A stretch of 40,010 nucleotides of DNA from a virus, in the IMG/VR virus record IMGVR_UViG_3300037189_022718, positions 1-40,010 of that record; one strand, given 5' to 3'. Below, one piece after another: positions 1-40,010 of the stretch (positions are counted from its first letter, which is position 1; each line of letters begins with the position of its first letter). A program made the position numbers and the translations under genes. The notes beneath the pieces are model-generated. The model was not told the origin of the DNA and made no database searches. It saw only the letters and a program-made list of their open reading frames with translations.

Positions 1-87
1 TATTTCAATTCCTACTTTTCCTACATTCCTACATCTACTACTAACTACCTGAAAATCAATTCAATTGAAAACAAAAGCCTGTAGGAA
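1..87. repeat. Terminal direct repeat, left copy
   Basis: These 87 bases are identical to bases 39924-40010. An exact end-to-end repeat of one assembler k-mer length is the usual mark of a circular molecule written out as a linear contig. The repeat therefore probably exists once in the real genome, and the sequence around base 1 is continuous with the end of the helicase gene. A true short terminal repeat in the virion DNA cannot be excluded from sequence alone. Confidence 0.92.
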
Positions 88-144
88 TGCTGCCAAAAAT
101 GTAGGAAACCTGTAGGAAAATGTAGGAATGTAGGAATGTAGGAA
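9..144. repeat. Iteron cluster, candidate replication origin
   Basis: The heptamer GTAGGAA occurs six times on the plus strand (starts 81, 101, 112, 122, 130, 138). Its reverse complement TTCCTAC occurs three times (starts 9, 18, 26), so the two groups face each other across an A/T-rich centre. Another TTCCTAC lies at 39798-39804 inside the end of the helicase gene. The last three plus-strand copies repeat every 8 bp. The cluster lies directly downstream of the primase and helicase genes on the circle and is followed by a very A/T-rich stretch (about 165-248). Repeats next to replication genes are typical of phage origins. An alternative is a multi-site operator for the early genes. Confidence 0.6.
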
Positions 145-248
145 AAACAGAAGTCAAAAATGGAAGGGTCTAGAATTTTTTAAAAAAACACAAAGGTTTT
201 TGCCGATAGGGTAGGGCCAAATCCATTCACTTAAAATTCACTAAAAAA

Positions 249-515
249 ATGATCTTAATAATCTCCGGCGAGCAGACAGATAATAAGCTAGCCATCGTAA
301 ACAATCTCCTAATTCATGCTAAAGAATCCAGAGCATATGTAGGATTTCCAGAGACTAGACCTGATGATTTCCCAAAATCCAACAAAGTCCTGGTCATAAT
401 TTCAACCATTCTGGATGCTGAATATCCTGCGTGGATCAATGACCATCCATTCCTTGAGTTGCAAACGAAGACTCCGCTTCATTCCATTTCATATTTTCAG
501 AGAAGGTATTTTTAA
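249..515 (+). CDS. Small early phage protein, unknown function
   Basis: This encodes 88 residues starting at an ATG behind an A-rich leader. It is the first gene after the iteron cluster. The composition is that of a globular mixed protein, with no membrane segment and no motif I recognise. The hydrophobic run near residue 46 (VLVIIST) looks like a core beta strand. It leads a compact rightward set of five small genes that probably belong to the early or replication transcript. I cannot assign a function. Confidence 0.7.
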   Translation: MILIISGEQTDNKLAIVNNLLIHAKESRAYVGFPETRPDDFPKSNKVLVIISTILDAEYPAWINDHPFLELQTKTPLHSISYFQRRYF

Positions 516-526
516 GATACCTGTAC

Positions 527-742
527 ATGGCCGAGAAGTCTCAAAACCTCGCTTTTCTGATAGGACTTGAATCAGATGATCTAATCAGAGTTCAATCCAT
601 ACTGGATTCACTCGCCAAAATTGTAGAAAATGGACATGTACCAAGCTTATCAAGCGATCTGCCACCTGCATACCCGGTATATCGAGCCAACCATCCCACT
701 CCCACAGTCGCTGACCCCAGCGCCGCACATGGAGATCACTAA
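527..742 (+). CDS. Small phage protein, unknown function
   Basis: This encodes 71 residues, starting 11 bases after the previous stop. The N-terminal half is plausibly helical. The C-terminal half is proline- and histidine-rich and probably disordered. The stop overlaps the ATG of the next gene by 14 bases, which suggests translational coupling in a densely packed early operon. A longer reading from 630 in another frame overlaps most of this gene, but its first in-frame ATG that fits the spacing is at 729. No family is recognised. Confidence 0.55.
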   Translation: MAEKSQNLAFLIGLESDDLIRVQSILDSLAKIVENGHVPSLSSDLPPAYPVYRANHPTPTVADPSAAHGDH

Positions 743-869
743 CCTACACACATTCATTTCCACCGCCCTCACCCGGCTTGAATCTGATAGCGCCCTGTTG
801 CGGGGCATTTCGGATCGGAGCTTGAGGGCGGTGATAAATTCACTTAAAAATGAACAAAACACTAATTGA
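729..869 (+). CDS. Small helical phage protein, unknown function
   Basis: This encodes 46 residues if it starts at ATG 729. The same frame is open back to 630, but that start would bury the gene inside its neighbour. The product looks helical and weakly amphipathic, with a run of leucine-bearing turns near the middle. It overlaps the previous gene by 14 bases and the following gene by 20 bases, typical of compact phage small-gene clusters. Function is unknown and the start is uncertain. Confidence 0.5.
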   Translation: MEITNLHTFISTALTRLESDSALLRGISDRSLRAVINSLKNEQNTN

Positions 870-1077
870 CATCCGACACACAGACGAAGAAATTACAGGG
901 TCGTTCACCATAATTGGGAACCCAGAAGATTTAATCCCCTTATTGCACCAAATATTCAGGGTATCTCCAGAATTCAAAGCGACTGTAACCGAGTCCCTGC
1001 TCACATTCGATACCGAAGCCGGAGGCCAAACAATGAACCTTAAATCCGCACCAGCGGGAAAGGAGGAGCAGCCATGA
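850..1077 (+). CDS. Small early phage protein, unknown function
   Basis: This encodes 75 residues. The ATG follows a run of A residues, a good Bacteroidota-type leader. The first two thirds look like a small alpha/beta fold and the tail is polar. Its stop overlaps the next start as ATGA (1074-1077), so the two are probably translationally coupled. I see no DNA-binding or catalytic motif. Confidence 0.65.
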   Translation: MNKTLIDIRHTDEEITGSFTIIGNPEDLIPLLHQIFRVSPEFKATVTESLLTFDTEAGGQTMNLKSAPAGKEEQP

Positions 1078-1334
1078 AAAACGAATTTGCAGAAACATCG
1101 CCAGAGATGTCCCGCCACCTGAAAGAACTTGGCTTCCCACAGCCAAAGCCAGCACCAGGTCAGGCATGGTACAACCTGCTTCACACGCCATTCTTTCTTT
1201 ACGAAACGATGAACAGGAAAATAGGGGCACGAAATGTCTACAATGGAATACTATCCCCGTTTGATGGAGTTGCCTCAGAGGGAATGGTATATGCTCCGAC
1301 TGTTGCTGAGGCAGTTAAATTTCTCAATCAATAA
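1074..1334 (+). CDS. Small phage protein, last native gene before the cassette array
   Basis: This encodes 86 residues, coupled to the previous gene by an ATGA overlap. Its middle holds a proline-rich stretch followed by an aromatic cluster (around residues 24-45). This resembles small uncharacterised proteins I associate with Bacteroidota phages, but I cannot name a family. It matters chiefly as a landmark: the next 2.7 kb is a foreign cassette array, so this gene marks the left phage flank. Two hairpins follow its stop. Confidence 0.68.
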   Translation: MKNEFAETSPEMSRHLKELGFPQPKPAPGQAWYNLLHTPFFLYETMNRKIGARNVYNGILSPFDGVASEGMVYAPTVAEAVKFLNQ

Positions 1335-1363
1335 ACAAAAATTCCCCGGACGCTGAACAACTC

Positions 1364-1423
1364 CATGTTGAATGCGCATCCGCCGACATGAATCAACATG
1401 TATCACCGCAAAGACGTTTGCGG
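1364..1423. other. Two hairpins at the left edge of the cassette array
   Basis: The first is a perfect 8-bp inverted repeat, CATGTTGA (1364-1371) with TCAACATG (1393-1400). The second is a 7-bp stem with a four-base loop, CCGCAAA (1406-1412) with TTTGCGG (1417-1423), followed after ten bases by TTTTT. The second could be a terminator for the preceding gene. GTTGAAT at 1367-1373 fits the integron R-box consensus GTTRRRY, and GTTTGCG at 1416-1422 is a weaker fit, so the recombination point of the leftmost cassette may lie here. No complete attC can be folded in this stretch, because the spacers on the two sides are unequal. Confidence 0.5.
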
Positions 1424-1455
1424 AGTGGGGGCATTTTTAAAAACCTATTTCGATC

Positions 1456-1689
1456 ATGGTGCATCCAAACATTGACCTTGACAAACTTATTGAGCAGCTT
1501 GAAAGCATCGGCTTTGAAGCTATCACAAAGCTGCAATTCAGGCGTGGCTTTGTGGATGTTCGGATCGTGAACGGACTTATACCTGACGGCATTGACTTTG
1601 TGCCTGATGTATTTTTTCAGGTAACGGTATGGAATGGGGACAATGAAGGGAAATTCATTTGCCAAATAGATCAACTTTTTATAGACTAA
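1456..1689 (+). CDS. Cassette A protein, unknown function
   Basis: This encodes 77 residues. The predicted fold is a short N-terminal helix followed by beta strands rich in aromatic and acidic residues. I do not recognise the family. The TAA stop sits inside the R'' box of the following attC-like site (GACTAAC), a layout common in integron cassettes where coding sequence runs right up to the recombination site. The leader is T/A-rich with no Shine-Dalgarno sequence, which suits expression in a Bacteroidota host. There is no obvious promoter, so transcription probably reads in from the upstream phage genes. Confidence 0.65.
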   Translation: MVHPNIDLDKLIEQLESIGFEAITKLQFRRGFVDVRIVNGLIPDGIDFVPDVFFQVTVWNGDNEGKFICQIDQLFID

Positions 1690-1748
1690 CTGAGGCATGA
1701 ACGCCGTGCGACTATGTAGGGAGCATGGGCGGCCATGCTGGGTTAGCC
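1684..1748. other. attC: attC-like site A
   Basis: R'' is GACTAAC (1684-1690) and R' is GTTAGCC (1742-1748), with CTAAC pairing to GTTAG. The spacers are TGAG on the left and TGG on the right and do not pair. The inner L boxes GCATG and CATGC pair, then CGCC pairs with GGCG and TGC with GCA around a loop. The left arm carries an extra unpaired A after the L box, like the extrahelical bases that orient attC recognition by IntI. The fold was done by eye. Confidence 0.85.
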
Positions 1749-1774
1749 GAATCCTTAACATTAAAAACATCACA

Positions 1775-2002
1775 ATGATTAATAGAATCAAATCGCTCGA
1801 TTCCGCCGAATTTTTAGGCGCAACTTGGAGTAAAACAGGGTTTAGTATGCACATTCTTGAAATAGGAATGAAACTACGACAAAACCCGAATGACAAAAGC
1901 GACCTATCTAATTATTCAAAAAAGCCGTTATTGTCTATTTCCTTGTACAAAAGGAGATTGCATATCCGAATGCTCTTCTTTATATTTTTCACTATCGGCT
2001 AA
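1775..2002 (+). CDS. Cassette B small protein, possibly frameshifted
   Basis: This reads 75 residues from ATG 1775, the first start clear of the upstream attC. The TAA stop lies in the R'' box of attC B. The first 50 residues look like an ordinary small protein, whereas the last 25 are basic then hydrophobic and less protein-like. At 1918-1924 the codons contain A AAA AAG, the dnaX-type slippery heptamer. A -1 shift there continues 29 codons to a TGA at 2011-2013 and gives a more convincing amphipathic end, total 79 residues. Either programmed frameshifting or a one-base deletion in the A run could explain this. Function is unknown. Confidence 0.5.
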   Translation: MINRIKSLDSAEFLGATWSKTGFSMHILEIGMKLRQNPNDKSDLSNYSKKPLLSISLYKRRLHIRMLFFIFFTIG

Positions 2003-2062
2003 AAGGTGCATGACTGCAAGTGCTGACGCTTAGGAAGTATTGACAGCCATGCAGGGTTAGCA
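1997..2062. other. attC: attC-like site B
   Basis: R'' is GGCTAAA (1997-2003) and R' is GTTAGCA (2056-2062), with CTAA pairing to TTAG. Short unpaired spacers follow, then the L boxes TGCATG and CATGCA pair perfectly. Inside these, CTG pairs with CAG after a one-base mismatch. The R'' last A instead of C makes this the weakest R box of the five. The R'' end TCGGCTAA is the exact reverse complement of the first eight bases of cassette B (TTAGCCGA at 1743). Confidence 0.82.
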
Positions 2063-2075
2063 GCATTCTAATATC

Positions 2076-2789
2076 ATGAAAAAACTCCTCGATGTATACA
2101 GCGGTGCAGGACTTGCGGCAATTGGCTACAAGCAATCCGGTTTTCATGTCACAGGTGTTGACAATGAGAAAAAAACTTGCTACGCTGGTGATACCTGGAT
2201 CCAGGCGGATGCGCTGGAAATATTGGCCGATGTAAATTTCTGCCGTCAATTTGATGCAATTCACGCAAGCCCGCCATGCCAGAAATACAGCCAGTCAACG
2301 GCGATGTTTCGAGCAGCGGGGAAAGTCTATGCTGATTTGATTGAGCCGACCCGCGAAGCACTTGAATTGATAGGGCTGCCATACATAATTGAGAACGTGC
2401 CTACTGCACCGGTTCGGCCTGATATTGTTCTACACGGATGGATGTTCGGCCTCAATGTGATGCGCAAGCGACATTTTGAACTTGGTAATTGGTGGATGAT
2501 GCAACCAGGTGTGAGCAAGCGGATTGGGTCGGTTAAGGAGGGGGATTTTTGTACGATAATAGGGAAACAAGGCTACCGAAAATACAAAGGGTTGCCGAAA
2601 AACTGGAGGCCGAAGTTTGACCAGGGTAGCGGGATAAAAACCTGGCACTTCGCCATGGGAATACCGATTCAATACAAGTTCAAGGATGTGGAAATTTCCG
2701 AAGGCATTCCACCAGCCTACACAGAATACATTGGCGGCTACCTTTCCGAGTACCTGGATCGAGTGGCCACACTTTCACTTGTCGGCTAA
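2076..2789 (+). CDS. Cassette C: short DNA (cytosine-5-)-methyltransferase
   Basis: This encodes 237 residues of the C5-cytosine methyltransferase class, which moves a methyl group from S-adenosylmethionine to cytosine in DNA. Motif I (DVYSGAGLAAIG, residues 6-17) is the AdoMet loop. Motif IV SPPCQ (65-69) holds catalytic Cys68, and motif VI ENV (106-108) is present. It is shorter than typical restriction-modification enzymes (over 300 residues), with little room for a target-recognition domain, like compact phage-encoded versions. No restriction enzyme is adjacent. Its TAA stop lies in the R'' box of attC C, so it was acquired as an integron cassette. The likely role is masking phage DNA from host restriction or altering host methylation; this is inference. 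Confidence 0.85.
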   Translation: MKKLLDVYSGAGLAAIGYKQSGFHVTGVDNEKKTCYAGDTWIQADALEILADVNFCRQFDAIHASPPCQKYSQSTAMFRAAGKVYADLIEPTREALELIGLPYIIENVPTAPVRPDIVLHGWMFGLNVMRKRHFELGNWWMMQPGVSKRIGSVKEGDFCTIIGKQGYRKYKGLPKNWRPKFDQGSGIKTWHFAMGIPIQYKFKDVEISEGIPPAYTEYIGGYLSEYLDRVATLSLVG

Positions 2790-2848
2790 CTTATGCGCCC
2801 ACGACGGGCGCGAGCATAGCGCGGCTGTACGGGGGCGCGGCGTTATGC
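2784..2848. other. attC: attC-like site C
   Basis: R'' is GGCTAAC (2784-2790) and R' is GTTATGC (2842-2848), with TAAC pairing to GTTA. The spacers are TTAT on the left and GGC on the right. The L boxes GCGCC and GGCGC pair, followed by a G/C-rich imperfect stem. The mismatch between the outer bases of R'' and R' is expected, because everything after the G of R' belongs to the next cassette (D). The site is much more G/C-rich than its surroundings. Confidence 0.82.
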
Positions 2849-2878
2849 GGATTTTTAACCCCGGTAATTTTTCATCAA

Positions 2879-3118
2879 ATGACATCTGTTGAAACTAAAC
2901 AAACAGAAAGTGGAGGTTGGATATGTTGTTGCACTCATAACGGGTATGACTACTGGGAGGCAGGGGATACAGTTCGAGAGGCACGAAGTAGATTAGTGAC
3001 AAGATTGAAAATAGATCGTTCAGAATTAAAGTTTGAGCGAAAAAGAATATATAAACACAAAGCAAGGCATCCTGAACCGCAAGTCCAATATGCTCGGAAT
3101 CGAATAGATAACCTATAA
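2879..3118 (+). CDS. Cassette D small protein, unknown function
   Basis: This encodes 79 residues. It has a cysteine cluster (ICCC, near residue 15), an aromatic patch and a strongly basic, charged C-terminal half that is probably helical. This could suit nucleic-acid binding, but no family is recognised. Its leader (TTTTTAACC, then TAATTTTTCATCAAA running into the ATG) closely matches the leader of the native phage gene at 34819, although the proteins are unrelated. An opposite-strand reading frame at 2895-3146 overlaps it. I prefer the plus strand because cassette genes normally point toward their attC. Confidence 0.6.
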   Translation: MTSVETKQTESGGWICCCTHNGYDYWEAGDTVREARSRLVTRLKIDRSELKFERKRIYKHKARHPEPQVQYARNRIDNL

Positions 3119-3123
3119 TTCTC

Positions 3124-3210
3124 GCATAACGTTGGCACTCACGCACACCGCCGCCCGCGTTGGCTTTGAGTTAGGCTTTGGCGGAGGTTGGCGGGAGTGC
3201 GTTGTTCTGC
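3124..3210. other. attC: attC-like site D
   Basis: At 87 bp this is the longest site of the array. R'' is GCATAAC (3124-3130) and R' is GTTCTGC (3204-3210). The L boxes GCACTC and GAGTGC pair perfectly, CGC pairs with GCG and CCGCC pairs with GGCGG further in. The spacers are GTTG and GTT. The R'' end CGCATAA is the exact reverse complement of the first seven bases of cassette D (TTATGCG at 2843). A second GTT at 3201 could shift the cut point three bases left, but the match of cassette E to its own R'' supports 3204. Confidence 0.83.
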
Positions 3211-3229
3211 ACATTATTTACTATTCAAT

Positions 3230-4048
3230 ATGGCACGTCTTATATCTTTTTCGGGTGGTCGGTCGTCGGCAATGATGTTGAAAATCTTGCTTGACAACGG
3301 TTTGTTGCAGCCCGACGATTACATACTTTTTGCGAACACGGGCAAGGAACGCCCCGAAACGCTTGATTTTGTCCACGAGGTTGAAACCCGTTGGAACGTG
3401 CCGATTATTTGGATTGAAGGCACGTTCTGCGAATACGATTTGAGCGAGGAAACGATGGTTTCTTCGGTCGGGTTTCGGGTCGTGGATTATTCAACGGCGG
3501 CGCGGCACGGCGAACCGTTCGCGGAAATGATTGATTGGATAAATTGTGGGCGCGTCCCGTCGCGGAACGCTCGTTTTTGCACGAAATATTTGAAAATCGT
3601 GCCGATGCAACGATTTTTGGAAAGCATTGGCATCGCTGAATTTGATACCGTGATGGGCATCCGCTTTGACGAACCGAACCGCTACCGAAAATATAAGGGC
3701 GACGGCTCGTTTCCACTCGTTGATTTTAAAATTACCGAGGCGGACGTTTTTCGTTTTTGGTCGGCTCAAAACTTCGACCTGAATTTGAAGCAATACGAGG
3801 GCAACTGCGATTTGTGCCACCTCAAAAGCCTTAAAAAAATCAAAACGATTATCGCCGAGCAAGGCGAAAAAGTGGCGGATTGGTGGATTGAGCAAGAGAA
3901 AAAAACGAACAGCACGTTTTTTTCGGACGGCTTGGATTTTTCTACTTTGGTTGAAATTGCAACCAACCGCAAGTTTTCGAGGGCTTTGGACGTGCGAAGT
4001 TTGAAAGAACACGACTTGTTTTCAATCTCCTGTTTTTGCGGGGATTGA
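3230..4048 (+). CDS. Cassette E: PAPS-reductase-family PP-loop protein
   Basis: This encodes 272 residues. ATG 3230 places the PP-loop motif SFSGGRSS (residues 5-12) at the normal N-terminal position; an upstream TTG at 3188 would lie in the attC and is rejected. The PP-loop binds the adenylyl group in phosphoadenosine-phosphosulfate reductases and relatives. Conserved-looking cysteines follow: one in RFCTKYLK, a CDLC pair and a terminal CFC, suggesting an Fe-S or Zn site as in thiolation-type members. Codon use favours GCG/GAA and differs from neighbouring phage genes, consistent with transfer. Possible roles are sulfur metabolism, nucleic-acid thiolation or another PP-loop reaction; the sequence does not decide. 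Confidence 0.82.
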   Translation: MARLISFSGGRSSAMMLKILLDNGLLQPDDYILFANTGKERPETLDFVHEVETRWNVPIIWIEGTFCEYDLSEETMVSSVGFRVVDYSTAARHGEPFAEMIDWINCGRVPSRNARFCTKYLKIVPMQRFLESIGIAEFDTVMGIRFDEPNRYRKYKGDGSFPLVDFKITEADVFRFWSAQNFDLNLKQYEGNCDLCHLKSLKKIKTIIAEQGEKVADWWIEQEKKTNSTFFSDGLDFSTLVEIATNRKFSRALDVRSLKEHDLFSISCFCGD

Positions 4049-4074
4049 TACTTATTATTTTGATTTTTAATTGT

Positions 4075-4139
4075 GCAGAACTCAAAGCCCAACGAAGTCC
4101 ACCCGCATAGGGTGGATTCTCGTTGGGCAGCAGTTAGCC
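4075..4139. other. attC: attC-like site E, right end of the array
   Basis: This is the best-folded site. R'' is GCAGAAC (4075-4081) and R' is GTTAGCC (4133-4139). After spacers TCAAA and AGCA, the L boxes GCCCAACGA and TCGTTGGGC pair over 9 bp. An AG/TTC bulge then leaves one extra base on one arm, followed by a 7-bp stem TCCACCC/GGGTGGA and a five-base loop. The R'' end TGTGCAGAA is the exact reverse complement of the first nine bases of cassette E (TTCTGCACA at 3205). Sequence after 4133 should be the native phage flank. Confidence 0.9.
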
Positions 4140-4188
4140 ACCCCCAACTGTCCTATCCCCACCCAAATCCCCCCCCGATATTCGGCCC

Positions 4189-4674
4189 ATGAAAAAGGCC
4201 CAACTCATCCGGCAATACTTCGAAACCCACACGCTAGGCATCCTAACAGCCCTGGACGACAAAGGCAACGCCACCTTCCAATGCCAAATCCTAGAGCTCC
4301 CATGGAAGGACAACGAACGCCAAATCAGCTGCATTCCAGAGGGTATCTACCCCGTAAAAGAGCGCCGTACCGACAAGTTTGGCCGTCATTACCACATTCT
4401 TAATGTGCCGGATCGGGATTACATCCTGCAGCATCCCGGCAATTATACCGCTCAGATCAGAGGCTGCCAGCTTACCGGATCCAAATTCACTAACCTCAAT
4501 GTAGACGCCATTCCAGACATCACAGCGTCCCGTAAAACGCTGGATGTACTCCTCAAATCCCTGGGCAAAGAATACACCCTATACATCGGCAGCTTCGAAG
4601 CCCCTACCCATCCGCACACCATTTCACCGGCTAAATACTGGGCAGATCAGCTTCAAAAACCAACCCCCGATTAA
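4189..4674 (+). CDS. DUF5675-type phage protein
   Basis: This encodes 161 residues. The central signature (ELPWKDN, then SCIPEGIYPV, then a VPDR..IL.HPGN block and a conserved GC) matches what I know of the DUF5675 family, found in phages and prophages and not biochemically defined. It sometimes sits near lysis or tail genes, so a cell-wall or virion-associated role is possible but unproven. It is the first native gene right of the cassette array, and its leader is unusually C-rich (4134-4188). Four bases separate it from the next gene, so they are probably co-transcribed. Confidence 0.8.
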   Translation: MKKAQLIRQYFETHTLGILTALDDKGNATFQCQILELPWKDNERQISCIPEGIYPVKERRTDKFGRHYHILNVPDRDYILQHPGNYTAQIRGCQLTGSKFTNLNVDAIPDITASRKTLDVLLKSLGKEYTLYIGSFEAPTHPHTISPAKYWADQLQKPTPD

Positions 4675-4678
4675 GCGT

Positions 4679-6241
4679 ATGGCAGCCACACTAAACACCG
4701 CACCTTTAAGCCCGATTTTAGCCGGAAACGACAACTGGATCGAACTAGAAACCGACCTGGTAAACACCGCAGCACAAGGCTACGTCAACATAGACAGCCA
4801 AAGCCCCGGCGAACCAGCCATAGGCCAGGAACTAACCATCGAATGGTCCGGCAAATCAGTCACATTAACCGTGGCGGCCACCACCAACAGCAGCGCCACA
4901 GCCATTCCAGTGCGCAACGTCGGCGAAACGCTGGATCAATACGCTGCACGCATGGCCGAGGTATTCCGGCAGAATGGCACCATTTCAGATGACTTCCACA
5001 TCACCGTGCACGCCACTGGTCGCGTCACGCTGAAAGCCAAAACAGCCGGAATTCTCGACATCACCGTCACCGAAGACATGACCAGCACCGCCATCACCAC
5101 CGTAGACGGCACCGACCCCAACACACAACCCAACCTCGCAGTGCAGGTACAGTTATGGAAGCCAAGCGGATCCCTGACGACACCAGATACCCTCATCACC
5201 ACCTTACACGCCACCTACGACACCATCGTAGCGCCCACAACCAAGATCAACCTGGTAGATCTCCTACCCGTAAAGCCACACCTCCCCAATTCTACCCACA
5301 TTACTCCGGGCATTTTCCTAAGCTGGCTCCGTGGCGTGGCCACAGACTTGTATTGCGAATATTACCTCCGCTATGCCGACAAGTACGGCACCCCTGCAGT
5401 ACCCCAAGCACTGGTCAAATCTGCCAGCAACTACTTCGCCATCCACGGCGCACGCTCCGCCGACCGCGAAGCAATAACCGCAGGGCTCTACGCCGATGTG
5501 CTGCACAACTACCGCCGTGCTGATGGTGGCACATTCTGGAAGCCATTGGGCGACGGCATGCCAGACTGGTTATATCTCTGGGTCAAATCCGCAGCAACAG
5601 CATGCAACGTAGAGTGGACCATCGTTTGGGACGATGGCAGCTCCACCGTAGAGTTGTATGGCGGATCGGCATTCACCTTGGATGCAAACAAAGCATACTA
5701 CATAAGATCATCACCCATCAGCTTCAACTATACCCCCACCACTCCGGGCGCAATCCCCTGGTACATCACCTTCAGGCTTTTCGGCACCATCTCAGGCGCA
5801 CAACAAACCCTGGCCACCATCAAATACAAAGCCGTCATTGGCACCCAATGGGAACGCTACCTGCTGTTCGACAATGGGGTAGGGGGCTGCGAGGCCGTTC
5901 TGTTCAACGGCAAAGGCAAGGAAGCTTTCTCCGGCAAACGCGAAGCGGCACGCCTCACCCGCACCTCGGATTTTAGCATAGCAGAAGGCGAGTTCACCAG
6001 CTTCAACCCCGAAGGCCAGAAAGTATTCGAACTCAATACCGGCTGGATAGAGAAATGCTACTCAGAGCACCTGCGTCAGTTGCTCCTGGGTGATATCTGG
6101 ATGATCGACGTGGACAACAAACGATTCATCAAGATGATCTGCGAATCCGATTCCATTGAAACCTCCATCAACGACCAGCAATTGTTTGCTATCAGCATCA
6201 AGTTGCGCACGGCTTGGGTGGATAAAGCTTCTAACGTATGA
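4679..6241 (+). CDS. Large virion protein, probable tail-tip component
   Basis: This encodes 520 residues from ATG 4679, four bases after the previous stop; the frame is open upstream but that would overlap the neighbour. The N-terminal 180 residues are Thr/Ala-rich and look like beta-sandwich repeats. The middle is richer in aromatic residues and the C-terminal third is mixed. No membrane segment is seen. Its stop overlaps the ATG of the next large gene (6238). Position beside that protein and ahead of the fibre genes suggests a distal tail protein. I recognise no named family. Confidence 0.75.
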   Translation: MAATLNTAPLSPILAGNDNWIELETDLVNTAAQGYVNIDSQSPGEPAIGQELTIEWSGKSVTLTVAATTNSSATAIPVRNVGETLDQYAARMAEVFRQNGTISDDFHITVHATGRVTLKAKTAGILDITVTEDMTSTAITTVDGTDPNTQPNLAVQVQLWKPSGSLTTPDTLITTLHATYDTIVAPTTKINLVDLLPVKPHLPNSTHITPGIFLSWLRGVATDLYCEYYLRYADKYGTPAVPQALVKSASNYFAIHGARSADREAITAGLYADVLHNYRRADGGTFWKPLGDGMPDWLYLWVKSAATACNVEWTIVWDDGSSTVELYGGSAFTLDANKAYYIRSSPISFNYTPTTPGAIPWYITFRLFGTISGAQQTLATIKYKAVIGTQWERYLLFDNGVGGCEAVLFNGKGKEAFSGKREAARLTRTSDFSIAEGEFTSFNPEGQKVFELNTGWIEKCYSEHLRQLLLGDIWMIDVDNKRFIKMICESDSIETSINDQQLFAISIKLRTAWVDKASNV

Positions 6242-7956
6242 AGTGGGCTATACAACTTCCTTCGGGCGAATTTCTGGATACGCCGCTTGATTTGGACCTT
6301 CAGTTCGAGTTCAACAACCAGGTATTCAGCACAAGCGATACGGCATTGTTGCCCGGATCCTACTCATTCCCCATTGAAGTGCCGCTCACCGCAAGGATGA
6401 AAACCCTATTCGGATTCCCGGATAGGGTAGACCGAGCCACCTTATTTCAGAACATAGAAAATGTGTGGGTATATGCCGCAGGCATTCGGCTATTCTCCGG
6501 CACACTGAAAATTTTGAAGGCTCGCAAAGGATCCGTTTCAATCTCCATTTTTGCGGATTTTCTGGGCTCTTTGAAAAAAGCCAATTTGGCGGACATAGAT
6601 TTCGGAGCCAACGTAGCAGCTGGAGGCACCAGTTTAGAAGCCTGGGCTGCGCACATGCTCGACACTGCGGAAAATCCGGAAGATTACAATCACATTTTCT
6701 TCCCTGTATACTTTACAGGCGGCGATACCGGCTGGGTGAATAAGTGGAAAGCGGAAGCTGAAACCTTTGACATTGGTAACACAGAGGCAGTGGCTCCATT
6801 CGTGAAAATATCCTACATACTGGATCGTATTTTCTCGGCTGCAGATGGTTATTCCATCATAAATGATTGGCAGACGGACATTGAAATGTTCCGAAGGTAC
6901 TTGTTCCACCAGGCAGACGTGCGCGTGCTGGGTGTAAATCCCGCCGTAGCGCCTACGTTTCCGGCAAACTACGCTCTTAAAGACCATGTGCCCCAAGCCA
7001 CCATTCCAAAGTTCCTTCGTAGCCTGTGCGCCCAGAATTGCCTGGGCATATTCACCAATCCGTTCAATAGGACCATTCGTATTGGCCCATTACAATCGGC
7101 CATCACCAATTCAGCCATTCAGGACTGGACAACGTATGCCCTGTATGATCCAATCATTGAACCAGATACTGCCAACATTGGCTACTTAAATTATGCGCAA
7201 CCCTACGATGGTGTTCCGGATAATTTCCCGCCAGTTGAAACCGTAGAGGTGGTGTACAATACCCGGGACGATTTCAACCTCGACTGGCAAAACCTACCCA
7301 CTGGCTTCGCATACATCGAAGCCGGTGAAACCATGATGGAAGTCCGGGATGAAGGTGCAGTAGTAACATTTCAGCGAGGCCATCCATTATTCAGAGGGGT
7401 AGGGGTGGCGAGTGAAACCGGGATCATTCCTGAACTGGTACCATTTCGGGCCATAGAGTTTGGGAATGAAGGAGTTTACTACGTTTTTCACGAAGGCGAA
7501 GCCAGCGTATATGACAACGGCTCGGGATCTTATGCCTGGCAGCAGAAGACATGCCCACTCACTGTGCTACAATTCAGGGGGATACAAGTTCAAAAGTCAG
7601 GCGAACCAGCCTCGCCGCTCGCATGCAACTCCGTTTGGAAATCCTACAACACCGGTGGAGTCAAATCAAAGATTGTGGCTGGTGGCGTTGATCTGGCAGA
7701 CAGCGCTCATAGCCTGAATTACTTTGGAGAGTATGGACTGGGGACACAGGCCTGGGGGGCATGGTTTGAAATGCTCAAGAATGGGAAGCATGTAACGCAA
7801 TCATTCATTATACCGATCACCAAATTAACCGGGTTTTCATTTGGAGATAAAATTCGCGTTGGAAACATGGATTTCTTTGCCAAAAAACTCCGTGTACAAA
7901 AACTACTCGATCGAGGCAGAGTACTCGTAGAGGCTTCTATGGTATCTGTAATCTAA
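6238..7956 (+). CDS. Large virion protein, probable tail hub/tip component
   Basis: This encodes 572 residues and starts inside the previous stop (ATGA-type overlap). The sequence is beta-rich throughout, with many aromatic and proline-bounded segments and no signal peptide. The N-terminal part (residues 1-110) alternates short hydrophobic strands as in hub-domain proteins, and the C-terminal 60 residues again look like strands. Its length and place (tail-tip, then lipoprotein, then fibres) resemble the hub or baseplate proteins of Bacteroidota siphoviruses. This is inference from context; no catalytic motif is seen. Confidence 0.75.
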   Translation: MKWAIQLPSGEFLDTPLDLDLQFEFNNQVFSTSDTALLPGSYSFPIEVPLTARMKTLFGFPDRVDRATLFQNIENVWVYAAGIRLFSGTLKILKARKGSVSISIFADFLGSLKKANLADIDFGANVAAGGTSLEAWAAHMLDTAENPEDYNHIFFPVYFTGGDTGWVNKWKAEAETFDIGNTEAVAPFVKISYILDRIFSAADGYSIINDWQTDIEMFRRYLFHQADVRVLGVNPAVAPTFPANYALKDHVPQATIPKFLRSLCAQNCLGIFTNPFNRTIRIGPLQSAITNSAIQDWTTYALYDPIIEPDTANIGYLNYAQPYDGVPDNFPPVETVEVVYNTRDDFNLDWQNLPTGFAYIEAGETMMEVRDEGAVVTFQRGHPLFRGVGVASETGIIPELVPFRAIEFGNEGVYYVFHEGEASVYDNGSGSYAWQQKTCPLTVLQFRGIQVQKSGEPASPLACNSVWKSYNTGGVKSKIVAGGVDLADSAHSLNYFGEYGLGTQAWGAWFEMLKNGKHVTQSFIIPITKLTGFSFGDKIRVGNMDFFAKKLRVQKLLDRGRVLVEASMVSVI

Positions 7957-7969
7957 ACACCCACACAAT

Positions 7970-8356
7970 ATGTTCAAAAACCTATCCAGACTACTGCTCC
8001 TCCTAATCGTCATCCTGATGTTGCTCCCATTCTTTGCATGCAACAAGGATCCGGACCCCGCAGAGCAATTCAGCATCGAAGGCCGCTGGGTAGACATGAC
8101 CGGCACCTTTGCCCCCGATTGGCATTACCAATTCGACAACGGGCTCATGACCCAATACTACATCACCGCAGGGGCCACGCTCAGCGAACTGACTTACCCC
8201 TATGCCATCCGGGATAGCACCATCATCATTGGCGGAGATGCTACCAATCCTCCACGCACCTGGAACGTTTACTTCGAATGCGCTGATGTGGTCAGAGTCA
8301 CCCAGGCGCAAGTGATTATTGGGCCTACATTCTGGCTAAAGCGGCAGCCGCCATAG
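7970..8356 (+). CDS. Predicted lipoprotein in the tail module
   Basis: This encodes 128 residues. A basic start (MFKNLSR) is followed by a leucine-rich hydrophobic stretch and a lipobox-like LPFFAC, with Cys24 as the predicted lipidated residue. The mature part has an IEGRWV segment followed by strands, reminiscent of lipocalin-like domains of Bacteroidota lipoproteins. It would be exported and anchored in an envelope membrane of the host, not packed in the virion. Possible roles are superinfection exclusion, where phage lipoproteins are known to block receptors, or assistance in lysis. It is the last gene before a double terminator. Confidence 0.78.
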   Translation: MFKNLSRLLLLLIVILMLLPFFACNKDPDPAEQFSIEGRWVDMTGTFAPDWHYQFDNGLMTQYYITAGATLSELTYPYAIRDSTIIIGGDATNPPRTWNVYFECADVVRVTQAQVIIGPTFWLKRQPP

Positions 8357-8383
8357 GTTGTAATATTTTCCATTGTACATCTG

Positions 8384-8477
8384 GGCCAGTATCTGGCCGA
8401 CATTGAGACTTACAGGCCACTCGAAGCCTGATTTTTGAACGGGTGCGCGGAGTTGATCCACGCACCCGTTTTATTTT
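8384..8477. terminator. Cluster of three hairpins with tandem terminators
   Basis: First hairpin: GGCCAG (8384-8389) with CTGGCC (8393-8398), three-base loop, no T tract. Second: CAGGC (8413-8417) with GCCTG (8426-8430) followed by ATTTTT, terminator-like. Third: AACGGGTGCG (8438-8447) with CGCACCCGTT (8461-8470) followed by TTATTTTT, a strong terminator that could act on both strands. Together they separate the tail-tip/lipoprotein operon from the following HTH-protein gene. Confidence 0.75.
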
Positions 8478-8512
8478 TATTCTGCACAATAGAAACTTCG
8501 TATCAAAAAGTT

Positions 8513-8527
8513 CTCTGAATTTCAGAG
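8513..8527. promoter_or_regulatory. Palindromic operator candidate
   Basis: CTCTGAA-T-TTCAGAG is a perfect 7-bp inverted repeat around one central base. It lies nine bases upstream of a TAnnTTTG element, in the spacer of the predicted promoter. A protein dimer bound here would block RNA polymerase. The regulator could be the DnaA-C-like protein encoded just downstream or the phage repressor; the sequence does not say which. Confidence 0.55.
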
Positions 8528-8535
8528 TAAGGATT

Positions 8536-8543
8536 TATTTTTG
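8536..8543 (+). promoter_or_regulatory. Bacteroidota-type -7 promoter element
   Basis: TATTTTTG fits TAnnTTTG, the -7 element of Bacteroidota housekeeping promoters. It lies just after a strong terminator and 43 bases before the ATG at 8587, where a new transcript must begin. No clear -33 TTG is present at the ideal spacing, which would suit a regulated promoter. Confidence 0.5.
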
Positions 8544-8586
8544 CAGCACCCCAGGCGTTCATTCACAGCTTCATTTTTCGCCGCAC

Positions 8587-9492
8587 ATGATTCAAGTCAG
8601 CATTCCAGTTCACCCGCTTACCATGCGCGTGCTACGTGCAGAGTATGGCCCGGGTCCGATCGTGATGTCTAATCACGATCCATTATTCACCTTCATAACA
8701 TGCAGCCCATTGCGCTTCCGAACTAGGCAGTCATCAGAACTGCTTACTTCGGAGGTCATCTTTCAGGTAGAAGATCGTTTGGCACGACACCTGCATAAAA
8801 ATGATTGGATAGTAGGGTACTCTCTACTCAAGCTTCACAAGATGGAGCTCTGCAAATTTGCCGCAGCGGCAGTCATGCTTGGCAACAAGGGTGGGGTGAA
8901 AGCTGCACTCTATACCTGGCTCCGAAGCATGGATGTATGCGAAGATGAATACTCGCTAGAGACAGCCTATAAGTTGTGGCAACGGTTCGGATGGAAAATA
9001 AATGAGGGGAAAAGCAGTACTTTTTTGATGCAAATGCGTGGCAAGGCGGCGGCGGTTTTGCATCAAAAAAAAGCAGCCGTGCCAAAAGTGATTCGTCCTC
9101 TCCAAAGAAACAAGCTTACGCTTTCTGAGATAGAGATCGAGCTTTCTGCCCATAGATTTGTTAAGGCTGTAGAGCAATGCTTTTCACGATCCCCTAGAAA
9201 ACTATCAGGGCACGCAAGGATTTACTTTTACTCTACGTATACGCACCTTACTACTAGGGAGGTAGGTAAGCTTTTGGGAGTCCATTACGTCTCTATATCC
9301 TACGCATCCCGCACCATACGACGCAAGGCAGAGACCAATATAACACTACAACGCCTACTCGCAGCTGCCCTACCTGATGTGGCCACTTCGCCCACACCTT
9401 CGGGGCATGGTACCAGTATTACACGTAATAGAGCGCAAGTGCATTCGGATTCCCGGATCACTCAAGCGGCTGGTCTTAATAGACCCGGATGA
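8587..9492 (+). CDS. Protein with C-terminal DnaA-C-like helix-turn-helix
   Basis: This encodes 301 residues from ATG 8587; the frame is open to 8443 but that part is the terminator and promoter. Residues about 215-250 (STYTHLTTREVGKLLGVHYV and following) resemble the DnaA C-terminal DNA-binding domain, with a helix, a turn, then a second helix ending in a basic segment. The N-terminal 200 residues are unrecognised and there is no AAA+ ATPase core, so this is not a replication initiator. It sits alone behind its own promoter between tail and fibre genes, so a DNA-binding regulator of late genes is plausible. Its last 86 bases overlap the next gene. Confidence 0.7.
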   Translation: MIQVSIPVHPLTMRVLRAEYGPGPIVMSNHDPLFTFITCSPLRFRTRQSSELLTSEVIFQVEDRLARHLHKNDWIVGYSLLKLHKMELCKFAAAAVMLGNKGGVKAALYTWLRSMDVCEDEYSLETAYKLWQRFGWKINEGKSSTFLMQMRGKAAAVLHQKKAAVPKVIRPLQRNKLTLSEIEIELSAHRFVKAVEQCFSRSPRKLSGHARIYFYSTYTHLTTREVGKLLGVHYVSISYASRTIRRKAETNITLQRLLAAALPDVATSPTPSGHGTSITRNRAQVHSDSRITQAAGLNRPG

Positions 9493-10216
9493 TCTGGCCA
9501 CCCAGCCTGACTGGCATCTGGTACCCAATGTAGAAGCCCTCGATTTCAAGCCGGGCAAAGGAGCCTACGAGTTCGAACTGAACCGGCTCACCGGCAGACT
9601 CTCCGACAATACGAACACCGGCAATGATGCCGGTGATTTCTTTGAATACACCCTCGAAGCTAAGGTCCGCAAGGTGTCAATTGAATTTGAATACCTGCGG
9701 GCCAAGCTTCGGAATAGGAGGCTGCATGTAATTGGCACTTACTACGACGGCACCCAACGCCTCGTGCCCAACATGCGCCTCACCGCCCGGGGCGATTCTG
9801 CCGACAAACCATCCGGCACCAACGGCTACATCATATCCGGCGTTGGCCAACTGGCCTTCCCGGCTCCATACCTCGACGAAACCCCTGTAGTAATAGGTGG
9901 CCCATACAACCCGCCTGCCCCGGAAGATCTGGGCAGCGGCGTTCAGATAGTAGCCATCACAGCAACGGGATCATCTTACACCTACTCCATCCCTGCAGGC
10001 AAGTGGCTGGTAGGCTGGGAAGTCCGCAGCACAGCCGCCCAAACCCCCTTACTTGGCACCACCCCAGGCGGCAGCGAGCTCGGCGAAAGTCTGCCATTGC
10101 TTGCTTTGGAAACGTGGGTAGGGCAGGGGAACATGCTGCCTACCTGGAGCAGTATGAATATTTATTTCTCTGGATTGGCGGGTACCAATTCAATTCAACT
10201 TTGGCTTTTGGGATAA
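9407..10216 (+). CDS. Virion-associated protein of the fibre module, unknown
   Basis: This encodes 269 residues from ATG 9407. The frame is open to 9377, but 9407 gives the more natural start (MVPVLHVI). It overlaps the HTH gene by 86 bases, an unusually long overlap. The first 120 residues are mixed with charged strands; from about 130 the protein is Gly/Thr/Pro-rich and beta-like. This looks like a structural or receptor-proximal tail protein. No family name can be given. Confidence 0.68.
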   Translation: MVPVLHVIERKCIRIPGSLKRLVLIDPDDLATQPDWHLVPNVEALDFKPGKGAYEFELNRLTGRLSDNTNTGNDAGDFFEYTLEAKVRKVSIEFEYLRAKLRNRRLHVIGTYYDGTQRLVPNMRLTARGDSADKPSGTNGYIISGVGQLAFPAPYLDETPVVIGGPYNPPAPEDLGSGVQIVAITATGSSYTYSIPAGKWLVGWEVRSTAAQTPLLGTTPGGSELGESLPLLALETWVGQGNMLPTWSSMNIYFSGLAGTNSIQLWLLG

Positions 10217-10273
10217 ATCAGTCCTTTTATCGCCAAAAATTATCAGCAAAACTTACATCGAAAATAAAAAAAA

Positions 10274-10624
10274 ATGCCAGCTCTGTTACGACTTCCAATC
10301 AATCCCGCGAACCAAATCATCCGAGGGGATACGTGGTATGGAGTGGCATTCACCATTACAAAGGCAGGGAATCCGGTGGATTTAACGGCTGCGGCTGTAA
10401 AAATTACCTTCATTTCCAGACTTACATCATGGACACTTGAAACAGGAGGCAATGGAATAACCATTACCAATGCGATTGGCGGTGAAATGAAGATTGATAA
10501 GATACAAAGTTTGCTGGTCGAACCCGGAATATACAATGGAGATCTACAGTTCACATTTGCCAACGGTGACATCAGCACCTACATTCAGATTGAGTTAACC
10601 GTAACAGACGACATTACCAAATAA
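10274..10624 (+). CDS. Small beta-sandwich protein of the fibre/baseplate module
   Basis: This encodes 116 residues behind an A9 leader. The pattern RGDTW near residue 17, a PVDLT strand, and a closing ...TYIQIELTVTD strand resembles the immunoglobulin-like upper-baseplate or fibre N-terminal domains (BppU-like) common in tail fibre operons. The family call is tentative. The stop overlaps the next ATG by one base (TAATG), so translation is probably coupled. Confidence 0.65.
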   Translation: MPALLRLPINPANQIIRGDTWYGVAFTITKAGNPVDLTAAAVKITFISRLTSWTLETGGNGITITNAIGGEMKIDKIQSLLVEPGIYNGDLQFTFANGDISTYIQIELTVTDDITK

Positions 10625-11094
10625 TGATTATCGAAGTCAATGTCGTAGAGCAGGGCATCAGCATTGAAAATGCGCCGATTGAGACCACTATTGTGATAGA
10701 GGTCGGAGAAGGCTTGCCGGGTCCACAGGGGCCCCCTGGCCCAGCGGGTGGATCATCGGTTACAATTACAGCGGGAGAAAACCTAAGCGCTGGCAGAGTA
10801 GTGATAGTAGACGCTGGCACTGCAAAGTACTTTCAACCAGGCACAGCCCTACACGCTGGCCGTGCTTATGGAATAACAATAACAAGCGCAACGACAGGCC
10901 TCCCTGTCAATGTGCAACTGTCAGGCGAATTGACCGATGCTGCATTTTCATTTGCGGCAGACAAGATGCTTTGGGTAGGCGCAAATGGCCGGATATACGA
11001 CACGCCTCAGCCTGGAATCGTGCAAAAGGCTGGTATTTCATCCGGCACCAACAAAATGAAAATTGATTTCACCATTCAAATTCTTACCATATAA
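10624..11094 (+). CDS. Fibre protein with short collagen-like repeat
   Basis: This encodes 156 residues. Residues 29-43 (GLPGPQGPPGPAGG) form a short collagen-like Gly-X-Y segment, a known trimerising stalk of phage fibres. A C-terminal beta-rich domain follows (about residues 45-156) with repeated AGENLSAGRVV / TAKYF strands like capsid-decoration or fibre-head domains. A related domain (AGETLAAGDLIYM) recurs in the next gene, suggesting duplication. It starts in the TAATG overlap with the previous gene and ends in another with the next. Confidence 0.72.
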   Translation: MIIEVNVVEQGISIENAPIETTIVIEVGEGLPGPQGPPGPAGGSSVTITAGENLSAGRVVIVDAGTAKYFQPGTALHAGRAYGITITSATTGLPVNVQLSGELTDAAFSFAADKMLWVGANGRIYDTPQPGIVQKAGISSGTNKMKIDFTIQILTI

Positions 11095-11612
11095 TGGCTA
11101 CGAAAAAATTTATCAAAATCGGCACAACCGGACTGCCAACGGAAGAGGGCGCCTTAACCACCTCTGCTGGTGCTGGTGATGCAGACAAGATCGTACAGAC
11201 AAATTCCAGCGGTGTGCTTGATATTACCCTAATGCCGGCAGGTATTGGGGCTGACACCCGCACCGTTACAGCTGGGGAAACGCTTGCCGCAGGCGACCTG
11301 ATTTACATGGCTGCTGGTGGCACGGTGTTTAAGGCAGACGCCAACGCTGAGGGTAAAGAAGCTACAGGCTTCGTACTCGCTGGAATTACGTCGGGTGGAA
11401 CCGGAACAGCCTACTTTGGCGGCGGTGTTATATCTGGATTGACCGGATTAACCGTTGGAGCACGTTACTTCTTAAGCACTGCCACACCGGGTCGCGCTGG
11501 GCTTTATTCCGGACTGACGTTCACTGCCGGCGATATTGTTCAGCAGGTCGGCAGGTCGCTATCAGCTACCGAGCTATACTTTGAACCTCAATCACCCACT
11601 GTGGTAGCATAA
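11094..11612 (+). CDS. Fibre/adhesin protein
   Basis: This encodes 172 residues. The N-terminal KKFIKIGTTGLPTEEGAL resembles the start of the next gene (KPIKIGGSGLPEQ), so both share an attachment or trimerisation tag. Residues 60-172 repeat the AGETLAAGDL type beta domain of the preceding protein. It is Gly/Ala/Thr-rich with no signal peptide. TAATG overlaps occur at both ends. It is probably a tail fibre subunit. Confidence 0.7.
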   Translation: MATKKFIKIGTTGLPTEEGALTTSAGAGDADKIVQTNSSGVLDITLMPAGIGADTRTVTAGETLAAGDLIYMAAGGTVFKADANAEGKEATGFVLAGITSGGTGTAYFGGGVISGLTGLTVGARYFLSTATPGRAGLYSGLTFTAGDIVQQVGRSLSATELYFEPQSPTVVA

Positions 11613-11860
11613 TGCCTGCCGAAAAACCCATAAAAATAGGAGGGTCAGGGCTGCCGGAGCAATTCGGCGGCTCTGATACCATTCCCATTGCCAACCTCGC
11701 GGTTGCAACACAGGCCGAAGCCGAAGCAGGCACATCATCTACCAAGATGATGACACCACAACGAACCGCACAGGCCATCTCGGCTTTGGGCGGTGGCGGC
11801 GGTGGCGGCGCAGTTACTGCCGGCCAGGCCATCGCATATGCCATCGTATTCGGAGGCTAA
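11612..11860 (+). CDS. Small fibre protein with glycine hinge
   Basis: This encodes 82 residues. The N-terminal tag is shared with the preceding protein. A segment (ATQAEAEAGTSSTKMMTPQR, residues 30-49) matches the well-known repeat of phage tail fibres that precedes a trimeric stalk. A run of seven glycines follows, then a short hydrophobic end. It looks like a fibre truncated to a connector, or one part of a multi-subunit fibre. The stop is 12 bases before the next ATG. Confidence 0.68.
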   Translation: MPAEKPIKIGGSGLPEQFGGSDTIPIANLAVATQAEAEAGTSSTKMMTPQRTAQAISALGGGGGGGAVTAGQAIAYAIVFGG

Positions 11861-11871
11861 AAAAATATGAT

Positions 11872-12435
11872 ATGCCGAACAAAGTAATAGGTAATGGTAA
11901 CAACCCGGGGACGTACACGTTCAATGCGGCGGCTAAAACGGTGACATTCTCTGGGGTTAGCCTAAAGGTTCAGAACATCCTGAACATCACGAATCTAACG
12001 CAATCGGCCATCATTTACAACCCTTTCGTTTCGGGTACTGGGTTTACGGCTTTTGCAAACAACGTGCTGACCCTGGTCTTTGACACCACAACGCACAACA
12101 ACTCGGATGTACTGCTCATTACCTACAATGATGACGACATTCTACCCGTCGAAGTCATTGGAGAATTAACCGAGGCAATTGAGGCTATGCGAATGGCTAT
12201 AGTTTCGCTTACCAGATCGGTGGGCCTTGCACAGGTTAACCCCTTAACGGGCCGTCTACTAGTTGACCAATCTGCATTAACCCAGACGGTAAGCGGTACG
12301 GTAAGTGCTAACCAATCAGGCACCTGGAACATAACAAACCTAACACAAGTCGGAGGCGCAAACGCGGCCATTGTGCCGCTTTCATTAGAACGCGGTACCG
12401 CTGATAATTTGCGCCGAAACATAAACGTAACCTAA
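11872..12435 (+). CDS. Fibre module protein, unknown
   Basis: This encodes 187 residues. The first 85 residues are beta-rich with many Asn/Thr residues. A short helical section (near 95-115) follows, then a Thr/Ser-rich C-terminus with the alternation TVSGTVSANQSGTWNITNL, a pattern I associate with phage fibre proteins. No signal peptide is present. It lies in the same co-directional fibre run, two bases before the next gene. Confidence 0.65.
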   Translation: MPNKVIGNGNNPGTYTFNAAAKTVTFSGVSLKVQNILNITNLTQSAIIYNPFVSGTGFTAFANNVLTLVFDTTTHNNSDVLLITYNDDDILPVEVIGELTEAIEAMRMAIVSLTRSVGLAQVNPLTGRLLVDQSALTQTVSGTVSANQSGTWNITNLTQVGGANAAIVPLSLERGTADNLRRNINVT

Positions 12436-12437
12436 CA

Positions 12438-13874
12438 ATGGCCACTACAAACGGAAATAGAAAAATATTAGATTTGAAAAGATGGGAGCAGGTTAGCCCG
12501 GCTCCTTCGCCAACTGGTTCCGGGGCTTTTATAGCCTCATCAAGACACTTTAGGCAGCAACAATTGTATATCAACAATGCTACAACTGCTTGGTTATACA
12601 ACCCCAGTGAAGATGGATGGGTAGCATTGCCTGGCCCTTCGCTTGCCGGAGTATTTCAGGGCGGCGCAGCGGGTGTTGCAGGGTCGTGGTCAACGGGCAC
12701 GACAGTAGCGGCATCTTCGCTTACTGCCACTGGTGGAACTACTTCAACAATCATCACAAACCAAACGCTTGCCAGATCCTTGGCAGGCTATTCGGTACAC
12801 ATACTTTCAGGCCCCAATGCGGGTGTAACGCTTCCTATTGTTTCAAACACAATAGGCGCAACCGCTACCATTACGGTAGCAGCGCAAGCAACCGCTTTCA
12901 CGGCTTCGACAGTGTACCGATTATGTACCCCGGTTTGGTATGTAGTTAGCGCAGGTAGCCATGCTTCCGGGTCGTTCAAAAAATACGACCTAGCAACGAA
13001 CACATGGACGACGTTGGCAATCACTGGACTTCCTGCATCGTTTGGCACCGATGGCAAATTGGTTGGCACGCCAAGTTGGTTGAATACCGATTACAAAGCA
13101 TTTGCAACGGGTACGGCAACATCGGGGGGAGCATCTACCCTTACCAATTCGGCGAAGACGTGGACAACTAACCAGTGGACAAATTCCCAAATCCGCATTG
13201 TATCGGGTACGGGTGCGGGTCAGATTCGTACCATTGCGTCTAACACGGGGACGGTAATAACAACAAGTGCCGCATGGACTACACAACCCGACGCTACCTC
13301 TGTGTATTCCATTGAAGGGAATGACGATTTTCTGTACTATATTGGCAACAACGCAGTTGCCATGTACCGCTACACAATTTCAGGAAATACTTGGACTACC
13401 CTGTCTCCAACTGCGGCAAGGAGTGCAGCTCCAGGCCTTGGAATGTCCGCACATTGGATTCACAGTGAAACCGATACTAGATGGACAAATGAAAATTCCA
13501 TTATTAATGGACAGCGCATTTATTCATTCAGGGGTAATAGCGTGCAACACCTTGATTACTATGATATTGCCGCTAATACGTGGGTGTCTATAGTGACGTA
13601 TGCACCTGCACAGGAAACATTTGCAACGGGAACAAAGTACACCTATTTGAATGATAAAATTTACATTCAAAAGGACGCCACAAACAGATGGTTTGAGTTT
13701 GACATTGCGGAGCAAAACATGACGGGATGGACAACAATGGCATTGACCCAAAGCACCGCGGTTGCAGGTGATACGGTGTTTGACGTGACGTATTATGACG
13801 GAGCAACCGAGATTCATTATGTCTATATGTTGATGAACACCTCTACACTCATGTACCGCCAAATGGTAATTTAA
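12438..13874 (+). CDS. Kelch-like tail fibre/receptor-binding protein
   Basis: This encodes 478 residues with several kelch-style blades (KYDLATNTWTTLAITGLP, YRYTISGNTWTTLSPTAARS, YYDIAANTWVS), the signature of beta-propellers. Two copies of an inserted beta domain (about residues 84-165 and 217-292), each with a GPNAG or GTGAG turn, interrupt the propeller. Such proteins act at the virion surface in host recognition. It starts two bases after the previous stop and shares one base with the next gene. This is the most likely adsorption determinant of the module, though receptor specificity cannot be read. Confidence 0.75.
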   Translation: MATTNGNRKILDLKRWEQVSPAPSPTGSGAFIASSRHFRQQQLYINNATTAWLYNPSEDGWVALPGPSLAGVFQGGAAGVAGSWSTGTTVAASSLTATGGTTSTIITNQTLARSLAGYSVHILSGPNAGVTLPIVSNTIGATATITVAAQATAFTASTVYRLCTPVWYVVSAGSHASGSFKKYDLATNTWTTLAITGLPASFGTDGKLVGTPSWLNTDYKAFATGTATSGGASTLTNSAKTWTTNQWTNSQIRIVSGTGAGQIRTIASNTGTVITTSAAWTTQPDATSVYSIEGNDDFLYYIGNNAVAMYRYTISGNTWTTLSPTAARSAAPGLGMSAHWIHSETDTRWTNENSIINGQRIYSFRGNSVQHLDYYDIAANTWVSIVTYAPAQETFATGTKYTYLNDKIYIQKDATNRWFEFDIAEQNMTGWTTMALTQSTAVAGDTVFDVTYYDGATEIHYVYMLMNTSTLMYRQMVI

Positions 13875-14068
13875 TGGAACCACAAAATATTGAAATTGCA
13901 GTGCCCGAAGGTTTCAACAATTCTGAATTGCGGGATTTATACCGCACTCGAATAAAATTCCTTGAGGGTATAATCGCAGCGGCGACAAGCCGGGGCGATG
14001 TTGCCGAAATCGTAAGGATTCAGGCTGAAATTCAGACGGTAACAGATGCTATTAACGCTCTTACGTAA
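13874..14068 (+). CDS. Small helical protein at the end of the fibre run
   Basis: This encodes 64 residues that start in the TAATG overlap with the fibre gene. An N-terminal beta segment is followed from about residue 20 by an uninterrupted amphipathic helix with heptad-like spacing, probably a coiled coil. It could be a fibre chaperone or a trimerisation cap. A strong terminator follows directly, so it is the last gene of this transcript. Confidence 0.65.
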   Translation: MEPQNIEIAVPEGFNNSELRDLYRTRIKFLEGIIAAATSRGDVAEIVRIQAEIQTVTDAINALT

Positions 14069-14073
14069 CCCCA

Positions 14074-14120
14074 GTAGCGGCGGCGCTTATGTACTCAGTG
14101 CCGCCGCTGCAATTTTTTTT
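14074..14120 (+). terminator. Rho-independent terminator after the fibre run
   Basis: AGCGGCGGC and GCCGCCGCT form a perfect 9-bp G/C stem with flanking weaker pairs, followed by AATTTTTTTT. It ends the transcript that includes 8587-14068 and isolates the next fibre gene. Confidence 0.85.
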
Positions 14121-14138
14121 AGTTCATAATTCACAACA

Positions 14139-15836
14139 ATGAAATTCAAGTTTTTTCTATTTCTGTTTTTCGCGTTCACCTGGGCAGCTCAAGCCCAAAC
14201 CTCCGACACAAAAGATATCCAAATCGCCAAGCAAAAACTTCGTGTCGGTTCAGATAACAGCAAGTTCTTCACGTCTACTACAGAGACGATCAACATCGGC
14301 AGCACCCATCGGCAGCTGCCGACGGCGAAGGCTGTATGGGATGCTATTGTTGCCGGCGGCGGTGGCGGCGGGGGTGGGCACATCATCCTGGATGATGATA
14401 CGGTGATGGATCAGCGGGAAGGGCTAAACTTCATAAGCACTCCCACGGTCTCAATTACAGCATCAGACGATGCTGCGAACGATGAAACCGAAATCAGGCT
14501 AATTGTGCCCAATGATGGCATTGGGTCCAATCAGATATCAAGTGGAGCCGTAGGAACCTCAGAAATTGCAGATGGATCTGTCACCTATGCGAAATTACAA
14601 AATGTTGCAACCAATCGAGTTCTAGGACGCGTATCAGCAGGGGCAGGAGAAGTACAGGAGCTTGGGCCGGGATCCTCAATGGTATTTTCAGCAGTGGGGG
14701 GCATTGCAAGGGCAGCACTTACAGGCGATGTTACAGCGGCACTGGATGACAACGCTACCACGATCGCAAACAATGCCGTCAATTCTGCAAAAATTGCAGA
14801 TGGATCAGTTGCCCTGGCTGATATGGCCAATATGGCCACCTCCTCGCTGATCTATAGAAAAACCGCTGGTACTGGACCTCCGGAGGTGAATACATTGGCC
14901 ACATTAAAAACAGATCTGGGCATCACCGGCAATGAAATTCTGAACGGTGGAAATACAACAGGCGCAGCCCTAACCATCGGGACAAATGACAATCAGAATT
15001 TAATTTTTGAAACCAACAATACTGCACGCCTTACCGTTGCATCCGCCTCTATTACAACCGGAGGCAATTACACCATTGGGAATAGTGCAAACACCATATC
15101 GCTAAGCTCAACCTCCACATCTAACTCGGCAATAGCATTGAATGCCAGTAACGTATCGGGTAGTGTAAAAGTAGGAGCATCTACCGCATATACCCATACG
15201 ACCGGAGTGAAAACCAAAATGAACTTTAGCGGGGAATCTTTCACAGCTTCTTCGGGATCGGGAGTGTTTACTGGCTTGTTATTCAATGACACATACGACC
15301 TGACGGGGACAGCGTCCGGCTTGCAAAGTTCAATTGATATTAACCCTGCTCTTACCAACCTGGTTGCCGCCACTTATGCCGCTATTAATATACAAGCCAA
15401 CAACGCGTCGGCTATAGGCATTAATCAGACGGGTTCTAATACCCGCAATATTTTCAGAGGCAAAACAGCCATTGGATCTACAACCGGACCCAGTGAGCAA
15501 CTGGAGGTTACGGGGAATGCGACAGTTGCCGGGAAACTAGCGTCAACGTCCGAGGCCATTACGCTGGGGGCATCCGCCACAACACTGGCGATCAACAGGA
15601 ATGTCGTAAAGCTAACGGGCAATGGCACCAATGTGCTAGCAACAATTACTGGGGGCATATCTGGACAAATTCTGACCATTATTTTCGTTGATGCGCTGGT
15701 GAGCATTACTGATACCGGCACTGGAGCAGCAAATACCGTAAACCTATCCGCAGCATTTACATCTACGGCAAATGATACGATTACACTTGTATCAGATGGA
15801 ACCTCTTGGTTTGAAATTGACCGTTCTGTAAACTAA
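14139..15836 (+). CDS. Large fibre-like protein with N-terminal signal peptide
   Basis: This encodes 565 residues. The first 20 (MKFKFFLFLFFAFTWAAQAQ) form a textbook Sec signal peptide with an AQA-Q cleavage site, unusual for a virion fibre. A polyglycine hinge (about residues 69-77), an ILDDDTVMDQREGLNF segment and SEIADGSVTYAKL repeats, twice, are typical of phage tail fibre stalks. The C-terminal 300 residues are Thr/Ser/Asn-rich beta repeats. It may be exported to the envelope and assembled there, or act as a host-surface adhesin. It has its own transcript after a strong terminator. Confidence 0.75.
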   Translation: MKFKFFLFLFFAFTWAAQAQTSDTKDIQIAKQKLRVGSDNSKFFTSTTETINIGSTHRQLPTAKAVWDAIVAGGGGGGGGHIILDDDTVMDQREGLNFISTPTVSITASDDAANDETEIRLIVPNDGIGSNQISSGAVGTSEIADGSVTYAKLQNVATNRVLGRVSAGAGEVQELGPGSSMVFSAVGGIARAALTGDVTAALDDNATTIANNAVNSAKIADGSVALADMANMATSSLIYRKTAGTGPPEVNTLATLKTDLGITGNEILNGGNTTGAALTIGTNDNQNLIFETNNTARLTVASASITTGGNYTIGNSANTISLSSTSTSNSAIALNASNVSGSVKVGASTAYTHTTGVKTKMNFSGESFTASSGSGVFTGLLFNDTYDLTGTASGLQSSIDINPALTNLVAATYAAINIQANNASAIGINQTGSNTRNIFRGKTAIGSTTGPSEQLEVTGNATVAGKLASTSEAITLGASATTLAINRNVVKLTGNGTNVLATITGGISGQILTIIFVDALVSITDTGTGAANTVNLSAAFTSTANDTITLVSDGTSWFEIDRSVN

Positions 15837-15843
15837 AAAAACG

Positions 15844-16059
15844 ATGAACCCCAAGCACCTAACCAAAGCCCTGCTATTCACCGTGATCTCTTGCGTGATC
15901 AAATCCCGGCAGCAGATATGGGAATACCTGAAACCATATCCTTGCTGGTGGAAGATTCTGATAGCCGTGGCAGCCGCTTGTTTTTTCACCCTGGCATTCA
16001 TATACGCCACCAACATGGAGTGGATGCTGTACCGGATTCTAGGCATTAATACCATATAA
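15844..16059 (+). CDS. Small single-pass membrane protein, holin candidate
   Basis: This encodes 71 residues with a basic N-terminus and one clear transmembrane segment (about residues 36-56: WWKILIAVAAACFFTLAFIY). Length and one hydrophobic segment would fit a class III holin or an accessory membrane protein. No endolysin is adjacent, so the lysis assignment is speculative. It follows the signal-peptide fibre by seven bases and precedes the capsid module. Confidence 0.6.
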   Translation: MNPKHLTKALLFTVISCVIKSRQQIWEYLKPYPCWWKILIAVAAACFFTLAFIYATNMEWMLYRILGINTI

Positions 16060-16112
16060 CCGCTTTTTGCGTCCTATAAGCCCAAAATAACCCCCTTCAA
16101 ATTTGCCCCAAT

Positions 16113-17270
16113 ATGGCGAACGACTTACACAATACAAGATGGCTACGCAGCCGCCCGACACAGGGCGGATTCACCGCAGACAAGATCGATGCCGAAGCAG
16201 GCATCATCCGGGATGTGGTGATGGTGCAGGAGGGCGAAGCCAAGGGGCATGAAGTTCACCTGGACGGAGAGTTCATTAATGATATCGTTGCCTACGACAA
16301 TCACAACTTTTCCAAAACAGGATTGAAAGGCCGCTTTGGCCACCCGGGTGCAAGCTCTGAAACGATGGGCACGCAACTCGGCATCTTCCGCAACTTCCGC
16401 AAGCGGGAGCAGGACGGCAAAGCCCAGGCCATTGCTGATCTGCATCTGCTCGAATCATCGGAGCTTAGCCCATCACACCCTGGCATGAAGTCTTGGGTAT
16501 TGAAGATGGCCGAAGAGCAGCCAGACTTCATGATGAGCTCCATCGTGTTTCGTGGGGATGGCTACTACCAGCGGGATCCGGAAGGCAAGAAGCATAAGCT
16601 GCAGATTGCTTACTCGGAAATGGAAGGCCGCTATTTTAAAGGATATAAGGAGGAGTACGGGAATATTTACATCTCCATGGGCGAGCACTTTTACACCGAT
16701 CTGGTAGAAGCCGGTGCCGCTACGGAGAATCTTTTCTCCAACCAGGTGAATCCCCACCTATTCGTCGCACAAGCAGATCAGTTCCTGTACGATCATCCCG
16801 AATTAAAAACATTCATCCAGGCGCATCCGGACAAAGTGACTGCTTTTTTCGCCACGCTTGGAATTCGTTTAACCGGGCAGACCACGGAGGTTGCCCCTAC
16901 ACCACCCATTCAAATGCCTACACCTTCATTCAATTTTTTCAAATGGCTCAGCGGAGAATCCGAGGCAGAAGCCACAGACATTGAAACCATCCGCACCGAA
17001 CTGAACACCGCTCAGAAGGACGTGATGGCGCTCAAGGCCGAAAAAGAAACTGCTGAGAATCGCGTAGCCGAACTCAAGGAAGGCAATGATACGCTACAAT
17101 CCGCTGTCGGCGAACTGGAAGAGCAACTTTCCAAAGCCACCGCACGGATCGAAGAGCTGGAAGCAAAGCCAGCAGCATTGCACACGGGAGGGCCAACGGA
17201 GGCCTCTACTTCGGCTCCCGAGAAAGGACAAAAAACCAAGGAGCTTTACGAACGCTACGGCATCAAGTAA
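16113..17270 (+). CDS. Prohead protease fused to scaffold
   Basis: This encodes 385 residues. The first 230 look like a phage prohead protease: GRFGHP (residues 73-78, His77 as candidate catalytic base) and MMSSIVF (140-146, Ser142 or 143 as candidate nucleophile) fit the His/Ser arrangement of U9/U35-type enzymes. A Pro-rich linker follows at about 255-270, then a long coiled coil (about 290-355), typical of scaffolds. It would guide capsid assembly and then cleave itself and other head proteins. It sits directly upstream of the major capsid gene. Catalytic residues were assigned by eye only. Confidence 0.75.
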   Translation: MANDLHNTRWLRSRPTQGGFTADKIDAEAGIIRDVVMVQEGEAKGHEVHLDGEFINDIVAYDNHNFSKTGLKGRFGHPGASSETMGTQLGIFRNFRKREQDGKAQAIADLHLLESSELSPSHPGMKSWVLKMAEEQPDFMMSSIVFRGDGYYQRDPEGKKHKLQIAYSEMEGRYFKGYKEEYGNIYISMGEHFYTDLVEAGAATENLFSNQVNPHLFVAQADQFLYDHPELKTFIQAHPDKVTAFFATLGIRLTGQTTEVAPTPPIQMPTPSFNFFKWLSGESEAEATDIETIRTELNTAQKDVMALKAEKETAENRVAELKEGNDTLQSAVGELEEQLSKATARIEELEAKPAALHTGGPTEASTSAPEKGQKTKELYERYGIK

Positions 17271-17321
17271 ACCCACCGACACGACACGCTTTATTTTCAA
17301 ACATTCAACCAACGCAACACA

Positions 17322-18299
17322 ATGCCAGAAGCAGTAAGCATCCCCAGCGCCGACCTCGTTCAGGAGTTCCTGACCGATAAAGGCCAAGAGGTGATCCGCC
17401 GGATGTTCATGGACTTCCGTAGCGCACGCATGGTGCGCAAATTCGCCGGGGTGACCGATAAACTCATCCTTGCCCGTCAAGACGTAACGACGGCACTTAT
17501 CAAAGAGTGGAACTCTACGCTCGCCTTCACCAACGATGCCATCGAAGTGACCTCGGTCAACCTCGAAGTGTCTCGCATGAAGACCGAACTCAAATTCATC
17601 ATCGGAGACGACACCCTTCACGCATACAAAGCCTACCTGAAAGGTGCCGGCCTTGTGAGCGATGATATGGGCCTCGTGGAGTACCTGCTCCAGGATCCTA
17701 TCTCGGTGCAGCAGGAGGAACTGGAAAACGCCATGTGGCAAGGCGTAGAGCTTGCCTCTGGTGTTGGCACACGCACGTTGACCGACCGTATCAATGGCTA
17801 CCGCGAGATCGCTCGTTTGGCTGGTGTGGATGGCAATGCTACCGTGGTGAATACCGGAAATATCACCTCAGCAGATGCAGTCACAAAGGTCGAGCAGGTT
17901 TACTCAGCCGCACACAAGACCATGAAGGATCGTGGCTTCATGATTTTCTGCAGCTACAACCTGTTCGAAAATTATCAGCTGGACATGCTCACTAAGCACA
18001 GCAATGCCGACATGATGCTCAAGACCGTCACTGGTCAAGGCTACACGCTGGAAGGCATGCCATTGCGTCTCGGCGCAGGTCGCTCGTTCCTTGTACCTGT
18101 GCCTGGCATGGGTGATGATGATGCACTCATCGGAACCCGCCCTGAATTCCTCGCCTACGGATTCGATTTTGAATCCGAGTGGACTAACTGGAAGGTGCAG
18201 GAGTACGGCTGGGAAACCTGGGCATTGAACAAGTTCCCTGTAGGCGTACAGATCTTGTTGCAGAAAGAAGGATTCCTGGTCATCAACAACCAACTTTAA
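17322..18299 (+). CDS. Major capsid protein
   Basis: This encodes 325 residues. It lies directly after the protease/scaffold gene, has the length and composition of a HK97-fold coat protein, and ends with a beta segment (VGVQILLQKEGFLVINNQ). A helical N-terminal section (to about residue 50) could be the region removed by the protease. No signal peptide or membrane segment is present. The identification rests mainly on gene order and overall character, with no residue-level motif. Confidence 0.78.
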   Translation: MPEAVSIPSADLVQEFLTDKGQEVIRRMFMDFRSARMVRKFAGVTDKLILARQDVTTALIKEWNSTLAFTNDAIEVTSVNLEVSRMKTELKFIIGDDTLHAYKAYLKGAGLVSDDMGLVEYLLQDPISVQQEELENAMWQGVELASGVGTRTLTDRINGYREIARLAGVDGNATVVNTGNITSADAVTKVEQVYSAAHKTMKDRGFMIFCSYNLFENYQLDMLTKHSNADMMLKTVTGQGYTLEGMPLRLGAGRSFLVPVPGMGDDDALIGTRPEFLAYGFDFESEWTNWKVQEYGWETWALNKFPVGVQILLQKEGFLVINNQL

Positions 18300-18365
18300 G
18301 CCAATCACCTAATTCAATCACCTGGGCTATCTTAGTGATCGCCCACACAAACAATACTGCAAATC

Positions 18366-19475
18366 ATGGCAGATCAAAAAGACACCATTATCGCCGACCT
18401 TCAGGCTCGCATTTCGGCACTGGAGGAAATCGCAGTGGCTTCTACGGAAGGTTCCGGGCAGGCCATCACCACCGCGAAGAAAAAACCCATTCTGCTTACC
18501 GGCGAACCCTTCTCGGTAGAGGGCAAAAAATATCAGGCTGCTTACCCAAAATGGACAGTGGGGGGTAACACCGTGACCGAAGAGAACCTGTTGGCCGACA
18601 AGGCCATGCAAAAGGAACTGGTATCCAGCGGCTCGAAGCTGGTCAGACTGGTCGGCATGTTGGCCCTGTTCCTGTTTGCCTTCTCCTTCACGGCAAGCGC
18701 AGGCATCGTTATCAATCCTTATTCAGTCGAAGTTTATACGCCGACCAAAAAAGATTTCTACGCCCTGCAGGATCTGTTGATCATCTACCGGGCATCTACG
18801 GACGCCTTCGAGGTGCAAACATCATCTACCCGATCCAAGGTCTGGGGCGGCGATGTGGATTCTGTAGTCATTGCCGGAGCATCTACCACCGCACTCAAGC
18901 TGGCTTACCTCCGAACCCTGATGCTGGAGACCAATACAACGGGCGGATACAGAGTATTTTTAGGCCGGAATAACCTGGACTTCAACTACAACTCATCCAC
19001 CAAGCGGCTGGACCTGAAATCTGGAAGCAATAAGCAACCGCTGTGGTTTGGAAGTGTTGACTCATTACTCAGCGGCCCCACGGGGACATCTGCCAAGCTG
19101 GCCTATATCAGGCTGCTGAATCGATGGAAAGCGCAGGACTGCCTACCTACCACCAGCGTAGCCACTATTGCAGCAGGCGCTGCGGCTGGATCCAGCCCTA
19201 CCGTCACCGTCACAGGCGACGCTTTCTCCGGCAGCATCAGTGTTACCACAGGCGCATCCGGAGCAACTACCGGAACGCTGGCCACGGTGACAACCAAGAT
19301 TACGGCTCCTACCGGAACGAGGGTTGTGCTTTGGCCTACGGGTGACAACTCTATTCTGCACAACGTAAGGGTCAAAGCCAGCGGGACAACGACTACGATC
19401 GTGCTCGCAGTCCCGGCAACAGCCCTAGCAAATGGGACGCCATACACCTGGGATTACATGGTGGTGCCGTTCTAA
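18366..19475 (+). CDS. Composite virion-region protein with internal hydrophobic segment
   Basis: This encodes 369 residues. Residues 1-91 start with a coiled coil followed by a small polar domain, like the short protein often found after the capsid gene. At residues 92-115 (LVRLVGMLALFLFAFSFTAS) there is a stretch that looks like a complete signal peptide, with Met98 (ATG 18657) at its beginning and SAG after it. Residues 116-369 are a beta-rich, Thr/Gly-rich domain. It therefore reads as two proteins joined in frame: a decoration-type protein and a secreted beta protein. It could be a true fusion with a membrane segment or a lost stop codon. A terminator follows. Confidence 0.65.
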   Translation: MADQKDTIIADLQARISALEEIAVASTEGSGQAITTAKKKPILLTGEPFSVEGKKYQAAYPKWTVGGNTVTEENLLADKAMQKELVSSGSKLVRLVGMLALFLFAFSFTASAGIVINPYSVEVYTPTKKDFYALQDLLIIYRASTDAFEVQTSSTRSKVWGGDVDSVVIAGASTTALKLAYLRTLMLETNTTGGYRVFLGRNNLDFNYNSSTKRLDLKSGSNKQPLWFGSVDSLLSGPTGTSAKLAYIRLLNRWKAQDCLPTTSVATIAAGAAAGSSPTVTVTGDAFSGSISVTTGASGATTGTLATVTTKITAPTGTRVVLWPTGDNSILHNVRVKASGTTTTIVLAVPATALANGTPYTWDYMVVPF

Positions 19476-19495
19476 TCAATTTTTTCAAATCACAT

Positions 19496-19531
19496 CCGGG
19501 GTGCTTACCTATCTGAGCACCTCGGATTTTT
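19496..19531 (+). terminator. Rho-independent terminator
   Basis: CCGGGGTGCT (19496-19505) pairs with AGCACCTCGG (19516-19525) with one mismatch, followed by ATTTTT. It lies between the composite protein and the next structural gene and probably reduces readthrough from the capsid transcript. Confidence 0.78.
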
Positions 19532-19547
19532 CAAACGCATCGAAATC

Positions 19548-20093
19548 ATGGAATTGATTCATTTTATCCTGTTCGCACTGATCCCTATGATGGGAATGTG
19601 CACTTGCAACTTGGCCGCAGTGAACAAGGAGTGTGGTCGTAATGCCCCCGGGCTTAAGACCATCGTTTACCTCGCTTGCGCCGACGACATTACCAGCATC
19701 GGTGCGGCCACTGCCCACGCTGTGAGCACCATCACAGAGGTGGCCACGCAGGGTTTTTTCCCGATCAACATTATCCGCAAGGACAATGATCTAAAATCAA
19801 CCCCGGGTGAAGATGGCGGCTACACCACCGAGCTCAAGGGCTTCATATCGAAGCAAAGTGCAGCAAAATCTAATGTGCTGACGCAGTTTGCCACCGACGA
19901 GAATTACATCGCCATCGCGGTGGATCAGAATGGGGTACAGCATATCCTTGGTAGCATTGATCATCCGATCAGAGCAAAGGCCGAGCCTGTTACTGTTCCG
20001 AAAAACGGATACAATGTGACCTTCACCTGGGAAGGCCATGCGGACATTCCGTTCATCTACACAGGCACCATCGGCGACGTACTGCACCCGTAA
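19548..20093 (+). CDS. Structural protein, tail tube candidate
   Basis: This encodes 181 residues from ATG 19548, whose leader (cgaaatc) resembles that of the gene at 18366. An alternative start at ATG 19596 would give MCTCNLAAVN.., which I find similar to the Cys-Asn-Leu beginning of tube-like proteins in other Bacteroidota phages and would remove an odd hydrophobic N-terminus. The rest is a beta-rich single domain ending in ADIPFIYTGTIGDVL. The tail-tube call is inferred from size and place upstream of the tape-measure region. Confidence 0.68.
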   Translation: MELIHFILFALIPMMGMCTCNLAAVNKECGRNAPGLKTIVYLACADDITSIGAATAHAVSTITEVATQGFFPINIIRKDNDLKSTPGEDGGYTTELKGFISKQSAAKSNVLTQFATDENYIAIAVDQNGVQHILGSIDHPIRAKAEPVTVPKNGYNVTFTWEGHADIPFIYTGTIGDVLHP

Positions 20094-20128
20094 TTATATT
20101 CACCATTTCAAAAGCTACTATCTGACTT

Positions 20129-20374
20129 ATGGCAGAAGAAAAAGCAGTATCAGTACCATCAGAGGCCAAGGGCCCAAAAGAATGGCGCTACGTAGGTCCC
20201 GGCAGCGAATCCCGGCCGAAAGAACCGGTGCCGCTCATCTCCAACCTGCCGCTTGATTTCAAGCAGCCGCGTTTGGGATTCGACCAGAACAAGTATCCCG
20301 CAAATGAGCTCCCGGCCAAGTACGTGGAGTACGTGATGCGAACCAATACTACAGCGCGGGATTGGTGGAAGTGA
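20129..20374 (+). CDS. Small proline-rich phage protein, unknown
   Basis: This encodes 81 residues, rich in Pro, Lys and Glu, and largely unstructured until a C-terminal helix (AKYVEYVMRTNTTARDWWK). It lies between the tube candidate and a terminator. It could be a minor head or tail completion protein. No family is recognised. Confidence 0.62.
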   Translation: MAEEKAVSVPSEAKGPKEWRYVGPGSESRPKEPVPLISNLPLDFKQPRLGFDQNKYPANELPAKYVEYVMRTNTTARDWWK

Positions 20375-20398
20375 ATGCCATCGACACACGTTATTCAT

Positions 20399-20432
20399 GC
20401 CCCGTTTCCGGCCTAGGAGGCGGGGCTTTTTT
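20399..20432 (+). terminator. Rho-independent terminator
   Basis: GCCCCG (20399-20404) pairs with CGGGGC (20421-20426), extended by inner CC/GG pairs, followed by six T residues. It separates the tube-candidate pair from the next gene set. Confidence 0.82.
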
Positions 20433-20460
20433 AATAATCCCCCCTCAACATGCTTCAATT

Positions 20461-20703
20461 ATGGAACCTCAAATTTACGAGCAGATCAACAACCAGATTT
20501 TGCGACTGCTCTTGTATTTCGGCGGAGTTGTCATCACCACGCTGTCTGGCGCACTGGCCTACTTATGGCACCAGTGGCGTGCCGAGCAGCGGGAACGAAT
20601 CGAGCTGGACAAGGCCAATGCCCAGGCAATGACCGCAGTGGCCAACCAACTCGACAACGTGAAGGATGCCTTGAATGAACTTCGCCATTCAACAAAACAA
20701 TAA
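20461..20703 (+). CDS. Small membrane protein with coiled-coil tail, holin candidate
   Basis: This encodes 80 residues from ATG 20461; an in-frame GTG at 20362 lies inside the previous gene and is rejected. One transmembrane segment (about residues 14-36) is followed by a charged helix with heptad spacing (AEQRERIELDKANAQAMTAV). The layout resembles small phage membrane proteins, including some holins, but also accessory proteins of unknown role. It stands alone right after a terminator, which would allow separate control. The lysis function is a guess. Confidence 0.62.
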   Translation: MEPQIYEQINNQILRLLLYFGGVVITTLSGALAYLWHQWRAEQRERIELDKANAQAMTAVANQLDNVKDALNELRHSTKQ

Positions 20704-20705
20704 CC

Positions 20706-20885
20706 ATGAACACAAAAAATGAATCAGCCAAGGCAAGATCGCAAAGACTAAGTGCTACCATTCGCCTCATTGAGACACATGCACAAGAACCGACAAGTAA
20801 GGATCCGATTAAACCGAAGCAGCATCACCGGGCAAAAACCAGGTACATGGTAGAGCCGCTTGAACTGAAGGTGGCACACGGGTAG
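20706..20885 (+). CDS. Very small basic protein, unknown
   Basis: This encodes 59 residues from ATG 20706, two bases after the previous stop. The sequence is strongly basic (many Lys, Arg and His residues) and polar throughout. The frame is fully open and tightly spaced behind its neighbour, which supports it being a real gene. No motif is recognised. A 72-base A/T-richer gap with no other feature follows. Confidence 0.5.
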   Translation: MNTKNESAKARSQRLSATIRLIETHAQEPTSKDPIKPKQHHRAKTRYMVEPLELKVAHG

Positions 20886-20957
20886 GTCCTACAGTAGCCC
20901 ATTGAATGAGCTGACTTTTGAATCGTAATTCAAATCACTCACTTAATTTTCATTGCA

Positions 20958-21365
20958 ATGATTCAAGTAAATGGAAACGCTCTGGGCTTCGATGAAGTCG
21001 TAGACACACTGGACGACGCACTGATCGTCGTGGAGAAAGTATCGGAAGCAATTGCAGACGGTATCGGTCTCAGCGACATTGGCACTCTGATCGACATCAC
21101 GCCACGGCTCAACGAGATCCGCAAGGATGCTGCGGTTTTTGCCGCTCAGATCGCTGATCTGCAGCCGGAAGAGTCTGACCTGGTAGCGCAGCAATTGGTG
21201 GCCCGTCGCGGTGGATCCAAAAGCAACATCATCCAGAAGGCTTTGGAAGCGCTCACGCTGTCCGGTCGCTGGCATGGCACCGTTGCCGAGGTGGTAGACC
21301 TGACGCAGGAAACCATTGGGTTTGCGAAAAGCTTTGTCAAAAAAGGTGATCCAGCCGACGCATGA
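20958..21365 (+). CDS. All-helical structural-region protein, unknown
   Basis: This encodes 135 residues, predicted almost entirely helical, with Asp/Glu-rich amphipathic stretches and a C-terminal helix. Its stop overlaps the ATG of the next gene (ATGA), so the two are coupled. The place upstream of the connector genes and the tape measure would fit a tail-assembly chaperone or a minor head protein. There is no decisive motif. Confidence 0.65.
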   Translation: MIQVNGNALGFDEVVDTLDDALIVVEKVSEAIADGIGLSDIGTLIDITPRLNEIRKDAAVFAAQIADLQPEESDLVAQQLVARRGGSKSNIIQKALEALTLSGRWHGTVAEVVDLTQETIGFAKSFVKKGDPADA

Positions 21366-22243
21366 TCGAAGCGATCCTAACGAACAACAAACGCCGACGC
21401 TGGAATCCGTTCCGGCGGCGGCGTTTTGTTTTGCGCATCCCCCAGCGCTGGGAGGAGGTGACTCCGCTGGCACGCCGTGAACGCTGGTGGCGATGGGTAG
21501 CTACGCTCACCCCGCCGGAAGCTAAGGGCAGGATACTGCGGGACCTGATCCCGATGCCCTGGCGCAGAAAGATGCTGGATACCGAACAGGGTGCTATCGT
21601 GGCTCACCTGGAATGGGTGATGCCAGTGCCGGATGCTGAGGTGATCCCTCTGGAGTCATTCTATCATCGGGACATCCGGTATGTGTTCCCAAAACCCAAA
21701 GGGCAAAACGTAAGCTGTGTAGAGTTCGCTCTATGCGATGATTATTACAAGGAGTTTGTGGGTGGCGATGCAGAGGCACTATTGCGTGTGTCAGCCTGCG
21801 TATGGCGCGAAGAGGACGAATGCGAGCGGGAAATGCTCAAGCGAGGCGACGAACGGGTAACGATCCACAGCCAGGCAGAAGTGGAGGCCCGGGTGGTGAA
21901 CATGACTGGTGCGCCACAGGAGGTACATATTCAGGCGCTGATGTGGTGGATGGGCATGAAGATACTGGTGAACCGAATGTATGGTAAGTGGCTTTTTGAG
22001 GACGATGAAGACGAAGAAGAGGAAGATGAACCGGCTACAGCTGAAGCACCGGCGAACACCGGCCCCAACTTCGGATGGTGGGGTATCTTTCTGGACGTAG
22101 CAGAGTCGGCAGTGTTCGGGCCACTTGAAAAAGTGTACCAGGCATCGATCCACGACATCTGCATTTTTCTGGTAAAAAAACGGGCAGAGGCAAACCGAAG
22201 CCCAGAATCTCCAACACCTACAACGCCTCCGGAGGAGGATTAA
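21362..22243 (+). CDS. Structural-region protein with acidic stretch, unknown
   Basis: This encodes 293 residues. The N-terminus is highly basic and Trp/Arg-rich (residues 8-50). A D/E run (DEDEEEEDE, near residue 218) is followed by a Pro/Ala linker and a conserved-looking C-terminal helix with a GWWGIFLDVAESAVFGP motif, then a Pro-rich tail. Strong charge segregation suggests a scaffold- or chaperone-like assembly role. It is translationally coupled to the helical protein upstream and four bases from the next gene. No known family. Confidence 0.66.
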   Translation: MIEAILTNNKRRRWNPFRRRRFVLRIPQRWEEVTPLARRERWWRWVATLTPPEAKGRILRDLIPMPWRRKMLDTEQGAIVAHLEWVMPVPDAEVIPLESFYHRDIRYVFPKPKGQNVSCVEFALCDDYYKEFVGGDAEALLRVSACVWREEDECEREMLKRGDERVTIHSQAEVEARVVNMTGAPQEVHIQALMWWMGMKILVNRMYGKWLFEDDEDEEEEDEPATAEAPANTGPNFGWWGIFLDVAESAVFGPLEKVYQASIHDICIFLVKKRAEANRSPESPTPTTPPEED

Positions 22244-22246
22244 ACC

Positions 22247-22699
22247 ATGGCATATTTCAAAACGTACCTGGAACTCTGTACCTACTTTGAAGGCCTGACC
22301 ACTACGGTTACTGACCTGAAGGGTGTGACCGTAGGCGCAGACGAAGAAATGCTCAACCAGCAGGCCACCCGCATCCAATATCCACACCTGCGGGTAGATA
22401 CGCCGGAGTTTCGGCTCGTGGACGATGATGATACTCCCCGCACCAGGTACACCTTCACGCTGTTTGTACTCTCCAACGACCCACTCAAAACCAACGTTCA
22501 AGCGAACATCAAGCTTAGCGCCATGGCGACGCTGTGTGAGAAGATCATCAAGCGGCTGTACACGGATGCTGACGCCGGGAAATTCGATCTGGTGATCGGA
22601 GATAAGCCCGGCGACGCTGTGCGCCAGTGGAGCGGCGACAACCTTTATGGCTGGTGGTTTAACATCGTGATCGAGTTGTATTCAGACGAATGCGCTTAA
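22247..22699 (+). CDS. Probable head-tail connector or tail-completion protein
   Basis: This encodes 150 residues, a compact alpha/beta domain with an N-terminal helix, central strands (TRYTFTLFVLSN) and a C-terminal strand. Size, fold class and its place two genes before the tape measure match the tail-terminator or completion proteins of long-tailed phages. The role is inferred from position. It lies within a run of genes spaced by three or four bases. Confidence 0.62.
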   Translation: MAYFKTYLELCTYFEGLTTTVTDLKGVTVGADEEMLNQQATRIQYPHLRVDTPEFRLVDDDDTPRTRYTFTLFVLSNDPLKTNVQANIKLSAMATLCEKIIKRLYTDADAGKFDLVIGDKPGDAVRQWSGDNLYGWWFNIVIELYSDECA

Positions 22700-22702
22700 G
22701 CC

Positions 22703-23248
22703 ATGGCAGCACTATCCGACGACGCACTGAAGGAACTAACGGACTACATTGAAGTCCAAGGGCTCGCATGGGCAAAGGAGTTCATTGCCTACCGTAAATC
22801 GTGGATGGAGAGCAAGGGCATCAAGGCCACCGGCGAACTGATAAACTCGCTGGAACTCGAAATCACCAGCATCTTAGATCAGGCTGCCAAAACAAAAATA
22901 GCCATAGCCTTCAACGACTATGGCCGATTCATTGAGATCAAAAACCTGTACGTGCCGGGAGGTGGCACAGATTACATCGAAAGCCTGGAGAAGTGGATCG
23001 AGAAGAAAGGCTACCGGCAAAAAATGACTGCCAACTACCTGGCCACCAGAAAGGTCAGAACTGTGCCGGCCAACATCCTCAATCAACTGGCTTGGGCTAT
23101 TGCAATATCCAGAAAGAATCGGGTGGCCAGGCGACGCCAATGGTACAATAAGCCCAAGAGTGCCGCCATCACAGAATTATACAACAAGGTAGCCGCCGGA
23201 CTTCCGGAGCGGGTGGCACAGGAACTTAAAAACGCTTTTAAATCCTAA
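22703..23248 (+). CDS. Probable tail-completion protein (HK97 gp10-like)
   Basis: This encodes 181 residues. An early helix, a GELINSLELEI segment with strands, and basic helices at the C-terminus are reminiscent of HK97 gp10-type proteins, which sit at the head-tail joint. Similarity is by pattern only. It is three bases upstream of the tape-measure gene and transcribed with it. Confidence 0.6.
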   Translation: MAALSDDALKELTDYIEVQGLAWAKEFIAYRKSWMESKGIKATGELINSLELEITSILDQAAKTKIAIAFNDYGRFIEIKNLYVPGGGTDYIESLEKWIEKKGYRQKMTANYLATRKVRTVPANILNQLAWAIAISRKNRVARRRQWYNKPKSAAITELYNKVAAGLPERVAQELKNAFKS

Positions 23249-23250
23249 TC

Positions 23251-26200
23251 ATGGCAATCAGACAGGACCAGGTACAACTAAGCATCGAATTCATCACGGA
23301 TGAAAGTCGGGCCCTCGCCAAGACGCTCCTGACCACCAAGCAATACAATGCTGAACTGGCCAAGAGCACTGCCGTTATAGGCCAATACCAACGTGAACTG
23401 GCCAAAGTGGGAGCGGACGAAGCCAAACGGGCCCCGATCCTGGCCAAGATCGCAGCTGAAGAAAAGAAGATCGCAGTCAACCTTGCCCAGGTGGCCGCAG
23501 AAGGCAAGAAGGTAGAAGCCCTTGACCTAAGCAAAGTGGCTCCTGCGCAGCTGGTAGAGCGAGCAAAGCAGTTGCAACAGGCCATGCGCCTGATCCCGCA
23601 GAGTGCACCGCAGTTTCGGGAGCTCCAGGGTGAACTCGGACGGGTAAATGCTCAACTGAAAAGCATCAACGACACATCCAAGGGCATCAGTGCCGGGAGT
23701 GGTGGCGCTGGGGGTGGTTTGTTTCAGCGGATATTGGGTGTGGCTGGGGGGATTGGGGTGTTTGATCTGGCTAAACAGGCCATCGGTTCACTGATTGACT
23801 TTGGGCGCACGGCATTGCAGGAGCTGGATGGAGGCTTGAAAGCAGATGCCCAGGTAAAAGCCGCCATCGAAAGCACCAAGGGTGCCGCTGGACGAAGCTT
23901 CGAGGAGTTAAAAAACCAGGCAGAGGAGCTGGCAAAAGTGACGCTATTCGGCGATGATGCAACCAAGGGAGCACAGGCACTGCTGTTGACGTTCAAGAAC
24001 ATCAAAACAGAAGTGTTTGACCAGGCGATCCCGCTGGCGCAGGATTTGAGCACCGCATTTGGGCAAGACCTGAATGCTTCTGCCATTCAATTGGGGAAGG
24101 CTTTGGACGACCCTATTCGTGGAGTCACATCGTTGCGAAAGGTAGGTGTAAGCTTTACTGAGGAGCAGCAAAACATGATCAAAAGCCTGGTAGAGACCGG
24201 TAAGACTGCTGAGGCTCAAACCCTCATCCTTGCGGAACTGGAAAGCCAGGTGGGTGGATCCGCAAAAGCAGCTGCGGAGGCTGGATTGGGGCCGTATCAA
24301 ATCCTGCAGAACAGACTGGGAGAGGTGAAAGAATCCATTGGAGGCCTGATTGCTAACGGGCTGCAGAAGCTTGCTCCATTCCTGTTGAAGGTCGTGGGGT
24401 TTGTGGAGCAGTTGACTGAGCGTTTCACTTCGGGTAAACGGGCTACAGGCGAGTTTTCGACGGCGGTAGAGGTGGTGGCCTTCATCTTCAACGTAGTGGC
24501 CAAAGCGTTTCAACTGGTCGGGCTTGCGCTCGAACAGCAGGTTAAAATGTGGGTCACTGTTGGGCAAAAGATTGGAGAGTTTATTGGATATGTACGTGAA
24601 TTGCCTGTTGTGGGCGAGTTGTTTGAGACGTTTCTCATCACTCCCATTCGGTTTATTGCCGATGCCATTGAAAACCTACCAGCAGCATGGGCGGGTTTTG
24701 TAGCTGCCACCAAACAGGCTGCCATTAACATCGTGGGCGACCTAAAAGGCTTGGTGCTGGATGCGAAGATCTTTGTGAAAAATATCGAATCGGCTCTGAC
24801 ATTCAGCGCCGAGGGTAAGGCCAAAATAGCTGGTGAATTGAAGGGCTTGGAAAGCCAGAAGGCTGTGGCGGCTCAAGCTGGCAAAACGATTGGAGAAGCA
24901 TATATACAGGCCCGTGATGCTGTACTGGCAACCTCTGCGAGTTCAACTACTGCAGGAGGCGCACCGGGTGCTAAAACCCCTCCAGACCTTACAGGCGGAG
25001 AAAGTCCGGAAGATGCTCGAAAACGCATCGAGGCTCGTTTGGCGCTTGAACTGAAAGCAGTAGAGCTTGGTATTGAGAAAAAGGAACTACTACTCGAAAA
25101 TGATCGCATCAAAGGGCTGGTGGATGAGGCAGGGTATCAATCCCAGTTGGCAAAAATTGCGGAGGATGGACTGCGTAAGAAGCTGGACATCTATAAGGTA
25201 TTCCACCAGGATCAGACCAACGAGGCGCTGAAGCTTCAGAATGAACTGGCTGTAATCGAGCAGGGCAGCGCACTGGGTAAAGTGGCCATTAATACCATTG
25301 CCGGCAAACCGATCGGTGGTGTCACATCGCAAGCAACTGGCGGTGGAACGGAGCAATCCCTTGGAGTGCAGGATCTGGGCGAGAATGCAAGGGAGCAGGC
25401 ATTGGCGCAACGATTCCAGCGGATGTTGATCTCGGAGCAGGATTATGAGTTGCAGCGGCTGGAATTGAAGAAGCAAGCATTGGCCGAGGAAATTGCCATT
25501 TTGCAGGATGGTGGCCCGGCTTATTCTGCGGCGGTTCGAAAAAAGGAAGATGAGGCCTTAAAAATTGAGGAGGAGATCGCGGCCAAAAAGGTCGAAAATG
25601 CGCAGCGTACTGAAGACCTGAAGATCAAAGTACAGCAGGCAGGGTTCCAGGCTGCTGCAGGGTTCTTTTCATTGGCTGCAGATCTGCTTGGGCAGGATGA
25701 GAAAGCCAGAAAAAAGAATGCCGGGGCTATTAAAGCCTTCCAGATTGCGGAAATCTTCACCAGTGGTATTTTGGAGGCGCAGCGTAGTTATGCCGAGTCA
25801 GTCAAAACCTTTGGCATCCCTGGTGGACCTATTTTGGGTGCCATCTTTGCGGGTCTTGCTGTAGGCAGGTCTGTTGTTGCTGCCAATAAGGTAGCGGCTA
25901 CCAAGTTTTTTGGTGGTGGATTTACCGGATCAGGCTTTGGTGCTCCGGATGAAAGCGGATCCAGAATCGCTGGCTATGTGCACGCCGGAGAGTATGTAGC
26001 GCCTGCCAAACAGGTAAATGATCCCGAGACTGGTCCCGTAGTGCGCTGGCTAAACGATCGACGTTTGCGCGGTTACGCCTCCGGTGGATTCGTAGCGCCA
26101 AACACAACTCCCAGCAGTAGCATTTCATTGGGATCATCGGCGGCGGCACCTGTGCAGAACCTGGATGCGTTTATGAACGCGGTGAGCCGATTTGAAGCGG

Positions 26201-26304
26201 TAGTGGCGAATTTCCCGACAGAGGTGAAGAGTCGGGTGGTGTACACGGAGTTGGAGACGGCGGGTAGTGAGTTAAATGCGGTTCGGGATGATGCTAGTTT
26301 GTAA
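23251..26304 (+). CDS. Tail tape measure protein
   Basis: This encodes 1017 residues, the largest protein in the window. The N-terminal 150 residues are Ala/Lys/Glu-rich coiled coil. Hydrophobic segments follow near residues 156-190 and 850-880, and the conserved tape-measure block LDDPIRGVTSLRKVGVSFT lies near 284-302. Such proteins set tail length and help DNA entry. At about 1.5 angstrom per residue the tail would be near 150 nm, a long-tailed (siphovirus) form. The C-terminal part contains Gly-rich segments and a PAKQVNDPETGPVVRWLND region common at tape-measure ends. Confidence 0.93.
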   Translation: MAIRQDQVQLSIEFITDESRALAKTLLTTKQYNAELAKSTAVIGQYQRELAKVGADEAKRAPILAKIAAEEKKIAVNLAQVAAEGKKVEALDLSKVAPAQLVERAKQLQQAMRLIPQSAPQFRELQGELGRVNAQLKSINDTSKGISAGSGGAGGGLFQRILGVAGGIGVFDLAKQAIGSLIDFGRTALQELDGGLKADAQVKAAIESTKGAAGRSFEELKNQAEELAKVTLFGDDATKGAQALLLTFKNIKTEVFDQAIPLAQDLSTAFGQDLNASAIQLGKALDDPIRGVTSLRKVGVSFTEEQQNMIKSLVETGKTAEAQTLILAELESQVGGSAKAAAEAGLGPYQILQNRLGEVKESIGGLIANGLQKLAPFLLKVVGFVEQLTERFTSGKRATGEFSTAVEVVAFIFNVVAKAFQLVGLALEQQVKMWVTVGQKIGEFIGYVRELPVVGELFETFLITPIRFIADAIENLPAAWAGFVAATKQAAINIVGDLKGLVLDAKIFVKNIESALTFSAEGKAKIAGELKGLESQKAVAAQAGKTIGEAYIQARDAVLATSASSTTAGGAPGAKTPPDLTGGESPEDARKRIEARLALELKAVELGIEKKELLLENDRIKGLVDEAGYQSQLAKIAEDGLRKKLDIYKVFHQDQTNEALKLQNELAVIEQGSALGKVAINTIAGKPIGGVTSQATGGGTEQSLGVQDLGENAREQALAQRFQRMLISEQDYELQRLELKKQALAEEIAILQDGGPAYSAAVRKKEDEALKIEEEIAAKKVENAQRTEDLKIKVQQAGFQAAAGFFSLAADLLGQDEKARKKNAGAIKAFQIAEIFTSGILEAQRSYAESVKTFGIPGGPILGAIFAGLAVGRSVVAANKVAATKFFGGGFTGSGFGAPDESGSRIAGYVHAGEYVAPAKQVNDPETGPVVRWLNDRRLRGYASGGFVAPNTTPSSSISLGSSAAAPVQNLDAFMNAVSRFEAVVANFPTEVKSRVVYTELETAGSELNAVRDDASL

Positions 26305-26352
26305 TCTGGCATTGTCCTACCCACTTAATTAAGCCGCCACCACCTTTGCCCC

Positions 26353-26658
26353 ATGCAAACCATCAGCAAAGCCGAAATGCTTTCCAAGATCGTGGAGAGC
26401 GGCGAGGTTCCGTTCCGGATCAAGTACGTTCGAGCCACTGGCAAGAACGCCGGGCAGATCGTTTTCAAGAATGCCTACTACGGTGCTCCCAATCCGCATC
26501 CAAAGGGCGGGAAGCCGGCAAAGCCTCCAGAGCGGAAAAACCGCAGGAGCTACCTGGAATCCAATGCCATCCCGATGACTGAATTCGGCACTGGCCAGAT
26601 GCTTACACCCTTCATTTCACACATAATCGAATTCAATGGCAGACAAGTCATTCATTGA
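26353..26658 (+). CDS. Small protein between tape measure and portal
   Basis: This encodes 101 residues. A short helical start is followed by a basic, Lys/Pro-rich loop region (residues 40-70) and a hydrophobic end. The pattern RIKYVRATGKNAGQIVFKNAY suggests a beta-hairpin core. It overlaps the portal gene by 23 bases, so the two are coupled. It probably begins the packaging transcript. No family is recognised. Confidence 0.63.
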   Translation: MQTISKAEMLSKIVESGEVPFRIKYVRATGKNAGQIVFKNAYYGAPNPHPKGGKPAKPPERKNRRSYLESNAIPMTEFGTGQMLTPFISHIIEFNGRQVIH

Positions 26659-28015
26659 GCCCAAGCGGCTGGCACCTAATACATACCTGGTGGGCGGCGG
26701 TAAGGCTGTACTCCAATTCGCCGCTTTACCTGGTGAGGCCACCAATGATGTGGGCAAGATCACGCCATTCACCCCGCCCGATGGTGGCGAGTCGGTGGAT
26801 GTTGCTTTTTGGGGCAAGCAAAATGACCTGCCGTTTTATCGGGAGGAACTGATTGCCGGAAACAACATCGTGCCGGCACTCATTGAGCGCAAGCGCAACA
26901 TCCTGCTCGGTCAGGGCTGGTATGCGTACAAGGAGCGTTACGAAGACGACGACGACGGCATGATGAAGCGGGTGGTAGATGAAGTGCCGATGGATATGGA
27001 TATGGAGGCCTTCTTCAAGAAATTCAAGAAGGAAGCCGCCCGATTGGTAGGCGACTGGTTGAAGCATTCAATGTGCATGCCTGAGTTCGTCCGTGGATTG
27101 GGTGACAAGATCGTTAGCGTGAAGGCCTTGGAGATCAAATACTGCCGGGCAGCGAAGAAAAACGCCATGGGTGACATTCCTCGCTGGTACTGGTGCAACT
27201 ACTGGCAGCGGAAGAACTCCATCAAGGAGGCAGACCGTTTGCTCCAAACATTGACCATTTACGACCCTGCTTCGAAGAAAAAGCAGCCGAAATTTGTATT
27301 GCCGCTGATGGACGACCTGTTCAATGACTGCTACTACCCGATTCCGGCGTATTGGGGCGGTCGGCACTGGATCACGCTGTCCAACATCATCCCGCTCTTT
27401 CACGAGGCCAATTTGAAGCATGGGAGCGCACCGCGTTTCCATATCATCATTCCGCATGACTACTTCTGGGATTATGCGGCCATGAATGCCACTACCGAGG
27501 GCTCCGAGGATTATCAAAAAGTCCTGAAGACTGCCGAAGAAAAAGAGAAGCAGTTTGTGATCGATTTCAATTCAGTTTTGGTCGGCGTGGGCAACACTGG
27601 CCGCCCGATCGTGACGAAATCCGAGATCATTGAAGCCCTGGGCGGCAAATACGAGAAGCGGATCCAGATCGAGAAGATTGACTACAACATCAACGACGAA
27701 GCACTGCTAAAGCTATACGCAGCCTCCAACGTGGCCAATGTCAGCGCCCAGGCATTGCACCCTACCCTGGCCAGTATCGAAACTGGTGGCAAAGGCATCG
27801 GTAGTGGCACCGAGATCCGCAACGCCTTCCTGTTATACCTGATCATCGCGGCACCCGTCGTGCGTGATATGCTGATGGAAGTGGTTGAAGTGGTAAAGAC
27901 CGAAAACGGATGGCCAGCAGATGTGAAATTCGGAATCCGGGATGCCGAAATGACCACACTGGCTGAAAACCCAAGCGGCATGCAAGCCAAAGAACCAAAC
28001 GACGCGGTACAATGA
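26636..28015 (+). CDS. Portal protein
   Basis: This encodes 459 residues. The length, the place two genes ahead of the terminases, an early segment ending in NNIVPALIERKRNILLGQGW, the aromatic-rich middle and the helical C-terminal third match portal proteins of Bacteroidota phages. Portals form the twelve-part ring through which DNA enters the capsid. No sequence motif is decisive, so the call rests on pattern and context. It shares the ATGA overlap with the next gene. Confidence 0.8.
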   Translation: MADKSFIEPKRLAPNTYLVGGGKAVLQFAALPGEATNDVGKITPFTPPDGGESVDVAFWGKQNDLPFYREELIAGNNIVPALIERKRNILLGQGWYAYKERYEDDDDGMMKRVVDEVPMDMDMEAFFKKFKKEAARLVGDWLKHSMCMPEFVRGLGDKIVSVKALEIKYCRAAKKNAMGDIPRWYWCNYWQRKNSIKEADRLLQTLTIYDPASKKKQPKFVLPLMDDLFNDCYYPIPAYWGGRHWITLSNIIPLFHEANLKHGSAPRFHIIIPHDYFWDYAAMNATTEGSEDYQKVLKTAEEKEKQFVIDFNSVLVGVGNTGRPIVTKSEIIEALGGKYEKRIQIEKIDYNINDEALLKLYAASNVANVSAQALHPTLASIETGGKGIGSGTEIRNAFLLYLIIAAPVVRDMLMEVVEVVKTENGWPADVKFGIRDAEMTTLAENPSGMQAKEPNDAVQ

Positions 28016-28683
28016 ACGAGCGGAAATACAATGCCCATTTGGCCGAATTGGAGGTAAACAACCCGGGAGAGCCGCTACTTCAAGCCCTTCGCGGTGGATA
28101 TAGCAAGATCAACGTGCTATACATGGGCATTGCGCTCAAGCGGATGCCTACGGTCTTGGAATTGGAGGAAGATGAGCGTTATGTAACTGGTTATGGACAA
28201 AAACCAGTTACTGGAGTGATTGTGCCAGTAAAATACAAGGATAAACAGCCCGATGAAATTCTTCGGGCATTGTGGGCAGAGCGTGGACGGCTATTCGGCC
28301 AAATGAACCGCCAGAGCAACGAATTTCATAAGTGCAAGACTGACGATGATCGTGCGGATAATAGTGCCAAGGTTTTGAGCTGGTGGAAGGATATTCTTCG
28401 AGTAAAGGGGAATATCCTGCATTATGAAGAGTATGGGGAGTTACCCAAGGCCACGCAGCCAGGAGATGAACTTTCGGACAATGCGGTGTCATTGGGGAAG
28501 CAATTGGCGTCTATTCGGGCGAAGATTTCGCAGACAAAAGCCAAAATCACTGAATTGGCTGGTCTGGATCCGAATACACCGGGCAAGGAGGGGAAAATTC
28601 AGGAATATGAGCAGAAGCTTCGTGAGTTGATCCACAATCGGGGTTTGGCGGAGCAAAAACTAAAATCGTATGAGCAGACCTAG
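28012..28683 (+). CDS. Helical packaging-region protein, unknown
   Basis: This encodes 223 residues, mostly charged helices. The second half is a long coiled coil (from about residue 150) and contains a GLDPNTPGKEGKIQEY turn. It overlaps both neighbours (4 and 14 bases). It could be a minor head protein or a packaging accessory factor. No family is recognised. Confidence 0.65.
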   Translation: MNERKYNAHLAELEVNNPGEPLLQALRGGYSKINVLYMGIALKRMPTVLELEEDERYVTGYGQKPVTGVIVPVKYKDKQPDEILRALWAERGRLFGQMNRQSNEFHKCKTDDDRADNSAKVLSWWKDILRVKGNILHYEEYGELPKATQPGDELSDNAVSLGKQLASIRAKISQTKAKITELAGLDPNTPGKEGKIQEYEQKLRELIHNRGLAEQKLKSYEQT

Positions 28684-29278
28684 GCAGCGGATTTACACGC
28701 TAAAGGACTGGACGGATGCTGACCCGCTGGATCGGCTGTATATGCACCTGATGGAGCCAGAGCGCTGGGCTCTGAATGAGAGCGAGGAAAATAAGTTTGA
28801 CATATTGAGTGGCGTATGGAAAATAATGGTCAAAAAGGCCAGCCCAAGAGAGCGGATCCGGCTGATCTCAAGAACGTATGATTGCACCGATCGGTGTGCG
28901 TTCAAATATGTGCAAGAGGCCACAAAGCTATTTTTGGAGACCTTGGATGTCGACCACGAGTTGGAATTGCGGTTGGCTTATCACCGATTTATGAAAATAC
29001 ATGATAAAGCCCGGGACAACGACAAGACCGACGACACGCAAAAAGCACTGGACGTGGCTCGAAGAGCATTGGAGAGTGCGATGAAGGTCCGGGAACAATT
29101 GGAACAACGGCAGCCAAAAGCCTTGCGAACCTATGCCGAAGTAATGTTCACCGACGACCCAAAGGCACTCCGGGCCAGAAATACGCAGGATATTGAATTT
29201 GAAGACCTAAGCCATGCAGAGGAAGATATATTGGAACTCGAAACAGTTGGCATTCCTACGGGCAATAAAGCCCTATAA
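28670..29278 (+). CDS. Probable terminase small subunit
   Basis: This encodes 202 residues. It lies directly before the large terminase and overlaps it by 65 bases. The protein is helical, with a TDRCAFKYVQEATKLFLE stretch in the middle and a charged C-terminal helix, consistent with a DNA-recognising small subunit that binds the packaging site. No canonical helix-turn-helix is obvious, so the call depends on gene order. Confidence 0.65.
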   Translation: MSRPRQRIYTLKDWTDADPLDRLYMHLMEPERWALNESEENKFDILSGVWKIMVKKASPRERIRLISRTYDCTDRCAFKYVQEATKLFLETLDVDHELELRLAYHRFMKIHDKARDNDKTDDTQKALDVARRALESAMKVREQLEQRQPKALRTYAEVMFTDDPKALRARNTQDIEFEDLSHAEEDILELETVGIPTGNKAL

Positions 29279-30713
29279 AATGTTCCTCGGCGGTCGTGGT
29301 AGCGGTAAAACGACTACTGAAGGCGGCGAGCAGTACCGATGCATGGTGAAAATGCCACGCAGTCGGGGTTTTATCGCGTCGAGCACCTATGCACAGCTTT
29401 TGAACAGCGCTTTACCAGCCGTAGAGATGAAATGGGGCGAAATGGGGCTAATTGAGCGGGAAGATTATGTGGTGGGCATCAAACCACCGCTACATTTCAC
29501 AAAATGCCTGGATGAGCCTCGGAAATACGAAAACGTGATCTCGTTTGCCAATGGGCGCCGGATCCAGATGATGAGCATGGATAGACCCGATTTGCAGCGT
29601 GGTGGCACTTATACGGATGGGGCGGCAGATGAGGCGGCTTTGATTTCGCATGAGCATGTGACGAAGGTGCTTATCCCGAGTTTGAGGGGTTTTGTTCGGG
29701 AATTTAATACTCCATTGCGGGGTATGTTCAGGGCTTACACCTCCATCCCCTGGAAGCCAAAGGGATATTGGGCTTTGGATTATCAGGACAAGGCACTGAG
29801 CCAGCCCGACATCTACCACTGGGAGGAGGCCAATGCTTATGACAATATTGAGGTGTTGGGGCAGGACTATTTGACCAGGTTGGAGGCTGAATTGCCTTAT
29901 TTGGAATTTTTGGTGGAGGTGATGAATCAGCGGGTCCGAAAGGTGGCTGATGCGTTCTATCATAAGTTCGATGCAGAACGCCATACTTATACCCCTGGGT
30001 ACGATTATACCGAGGGCCAAAGGGGAATTGAGGTAGACAAGCGCAAGGATCCAGATGGCATGAAGGACAGCCACTATAAGGCTGATCAGGTCATTGACCT
30101 GTCGTTCGATTTCTCGGGATACTTCAACTGCTGTACCGTATGGCAGGAGAAGGAAGAAACGGATGGGCGCACCAAGCGACGTATGGAGTATTGCCTGCGT
30201 CAATTGTTTGTTAAGAGCGCAGAGGGTAAGGTGGGTGAGCTGGTGGACAAGTACTGTGCTACCTATGCCAACCATAAGTTCAAGGTAGTACGCCTATGGG
30301 GTGAGCCAAGAGGGCACGATGCCAAGGCAGACACCAGGCAAACCATGTTCCAACAGATACAGGAGCGACTGGTTCGCCAAGGGTGGCAGGTAGAGATCAG
30401 GGTGAAGCCAGGTCAGGTCAAGGCGCACAAGGAGCGCAACTACTTCATGAATGAGGTACTGGCAGAGACCAACCCATCACTGCCTATGGTCAGATACAAT
30501 GATGCTACCTGCAAGGATGCCATCATAGCCATGCAGGTAACAGCAGTGCGAGATGACTATCAGAAGGACAAGAGTAAGGAGAGCGATCGTGCGTTTCCCC
30601 AGGAGCATGCGCCGCACTTCACTGACACCACCGACTACTACATCATGCAGAAGCATGGCCACCGTGTTGGTATGAGATCCTCAAGGCCTGCGCTATCGGC
30701 TACGATGGGATAG
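29214..30713 (+). CDS. terL: Terminase large subunit
   Basis: This encodes 499 residues. The Walker A motif GGRGSGKTT (residues 26-34) and a Walker B-like DGAADEA segment form the packaging ATPase. The C-terminal half contains the RNase-H-like nuclease with LSFDFSG (first catalytic Asp) and an HFTDTTDYYI end (last Asp). It pumps DNA into the prohead and cuts the concatemer. ATG 29214 is chosen because it leaves about 25 residues before Walker A; a later ATG at 29281 would nearly remove it. A terminator follows. Confidence 0.93.
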   Translation: MQRKIYWNSKQLAFLRAIKPYKMFLGGRGSGKTTTEGGEQYRCMVKMPRSRGFIASSTYAQLLNSALPAVEMKWGEMGLIEREDYVVGIKPPLHFTKCLDEPRKYENVISFANGRRIQMMSMDRPDLQRGGTYTDGAADEAALISHEHVTKVLIPSLRGFVREFNTPLRGMFRAYTSIPWKPKGYWALDYQDKALSQPDIYHWEEANAYDNIEVLGQDYLTRLEAELPYLEFLVEVMNQRVRKVADAFYHKFDAERHTYTPGYDYTEGQRGIEVDKRKDPDGMKDSHYKADQVIDLSFDFSGYFNCCTVWQEKEETDGRTKRRMEYCLRQLFVKSAEGKVGELVDKYCATYANHKFKVVRLWGEPRGHDAKADTRQTMFQQIQERLVRQGWQVEIRVKPGQVKAHKERNYFMNEVLAETNPSLPMVRYNDATCKDAIIAMQVTAVRDDYQKDKSKESDRAFPQEHAPHFTDTTDYYIMQKHGHRVGMRSSRPALSATMG

Positions 30714-30724
30714 ACCAGCCATAT

Positions 30725-30748
30725 AACCGCCAGCAAAAGGCGGTTTTT
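30725..30748 (+). terminator. Rho-independent terminator after terL
   Basis: AACCGCC (30725-30731) pairs with GGCGGTT (30739-30745), and the T run continues to 30748. It closes the portal-terminase transcript. Confidence 0.85.
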
Positions 30749-30871
30749 AATTAAGAAAAAGCAAATCCGCGCCCGCAGTTGATTGGACGCGATTTCTATA
30801 GGGTGTGTTTGGCAGTTTGTTTAACATTCTGCCTTTCAAAGCTTTACAAGTTCTGTTTGTTCGTCATAAAT

Positions 30872-30893
30872 AGGCCGTTTTAAGGCCGTTTTA
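30872..30893. repeat. Tandem 11-bp direct repeat before the gene at 30915
   Basis: AGGCCGTTTTA occurs twice in immediate succession, followed by CGTTTTA, a partial third copy. It sits 22 bases upstream of the ATG at 30915, in a 200-bp gap after a terminator where a promoter is expected. The 11-bp period, close to one helical turn, would suit cooperative binding by a regulator. No clear TAnnTTTG element is seen in the gap. Confidence 0.5.
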
Positions 30894-30914
30894 CGTTTTA
30901 AAATTGCTCGACTC

Positions 30915-31961
30915 ATGGATTTAGTTTTCAAAGTCATCACCGCCCCTACTCCAACGGTACCACAGGTACAGGACACTACATTTCAGGAGCACTACTCCGG
31001 CGTTAACCGATCCATGGCATGGGATGAAATTACGCCTGGGATCAGGCAGGCCACCGAGCAGTACGTGTTGGATTTTATTGGCGAGGATTTCTACAATGAC
31101 CTGGCAGCGATGTACCAGGCAGGCACTACGCTGTCTGATGAGCAGAAAAAAACGCTCGAACTGCTGCAAGACTGCATCGCCAACTATGCCATTTACCACA
31201 TTTTGCCCGAGAAACGGAGCATATTGGAGAGCCTTGGAGTGGTAGAGAATACTCCGCAGGGTGGATCAAGCCCCGCAGCGTACCCGATTTACAAGGAGAA
31301 GCGGAGGGCAGCCCTTGAAAATGGAGACAAATTTCTGGATCGGCTGCTCAGTTATATGGAAAAACAGGTAACCGCAGGGGATACAGGGTTTGATATGTGG
31401 AAGGAATCCAGCGCATACACATTGAAAACCTGTGACTTTTTCCGGCATACCAGCGAGCTGGATGAGTACCTGAACATTCAGAACAGCCGCAGATCCTTCA
31501 TCTCGCTGACCCGATACATGAAGCAAATCGAGGAAGATGTGATTCGGCCAATCATTTGCGACGACCTGTATGCGCTCGCCGTGGCTACTACTCCACTGGA
31601 AGCAGAGGCCAAACTTTTGCCGATGATCAAAAAAGCGGTAGCCTATTTGGGTGCAGCTGAGGCTATTCCTCACCACCGAATCGTGATCGATGGCGATGGT
31701 TTCCGTGTCGTCAGCCAGACAGATGGCTGGGATGATCGTCGGAACATGACCAACAATGTCCATGAAACTGCTATTCAAGCACTGGCCACACGGTGCCAGG
31801 AGCAAGGCCGGAGGGCTGTAGCGAAGCTTGTCCAGTTCCTTGAGGATAATATTGCTGACTATCCTGACTATGAGAACTCAACTTGCCGGACAAAGCCTGT
31901 GGATAAGGCACACAGCATTCGGCAGGCGAGTGATGGGATTGGTGCGGTGGGGTTTTTCTAA
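30915..31961 (+). CDS. Probable head-tail joining (neck) protein, DUF6712-like
   Basis: This encodes 348 residues, mostly helical. An early segment (WDEITPGIRQATEQYVLDFIG) and a duplicated helical architecture resemble a family of Bacteroidota-phage proteins that I believe is DUF6712; the name is from memory and not certain. Its isolated position after the terminase and behind its own gap suggests a late structural protein in a separate transcript. It converges with the integrase gene, overlapping its stop by about three bases. Confidence 0.7.
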   Translation: MDLVFKVITAPTPTVPQVQDTTFQEHYSGVNRSMAWDEITPGIRQATEQYVLDFIGEDFYNDLAAMYQAGTTLSDEQKKTLELLQDCIANYAIYHILPEKRSILESLGVVENTPQGGSSPAAYPIYKEKRRAALENGDKFLDRLLSYMEKQVTAGDTGFDMWKESSAYTLKTCDFFRHTSELDEYLNIQNSRRSFISLTRYMKQIEEDVIRPIICDDLYALAVATTPLEAEAKLLPMIKKAVAYLGAAEAIPHHRIVIDGDGFRVVSQTDGWDDRRNMTNNVHETAIQALATRCQEQGRRAVAKLVQFLEDNIADYPDYENSTCRTKPVDKAHSIRQASDGIGAVGFF

Positions 31962-33160
31962 AATTCCCCAGGTAAAGCAAATATAACCCCAGAGAAATCC
32001 CGAACATCCTTATTCACCACGCCAAGCGACTGCAAATACCGCTGCGTGGTGGACAAGGATTTGTGCCGCAAATGCTTCTGGATCGCCACAATATCCATAC
32101 CGGACTTAACCATGGCGATCGCTCCAGTATCCTTCCAGCTGTAAGCTGAATACCCTTCAATGGTAGCCAGCATCCCAGCCTTCAACATCACGTGCAGCAT
32201 TTCTCTGAATCGATCGCTGATTGTATTCCGGCCAACGCACTGCTTTGGGTGCGGCTTCAAGCCCAAACCAAACACCAGGTAAGAGGCCGGGACCTTATCC
32301 AGTTCAAACGCCCGAAGCGTCGGGACCACACTGGTGGGAATGGTGATGAAGGCCCGATCCTTGTTCTTAGTCTGGTCCCCACCCATGATGATCAGTCCAC
32401 GATCCAGGTCAATGTCCCGGATCCGCAACCTCCGCAGCTCACTCAGTCGCAATCCACAGTGACTGATCAGCACGATGGCCAGATATACCATCCGGTTATG
32501 GTGGTACACGTACCTGGCAATGGTCGTGGAATCCCCCTGCTCGAATGGATGCCGTAGTTTCTCCTCCTCTTTTCGTGGTTTATGGTTGGCAAAAGGGTTG
32601 TCTTTGATGTACTCCCGCTCATGAAGCTCATAGAACAACGACCGCATGTTGATGATGTAGTTGTTATAAGTGCGGTTTGACACCGGCTTACCCTTCCGGT
32701 TTTTCTTTGTCAGCAACACATCATCCAAAAAAAGCTTCGCCTTTGGCCGGTCAAAGGCGGCAATGCACAGCCCTTCCCACTTCTGGCCGCGTATCCACTC
32801 CGTAAATATGTTGTTGAATGAATTGTAAGTGATCCGAGTATGCTCCCGGTCAGACTGAAGCTTGAACTTCAGCGCCACTTGCATAGCATCCAGTATGTTG
32901 GTGCTACCCAGCACGGATACTACCTGCTCTTTTTTTCTGGAGACATCCGACCACTCCTTCATTTTCTCCTGAAGGATGAACTGCGCACGCTCTTCCCGGC
33001 GCACTGGATCGGTAATGAAGGAAGCTCGATTCAGGTCGAATGTTTTGCGGACCCGAATCCGGTCTGTACTACCTGGTACAAACTCCTCCCATTCAATAAG
33101 CCATTTCCAACCTTTTAGAATTCGTGGAGGCTTGAGGTAAGCGAACTGAGGTATGGACAT
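31958..33160 (-). CDS. int: Tyrosine recombinase, phage integrase
   Basis: This encodes 400 residues, minus strand, from ATG 33160; the frame is open to 33289 but the extension is not integrase-like. It has an N-terminal arm-binding-like domain, a SAM-like middle, and a C-terminal catalytic domain with Arg238 (in GLRLSELRRL) and nucleophile Tyr375 (in TTQRYLQS). The usual HxxR box is YSWK (residues 340-343), a variant seen in Bacteroidota integrases. It inserts the phage at attB using the attP candidate just upstream. It is not an IntI: I see no IntI-specific extra domain, and it is coupled to phage lysogeny genes. Confidence 0.9.
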   Translation of the reverse strand: MSIPQFAYLKPPRILKGWKWLIEWEEFVPGSTDRIRVRKTFDLNRASFITDPVRREERAQFILQEKMKEWSDVSRKKEQVVSVLGSTNILDAMQVALKFKLQSDREHTRITYNSFNNIFTEWIRGQKWEGLCIAAFDRPKAKLFLDDVLLTKKNRKGKPVSNRTYNNYIINMRSLFYELHEREYIKDNPFANHKPRKEEEKLRHPFEQGDSTTIARYVYHHNRMVYLAIVLISHCGLRLSELRRLRIRDIDLDRGLIIMGGDQTKNKDRAFITIPTSVVPTLRAFELDKVPASYLVFGLGLKPHPKQCVGRNTISDRFREMLHVMLKAGMLATIEGYSAYSWKDTGAIAMVKSGMDIVAIQKHLRHKSLSTTQRYLQSLGVVNKDVRDFSGVIFALPGEF

Positions 33161-33187
33161 TTTTTTTTTGGACAAGCTGTGTACAAC

Positions 33188-33389
33188 TTGCCAAAACATT
33201 GCCAATGTGCTTAATGCTAAAATACCGCGCAACTCTTTGTAAATCAAAGAATTAACGCGGTATTTAGTGCGGGAAGCGAGAAGGCGCACCCCTCACGATA
33301 CCCCCAAAAACCACGATTCAACCCACCAACAACCACCCTAAACCCCTCAAAATCGCAGCCCCAGCAACATTCTGGCAATCTTCTGGCAA
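33188..33389. other. attP: Candidate attP with paired arm sites
   Basis: Two TTGCCA hexamers (33188-33193, 33199-33204) have an 11-base period. Two reverse-complement copies TGGCAA (33373-33378, 33384-33389) have the same 11-base period, facing them. They flank about 170 bases between the integrase start and the next gene and enclose strong inverted repeats. Paired, phased arm sites around a core are the layout of tyrosine-integrase attP sites. The core itself cannot be fixed without the host attB. Confidence 0.6.
33220..33265. repeat. Long perfect inverted repeat near the integrase
   Basis: AAATACCGCG (33220-33229) pairs perfectly with CGCGGTATTT (33256-33265). An inner CTTTG/CAAAG stem makes a two-tier cruciform. 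A smaller palindrome ACATTG-C-CAATGT lies at 33197-33209. The structure sits between the paired arm sites and could be the integrase core or a bidirectional transcription stop. It lacks the T tract of a terminator on either strand. Confidence 0.6.
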
Positions 33390-33395
33390 CGTTAT

Positions 33396-33920
33396 TTAGT
33401 TCATTATCAATGCATAATACACCCTACCCCCAAACTCAAGACCACTTTGCCGACCATCAAATTCCGGAAGCAAGTCCGAAAATGTACGGCGCAAACGACC
33501 CGAAATCATAAACCGACCAGATGACCATCCCAACTCACCACAAAGCCCAATGCTGGATCCATTAGCTGCATCAGCCGGCGCATTCAAAACTGTATACACC
33601 CCAACCCCACCCCACAATCCAGTCTTAATCCATTGAGCCTTCGGCAAAAACTCCAGGCTAAAAGCACCGTTCCTGAATGATTGGCCTTCATACGTAGTCC
33701 AAACTCCGCTGGTTTTGAAGCCCATCACATTATCCTGCCAGTCAATGAAGCCTCCAACGGTTATCTCGCTGGATACTGGAGCTGATTGAATATTGTCTCC
33801 ATACACCTTTGTCCCTCCACCCCCAGAAAAAATTCCGGATCGTGCCACAAATTGAGCCAACCCGCTCAAAGGAACGCTAAGCATTACAATCAATACAAGT
33901 ACCTGTTTCATATCATTCAT
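33396..33920 (-). CDS. Secreted beta-rich protein, possible lysogenic conversion factor
   Basis: This encodes 174 residues, minus strand, with ATG 33920 (or 33911). A signal peptide (about residues 4-22, ending GLA-Q) is followed by glycine-rich alternating strands (TVGGFIDWQ, GVGVYTVLN, LEFGGRVYYA), the pattern of small outer-membrane beta-barrels. It lies between integrase and repressor, the region expressed in the lysogen. It therefore may change the host surface or block superinfection. The gene starts inside the end of the repressor gene (8-base overlap), so the two are probably co-expressed in lysogeny. No known family. Confidence 0.72.
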   Translation of the reverse strand: MNDMKQVLVLIVMLSVPLSGLAQFVARSGIFSGGGGTKVYGDNIQSAPVSSEITVGGFIDWQDNVMGFKTSGVWTTYEGQSFRNGAFSLEFLPKAQWIKTGLWGGVGVYTVLNAPADAANGSSIGLCGELGWSSGRFMISGRLRRTFSDLLPEFDGRQSGLEFGGRVYYALIMN

Positions 33921-34329
33921 CTTGATTTAGTGACATCCTGCTTTCCCAATCAGCCTTCCACTTCTCCAACTCCTCCACACGCTGGATCAAATCCCGAAGA
34001 CCTGCCAGCGGATCATCCTTGTAGTCTTTTTCTAAGTCGTCCAGGGTGCGGACTTGAGATGGCTCAAATTGAGATGTTTCTACTATGTCCACTCCATTAC
34101 ACATTGGGCCTTCACCTGAAAAAATCCACGATTCACGGAGTTCAGGATAACGTGATGTAATTTTATTTACAAAAATTCGAGTGATTGGCTTAGCTCCACT
34201 TAGCGTCGAAGAGACCAGTGCTTGAGATACTCCAACCTCTTTGGCAAAGCGTTTACCATTGATTTTAAGCGAGTTAACAAAGTCTTCCAATCTAAGACCT
34301 TCTTCAATTTGCTTTTCTTGTTTTGTCAT
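33913..34329 (-). CDS. HTH repressor, probable lysogeny regulator
   Basis: This encodes 138 residues, minus strand. Residues about 15-60 form an XRE-type helix-turn-helix (FAKEVGVSQALVSSTLSG). It is followed by a PELRESWIFSGEGPM segment, a known signature of Bacteroidota XRE phage repressors. A charged coiled tail completes it. It is divergent from the early gene at 34433 and its start overlaps an inverted repeat (TTGTC/GACAA), suggesting autoregulation. The expected role is the CI-like repressor that maintains lysogeny. Confidence 0.85.
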   Translation of the reverse strand: MTKQEKQIEEGLRLEDFVNSLKINGKRFAKEVGVSQALVSSTLSGAKPITRIFVNKITSRYPELRESWIFSGEGPMCNGVDIVETSQFEPSQVRTLDDLEKDYKDDPLAGLRDLIQRVEELEKWKADWESRMSLNQDE

Positions 34330-34407
34330 GTTTCCGACAATAGTTCACACAATGTAAATTTATTTTGGATTAGGTATTGCGTGTTATCACAAGGCGTTAT
34401 ACATTTG
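34323..34407. promoter_or_regulatory. Divergent control region: operator candidates and early promoter
   Basis: Rightward promoter: TTG at 34377-34379, 20 bases, then TACATTTG (34400-34407) fitting TAnnTTTG. Operators: TTGTC (34323-34327) with GACAA (34336-34340), which overlaps the repressor start; and ACACAATGTA (about 34346-34355) facing TACATTTGTGT (34400-34410), which includes the -7 element. Binding by the repressor at the second repeat would shut the early rightward promoter. This is the expected lysis-lysogeny switch. Confidence 0.65.
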
Positions 34408-34432
34408 TGTCAAAATTAAACGCTTTTATCAA

Positions 34433-34657
34433 ATGGCACAAGAAAAGGTTTTCATCTGGTTGGCCGAGGAGATGCTGAAATCCAAGTTCATCGAGTGGGT
34501 TGCAGCAAAGGGTCACACTGGCATTAGCTACCCTACCCTAGGCAGGGCGCAAAATAGGCAGTACCTCAACGAGGAGTTAACCCCTCGGCAGCAAAAAGCA
34601 GAAAGGCTGCTTTACCAGTTCAGGCAAGAATACATGCAGGCATCAAACGTTGCATAA
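34433..34657 (+). CDS. First early rightward gene, small unknown protein
   Basis: This encodes 74 residues, directly after the predicted early promoter and divergent from the repressor, the position of a cro- or anti-repressor-type gene. The product is helical with basic segments (AQNRQYLNEELTPRQQKAER), but no clear helix-turn-helix. A 160-base stretch follows it. This contains a weak hairpin (about 34691-34712: GTATGCCGC with GCGGTGTAC) and a strong terminator. Confidence 0.65.
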   Translation: MAQEKVFIWLAEEMLKSKFIEWVAAKGHTGISYPTLGRAQNRQYLNEELTPRQQKAERLLYQFRQEYMQASNVA

Positions 34658-34763
34658 GAATACAGATGCACTCTACAAAGGTAGAGAGAGGGGTATGCCG
34701 CAAACGAGCGGTGTACGTTACCCGGGATTAAGGCCCTGGGACTTTTCATGAGCTAAATATACC

Positions 34764-34793
34764 CCCGGACGCTGTAAAGTGTCCGGGTTTTTT
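34764..34793 (+). terminator. Rho-independent terminator in the early region
   Basis: CCCGGAC (34764-34770) pairs perfectly with GTCCGGG (34781-34787), inner GC/GT pairs extend it, and six T residues follow. Early transcription must pass it to reach replication genes, so antitermination or a second promoter is likely. Confidence 0.85.
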
Positions 34794-34818
34794 AACCTTA
34801 ATTTTTCATCAAACAACA

Positions 34819-35022
34819 ATGCAACTAGGAAAAATATACCGCCTTGACGGGCACCTGTTTAGGTGCATTAAGATTTACGATTTTGGAGCATGCCGATTCC
34901 AAAAAGTAAACGCCGATGGGTCTGATATGGAAGTAGAAATTCGGAAGGCTTTTATTGTGGATCACATGAAACGCACTATACTAAAGCGTCTACCTGAGAT
35001 GGTAGAGATTAAAGATTTTTAA
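34819..35022 (+). CDS. Small early protein, unknown
   Basis: This encodes 67 residues. Strand-rich first half (YRLDGHLFRCIKIYD), then basic helix near the C-terminus. The leader TTTTTAACC..TAATTTTTCATCAAA is nearly identical to that of cassette D's gene. It follows the early terminator by 25 bases. Function unknown. A weak inverted repeat between it and the next gene (35032-35057) could be a terminator for opposite-strand transcription. Confidence 0.62.
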   Translation: MQLGKIYRLDGHLFRCIKIYDFGACRFQKVNADGSDMEVEIRKAFIVDHMKRTILKRLPEMVEIKDF

Positions 35023-35075
35023 ACAAAAAATCCCCCACCGAAAAAACGATGAGGGAATTCTATCAATAACACGCC

Positions 35076-36431
35076 ATGGAACGGGGCACAATCTTTAGAC
35101 GAAAAAGCCCCGAACCTTGGCAATTACCTAACAAAAGTATGAATATTCCATCAAATTCACAAAATTCGAACCAAATGCCCTGGTGGCACAAAGAAAAGAA
35201 AGACGGGCTACCGCAACGGATCTCGCAGATCCAAAAGGTAAATGACCCCACGACATACACCGATGAGGTGTTGTCCGCATCCAAAATCCTACTGATACTA
35301 CTCCTGTCTTTCAGCGGAGTATTGGGTGCCCTCTCCTATTTTAAAAACTTTTCCATCTCATTTCCGATGGAGGTTGCAGTGTTCCTGGCACTCACCCTCA
35401 CCATAGTCATCGAATGGGGAAAAATGAAAGCCGCCACCTGGGCCGTGCGCATCCCATTTTTTCAGGGATGGGGTTCACTCGGGGTATCCCCTGCCAACAC
35501 CTTCATTTTTCTGGGCCTACTATCTGTATCAGTGGCCACCTTCACCATGAGTATCTACAACTCTACGAAGGGAGGCGAGCAGCTGGCTCAAATGCTCAGC
35601 CACGAAAAGAATGCATCTGTGTTCACGCCCGACACCAAAGGCGTGGATGATCAGATCAATGTTACGCAAAAATCCATCGCCAATGCACCCATGCAGAAGT
35701 GGAAGGGCAAGATGTACTATCAGGACAAAGGAAGCGTGCGAGCGCACTCCAAATCAATGGAGAGCCTGGTACGTCAGCGCGAACAAACCATAGCTACCCA
35801 GCGTGCAGATTACGAACGCAACCTGGCCATTCAATCCAGCCAGGCCAATTTCGCATCAAAACTGGTAATGGCATCCGGTGGATGGATCGAACTACTGCAA
35901 GCCCTGCTGATCCTACTCCGGGTAGCTTGCGAAAAGAACCTGGACGGGCGCACTGCACCCCTACCCCAGGCCCCAAAATCCAGATCAGAAAGGATGCAAG
36001 CCGATTCTGCAATCGCTTATGCTGAATCCGAACGCAAGATTGGCTTCAACGTTGGCCGCGATGGCAACGTGCGCAGAGCAGACGAAGAGAACACTGTGAC
36101 ACAGTTACCACGGTCTGTGTCACAGGCTAACGAAGACCCTCCGGCCATGACTGCAGAAGAAGCTTTGCGATGGTTTGAGACCGATTTAAGGCGCGAACCA
36201 AGCAACCTCCAAAACAAGCATGCCAACCAGACCACGGTAATCAACCGCATCCACAACAAACTGGGAAAAGCGGAGAACTACCTGGACCGCTGTCCGGACA
36301 ATTCACTGCCAGCACCAGCCGCCAATCGCTTTCGAAATTACCTGGAACAAGAACTATTCAAGGTAGTAGAGTATCCAAAAGCAAACACCATCATTCAGCT
36401 CATCAATCAAAAATCGAATGATGCAGCCTAA
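35076..36431 (+). CDS. Multi-pass membrane protein with long cytoplasmic part
   Basis: This encodes 451 residues (ATG 35076; ATG 35139 with an A-rich leader is an equally good start). Three or four transmembrane segments lie between about residues 68-165 and another near 265-290. The intervening part (about 165-260) is charged and helical, and the C-terminal 160 residues are soluble and helical. Early timing and membrane location suggest host takeover, superinfection exclusion or replisome anchoring at the membrane; the sequence does not decide. Its last bases overlap the next small gene. Confidence 0.7.
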   Translation: MERGTIFRRKSPEPWQLPNKSMNIPSNSQNSNQMPWWHKEKKDGLPQRISQIQKVNDPTTYTDEVLSASKILLILLLSFSGVLGALSYFKNFSISFPMEVAVFLALTLTIVIEWGKMKAATWAVRIPFFQGWGSLGVSPANTFIFLGLLSVSVATFTMSIYNSTKGGEQLAQMLSHEKNASVFTPDTKGVDDQINVTQKSIANAPMQKWKGKMYYQDKGSVRAHSKSMESLVRQREQTIATQRADYERNLAIQSSQANFASKLVMASGGWIELLQALLILLRVACEKNLDGRTAPLPQAPKSRSERMQADSAIAYAESERKIGFNVGRDGNVRRADEENTVTQLPRSVSQANEDPPAMTAEEALRWFETDLRREPSNLQNKHANQTTVINRIHNKLGKAENYLDRCPDNSLPAPAANRFRNYLEQELFKVVEYPKANTIIQLINQKSNDAA

Positions 36432-36552
36432 ACACATCCTCCTGACATACCTGATCGGCATACTTGCTTCCATCCTCTTCCTATGGCCAGTAGCATTCGT
36501 TGCCCTCTTCTTTTTTGCCCACGCAAACGGGGACTTATCCTCTGAAAGATAG
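36421..36552 (+). CDS. 43-residue single-pass membrane peptide
   Basis: This starts at ATG 36421 (ATG 36418 is also possible) inside the end of the membrane protein gene, in another frame. One hydrophobic segment (about residues 5-32: HILLTYLIGILASILFLWPV and onwards) is followed by a polar tail. Tight overlap and a terminator directly after it support translation. Its size and shape would suit a holin/antiholin-type peptide or a small partner of the upstream membrane protein. It is too short for many gene finders. Confidence 0.55.
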   Translation: MQPKHILLTYLIGILASILFLWPVAFVALFFFAHANGDLSSER

Positions 36553-36563
36553 AAAGTTCAACA

Positions 36564-36624
36564 CCCCCCGCCCTCCACCAGTCCTGTGAATCAGAAACCT
36601 TAGACTGGCAGGGTGGGGGCTTTT
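36564..36624 (+). terminator. Rho-independent terminator
   Basis: A G/C-rich stem of about 15 bp (CCCGCCCT..CCAGTC with GACTGG..AGGGTGGGG) closes a 19-base loop and ends in TTTT. It separates the membrane-protein genes from the replication genes. The 120 bases after it, up to the next ATG, hold no gene. Confidence 0.75.
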
Positions 36625-36747
36625 AATCCACCCCGCCAAGCAAACACACGCGCCTCCCCCAGAGGCTTATCAATCAACATTAACCGCAAAGTTCAAGACA
36701 CGGCGCAATCGTCGTGGCTGAATCCTTTTGCCAAAATTCTATTCAAC

Positions 36748-37032
36748 ATGTGTACCGTTAACGAATGGGCTCTCGCTGTCCTCCTTTGCCCACCTCAAGT
36801 AGAACTCAACCTCATCGGAAGCATCCAACAGCTTCCAGATTACGAACTCGCCTGGATGCGCGAGTATCACTTCGAGCAGAGAGCCAGAGTATCCGGCAAT
36901 CTCCAGCTGCTGGAAAACCGTCCGGAGTACACCTCCGAGCTGTTCAATCAGAACACCTTGAATTCTGATTTTATCTACCACTGCGACCAGCTTATAGATA
37001 TCAATGAAGAAATACGGAGAAGGATCTTCTAG
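36748..37032 (+). CDS. Small protein upstream of the primase, unknown
   Basis: This encodes 94 residues from ATG 36748; an in-frame GTG at 36613 lies inside the terminator and is rejected. The sequence is helical, with two aromatic patches (EWALAVLLCPPQ, MREYHFEQR). It is in the replication module and may be an accessory factor. No family is recognised. Confidence 0.62.
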   Translation: MCTVNEWALAVLLCPPQVELNLIGSIQQLPDYELAWMREYHFEQRARVSGNLQLLENRPEYTSELFNQNTLNSDFIYHCDQLIDINEEIRRRIF

Positions 37033-37098
37033 CCAGTCCTTCCTGACATCTTCAGAAACTTACACATTCGCTTCCTTTTAATTTGCATTCCTCCTGTC

Positions 37099-38004
37099 AT
37101 GCTACAAAACATCGAAATCTCGGCATTCAAATCTGCTACGAGTACCGAACCCACGACGGTTTCACTATCGGCATTCCTGACAAGTACACGCCACCGAGAG
37201 AAAATACTTGCGCTCCGCGCTGAATCCGAGAAAAAGAAGCGAGATGAATTGAAGAAAACCCTGCCAGCTGCCACCATTTCCGGAACATTCATTCGCAGAG
37301 CTGCCGGTCAAATACAATCGTACAACGGTCTGGTTTGTCTTGATTTCGACGGTGCCGACAACCCTGCAGTTACACCCGCAGAGATGAAGTACATTCTTAG
37401 CGCATTCCCGGAAGTGGCCTATGCAGCAGTCAGCGTCGGTGGGGCAGGGGTGTTTGCAATCGTGCCCACCAACAATCGGGACCCGACCAGGCACGCAGCT
37501 GTAGTGGATCTGCTCGGCATGGCCACCAAAGCGCACGGCCTAGTATACGATCGTGCCTGCAAGGATGTCAGCCGCCTGCGCTTTGTATCCTACGATCCGG
37601 ATGCTTTCTGGAATCAATCGCCAAAGGAATTCGATACAGACTTCCTTTTCCAGATTCAACAGCCACCAACCAATTTCAGACCACCCCGGGCAATGGTATT
37701 CAGACAGCCACCAGAAAAACCGGCCAATGATACCCGCAGCAAAGTAGAAGCCTATATCCAGGCATTGGAAGGGAGCTGCCGCGATGTGACAGACAACTAT
37801 GACGACTGGCTAAAAATAGGCTTCGCTCTGGCCAGTGAGTTTGGAAATGGGGGCGAGGATCTGTTCCATAGGGTCAGCCAGTTCAATCCAAAATACAATC
37901 CTCAGGAAGCGGCCAAAAAGTATGAAAACGCCTTGAAAAATGGGAAGTCCGTCAAAATCGGGACCTTCTTCAAAATCCTTCACGATCAAAACATCCGGCT
38001 ATGA
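37099..38004 (+). CDS. VirE-N/BT4734-type primase with PriCT-like C-terminus
   Basis: This encodes 301 residues. LDFDGADN (residues 81-88, metal-binding Asp82 and Asp84) and CKDVSRLRFVSYDP (154-167) are the hallmarks of the primase-polymerase-like BT4734/VirE-N family of Bacteroidota mobile elements. Residues about 213-300 resemble the PriCT-2 helical domain (YDDWLKIGFALASEF) that follows such primases. It would lay RNA or DNA primers for phage replication. Its stop overlaps the start of the helicase gene by four bases, so the two are coupled. Confidence 0.85.
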   Translation: MLQNIEISAFKSATSTEPTTVSLSAFLTSTRHREKILALRAESEKKKRDELKKTLPAATISGTFIRRAAGQIQSYNGLVCLDFDGADNPAVTPAEMKYILSAFPEVAYAAVSVGGAGVFAIVPTNNRDPTRHAAVVDLLGMATKAHGLVYDRACKDVSRLRFVSYDPDAFWNQSPKEFDTDFLFQIQQPPTNFRPPRAMVFRQPPEKPANDTRSKVEAYIQALEGSCRDVTDNYDDWLKIGFALASEFGNGGEDLFHRVSQFNPKYNPQEAAKKYENALKNGKSVKIGTFFKILHDQNIRL

Positions 38005-39908
38005 AATCACTGACCGACACAGCGAAAGAACTTCTTTCGAAACCTGCTGAGGCCGGAATACAAAACCAACCATCCAACCCTGATACCACCCAGCAAGAGA
38101 TAGATGCCTTTGACAATGATGACCTAAAGTTCCTGAAAAGCCACCTGCGCAGACTTGGAGTAGATGCAGATGAAGCCATTGACTACGGATTCTATGAGTA
38201 CCGCAACCGATACTGGATGCTTCGCCGTGGAGACACCTTCGAGAGTGTCAGCAACTTTACCATGAAGGTGCTATTCCTGATCGTTGGAGCCAACCCGAAG
38301 CGTATCGTTGAGATCAAGAACGTACATGGTAAAGCCACCACTTTGGATTTCACCATCGAGGATCTGATCAGCATCGAAAAGTTCAAGGCCAGGGTAGAAG
38401 GGCAGGGAAATTTCCTGTTCGAAGGAAAGGCAACCGATCTTGCACGGATCAAAAACAGCCTGTTCAACAAAGAAAAGGCATCCGTGGAGATCAGCCGGCT
38501 CGGCCAGTACAAGGATCGATTCTTCGCCTGGGCCAATGGCATCTACGATGGCAAAGACTTCTACCACGTGGACGACAAAGGCATGGTCGAAGTGGGCAAA
38601 GAGCACTACTACATTCCAGTGTTCGGTAGCACCAGAGATGGCGACGATGAAGACCTGCGCAACTACCGACGGTTTCTGCACCGCGAAGACGCTACCACCT
38701 TCACCGAATGGGCAGAACAATTCATCCGGGTATATGGCGAAAATGGTCGCCTGGGCATTGGGTTCTTTTTCTTCTCCGTGTTCTCTGACATCATTTTTGA
38801 ACGCACCAAGGCATCCCCCATGCTGTTCCTGTTTGGACAGCGCGGATCCGGAAAGGGCACCATGGCCAACAGCCTGATGGCGCTGTTCGGCACCCCACAG
38901 GATCCGCTGATGCTCGGAGGAGCAAGCACCGTGGTTGGCTTCATGCGGAAGCTCGGGCAGTTCTCCAACGCCATTGTCTGGCTGGATGAATACAAGAATG
39001 ACATTGGGGAAAAGAAGATTGAATCCCTGAAAAACATCTGGGATAGGGTAGGCTACGAGCGTGGCGTAAAGGATTCATCCAACAAAACCCAGACCACGCC
39101 CGTAACATCCAGCGCAATCCTGTCAGGTCAGGAGATCCCAAACGTAGAGCCAGCATTATTCTCCCGAACGGTGCTGTGCGAATTCAGAGCCATGCAGCGA
39201 TCACAGCGCGAAGTAGACGACTTCAACAAGCTGCGCATCATGGAAGATGCCGGCATCACCAACGTCACACTCCAGGTACTTGCCCAGCGCGAACACATCA
39301 AGGCCGAGATATTCAAGGCATACGGCGAAGTTTCCACTGCATTGCGTGCCGCATTGGCCGAACGGGAAGTCATTGAGCGCCAGATCATCAACTACGGCAT
39401 CCTGTGTGCCACCATCATGGTGCTCGAAAAGCGCATGAAGCTACCCTTCAACAGCACCGAGTTTATTCAGCAGTGCGAGACCTATATCCTGCGCCAGAAT
39501 GATATGATGAAGCAGAGCAATGAAGTGCAGCAATTCTTCGAGATGGTGCAGTTCCTGCTGCAAAATGGTTTGATCAGCGGCGAGAAAGATATCATCATCA
39601 CAAAGGGCCTGCTAAAAGTACGGATGGTCAGCATTATTGGCCTTTACAGGGAGCACGCCAGACGGCAGGGGATGCGCCCAATGGACCGCGGAACCCTGAT
39701 GAATTACATCCAAAACTCGGAAGCATACCGGAAAGAAGAGTCCAAATTGTCATCTCACCGATTCCCCGGCCTACAAAATCCTACATCCTGCACAGTTTTC
39801 CTACAGGCCGAAATCAAGCGTTTGTACGGGGTTGACTTTGCCGACAATTTGCAAAACGTTGAAGATCAGGAACAAACGCCACAAGCGCCCCCCCAAGATG
39901 TCTTTTAA
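38001..39908 (+). CDS. SF3/D5-type replicative helicase
   Basis: This encodes 635 residues. Walker A GQRGSGKGT (279-287) and Walker B AIVWLDEY (324-331) with downstream SSAILSGQEIP (sensor-like) match the virus D5/P4-type helicase class. The N-terminal 240 residues are a DUF5906-like leader domain and the C-terminal 200 residues are helical. It unwinds DNA at the phage origin. The end of the gene contains an iteron copy (39798-39804), and the iteron cluster follows immediately on the circle, consistent with origin recognition nearby. Confidence 0.88.
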   Translation: MKSLTDTAKELLSKPAEAGIQNQPSNPDTTQQEIDAFDNDDLKFLKSHLRRLGVDADEAIDYGFYEYRNRYWMLRRGDTFESVSNFTMKVLFLIVGANPKRIVEIKNVHGKATTLDFTIEDLISIEKFKARVEGQGNFLFEGKATDLARIKNSLFNKEKASVEISRLGQYKDRFFAWANGIYDGKDFYHVDDKGMVEVGKEHYYIPVFGSTRDGDDEDLRNYRRFLHREDATTFTEWAEQFIRVYGENGRLGIGFFFFSVFSDIIFERTKASPMLFLFGQRGSGKGTMANSLMALFGTPQDPLMLGGASTVVGFMRKLGQFSNAIVWLDEYKNDIGEKKIESLKNIWDRVGYERGVKDSSNKTQTTPVTSSAILSGQEIPNVEPALFSRTVLCEFRAMQRSQREVDDFNKLRIMEDAGITNVTLQVLAQREHIKAEIFKAYGEVSTALRAALAEREVIERQIINYGILCATIMVLEKRMKLPFNSTEFIQQCETYILRQNDMMKQSNEVQQFFEMVQFLLQNGLISGEKDIIITKGLLKVRMVSIIGLYREHARRQGMRPMDRGTLMNYIQNSEAYRKEESKLSSHRFPGLQNPTSCTVFLQAEIKRLYGVDFADNLQNVEDQEQTPQAPPQDVF

Positions 39909-39923
39909 AAATCACCGACCCCT

Positions 39924-40010
39924 TATTTCAATTCCTACTTTTCCTACATTCCTACATCTACTACTAACTACCTGAAAATCAATTCAATTGAAAACAAAAG
40001 CCTGTAGGAA
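39924..40010. repeat. Terminal direct repeat, right copy
   Basis: This is the exact repeat of bases 1-87, the assembly overlap of a circular genome. It includes the three TTCCTAC iterons and the first base group of the plus-strand GTAGGAA copies. Confidence 0.92.

Follow-up and report, generated by a model that had tools for sequence, protein, structure and literature searches.

Phage-borne cassette clusters without an integrase are already known and are not new, given that 17 phage attC clusters lacking an integrase had been reported by Qi et al. 2023 (PMC9892861), who included Polaribacter phage P12002L, with its methyltransferase cassettes, and obtained recombination with IntI1 at five of six phage attC sites. 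A phage as a cassette vehicle, presented as a novelty in an earlier sequence-only reading of the DNA analyzed here, was thus preceded by that study. Among the IntI-like tyrosine recombinases, those without a fully conserved insertion form an integron-like subgroup, the insertion having been stated to be essential for integron function (Smyshlyaev et al. 2021, PMC8138268). Spirochaete integrons have intI in reverse orientation (PMC9668308).

The locus described here lies in a window of 40,010 nucleotides (the whole stretch of viral DNA that was analyzed). It resembles the phage CALINs of Tetrasphaera phage TJE1 and of P12002L (PMC9892861) in having clustered attC-like sites, cassettes that include a methyltransferase, and no integrase of this kind in the phage, and in that an integrase acting in trans is proposed, which for those CALINs was shown with IntI1. 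Unlike those CALINs, it has genes anti-oriented to their sites, its site type is Chitinophagales-specific and was not found in TJE1 or P12002L, and the array is kept, with changed content, across several related phages. Phage cassettes have so far been scattered cases, whereas here a single locus differs in content among several related phages. With sedentary chromosomal (Vibrio, Xanthomonas) and class 1 integrons, the locus shares tandem cassettes, R/L-box hairpins with spacers and extrahelical bases, and R-box complementarity across genes; it differs from them in spacers that are mostly 4/5 rather than 5/6, in an additional base some 12-13 nt away from the core, and in a host recombinase without the IntI-specific insertion. 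What is new is the polarity: the phage genes run opposite to their sites, the reverse of the host arrays. We consider it probable that this is a phage array of integron-like cassettes with a host site type and reversed genes, moved by a host IntI-like recombinase.

Five attC-like sites in a temperate phage

The genome looks complete, temperate and devoid of IntI: it has an 87-bp exact terminal repeat at its ends and encodes TerL, a tape measure protein, an integrase and a repressor-like regulator, as expected of a temperate tailed phage. Beside the array, an intI with the IntI-specific insertion is absent, and the phage integrase is the sole tyrosine recombinase that the genome was found to encode; we rejected it as the cassette recombinase because it belongs to a different clade and matches IntI weakly (47 bits against TIGR02249, cut-off 265). 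The description of the locus as an integron-like array, carried by a temperate phage of Bacteroidota type that has no IntI, holds. The site type and distant primase relatives suggest Chitinophagales as the likely host order; a prophage of this phage was not found in sequenced hosts, and a blastn comparison of the array with named phages was negative. The features are listed below, with scores from the covariance models R2 and R3 (see below).

1337..1432, no strand, conserved element to the left of the array, containing two small hairpins that are not attC-like; 95.9% identity in related phage G001
1456..1689, plus, 77-aa gene left of the leftmost site, stop codon within the W1 R box; replaced by a 106-aa gene in G001
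1684..1748, minus, site W1, attC-like hairpin belonging to the gene on its right; R3 61.4 bits, E 2.4e-14; R2 65.4 bits
1775..2002, plus, 75-aa gene of the W1 cassette, no assigned function; TAA stop in the W2 R box
1997..2062, minus, site W2; R3 45.8 bits; 82% identity to host chromosomal site L122:4651-4716
2076..2789, plus, C5-cytosine DNA methyltransferase-like gene, 237 aa, W2 cassette; phrog_363, E 2.5e-25
2784..2848, minus, site W3; R2 60.1 bits; missed by R3
2879..3118, plus, 79-aa gene of the W3 cassette, no assigned function
3124..3210, minus, site W4; R3 32.0 bits, E 9.8e-6
3230..4048, plus, PAPS-reductase-like/SspD-like gene, 272 aa, W4 cassette; PF01507, E 9.9e-8; phrog_424, E 7.5e-49; PADLOC SspD, 1.5e-12
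4075..4139, minus, site W5; R3 35.8 bits; no gene follows in the window
4142..4148, minus, bare GTTGGGG core at the array's right end, seen in the sequence; possibly an attI-side junction
4189..4674, plus, DUF5675 protein, the conserved flank on the right side of the locus; PF18925, E 2.2e-25; also in G001 and L012
31958..33289, minus, phage tyrosine integrase (not IntI, as judged also from the tree); phrog_1, E 3.2e-30
33913..34329, minus, repressor-like regulator (temperate phage); phrog_2328, E 7.8e-6
38001..39908, plus, primase/helicase, left flank of the locus (the genome is circular); served to find related phages

The five hairpins (65-87 nt), which end in NNNTAAC/GTTNNNN and contain unpaired spacers and an extrahelical base, stand where attC-like folds with R and L boxes had been described from the sequence. 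All lie within 2.5 kb, the density by which CALINs are recognized being at least two attC sites within a few kb. Because a simple R/L-box scanner, which also scores other hairpins of the window, was too noisy for proof of single sites, we adopted covariance models. R3, trained solely on chromosomal sites of bacteria of the order Chitinophagales, recovers four of the five sites (W1, W2, W4 and W5; E 2.4e-14 to 9.8e-6, all on the minus strand) and gives no other match at E<=1 in the window; over 444 kb, a set that takes in other phages as well as the remainder of this one, its further matches at E<1 fall only in the sites of related arrays. R2, a phage-type model with W3 among its training sites, matches all five. 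R1, a small class-1-type attC model built from 8 canonical sites and too narrow for detecting these phage-type sites, gives no match in the window with default filters and at most 10.2 bits on the window sites with filters off. Because the R1 scores reach about 10 bits at most, the window sites are not classical attC. An Rfam scan yielded nothing at the gathering threshold. The element at 1337-1432, whose hairpins fall inside the range originally assigned to the array, was ruled out as a sixth site, with no R2 or R3 match.

The five attC-like sites are confirmed as real. Across 12 phage sites, the L helix is paired in 92.7% of cells, and 7 of its 8 pairs vary on both sides. The variable ends of the R boxes are complementary across the gene at 26 of 28 positions, compared with 21 of 40 within a site (permutation p=0.01); host arrays obey the same rule (p<5e-5), and homologous sites in bacterial arrays show double compensatory changes. 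The crossover-side R box of W2 is mutated (TTTAGCC in place of GTTAGCC), so that this site may be inactive; given this mutation and the failure of the host-only model at W3, part of the array may have decayed.

Polarity of the sites and the mobile unit

All sites in the window lie on the minus strand and all array genes on the plus strand, the site assignment being made because site asymmetry, breakpoints and host comparison agree. Extra bases are in the 5' arm in 17 of 17 control attC sites as opposed to the 3' arm in 12 of 13 phage sites; the minus-strand reading matches host sites better in all 13 phage sites, with W2 and site B at 82-83% identity; and a canonical model favors the minus strand in L013, in L053 and, for L012, at its best site. 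When related phages are compared, their exchange breakpoints coincide with the left R box as read on the plus strand, so that the mobile unit is a site with its downstream gene and not, as had been read from the sequence, a gene with the site that follows it.

Of 51 genes in host chromosomal arrays, 49 run the same way as their sites, which are of the same type, and 2 are anti-oriented, whereas the phage arrays show 10 anti-oriented genes and 3 apparently co-oriented calls that were set aside as antisense shadow ORFs of plus-strand DUF5675, Acb2-like and 127-aa genes (host 49:2 versus phage 0:11, co:anti; Fisher p=1.5e-10). Across five related phages, all genes that have a site point against it. 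With phage arrays opposite to host arrays, the existence of a separate phage cassette pool becomes a directly testable question.

This polarity bears on the possibility of an ordinary CALIN in gene-then-attC order, one that came out of a host integron and is mobilized, like those of other phages, by a classical IntI. Phage CALINs are documented, a hairpin comes after each gene, and a class-1-type integron with a true IntI is present in G152, a genome of the same order, but site asymmetry, host-site matching and breakpoints all indicate the opposite polarity, no gene in the window is followed by a co-oriented attC, the class-1-type model misses the window sites at default settings, and the published phage CALIN TJE1 has genes co-oriented with its sites; we thus regard this explanation as unlikely.

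Turnover and cargo of the array

In keeping with the sequence-only reading, the content of the locus differs between related phages, having changed in G001, L012 and L013. These are the few close relatives; L053 is known through a shared cassette alone. The W2 methyltransferase cassette is also present in L013 and L053, and the site after the methyltransferase is different in each of the three phages. G001 retains W5, there followed by a 171-aa gene, and the similarity between the window and G001 starts exactly at the AAC of W5 (4079). The breakpoint cases, namely the methyltransferase unit across three phages and W5/R1 between the window and G001, are sharp, lie at the core AAC and involve different partners. 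The 77-aa gene left of W1 is replaced in G001, though without a recognizable preceding site, so that some exchange there needs another route. Sites of this type are absent from the more distant primase relatives, including L065, and from 34 PAPS-reductase relatives on viral contigs; viral contigs also gave no match to a degenerate DNA pattern written for sites like W5.

The phage cassettes encode the C5 methyltransferase, the PAPS-reductase/SspD-like protein, an Acb2/Tad1-like protein and proteins without an assigned function. To judge from these similarities, the cargo is probably accessory and in part counter-defensive (methyltransferase, Acb2/Tad1-like, SspD/PAPS-like), and the methyltransferase and Acb2/Tad1-like genes suggest a modular trade of counter-defense genes among phages. 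No host cassette sharing a gene with the phage cassettes was found; the lone chromosomal relative of the methyltransferase (52% identity) has no site nearby and was rejected as a host counterpart of that cassette.

The turnover also weighs on a fossil array that goes back to a single capture and today changes only via homologous recombination between phages, with the hairpins being intergenic terminators or products of descent. Such an origin would fit the absence of a recombinase of this kind in the phages, the mutated R box of W2 and the degenerate sites of L012, but sits poorly with breakpoints exactly at the core AAC with different partners, R boxes complementary across genes, closely related phages that differ in both genes and sites at one locus, and L-helix covariation alongside conserved unpaired features, and appears quite improbable. 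That the hairpins arose by chance, or are rho-independent terminators separating small genes of the phage, is scarcely credible, even though GC-rich palindromic intergenic stems are common in phages and the simple scanner scores further hairpins in the window, given that the independent, host-derived R3 matches only these loci below E=1 in 444 kb (a refutation for four of the five sites), that homologous bacterial sites show double compensatory changes and that the GTT/AAC cores are conserved.

Host arrays and an associated recombinase

The phage sites are of the host site type, R3 giving them minus-strand scores as high as 65 bits. Among 299 Chitinophagales genomes, 15 carry this type, against none of the remaining 246 genomes of a phylum-wide draw. 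In three genomes (G663, G677 and G621), an IntI-like recombinase adjoins the arrays, and 7 of the 10 genomes with the closest relatives of this recombinase carry sites (p=1.8e-8). The sequence-only reading had looked to a host IntI, but a true IntI is rare in the host group, with 1 of 395 genomes above the cut-off, and arrays of this type go with the insertion-less enzyme instead. With 201-215 bits against TIGR02249, the host recombinases stay below its cut-off of 265, and they lack the IntI-specific insertion, like the integron-like subgroup; that insertion has been stated to be essential (PMC8138268), whereas here enzymes devoid of it adjoin hairpin cassette arrays. In the host arrays, the recombinase gene and the cassettes point in the same direction, which parallels the reversed intI of spirochaetes. 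In spirochaete integrons, of which Treponema denticola provides an example with reversed intI, the gene-to-site polarity is normal, and the integrase, unlike that of the host arrays, is a true IntI. IntegronFinder reportedly detected almost no complete integrons in Bacteroidota.

The host IntI-like recombinase is, by its association with this site type, the likely enzyme acting in trans on the phage sites. Under the reading that we prefer, a phage array moved by this host enzyme, the phage would use a hairpin site type native to Chitinophagales chromosomal arrays, each cassette consisting of a site and then a plus-strand gene that points against its own site. The recombinase, without the classical insertion, would fold the site and cut it at NNNTA^AC on the plus strand; cassettes would be gained, lost or swapped, either in the lysogen or in the course of infection. 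Recombination would preserve site polarity and the resident phage sites are on the minus strand, so that only cassettes with a reversed gene would become co-linear with the plus-strand genes of the phage, and a phage-specific pool of reversed cassettes would thereby be selected. Alongside the observed sites, polarity, turnover, common site type and recombinase association, we infer the action of the enzyme in trans, the timing of exchange, the transcription of the cassettes and their benefit.

These observations suggest a separate phage pool of exchangeable, partly anti-defense genes that a host enzyme could move, and point to a chromosomal integron-like system in Bacteroidota whose recombinase lacks a part described as essential. 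More tentatively, with the chances somewhat short of even, Chitinophagales might possess an integron-like system missed by standard tools, in which an insertion-less IntI relative would recombine hairpin sites with a conserved center, and a lineage of their temperate phages would have assembled a reversed cassette pool of its own as a locus open to exchange and partly counter-defensive, with the host enzyme moving the cassettes. In most array genes, the TAA stop falls inside the crossover core, so that the reading frame would stay intact after exchange.

Phage hairpin sites and their validation

Five attC-like sites had been claimed in the sequence-only reading, and these sites are real, as indicated by covariation in the L helix, by recovery of four of the five with a covariance model built exclusively from host chromosomal sites (R3), and by the complementarity of the R boxes at the two ends of each gene across that gene. 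Such complementarity is required of the ends of a circular cassette.

Hairpin sites of the window array and their scores with R3
1684-1748, minus strand, W1, 61.4 bits
1997-2062, minus strand, W2, 45.8 bits
2784-2848, hairpin site W3, no R3 match
3124-3210, minus strand, W4, 32.0 bits
4075-4139, minus strand, W5, 35.8 bits

Across the window sites and those of four other phages, the L helix shows strong compensatory change (92.7% of cells paired, both-sided change in 7 of 8 pairs), and for the whole structure, none of 500 shuffles equalled its pairing percentage or its covariation score. These same sites served to train the phage-type model R2, with which the 20 host sites used to train R3, free of any phage sequence, were themselves found. 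R3 recovered W1, W2, W4 and W5 (E-values 2.4e-14 to 9.8e-6) but not W3; in a scan of 444 kb, the remaining matches at E<1 came solely from the arrays of the related phages L013 and L053. W2 is probably inactive.

The novelty attributed to a cassette array in a phage without an integrase is not borne out: integrase-less attC clusters with methyltransferase cargo have already been described in phages, with five of six sites active experimentally (Qi et al. 2023, PMC9892861), so that the basic claim is not new. Our search of open-access papers yielded no account of reversed phage cassette arrays or of the host arrays described below.

Reversed polarity and the unit of exchange

At 17 of 17 sites of a control attC set (class 1, Vibrio, Shewanella, the Tetrasphaera phage TJE1 and one Bacteroidia integron), the top strand carries its extra bases in the 5' arm. 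Phage sites, when followed in the direction of the gene, have them in the 3' arm (12 of 13), and all 13 are closer to host sites when taken on the minus strand. Host arrays have a co-oriented gene ahead of the site in 49 of 51 cases, whereas in phages the gene is anti-oriented at ten sites, three seeming exceptions being antisense shadow ORFs (Fisher p=1.5e-10, with one further phage site added by hand). Polarity in the phage arrays is thus reversed. Inversion of the whole array is ruled out as the cause because genes and sites would flip jointly; the gene is therefore turned within each cassette itself.

Close phage relatives of the window are few. One, G001 (IMGVR_UViG_3300034107_001095), aligns collinearly with the window, identity being about 77-93%, and carries other genes in the array locus. 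At W5, similarity between the two begins precisely at the left AAC (window 4079), so W5 was retained and exchange replaced all leftward sequence up to a conserved element at 1337-1432. A methyltransferase cassette is common to the window, L013 and L053 (96% protein identity); the site preceding its gene matches almost letter for letter between the window and L013, and the site 3' of the gene differs in all three phages, the break falling between the last A and the C of GGCTAAC. Both breaks show that the mobile unit consists of a site and the downstream gene. Of the 12 phage genes checked, 8 or 9 take their stop codon from the TAA of an NNNTAAC core, this core being part of a site or standing bare at an array's right-hand end, so that core exchange preserves the stop. 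The 77-aa gene to the left of W1 was likewise exchanged, though it has no recognisable site of its own.

The element at 1337-1432, immediately 5' of the gene swapped between the window and G001, comprises two small hairpins and is 95.9% conserved in G001; one of the hairpins differs by a compensatory A-T to C-G change (ACATG..CATGT to ACCTG..CAGGT). The array of phage L012 contains two degenerate site-like hairpins (15373-15415 and 16184-16235) with right ends GGGATAACATTTC, lacking the GTT core.

Host arrays and a candidate recombinase

Among 299 genomes of one Chitinophagales-type order, R2 detected sites in 15, frequently clustered; when 247 genomes were drawn from across the phylum, the sole match was the centre genome G677, known beforehand. 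In minus orientation, W2 and the corresponding L013 site share 82-83% identity with a G677 site.

The phage integrase of the window, at 47 bits against the IntI profile TIGR02249 (cut-off 265), is not an IntI. A tyrosine recombinase adjoins the same-type arrays in three host-order genomes: in G663 it lies about 260 bp away from three gene-less sites arranged in tandem, and in G677 and G621 within a few kb of the array. Its gene and the cassettes share one orientation. Against TIGR02249 the recombinase reaches 201-215 bits, with a match in two stretches because it lacks the IntI-specific insertion, and it forms its own clade, separate from true IntI. Genomes with its closest relatives contain sites in 7 of 10 cases, compared with 15 of 299 overall (p=1.8e-8); among 395 genomes of the class, one has a true IntI above the cut-off. 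Given this adjacency and co-occurrence, the rarity of true IntI and the non-IntI phage integrase, we infer that the host recombinase, acting in trans, is most likely the enzyme that moves the phage cassettes.

The gene-less tandem sites of G663 are spaced at exactly 101 bp (locus L125:17164-17434, 12947-13235 and 6737-7025), a pattern suggestive of empty cassettes or duplicated sites building up near the recombinase. The Bacteroidia genome G152 encodes a true IntI (L084:3295-4542; 428 bits; 415 aa, N-terminally extended) and has a canonical attC.

Cassette cargo, phage genome and host

The window cassettes encode a C5-methyltransferase-like protein (phrog_363, E 2.5e-25), a PAPS-reductase-like/SspD-like protein (PF01507, phrog_424, PADLOC SspD) and small proteins without assigned function. 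Cargo in related phages includes an Acb2/Tad1 hairpin-domain protein (PF24729, E 1.3e-10), an HTH/ImmA-IrrE-like protein and proteins without assigned function. Members of the Acb2/Tad1 family counter CBASS and Thoeris defence, and the cargo suggests a counter-defence role. The Acb2/Tad1-like gene lies inside a sited cassette in L013 (14525-14743), and its L012 homologue (14080-14290) outside recognisable sites. An additional site, L053:104-188 (minus), weak with R2 and scoring 40.6 bits with R3, precedes the HTH/ImmA-IrrE-like gene (426-1487).

The window spans an entire IMG/VR virus record, and an exact 87-bp direct terminal repeat in these 40,010 bp indicates that the genome is very probably complete and circular. 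With genes for a large terminase, a tape-measure protein, a primase, a tyrosine integrase and a repressor-like regulator, this is a temperate tailed phage. A Bacteroidota host is well supported, since relatives of its primase occur both in prophage-like loci (Sphingobacterium, Pedobacter and Chitinophagales genomes) and in Porphyromonas, Flavobacterium and Cellulophaga phages. Directly 3' of the primase gene are dense CCTACA/TGTAGG repeats, possibly replication-origin iterons (window 1-150; L012 11910-12050; L013 11225-11380; and, in L065, a phage with a more distant primase, 11950-12100), in place of which G001 carries TGTTGACA repeats.

Follow-up and report, generated by a model that had tools for sequence, protein, structure and literature searches.

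A phage-borne cassette array lacking an integron integrase, with attC-like hairpins probably inverted relative to its genes

The window analyzed here, a 40,010-nucleotide stretch of viral DNA (positions 1 to 40,010 of IMG/VR record IMGVR_UViG_3300037189_022718), is best explained as a temperate phage with an integron-type cassette array but no integron integrase of its own, in which the attC sites are inverted relative to the genes and the array ends in a fixed terminal hairpin. We assign this explanation as a whole a probability of roughly 0.7. The window contains five attC-like hairpins with AAC and GTT boxes (Table 1), four of them scoring 61–75 bits with a covariance model (CM), all as seed sites of that model, and hairpin D scoring 20 bits. 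The number of such hairpins exceeds the at least two that define a CALIN.

Table 1. Features of the cassette array and of associated phage genes, in positions of the window.
Feature	Position	Strand	Description
ORF left of first hairpin	1456..1689	+	77 aa; TAA stop overlaps first AAC box (AAC at 1688)
attC-like hairpin A	1688..1744	+	AAC 1688-1690, stem-loop 1691-1741, GTT 1742-1744; CM R1 75.1 bits; seed-alignment site of the model
Proposed cassette B' (hairpin A + ORF B)	1690..2002	+	ORF 1775-2002, 75 aa, no family; unit as suggested by shared boundaries
Cassette B as initially annotated	1743..2056	+	Start TTAGCCGA complementary to own end TCGGCTAA
Hairpin B	2001..2058	+	AAC box reads AAA (2001-2003), GTT 2056-2058; CM R1 61.2 bits; seed site
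Proposed cassette C' (hairpin B + ORF C)	2003..2789	+	ORF 2076-2789, 237 aa, DNA methyltransferase-like, phrog_363 E 2.5e-25
Hairpin C	2788..2844	+	AAC 2788-2790, GTT 2842-2844; CM R1 63.9 bits; seed site
Proposed cassette D' (hairpin C + ORF D)	2790..3129	+	ORF 2879-3118, 79 aa, no family
Hairpin D, long variant	3128..3206	+	AAC 3128-3130, GTT 3204-3206; CM R1 20.1 bits, E 0.18; hand-placed with boxes
Proposed cassette E' (hairpin D + ORF E)	3130..4080	+	ORF 3230-4048, 272 aa, PAPS-reductase-like, phrog_424 E 7.5e-49
Terminal hairpin, AACTCAAAGCC class	4079..4135	+	AAC 4079-4081, GTT 4133-4135; CM R1 71.3 bits; seed site; proposed resident recipient site
First phage backbone gene 3' of array, DUF5675	4189..4674	+	Encodes a protein with 96% identity to its L002 counterpart
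Phage tyrosine integrase, not an integron integrase	31958..33289	-	TIGR02249 47.3 bits vs cut-off 265

Hairpins were detected with the covariance model in place of a home-made attC scanner, which was too strict and found one of the five window sites. Strict GTTRRRY and RYYYAAC motifs matched none of the ten window boxes; the bases flanking GTT and AAC are variable (e.g. GTTCTGC, or AAA at 2001), with GTT and AAC retained in most. An Rfam scan of the window gave no match at gathering scores, and blastn of positions 1686–4150 found no match in phage and plasmid collections. Across 296 genomes of the phylum of the metagenome-assembled genome (MAG) G001, the model matched at E ≤ 1e-4 under strict filters in G001 only; at family level it matched in 5 of 41. 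Before counting, L064 (taken as the L108 array from identical model scores), L003, L041, L044, L117 (the same record stretch as L163), L075 (the same as L165) and L246 were regarded as duplicates, the weak matches L169 7107 and L245 on the + strand were dropped, and three sites with weak or truncated matches (window hairpin D, L039 108 and L052 6679) were entered manually. No integron integrase over the TIGR02249 cut-off was found in the 16 records searched, the window included. XerA/IntI-like recombinases of genomes G001 and G321 (452–480 aa; 206.8 and 202.7 bits, cut-off 265) were considered as the array enzyme and rejected, having no tie to the arrays.

The polarity of the arrays can be read from where gene swaps between related phages break. 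The hairpin after the homologous gene end was related in none of six phage pairs, and the hairpin before homologous downstream sequence was related in three of six, in comparisons that are few and non-independent, with three of the six involving cassette C. Because the preceding hairpin is unrelated in the other three pairs, exchange must at times affect the GTT side as well. One record, G004, contains two alternative arrays between a left flank of 112 identical bases ending in AACGT and a right flank of 127 identical bases starting exactly at AAC. The terminal hairpin is likewise common to the window and the sister phage L002 from AAC onward, behind a different ORF. Cassette C occurs in three phages with an identical 3' box (TTGTCGGCTAAC) and three different following hairpins, with identities of 0.54–0.63 versus 0.61 (s.d. 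0.08) for random phage hairpins. On its other side, hairpin B and ORF C are common to the window and L038 (hairpin identity 0.96, unit identity 0.88), which share a hairpin and start different from those of L039, where the start is the matching TTAGCCGA. The initial annotation had suggested that the R'' of cassette C may have been exchanged or that the cassette may descend from a different array, but the variable side is the 5' end with its upstream hairpin, and the 3' box is the part that is kept. A search of genome contigs for the cassette C protein returned one relative (L040), with no attC seen nearby by eye.

An ordinary phage CALIN of canonical polarity, in which crossover occurs at the GTT box, each gene owns the hairpin that follows it, and mutation or independent recombination replaces hairpins rapidly, would require the following hairpin to stay with its gene, which happened in 0 of 6 phage pairs, while genes in the comparison that included cassette C are 75–90% identical, and would not place both edges of the G004 swap at AAC. 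It agrees with the gene layout, by which the arrays look canonical: of 33 gene stops, 15 overlap the AAC box and 30 are no more than 40 nt from it, and starts fall mostly 16–40 nt past GTT, as in ordinary cassettes. Other phage CALINs are also described as typical arrays (PMC9892861). We consider this alternative unlikely, the more so because the hairpins themselves are mirrored. Extra bases are expected on the R''-L'' (AAC) arm of a canonical site, but of 50 distinct phage hairpins, 28 had the bulge on the GTT arm, one had it on the AAC arm and one on both, and the AAC-side spacer was the longer in 48. The remaining 20 hairpins are without a bulge by the method used and no recombinase is linked to the sites, both of which speak against the explanation favored here. 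The polarity counts do not include phage P12002L, in which the scan did not resolve a clear set of sites.

A contig with a high-scoring IntI (G048:C40, 421.9 bits) was tried as a canonical control, but no attC array was found there and class 1 plasmids were therefore used instead; R751 (region 1–30000) was left out for want of an integron annotation, and pYKAZ004 because no cassette ORF is annotated. All five class 1 attC sites (four distinct hairpins, of two types) mirror the phage hairpins. Since spacer and bulge asymmetries go together in this control, the bulge polarity of the phage hairpins, which had earlier looked ambiguous, becomes readable. Judged by the asymmetry, the AAC side, where the gene swaps break, carries the canonical R', and the R' and R'' labels of the initial annotation are probably reversed.

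Cassette starts are complementary to the 3' ends of the same cassettes. With the boundaries as initially annotated (B 1743–2056, C 2057–2842, D 2843–3204, E 3205–4133), the longest start prefix complementary to its own end is 8 bases in B (TTAGCCGA/TCGGCTAA), 7 in D (TTATGCG/CGCATAA) and 9 in E (TTCTGCACA/TGTGCAGAA), exactly as first described. Other combinations of starts and ends in the window give 3–5 bases, except for the start of B with the end of C (8 bases) and the post-array sequence with the ends of B and C (6 bases). Cassette C, singled out earlier because its end pairs with the start of B, is not a full exception: its own start and end score 5 by the longest-prefix measure, but GTTAGC/GCTAAC still pairs over 6 bases. 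At 200,000 random positions in window 4200–40010 with matched distances, complementarity of at least 7, 8 or 9 bases had probabilities of 0.0082, 0.0022 and 0.0006, and at 365 GTT positions with four distances (1,460 tests) of 0.0103, 0.0021 and 0.0007, so that random positions of this genome do not reproduce it at similar rates. In 35 units from 14 related loci, own-end pairing averaged 4.77 of 6 bases, compared with 2.80 for the array neighbor and 2.65 for permuted pairs, and none of 20,000 permutations reached the own-end value; pairing was better with the own end than with the neighbor in 29 units, tied in three and worse in three. An attC rebuilt as in a circle also had a more stable folded strand than the array attC in 28 of 35 units.

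In integrons generally, a circular free cassette rebuilds a fully paired R box around one attC hairpin. The phage cassettes would have complementary starts and ends for the same reason, their putative free circles having to rebuild such a box around a single attC hairpin, and the pooled pairing and the folding both agree with this property of a CALIN. The circular intermediates proposed in the initial annotation thus gain from pairing that tracks the cassette's own end and not its array neighbor, as a circle predicts, although the idea is not new. Integron cassettes, class 1 included, normally show own-end complementarity, and the observation taken alone is therefore ordinary and expected of any integron cassette. 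In the ACID paper (PMC2674596), the attC belonging to a cassette is likewise defined as the one in the circular form. Both box assignments, inverted and canonical, predict own-end complementarity equally, and it cannot tell them apart. It does weigh against a mechanism in which phages exchange genes through homologous recombination, or another non-integron route, at conserved hairpins between genes that act as linkers or terminators, because that mechanism does not predict it. Such non-integron exchange fits the mosaic nature of phages, the recurrence of one hairpin family across many of them and the result that none of 11 virus records tested has an integron integrase over the cut-off; yet boundaries coincide with the three bases of an AAC box, on one side of which the hairpins are unrelated, and the stem covariation and R-box layout match attC, making it quite improbable. 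Chance complementarity at four boundaries has a negligible probability, because the pooled test already refutes it, even though with only four cassettes the permutation test in the window is weak and 2 of 24 start/end permutations equal the real pairing.

In the inverted array that we favor, the recombining box (canonical R', G|TT) would be the AAC box at the gene stop codon, read on the other strand, and shared boundaries and hairpin asymmetry suggest that the mobile unit is a hairpin plus the gene after it and that the next AAC marks the 3' boundary of this unit. Cassettes would be added to the left of the resident terminal hairpin, which has AAC and then TC (mostly AACTCCAAGCC-like), and consequently only genes running against the attC polarity would be co-oriented with the phage genes. 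Hairpins of the terminal class occupy 17 of 18 array ends, five of these 18 lying in loci that were retrieved by a pattern for the class itself, versus 1 of 33 internal sites. The integrase would act in trans and is presumably supplied by the host.

We lean slightly toward a broader proposal, that a phage lineage, probably with a Bacteroidota host, keeps its own pool of attC-inverted cassettes, with the resident terminal hairpin as recipient site and arrays exchanged within living phage populations; in effect, it would be a host-powered, phage-borne integron in reverse. If the inverted polarity is true, phages maintain a cassette pool of their own, in which standard annotation draws the boundaries at the wrong box. 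The two G004 arrays, with the same sequence on either side, would come close to a snapshot of cassette exchange in phages. With a cargo comprising an orphan methyltransferase, a PAPS-reductase-like protein and small unknowns, the system could plausibly supply host-interaction genes that are traded rapidly.

The closest known systems are phage-borne CALINs (Qi et al, 2023; PMC9892861), such as that of Tetrasphaera phage TJE1, which share with the window an integrase-less attC array in a phage, methyltransferase cargo and small gene cassettes. In TJE1, however, the hairpins have canonical polarity, with an AAC-arm bulge in 2 of 2 sites, whereas in the window lineage the asymmetry is reversed and AAC is where exchanges break. 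Class 1 cassettes (plasmids PB5, pWP2-W18-CRE-05_1 and p5098PV-IncHI2) resemble the phage cassettes in that, read by eye, their starts complement their own 3' boxes over 11–13 bases, but they differ in having an AAC-side spacer of 5, a GTT-side spacer of 6 and AAC-arm bulges in 5 of 5 sites. A bacterial array in genome G344, from the taxonomic family of MAG G001, has hairpins homologous to those of the window, and one pair, C42 and C93, has sequence in common as far as the AAC box, beyond which the hairpins are unrelated. Its genes lie on the opposite strand in 2 of 2 units, the usual relation of gene to attC, in contrast to the 32 of 33 phage units with ORFs on the + strand of the model. The VCR sites with inverted extrahelical bases (PMC2727003) provide a parallel in which, once the bulges are moved to the other arm, recombination takes place at the opposite R box, in an engineered laboratory construct rather than a natural array.

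The window is a complete 40,010-base IMG/VR virus record that encodes a phage tyrosine integrase and a large terminase, along with an array of four small genes set apart by five attC-like hairpins. In these hairpins an AAC box adjoins the stop of the gene in front and a GTT box lies at the far end. The initial annotation, which counted a gene and its following hairpin as one cassette, held that cassettes B, D, and E begin with the reverse complement of their own 3′ ends, and this is borne out over 8, 7, and 9 bases, respectively; cassette C has 5 complementary bases. Such lengths are not equally common at random window positions, where P is ~0.002 for 8 bases (B), ~0.008 for 7 (D), and ~0.0006 for 9 (E). 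Hairpin B carries AAA in place of its AAC box, and this junction may be a dead recombination site.

Positions of features in the window and in the loci compared with it
Feature	Sequence	Position	Strand
Cassette array	window	1688-4135	
AAA in hairpin B	window	2001-2003	
Inverted repeats TTCCTACAT/ATGTAGGAA	window	3-34, 128-159	
Similar repeat	L038	1501-1640	
ORF related to gene before L038 repeat	window	38001-39908	
96-base leader	window	1337-1432	
96-base leader	L002	6915-7010	
Tandem terminal-class hairpins and gene	L238	5978-6814	
Possible decayed cassette	L042	2610-2935	
Hairpins, first G004 array	L039	108, 1512	
Hairpins, second G004 array	L162	2160, 2610, 4373	
XerA/IntI-like tyrosine recombinases, long (452-480 aa) and truncated relative	L203, L204, L202	2721-4079, 1340-2782, 750-1046	-

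For a pooled test, a sister phage (L002) was found via its DUF5675 gene, and two phages whose cassette C protein is 96% identical (L038, L039) and further viral contigs gathered by hairpin patterns were added. Sixteen sites went into the covariance model, in which the outer R-box pairs were left unpaired on purpose; in the array state of these sites, the outer pairs are formed in 43% of cells, compared with 84.8% for the stem. The test covered 35 units from 14 loci (13 phage and one bacterial, with L039 and L162 belonging to one record). Beyond GTT/AAC, a unit's own start and end match at 4.77 of 6 positions, compared with 2.80 for the same ends against the next unit's start and 2.65 (sd 0.20) for permuted pairs, and 0 of 20,000 permutations reach the own-end value. 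Own pairing is better than next-unit pairing in 29 units, tied in 3, and worse in 3. When the attC of the circle is rebuilt, the bottom strand folds more stably in 28 of the 35 units, with the preceding or the following hairpin alike.

Own-end complementarity is expected integron cassette behavior. Circular cassettes are excised by attC × attC recombination (PMC3053210), and ACID assigns to a cassette the attC present in its circular form (PMC2674596). Among three assessable cassettes of class 1 plasmid integrons, aac(6')-Il, GES, and aacA4, own ends pair over 11-13 bases by eye; aac(3)-Ib of PB5 was unclear and left aside. The annotation's observation is therefore right but ordinary, not a discovery, and own-end complementarity alone is silent on which box recombines.

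If a gene owned the hairpin that follows it, that hairpin would be expected behind its homologues in other arrays as well. In a linkage test of 68 sites (2,278 pairs), the following hairpin was related in 0 of 6 phage pairs homologous before the AAC box, and the hairpin was related in 3 of 6 homologous after the GTT box; the corresponding counts in the bacterium G344 were 1/2 and 15/15. Cassette C offers the plainest example: its gene and 3′ box TTGTCGGCTAAC are common to the window, L038, and L039, and are followed by three unrelated hairpins (identity 0.54-0.63; random phage hairpins 0.61, sd 0.08). In the window and L038, cassette C starts with TTAGCAGC behind hairpin B, and the preceding hairpins are 0.96 identical; in L039 the start is TTAGCCGA, which matches the 3′ box, and another hairpin stands in front of it. 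With one and the same 3′ box in all three phages, and with starts and preceding hairpins that differ, the varying side is the 5′ side, contrary to the earlier suggestion of an exchanged R″. Phage contigs L108 and L215 likewise have in common the preceding hairpin (0.91) and gene (0.89), and not the following hairpin (0.58). The terminal hairpin is common to the window and L002 from AAC on, with different genes in front. By our own count, the AAC side requires six or more exchanges and the GTT side two or more (the latter being cassette C in L039 and L165/L052). In locus L042, the start of one gene, GTTATCTG, pairs with the 3′ box of that gene, CACAGATAAC, and the ~330 bases behind that box contain no recognized hairpin; this is a possible decayed cassette.

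A terminal class of hairpin, with AAC followed by TC, accounts for 17 of 18 last hairpins of phage arrays and 1 of 33 internal sites; five of these ends (L215, L245, L238, L241, L230) were fetched with the terminal-class pattern, and 12 of 13 remain without them. The sole internal site is in L238, where tandem hairpins of this class flank one gene. In phage record G004, the first 112 and last 127 bases recur within the record; the left shared run ends at AACGT, the right begins exactly at AAC, and two different arrays lie between these edges. The simplest reading of this arrangement is that the sample contained a single phage with two variants of its array, exchanged at AAC at either edge, and we infer that the duplication is an assembly fork between them. 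Terminal-class hairpins at array ends together with AAC breakpoints suggest that the right array edge is a resident recipient site. Two more hairpins of this class (L166, G001:C14; L167, G001:C43) lie within a Bacteroidetes MAG; L166 matches L108 elsewhere in sequence (66.8% over 232 nt) and so is probably in a prophage. Directly left of the array, the leader is 96% identical between the window and L002, is conserved beyond most flanking DNA, and holds a CCGCAAA-GACG-TTTGCGG hairpin. Farther left are the inverted repeats, possibly a replication or packaging signal; L038 has a similar repeat.

No integron integrase scored above cut-off in the 16 records searched (the window and 15 others), and the recombinase would presumably be a host enzyme acting in trans. 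In the family of G001, 1 of 199 genomes (G048, 421.9 bits) has an integron integrase proper. The XerA/IntI-like recombinases score just below the NF040815 cut-off and well below that of TIGR02249; the truncated relative lies ~3.4 kb from a G344 hairpin.

The phage hairpins are the mirror image of class 1 attC sites. In class 1, the spacer is 5 on the AAC side and 6 on the GTT side, and bulges lie on the AAC arm in 5/5 sites (4 distinct hairpins), in agreement with PMC2727003, which defines extrahelical bases as lying on the R″-L″ arm. In contrast, the AAC-side spacer is the longer in 48 of 50 phage hairpins, with bulges on the GTT arm in 28, the AAC arm in 1, both in 1, and neither in 20. This mirrored asymmetry and the linkage counts suggest that the annotation's R′ and R″ labels are probably reversed and need correcting. 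In the open-licence PMC literature searched, including PMC9892861, PMC2727003, PMC3053210, PMC2674596, and PMC1382264, no phage cassette array is described whose attC sites run opposite to its genes; an array of this kind is probably new. The published phage CALIN of TJE1 differs, with AAC-arm bulges in 2/2 sites. Bacterial G344 has the same hairpin family with genes on the opposite strand in 2/2 units, compared with 32/33 on the model strand in phage arrays, and its pair C42 and C93 also breaks at the AAC side. In PMC2727003, inverting the bulges is reported to move recombination to the other R box, a laboratory precedent for what the phage arrays appear to do.
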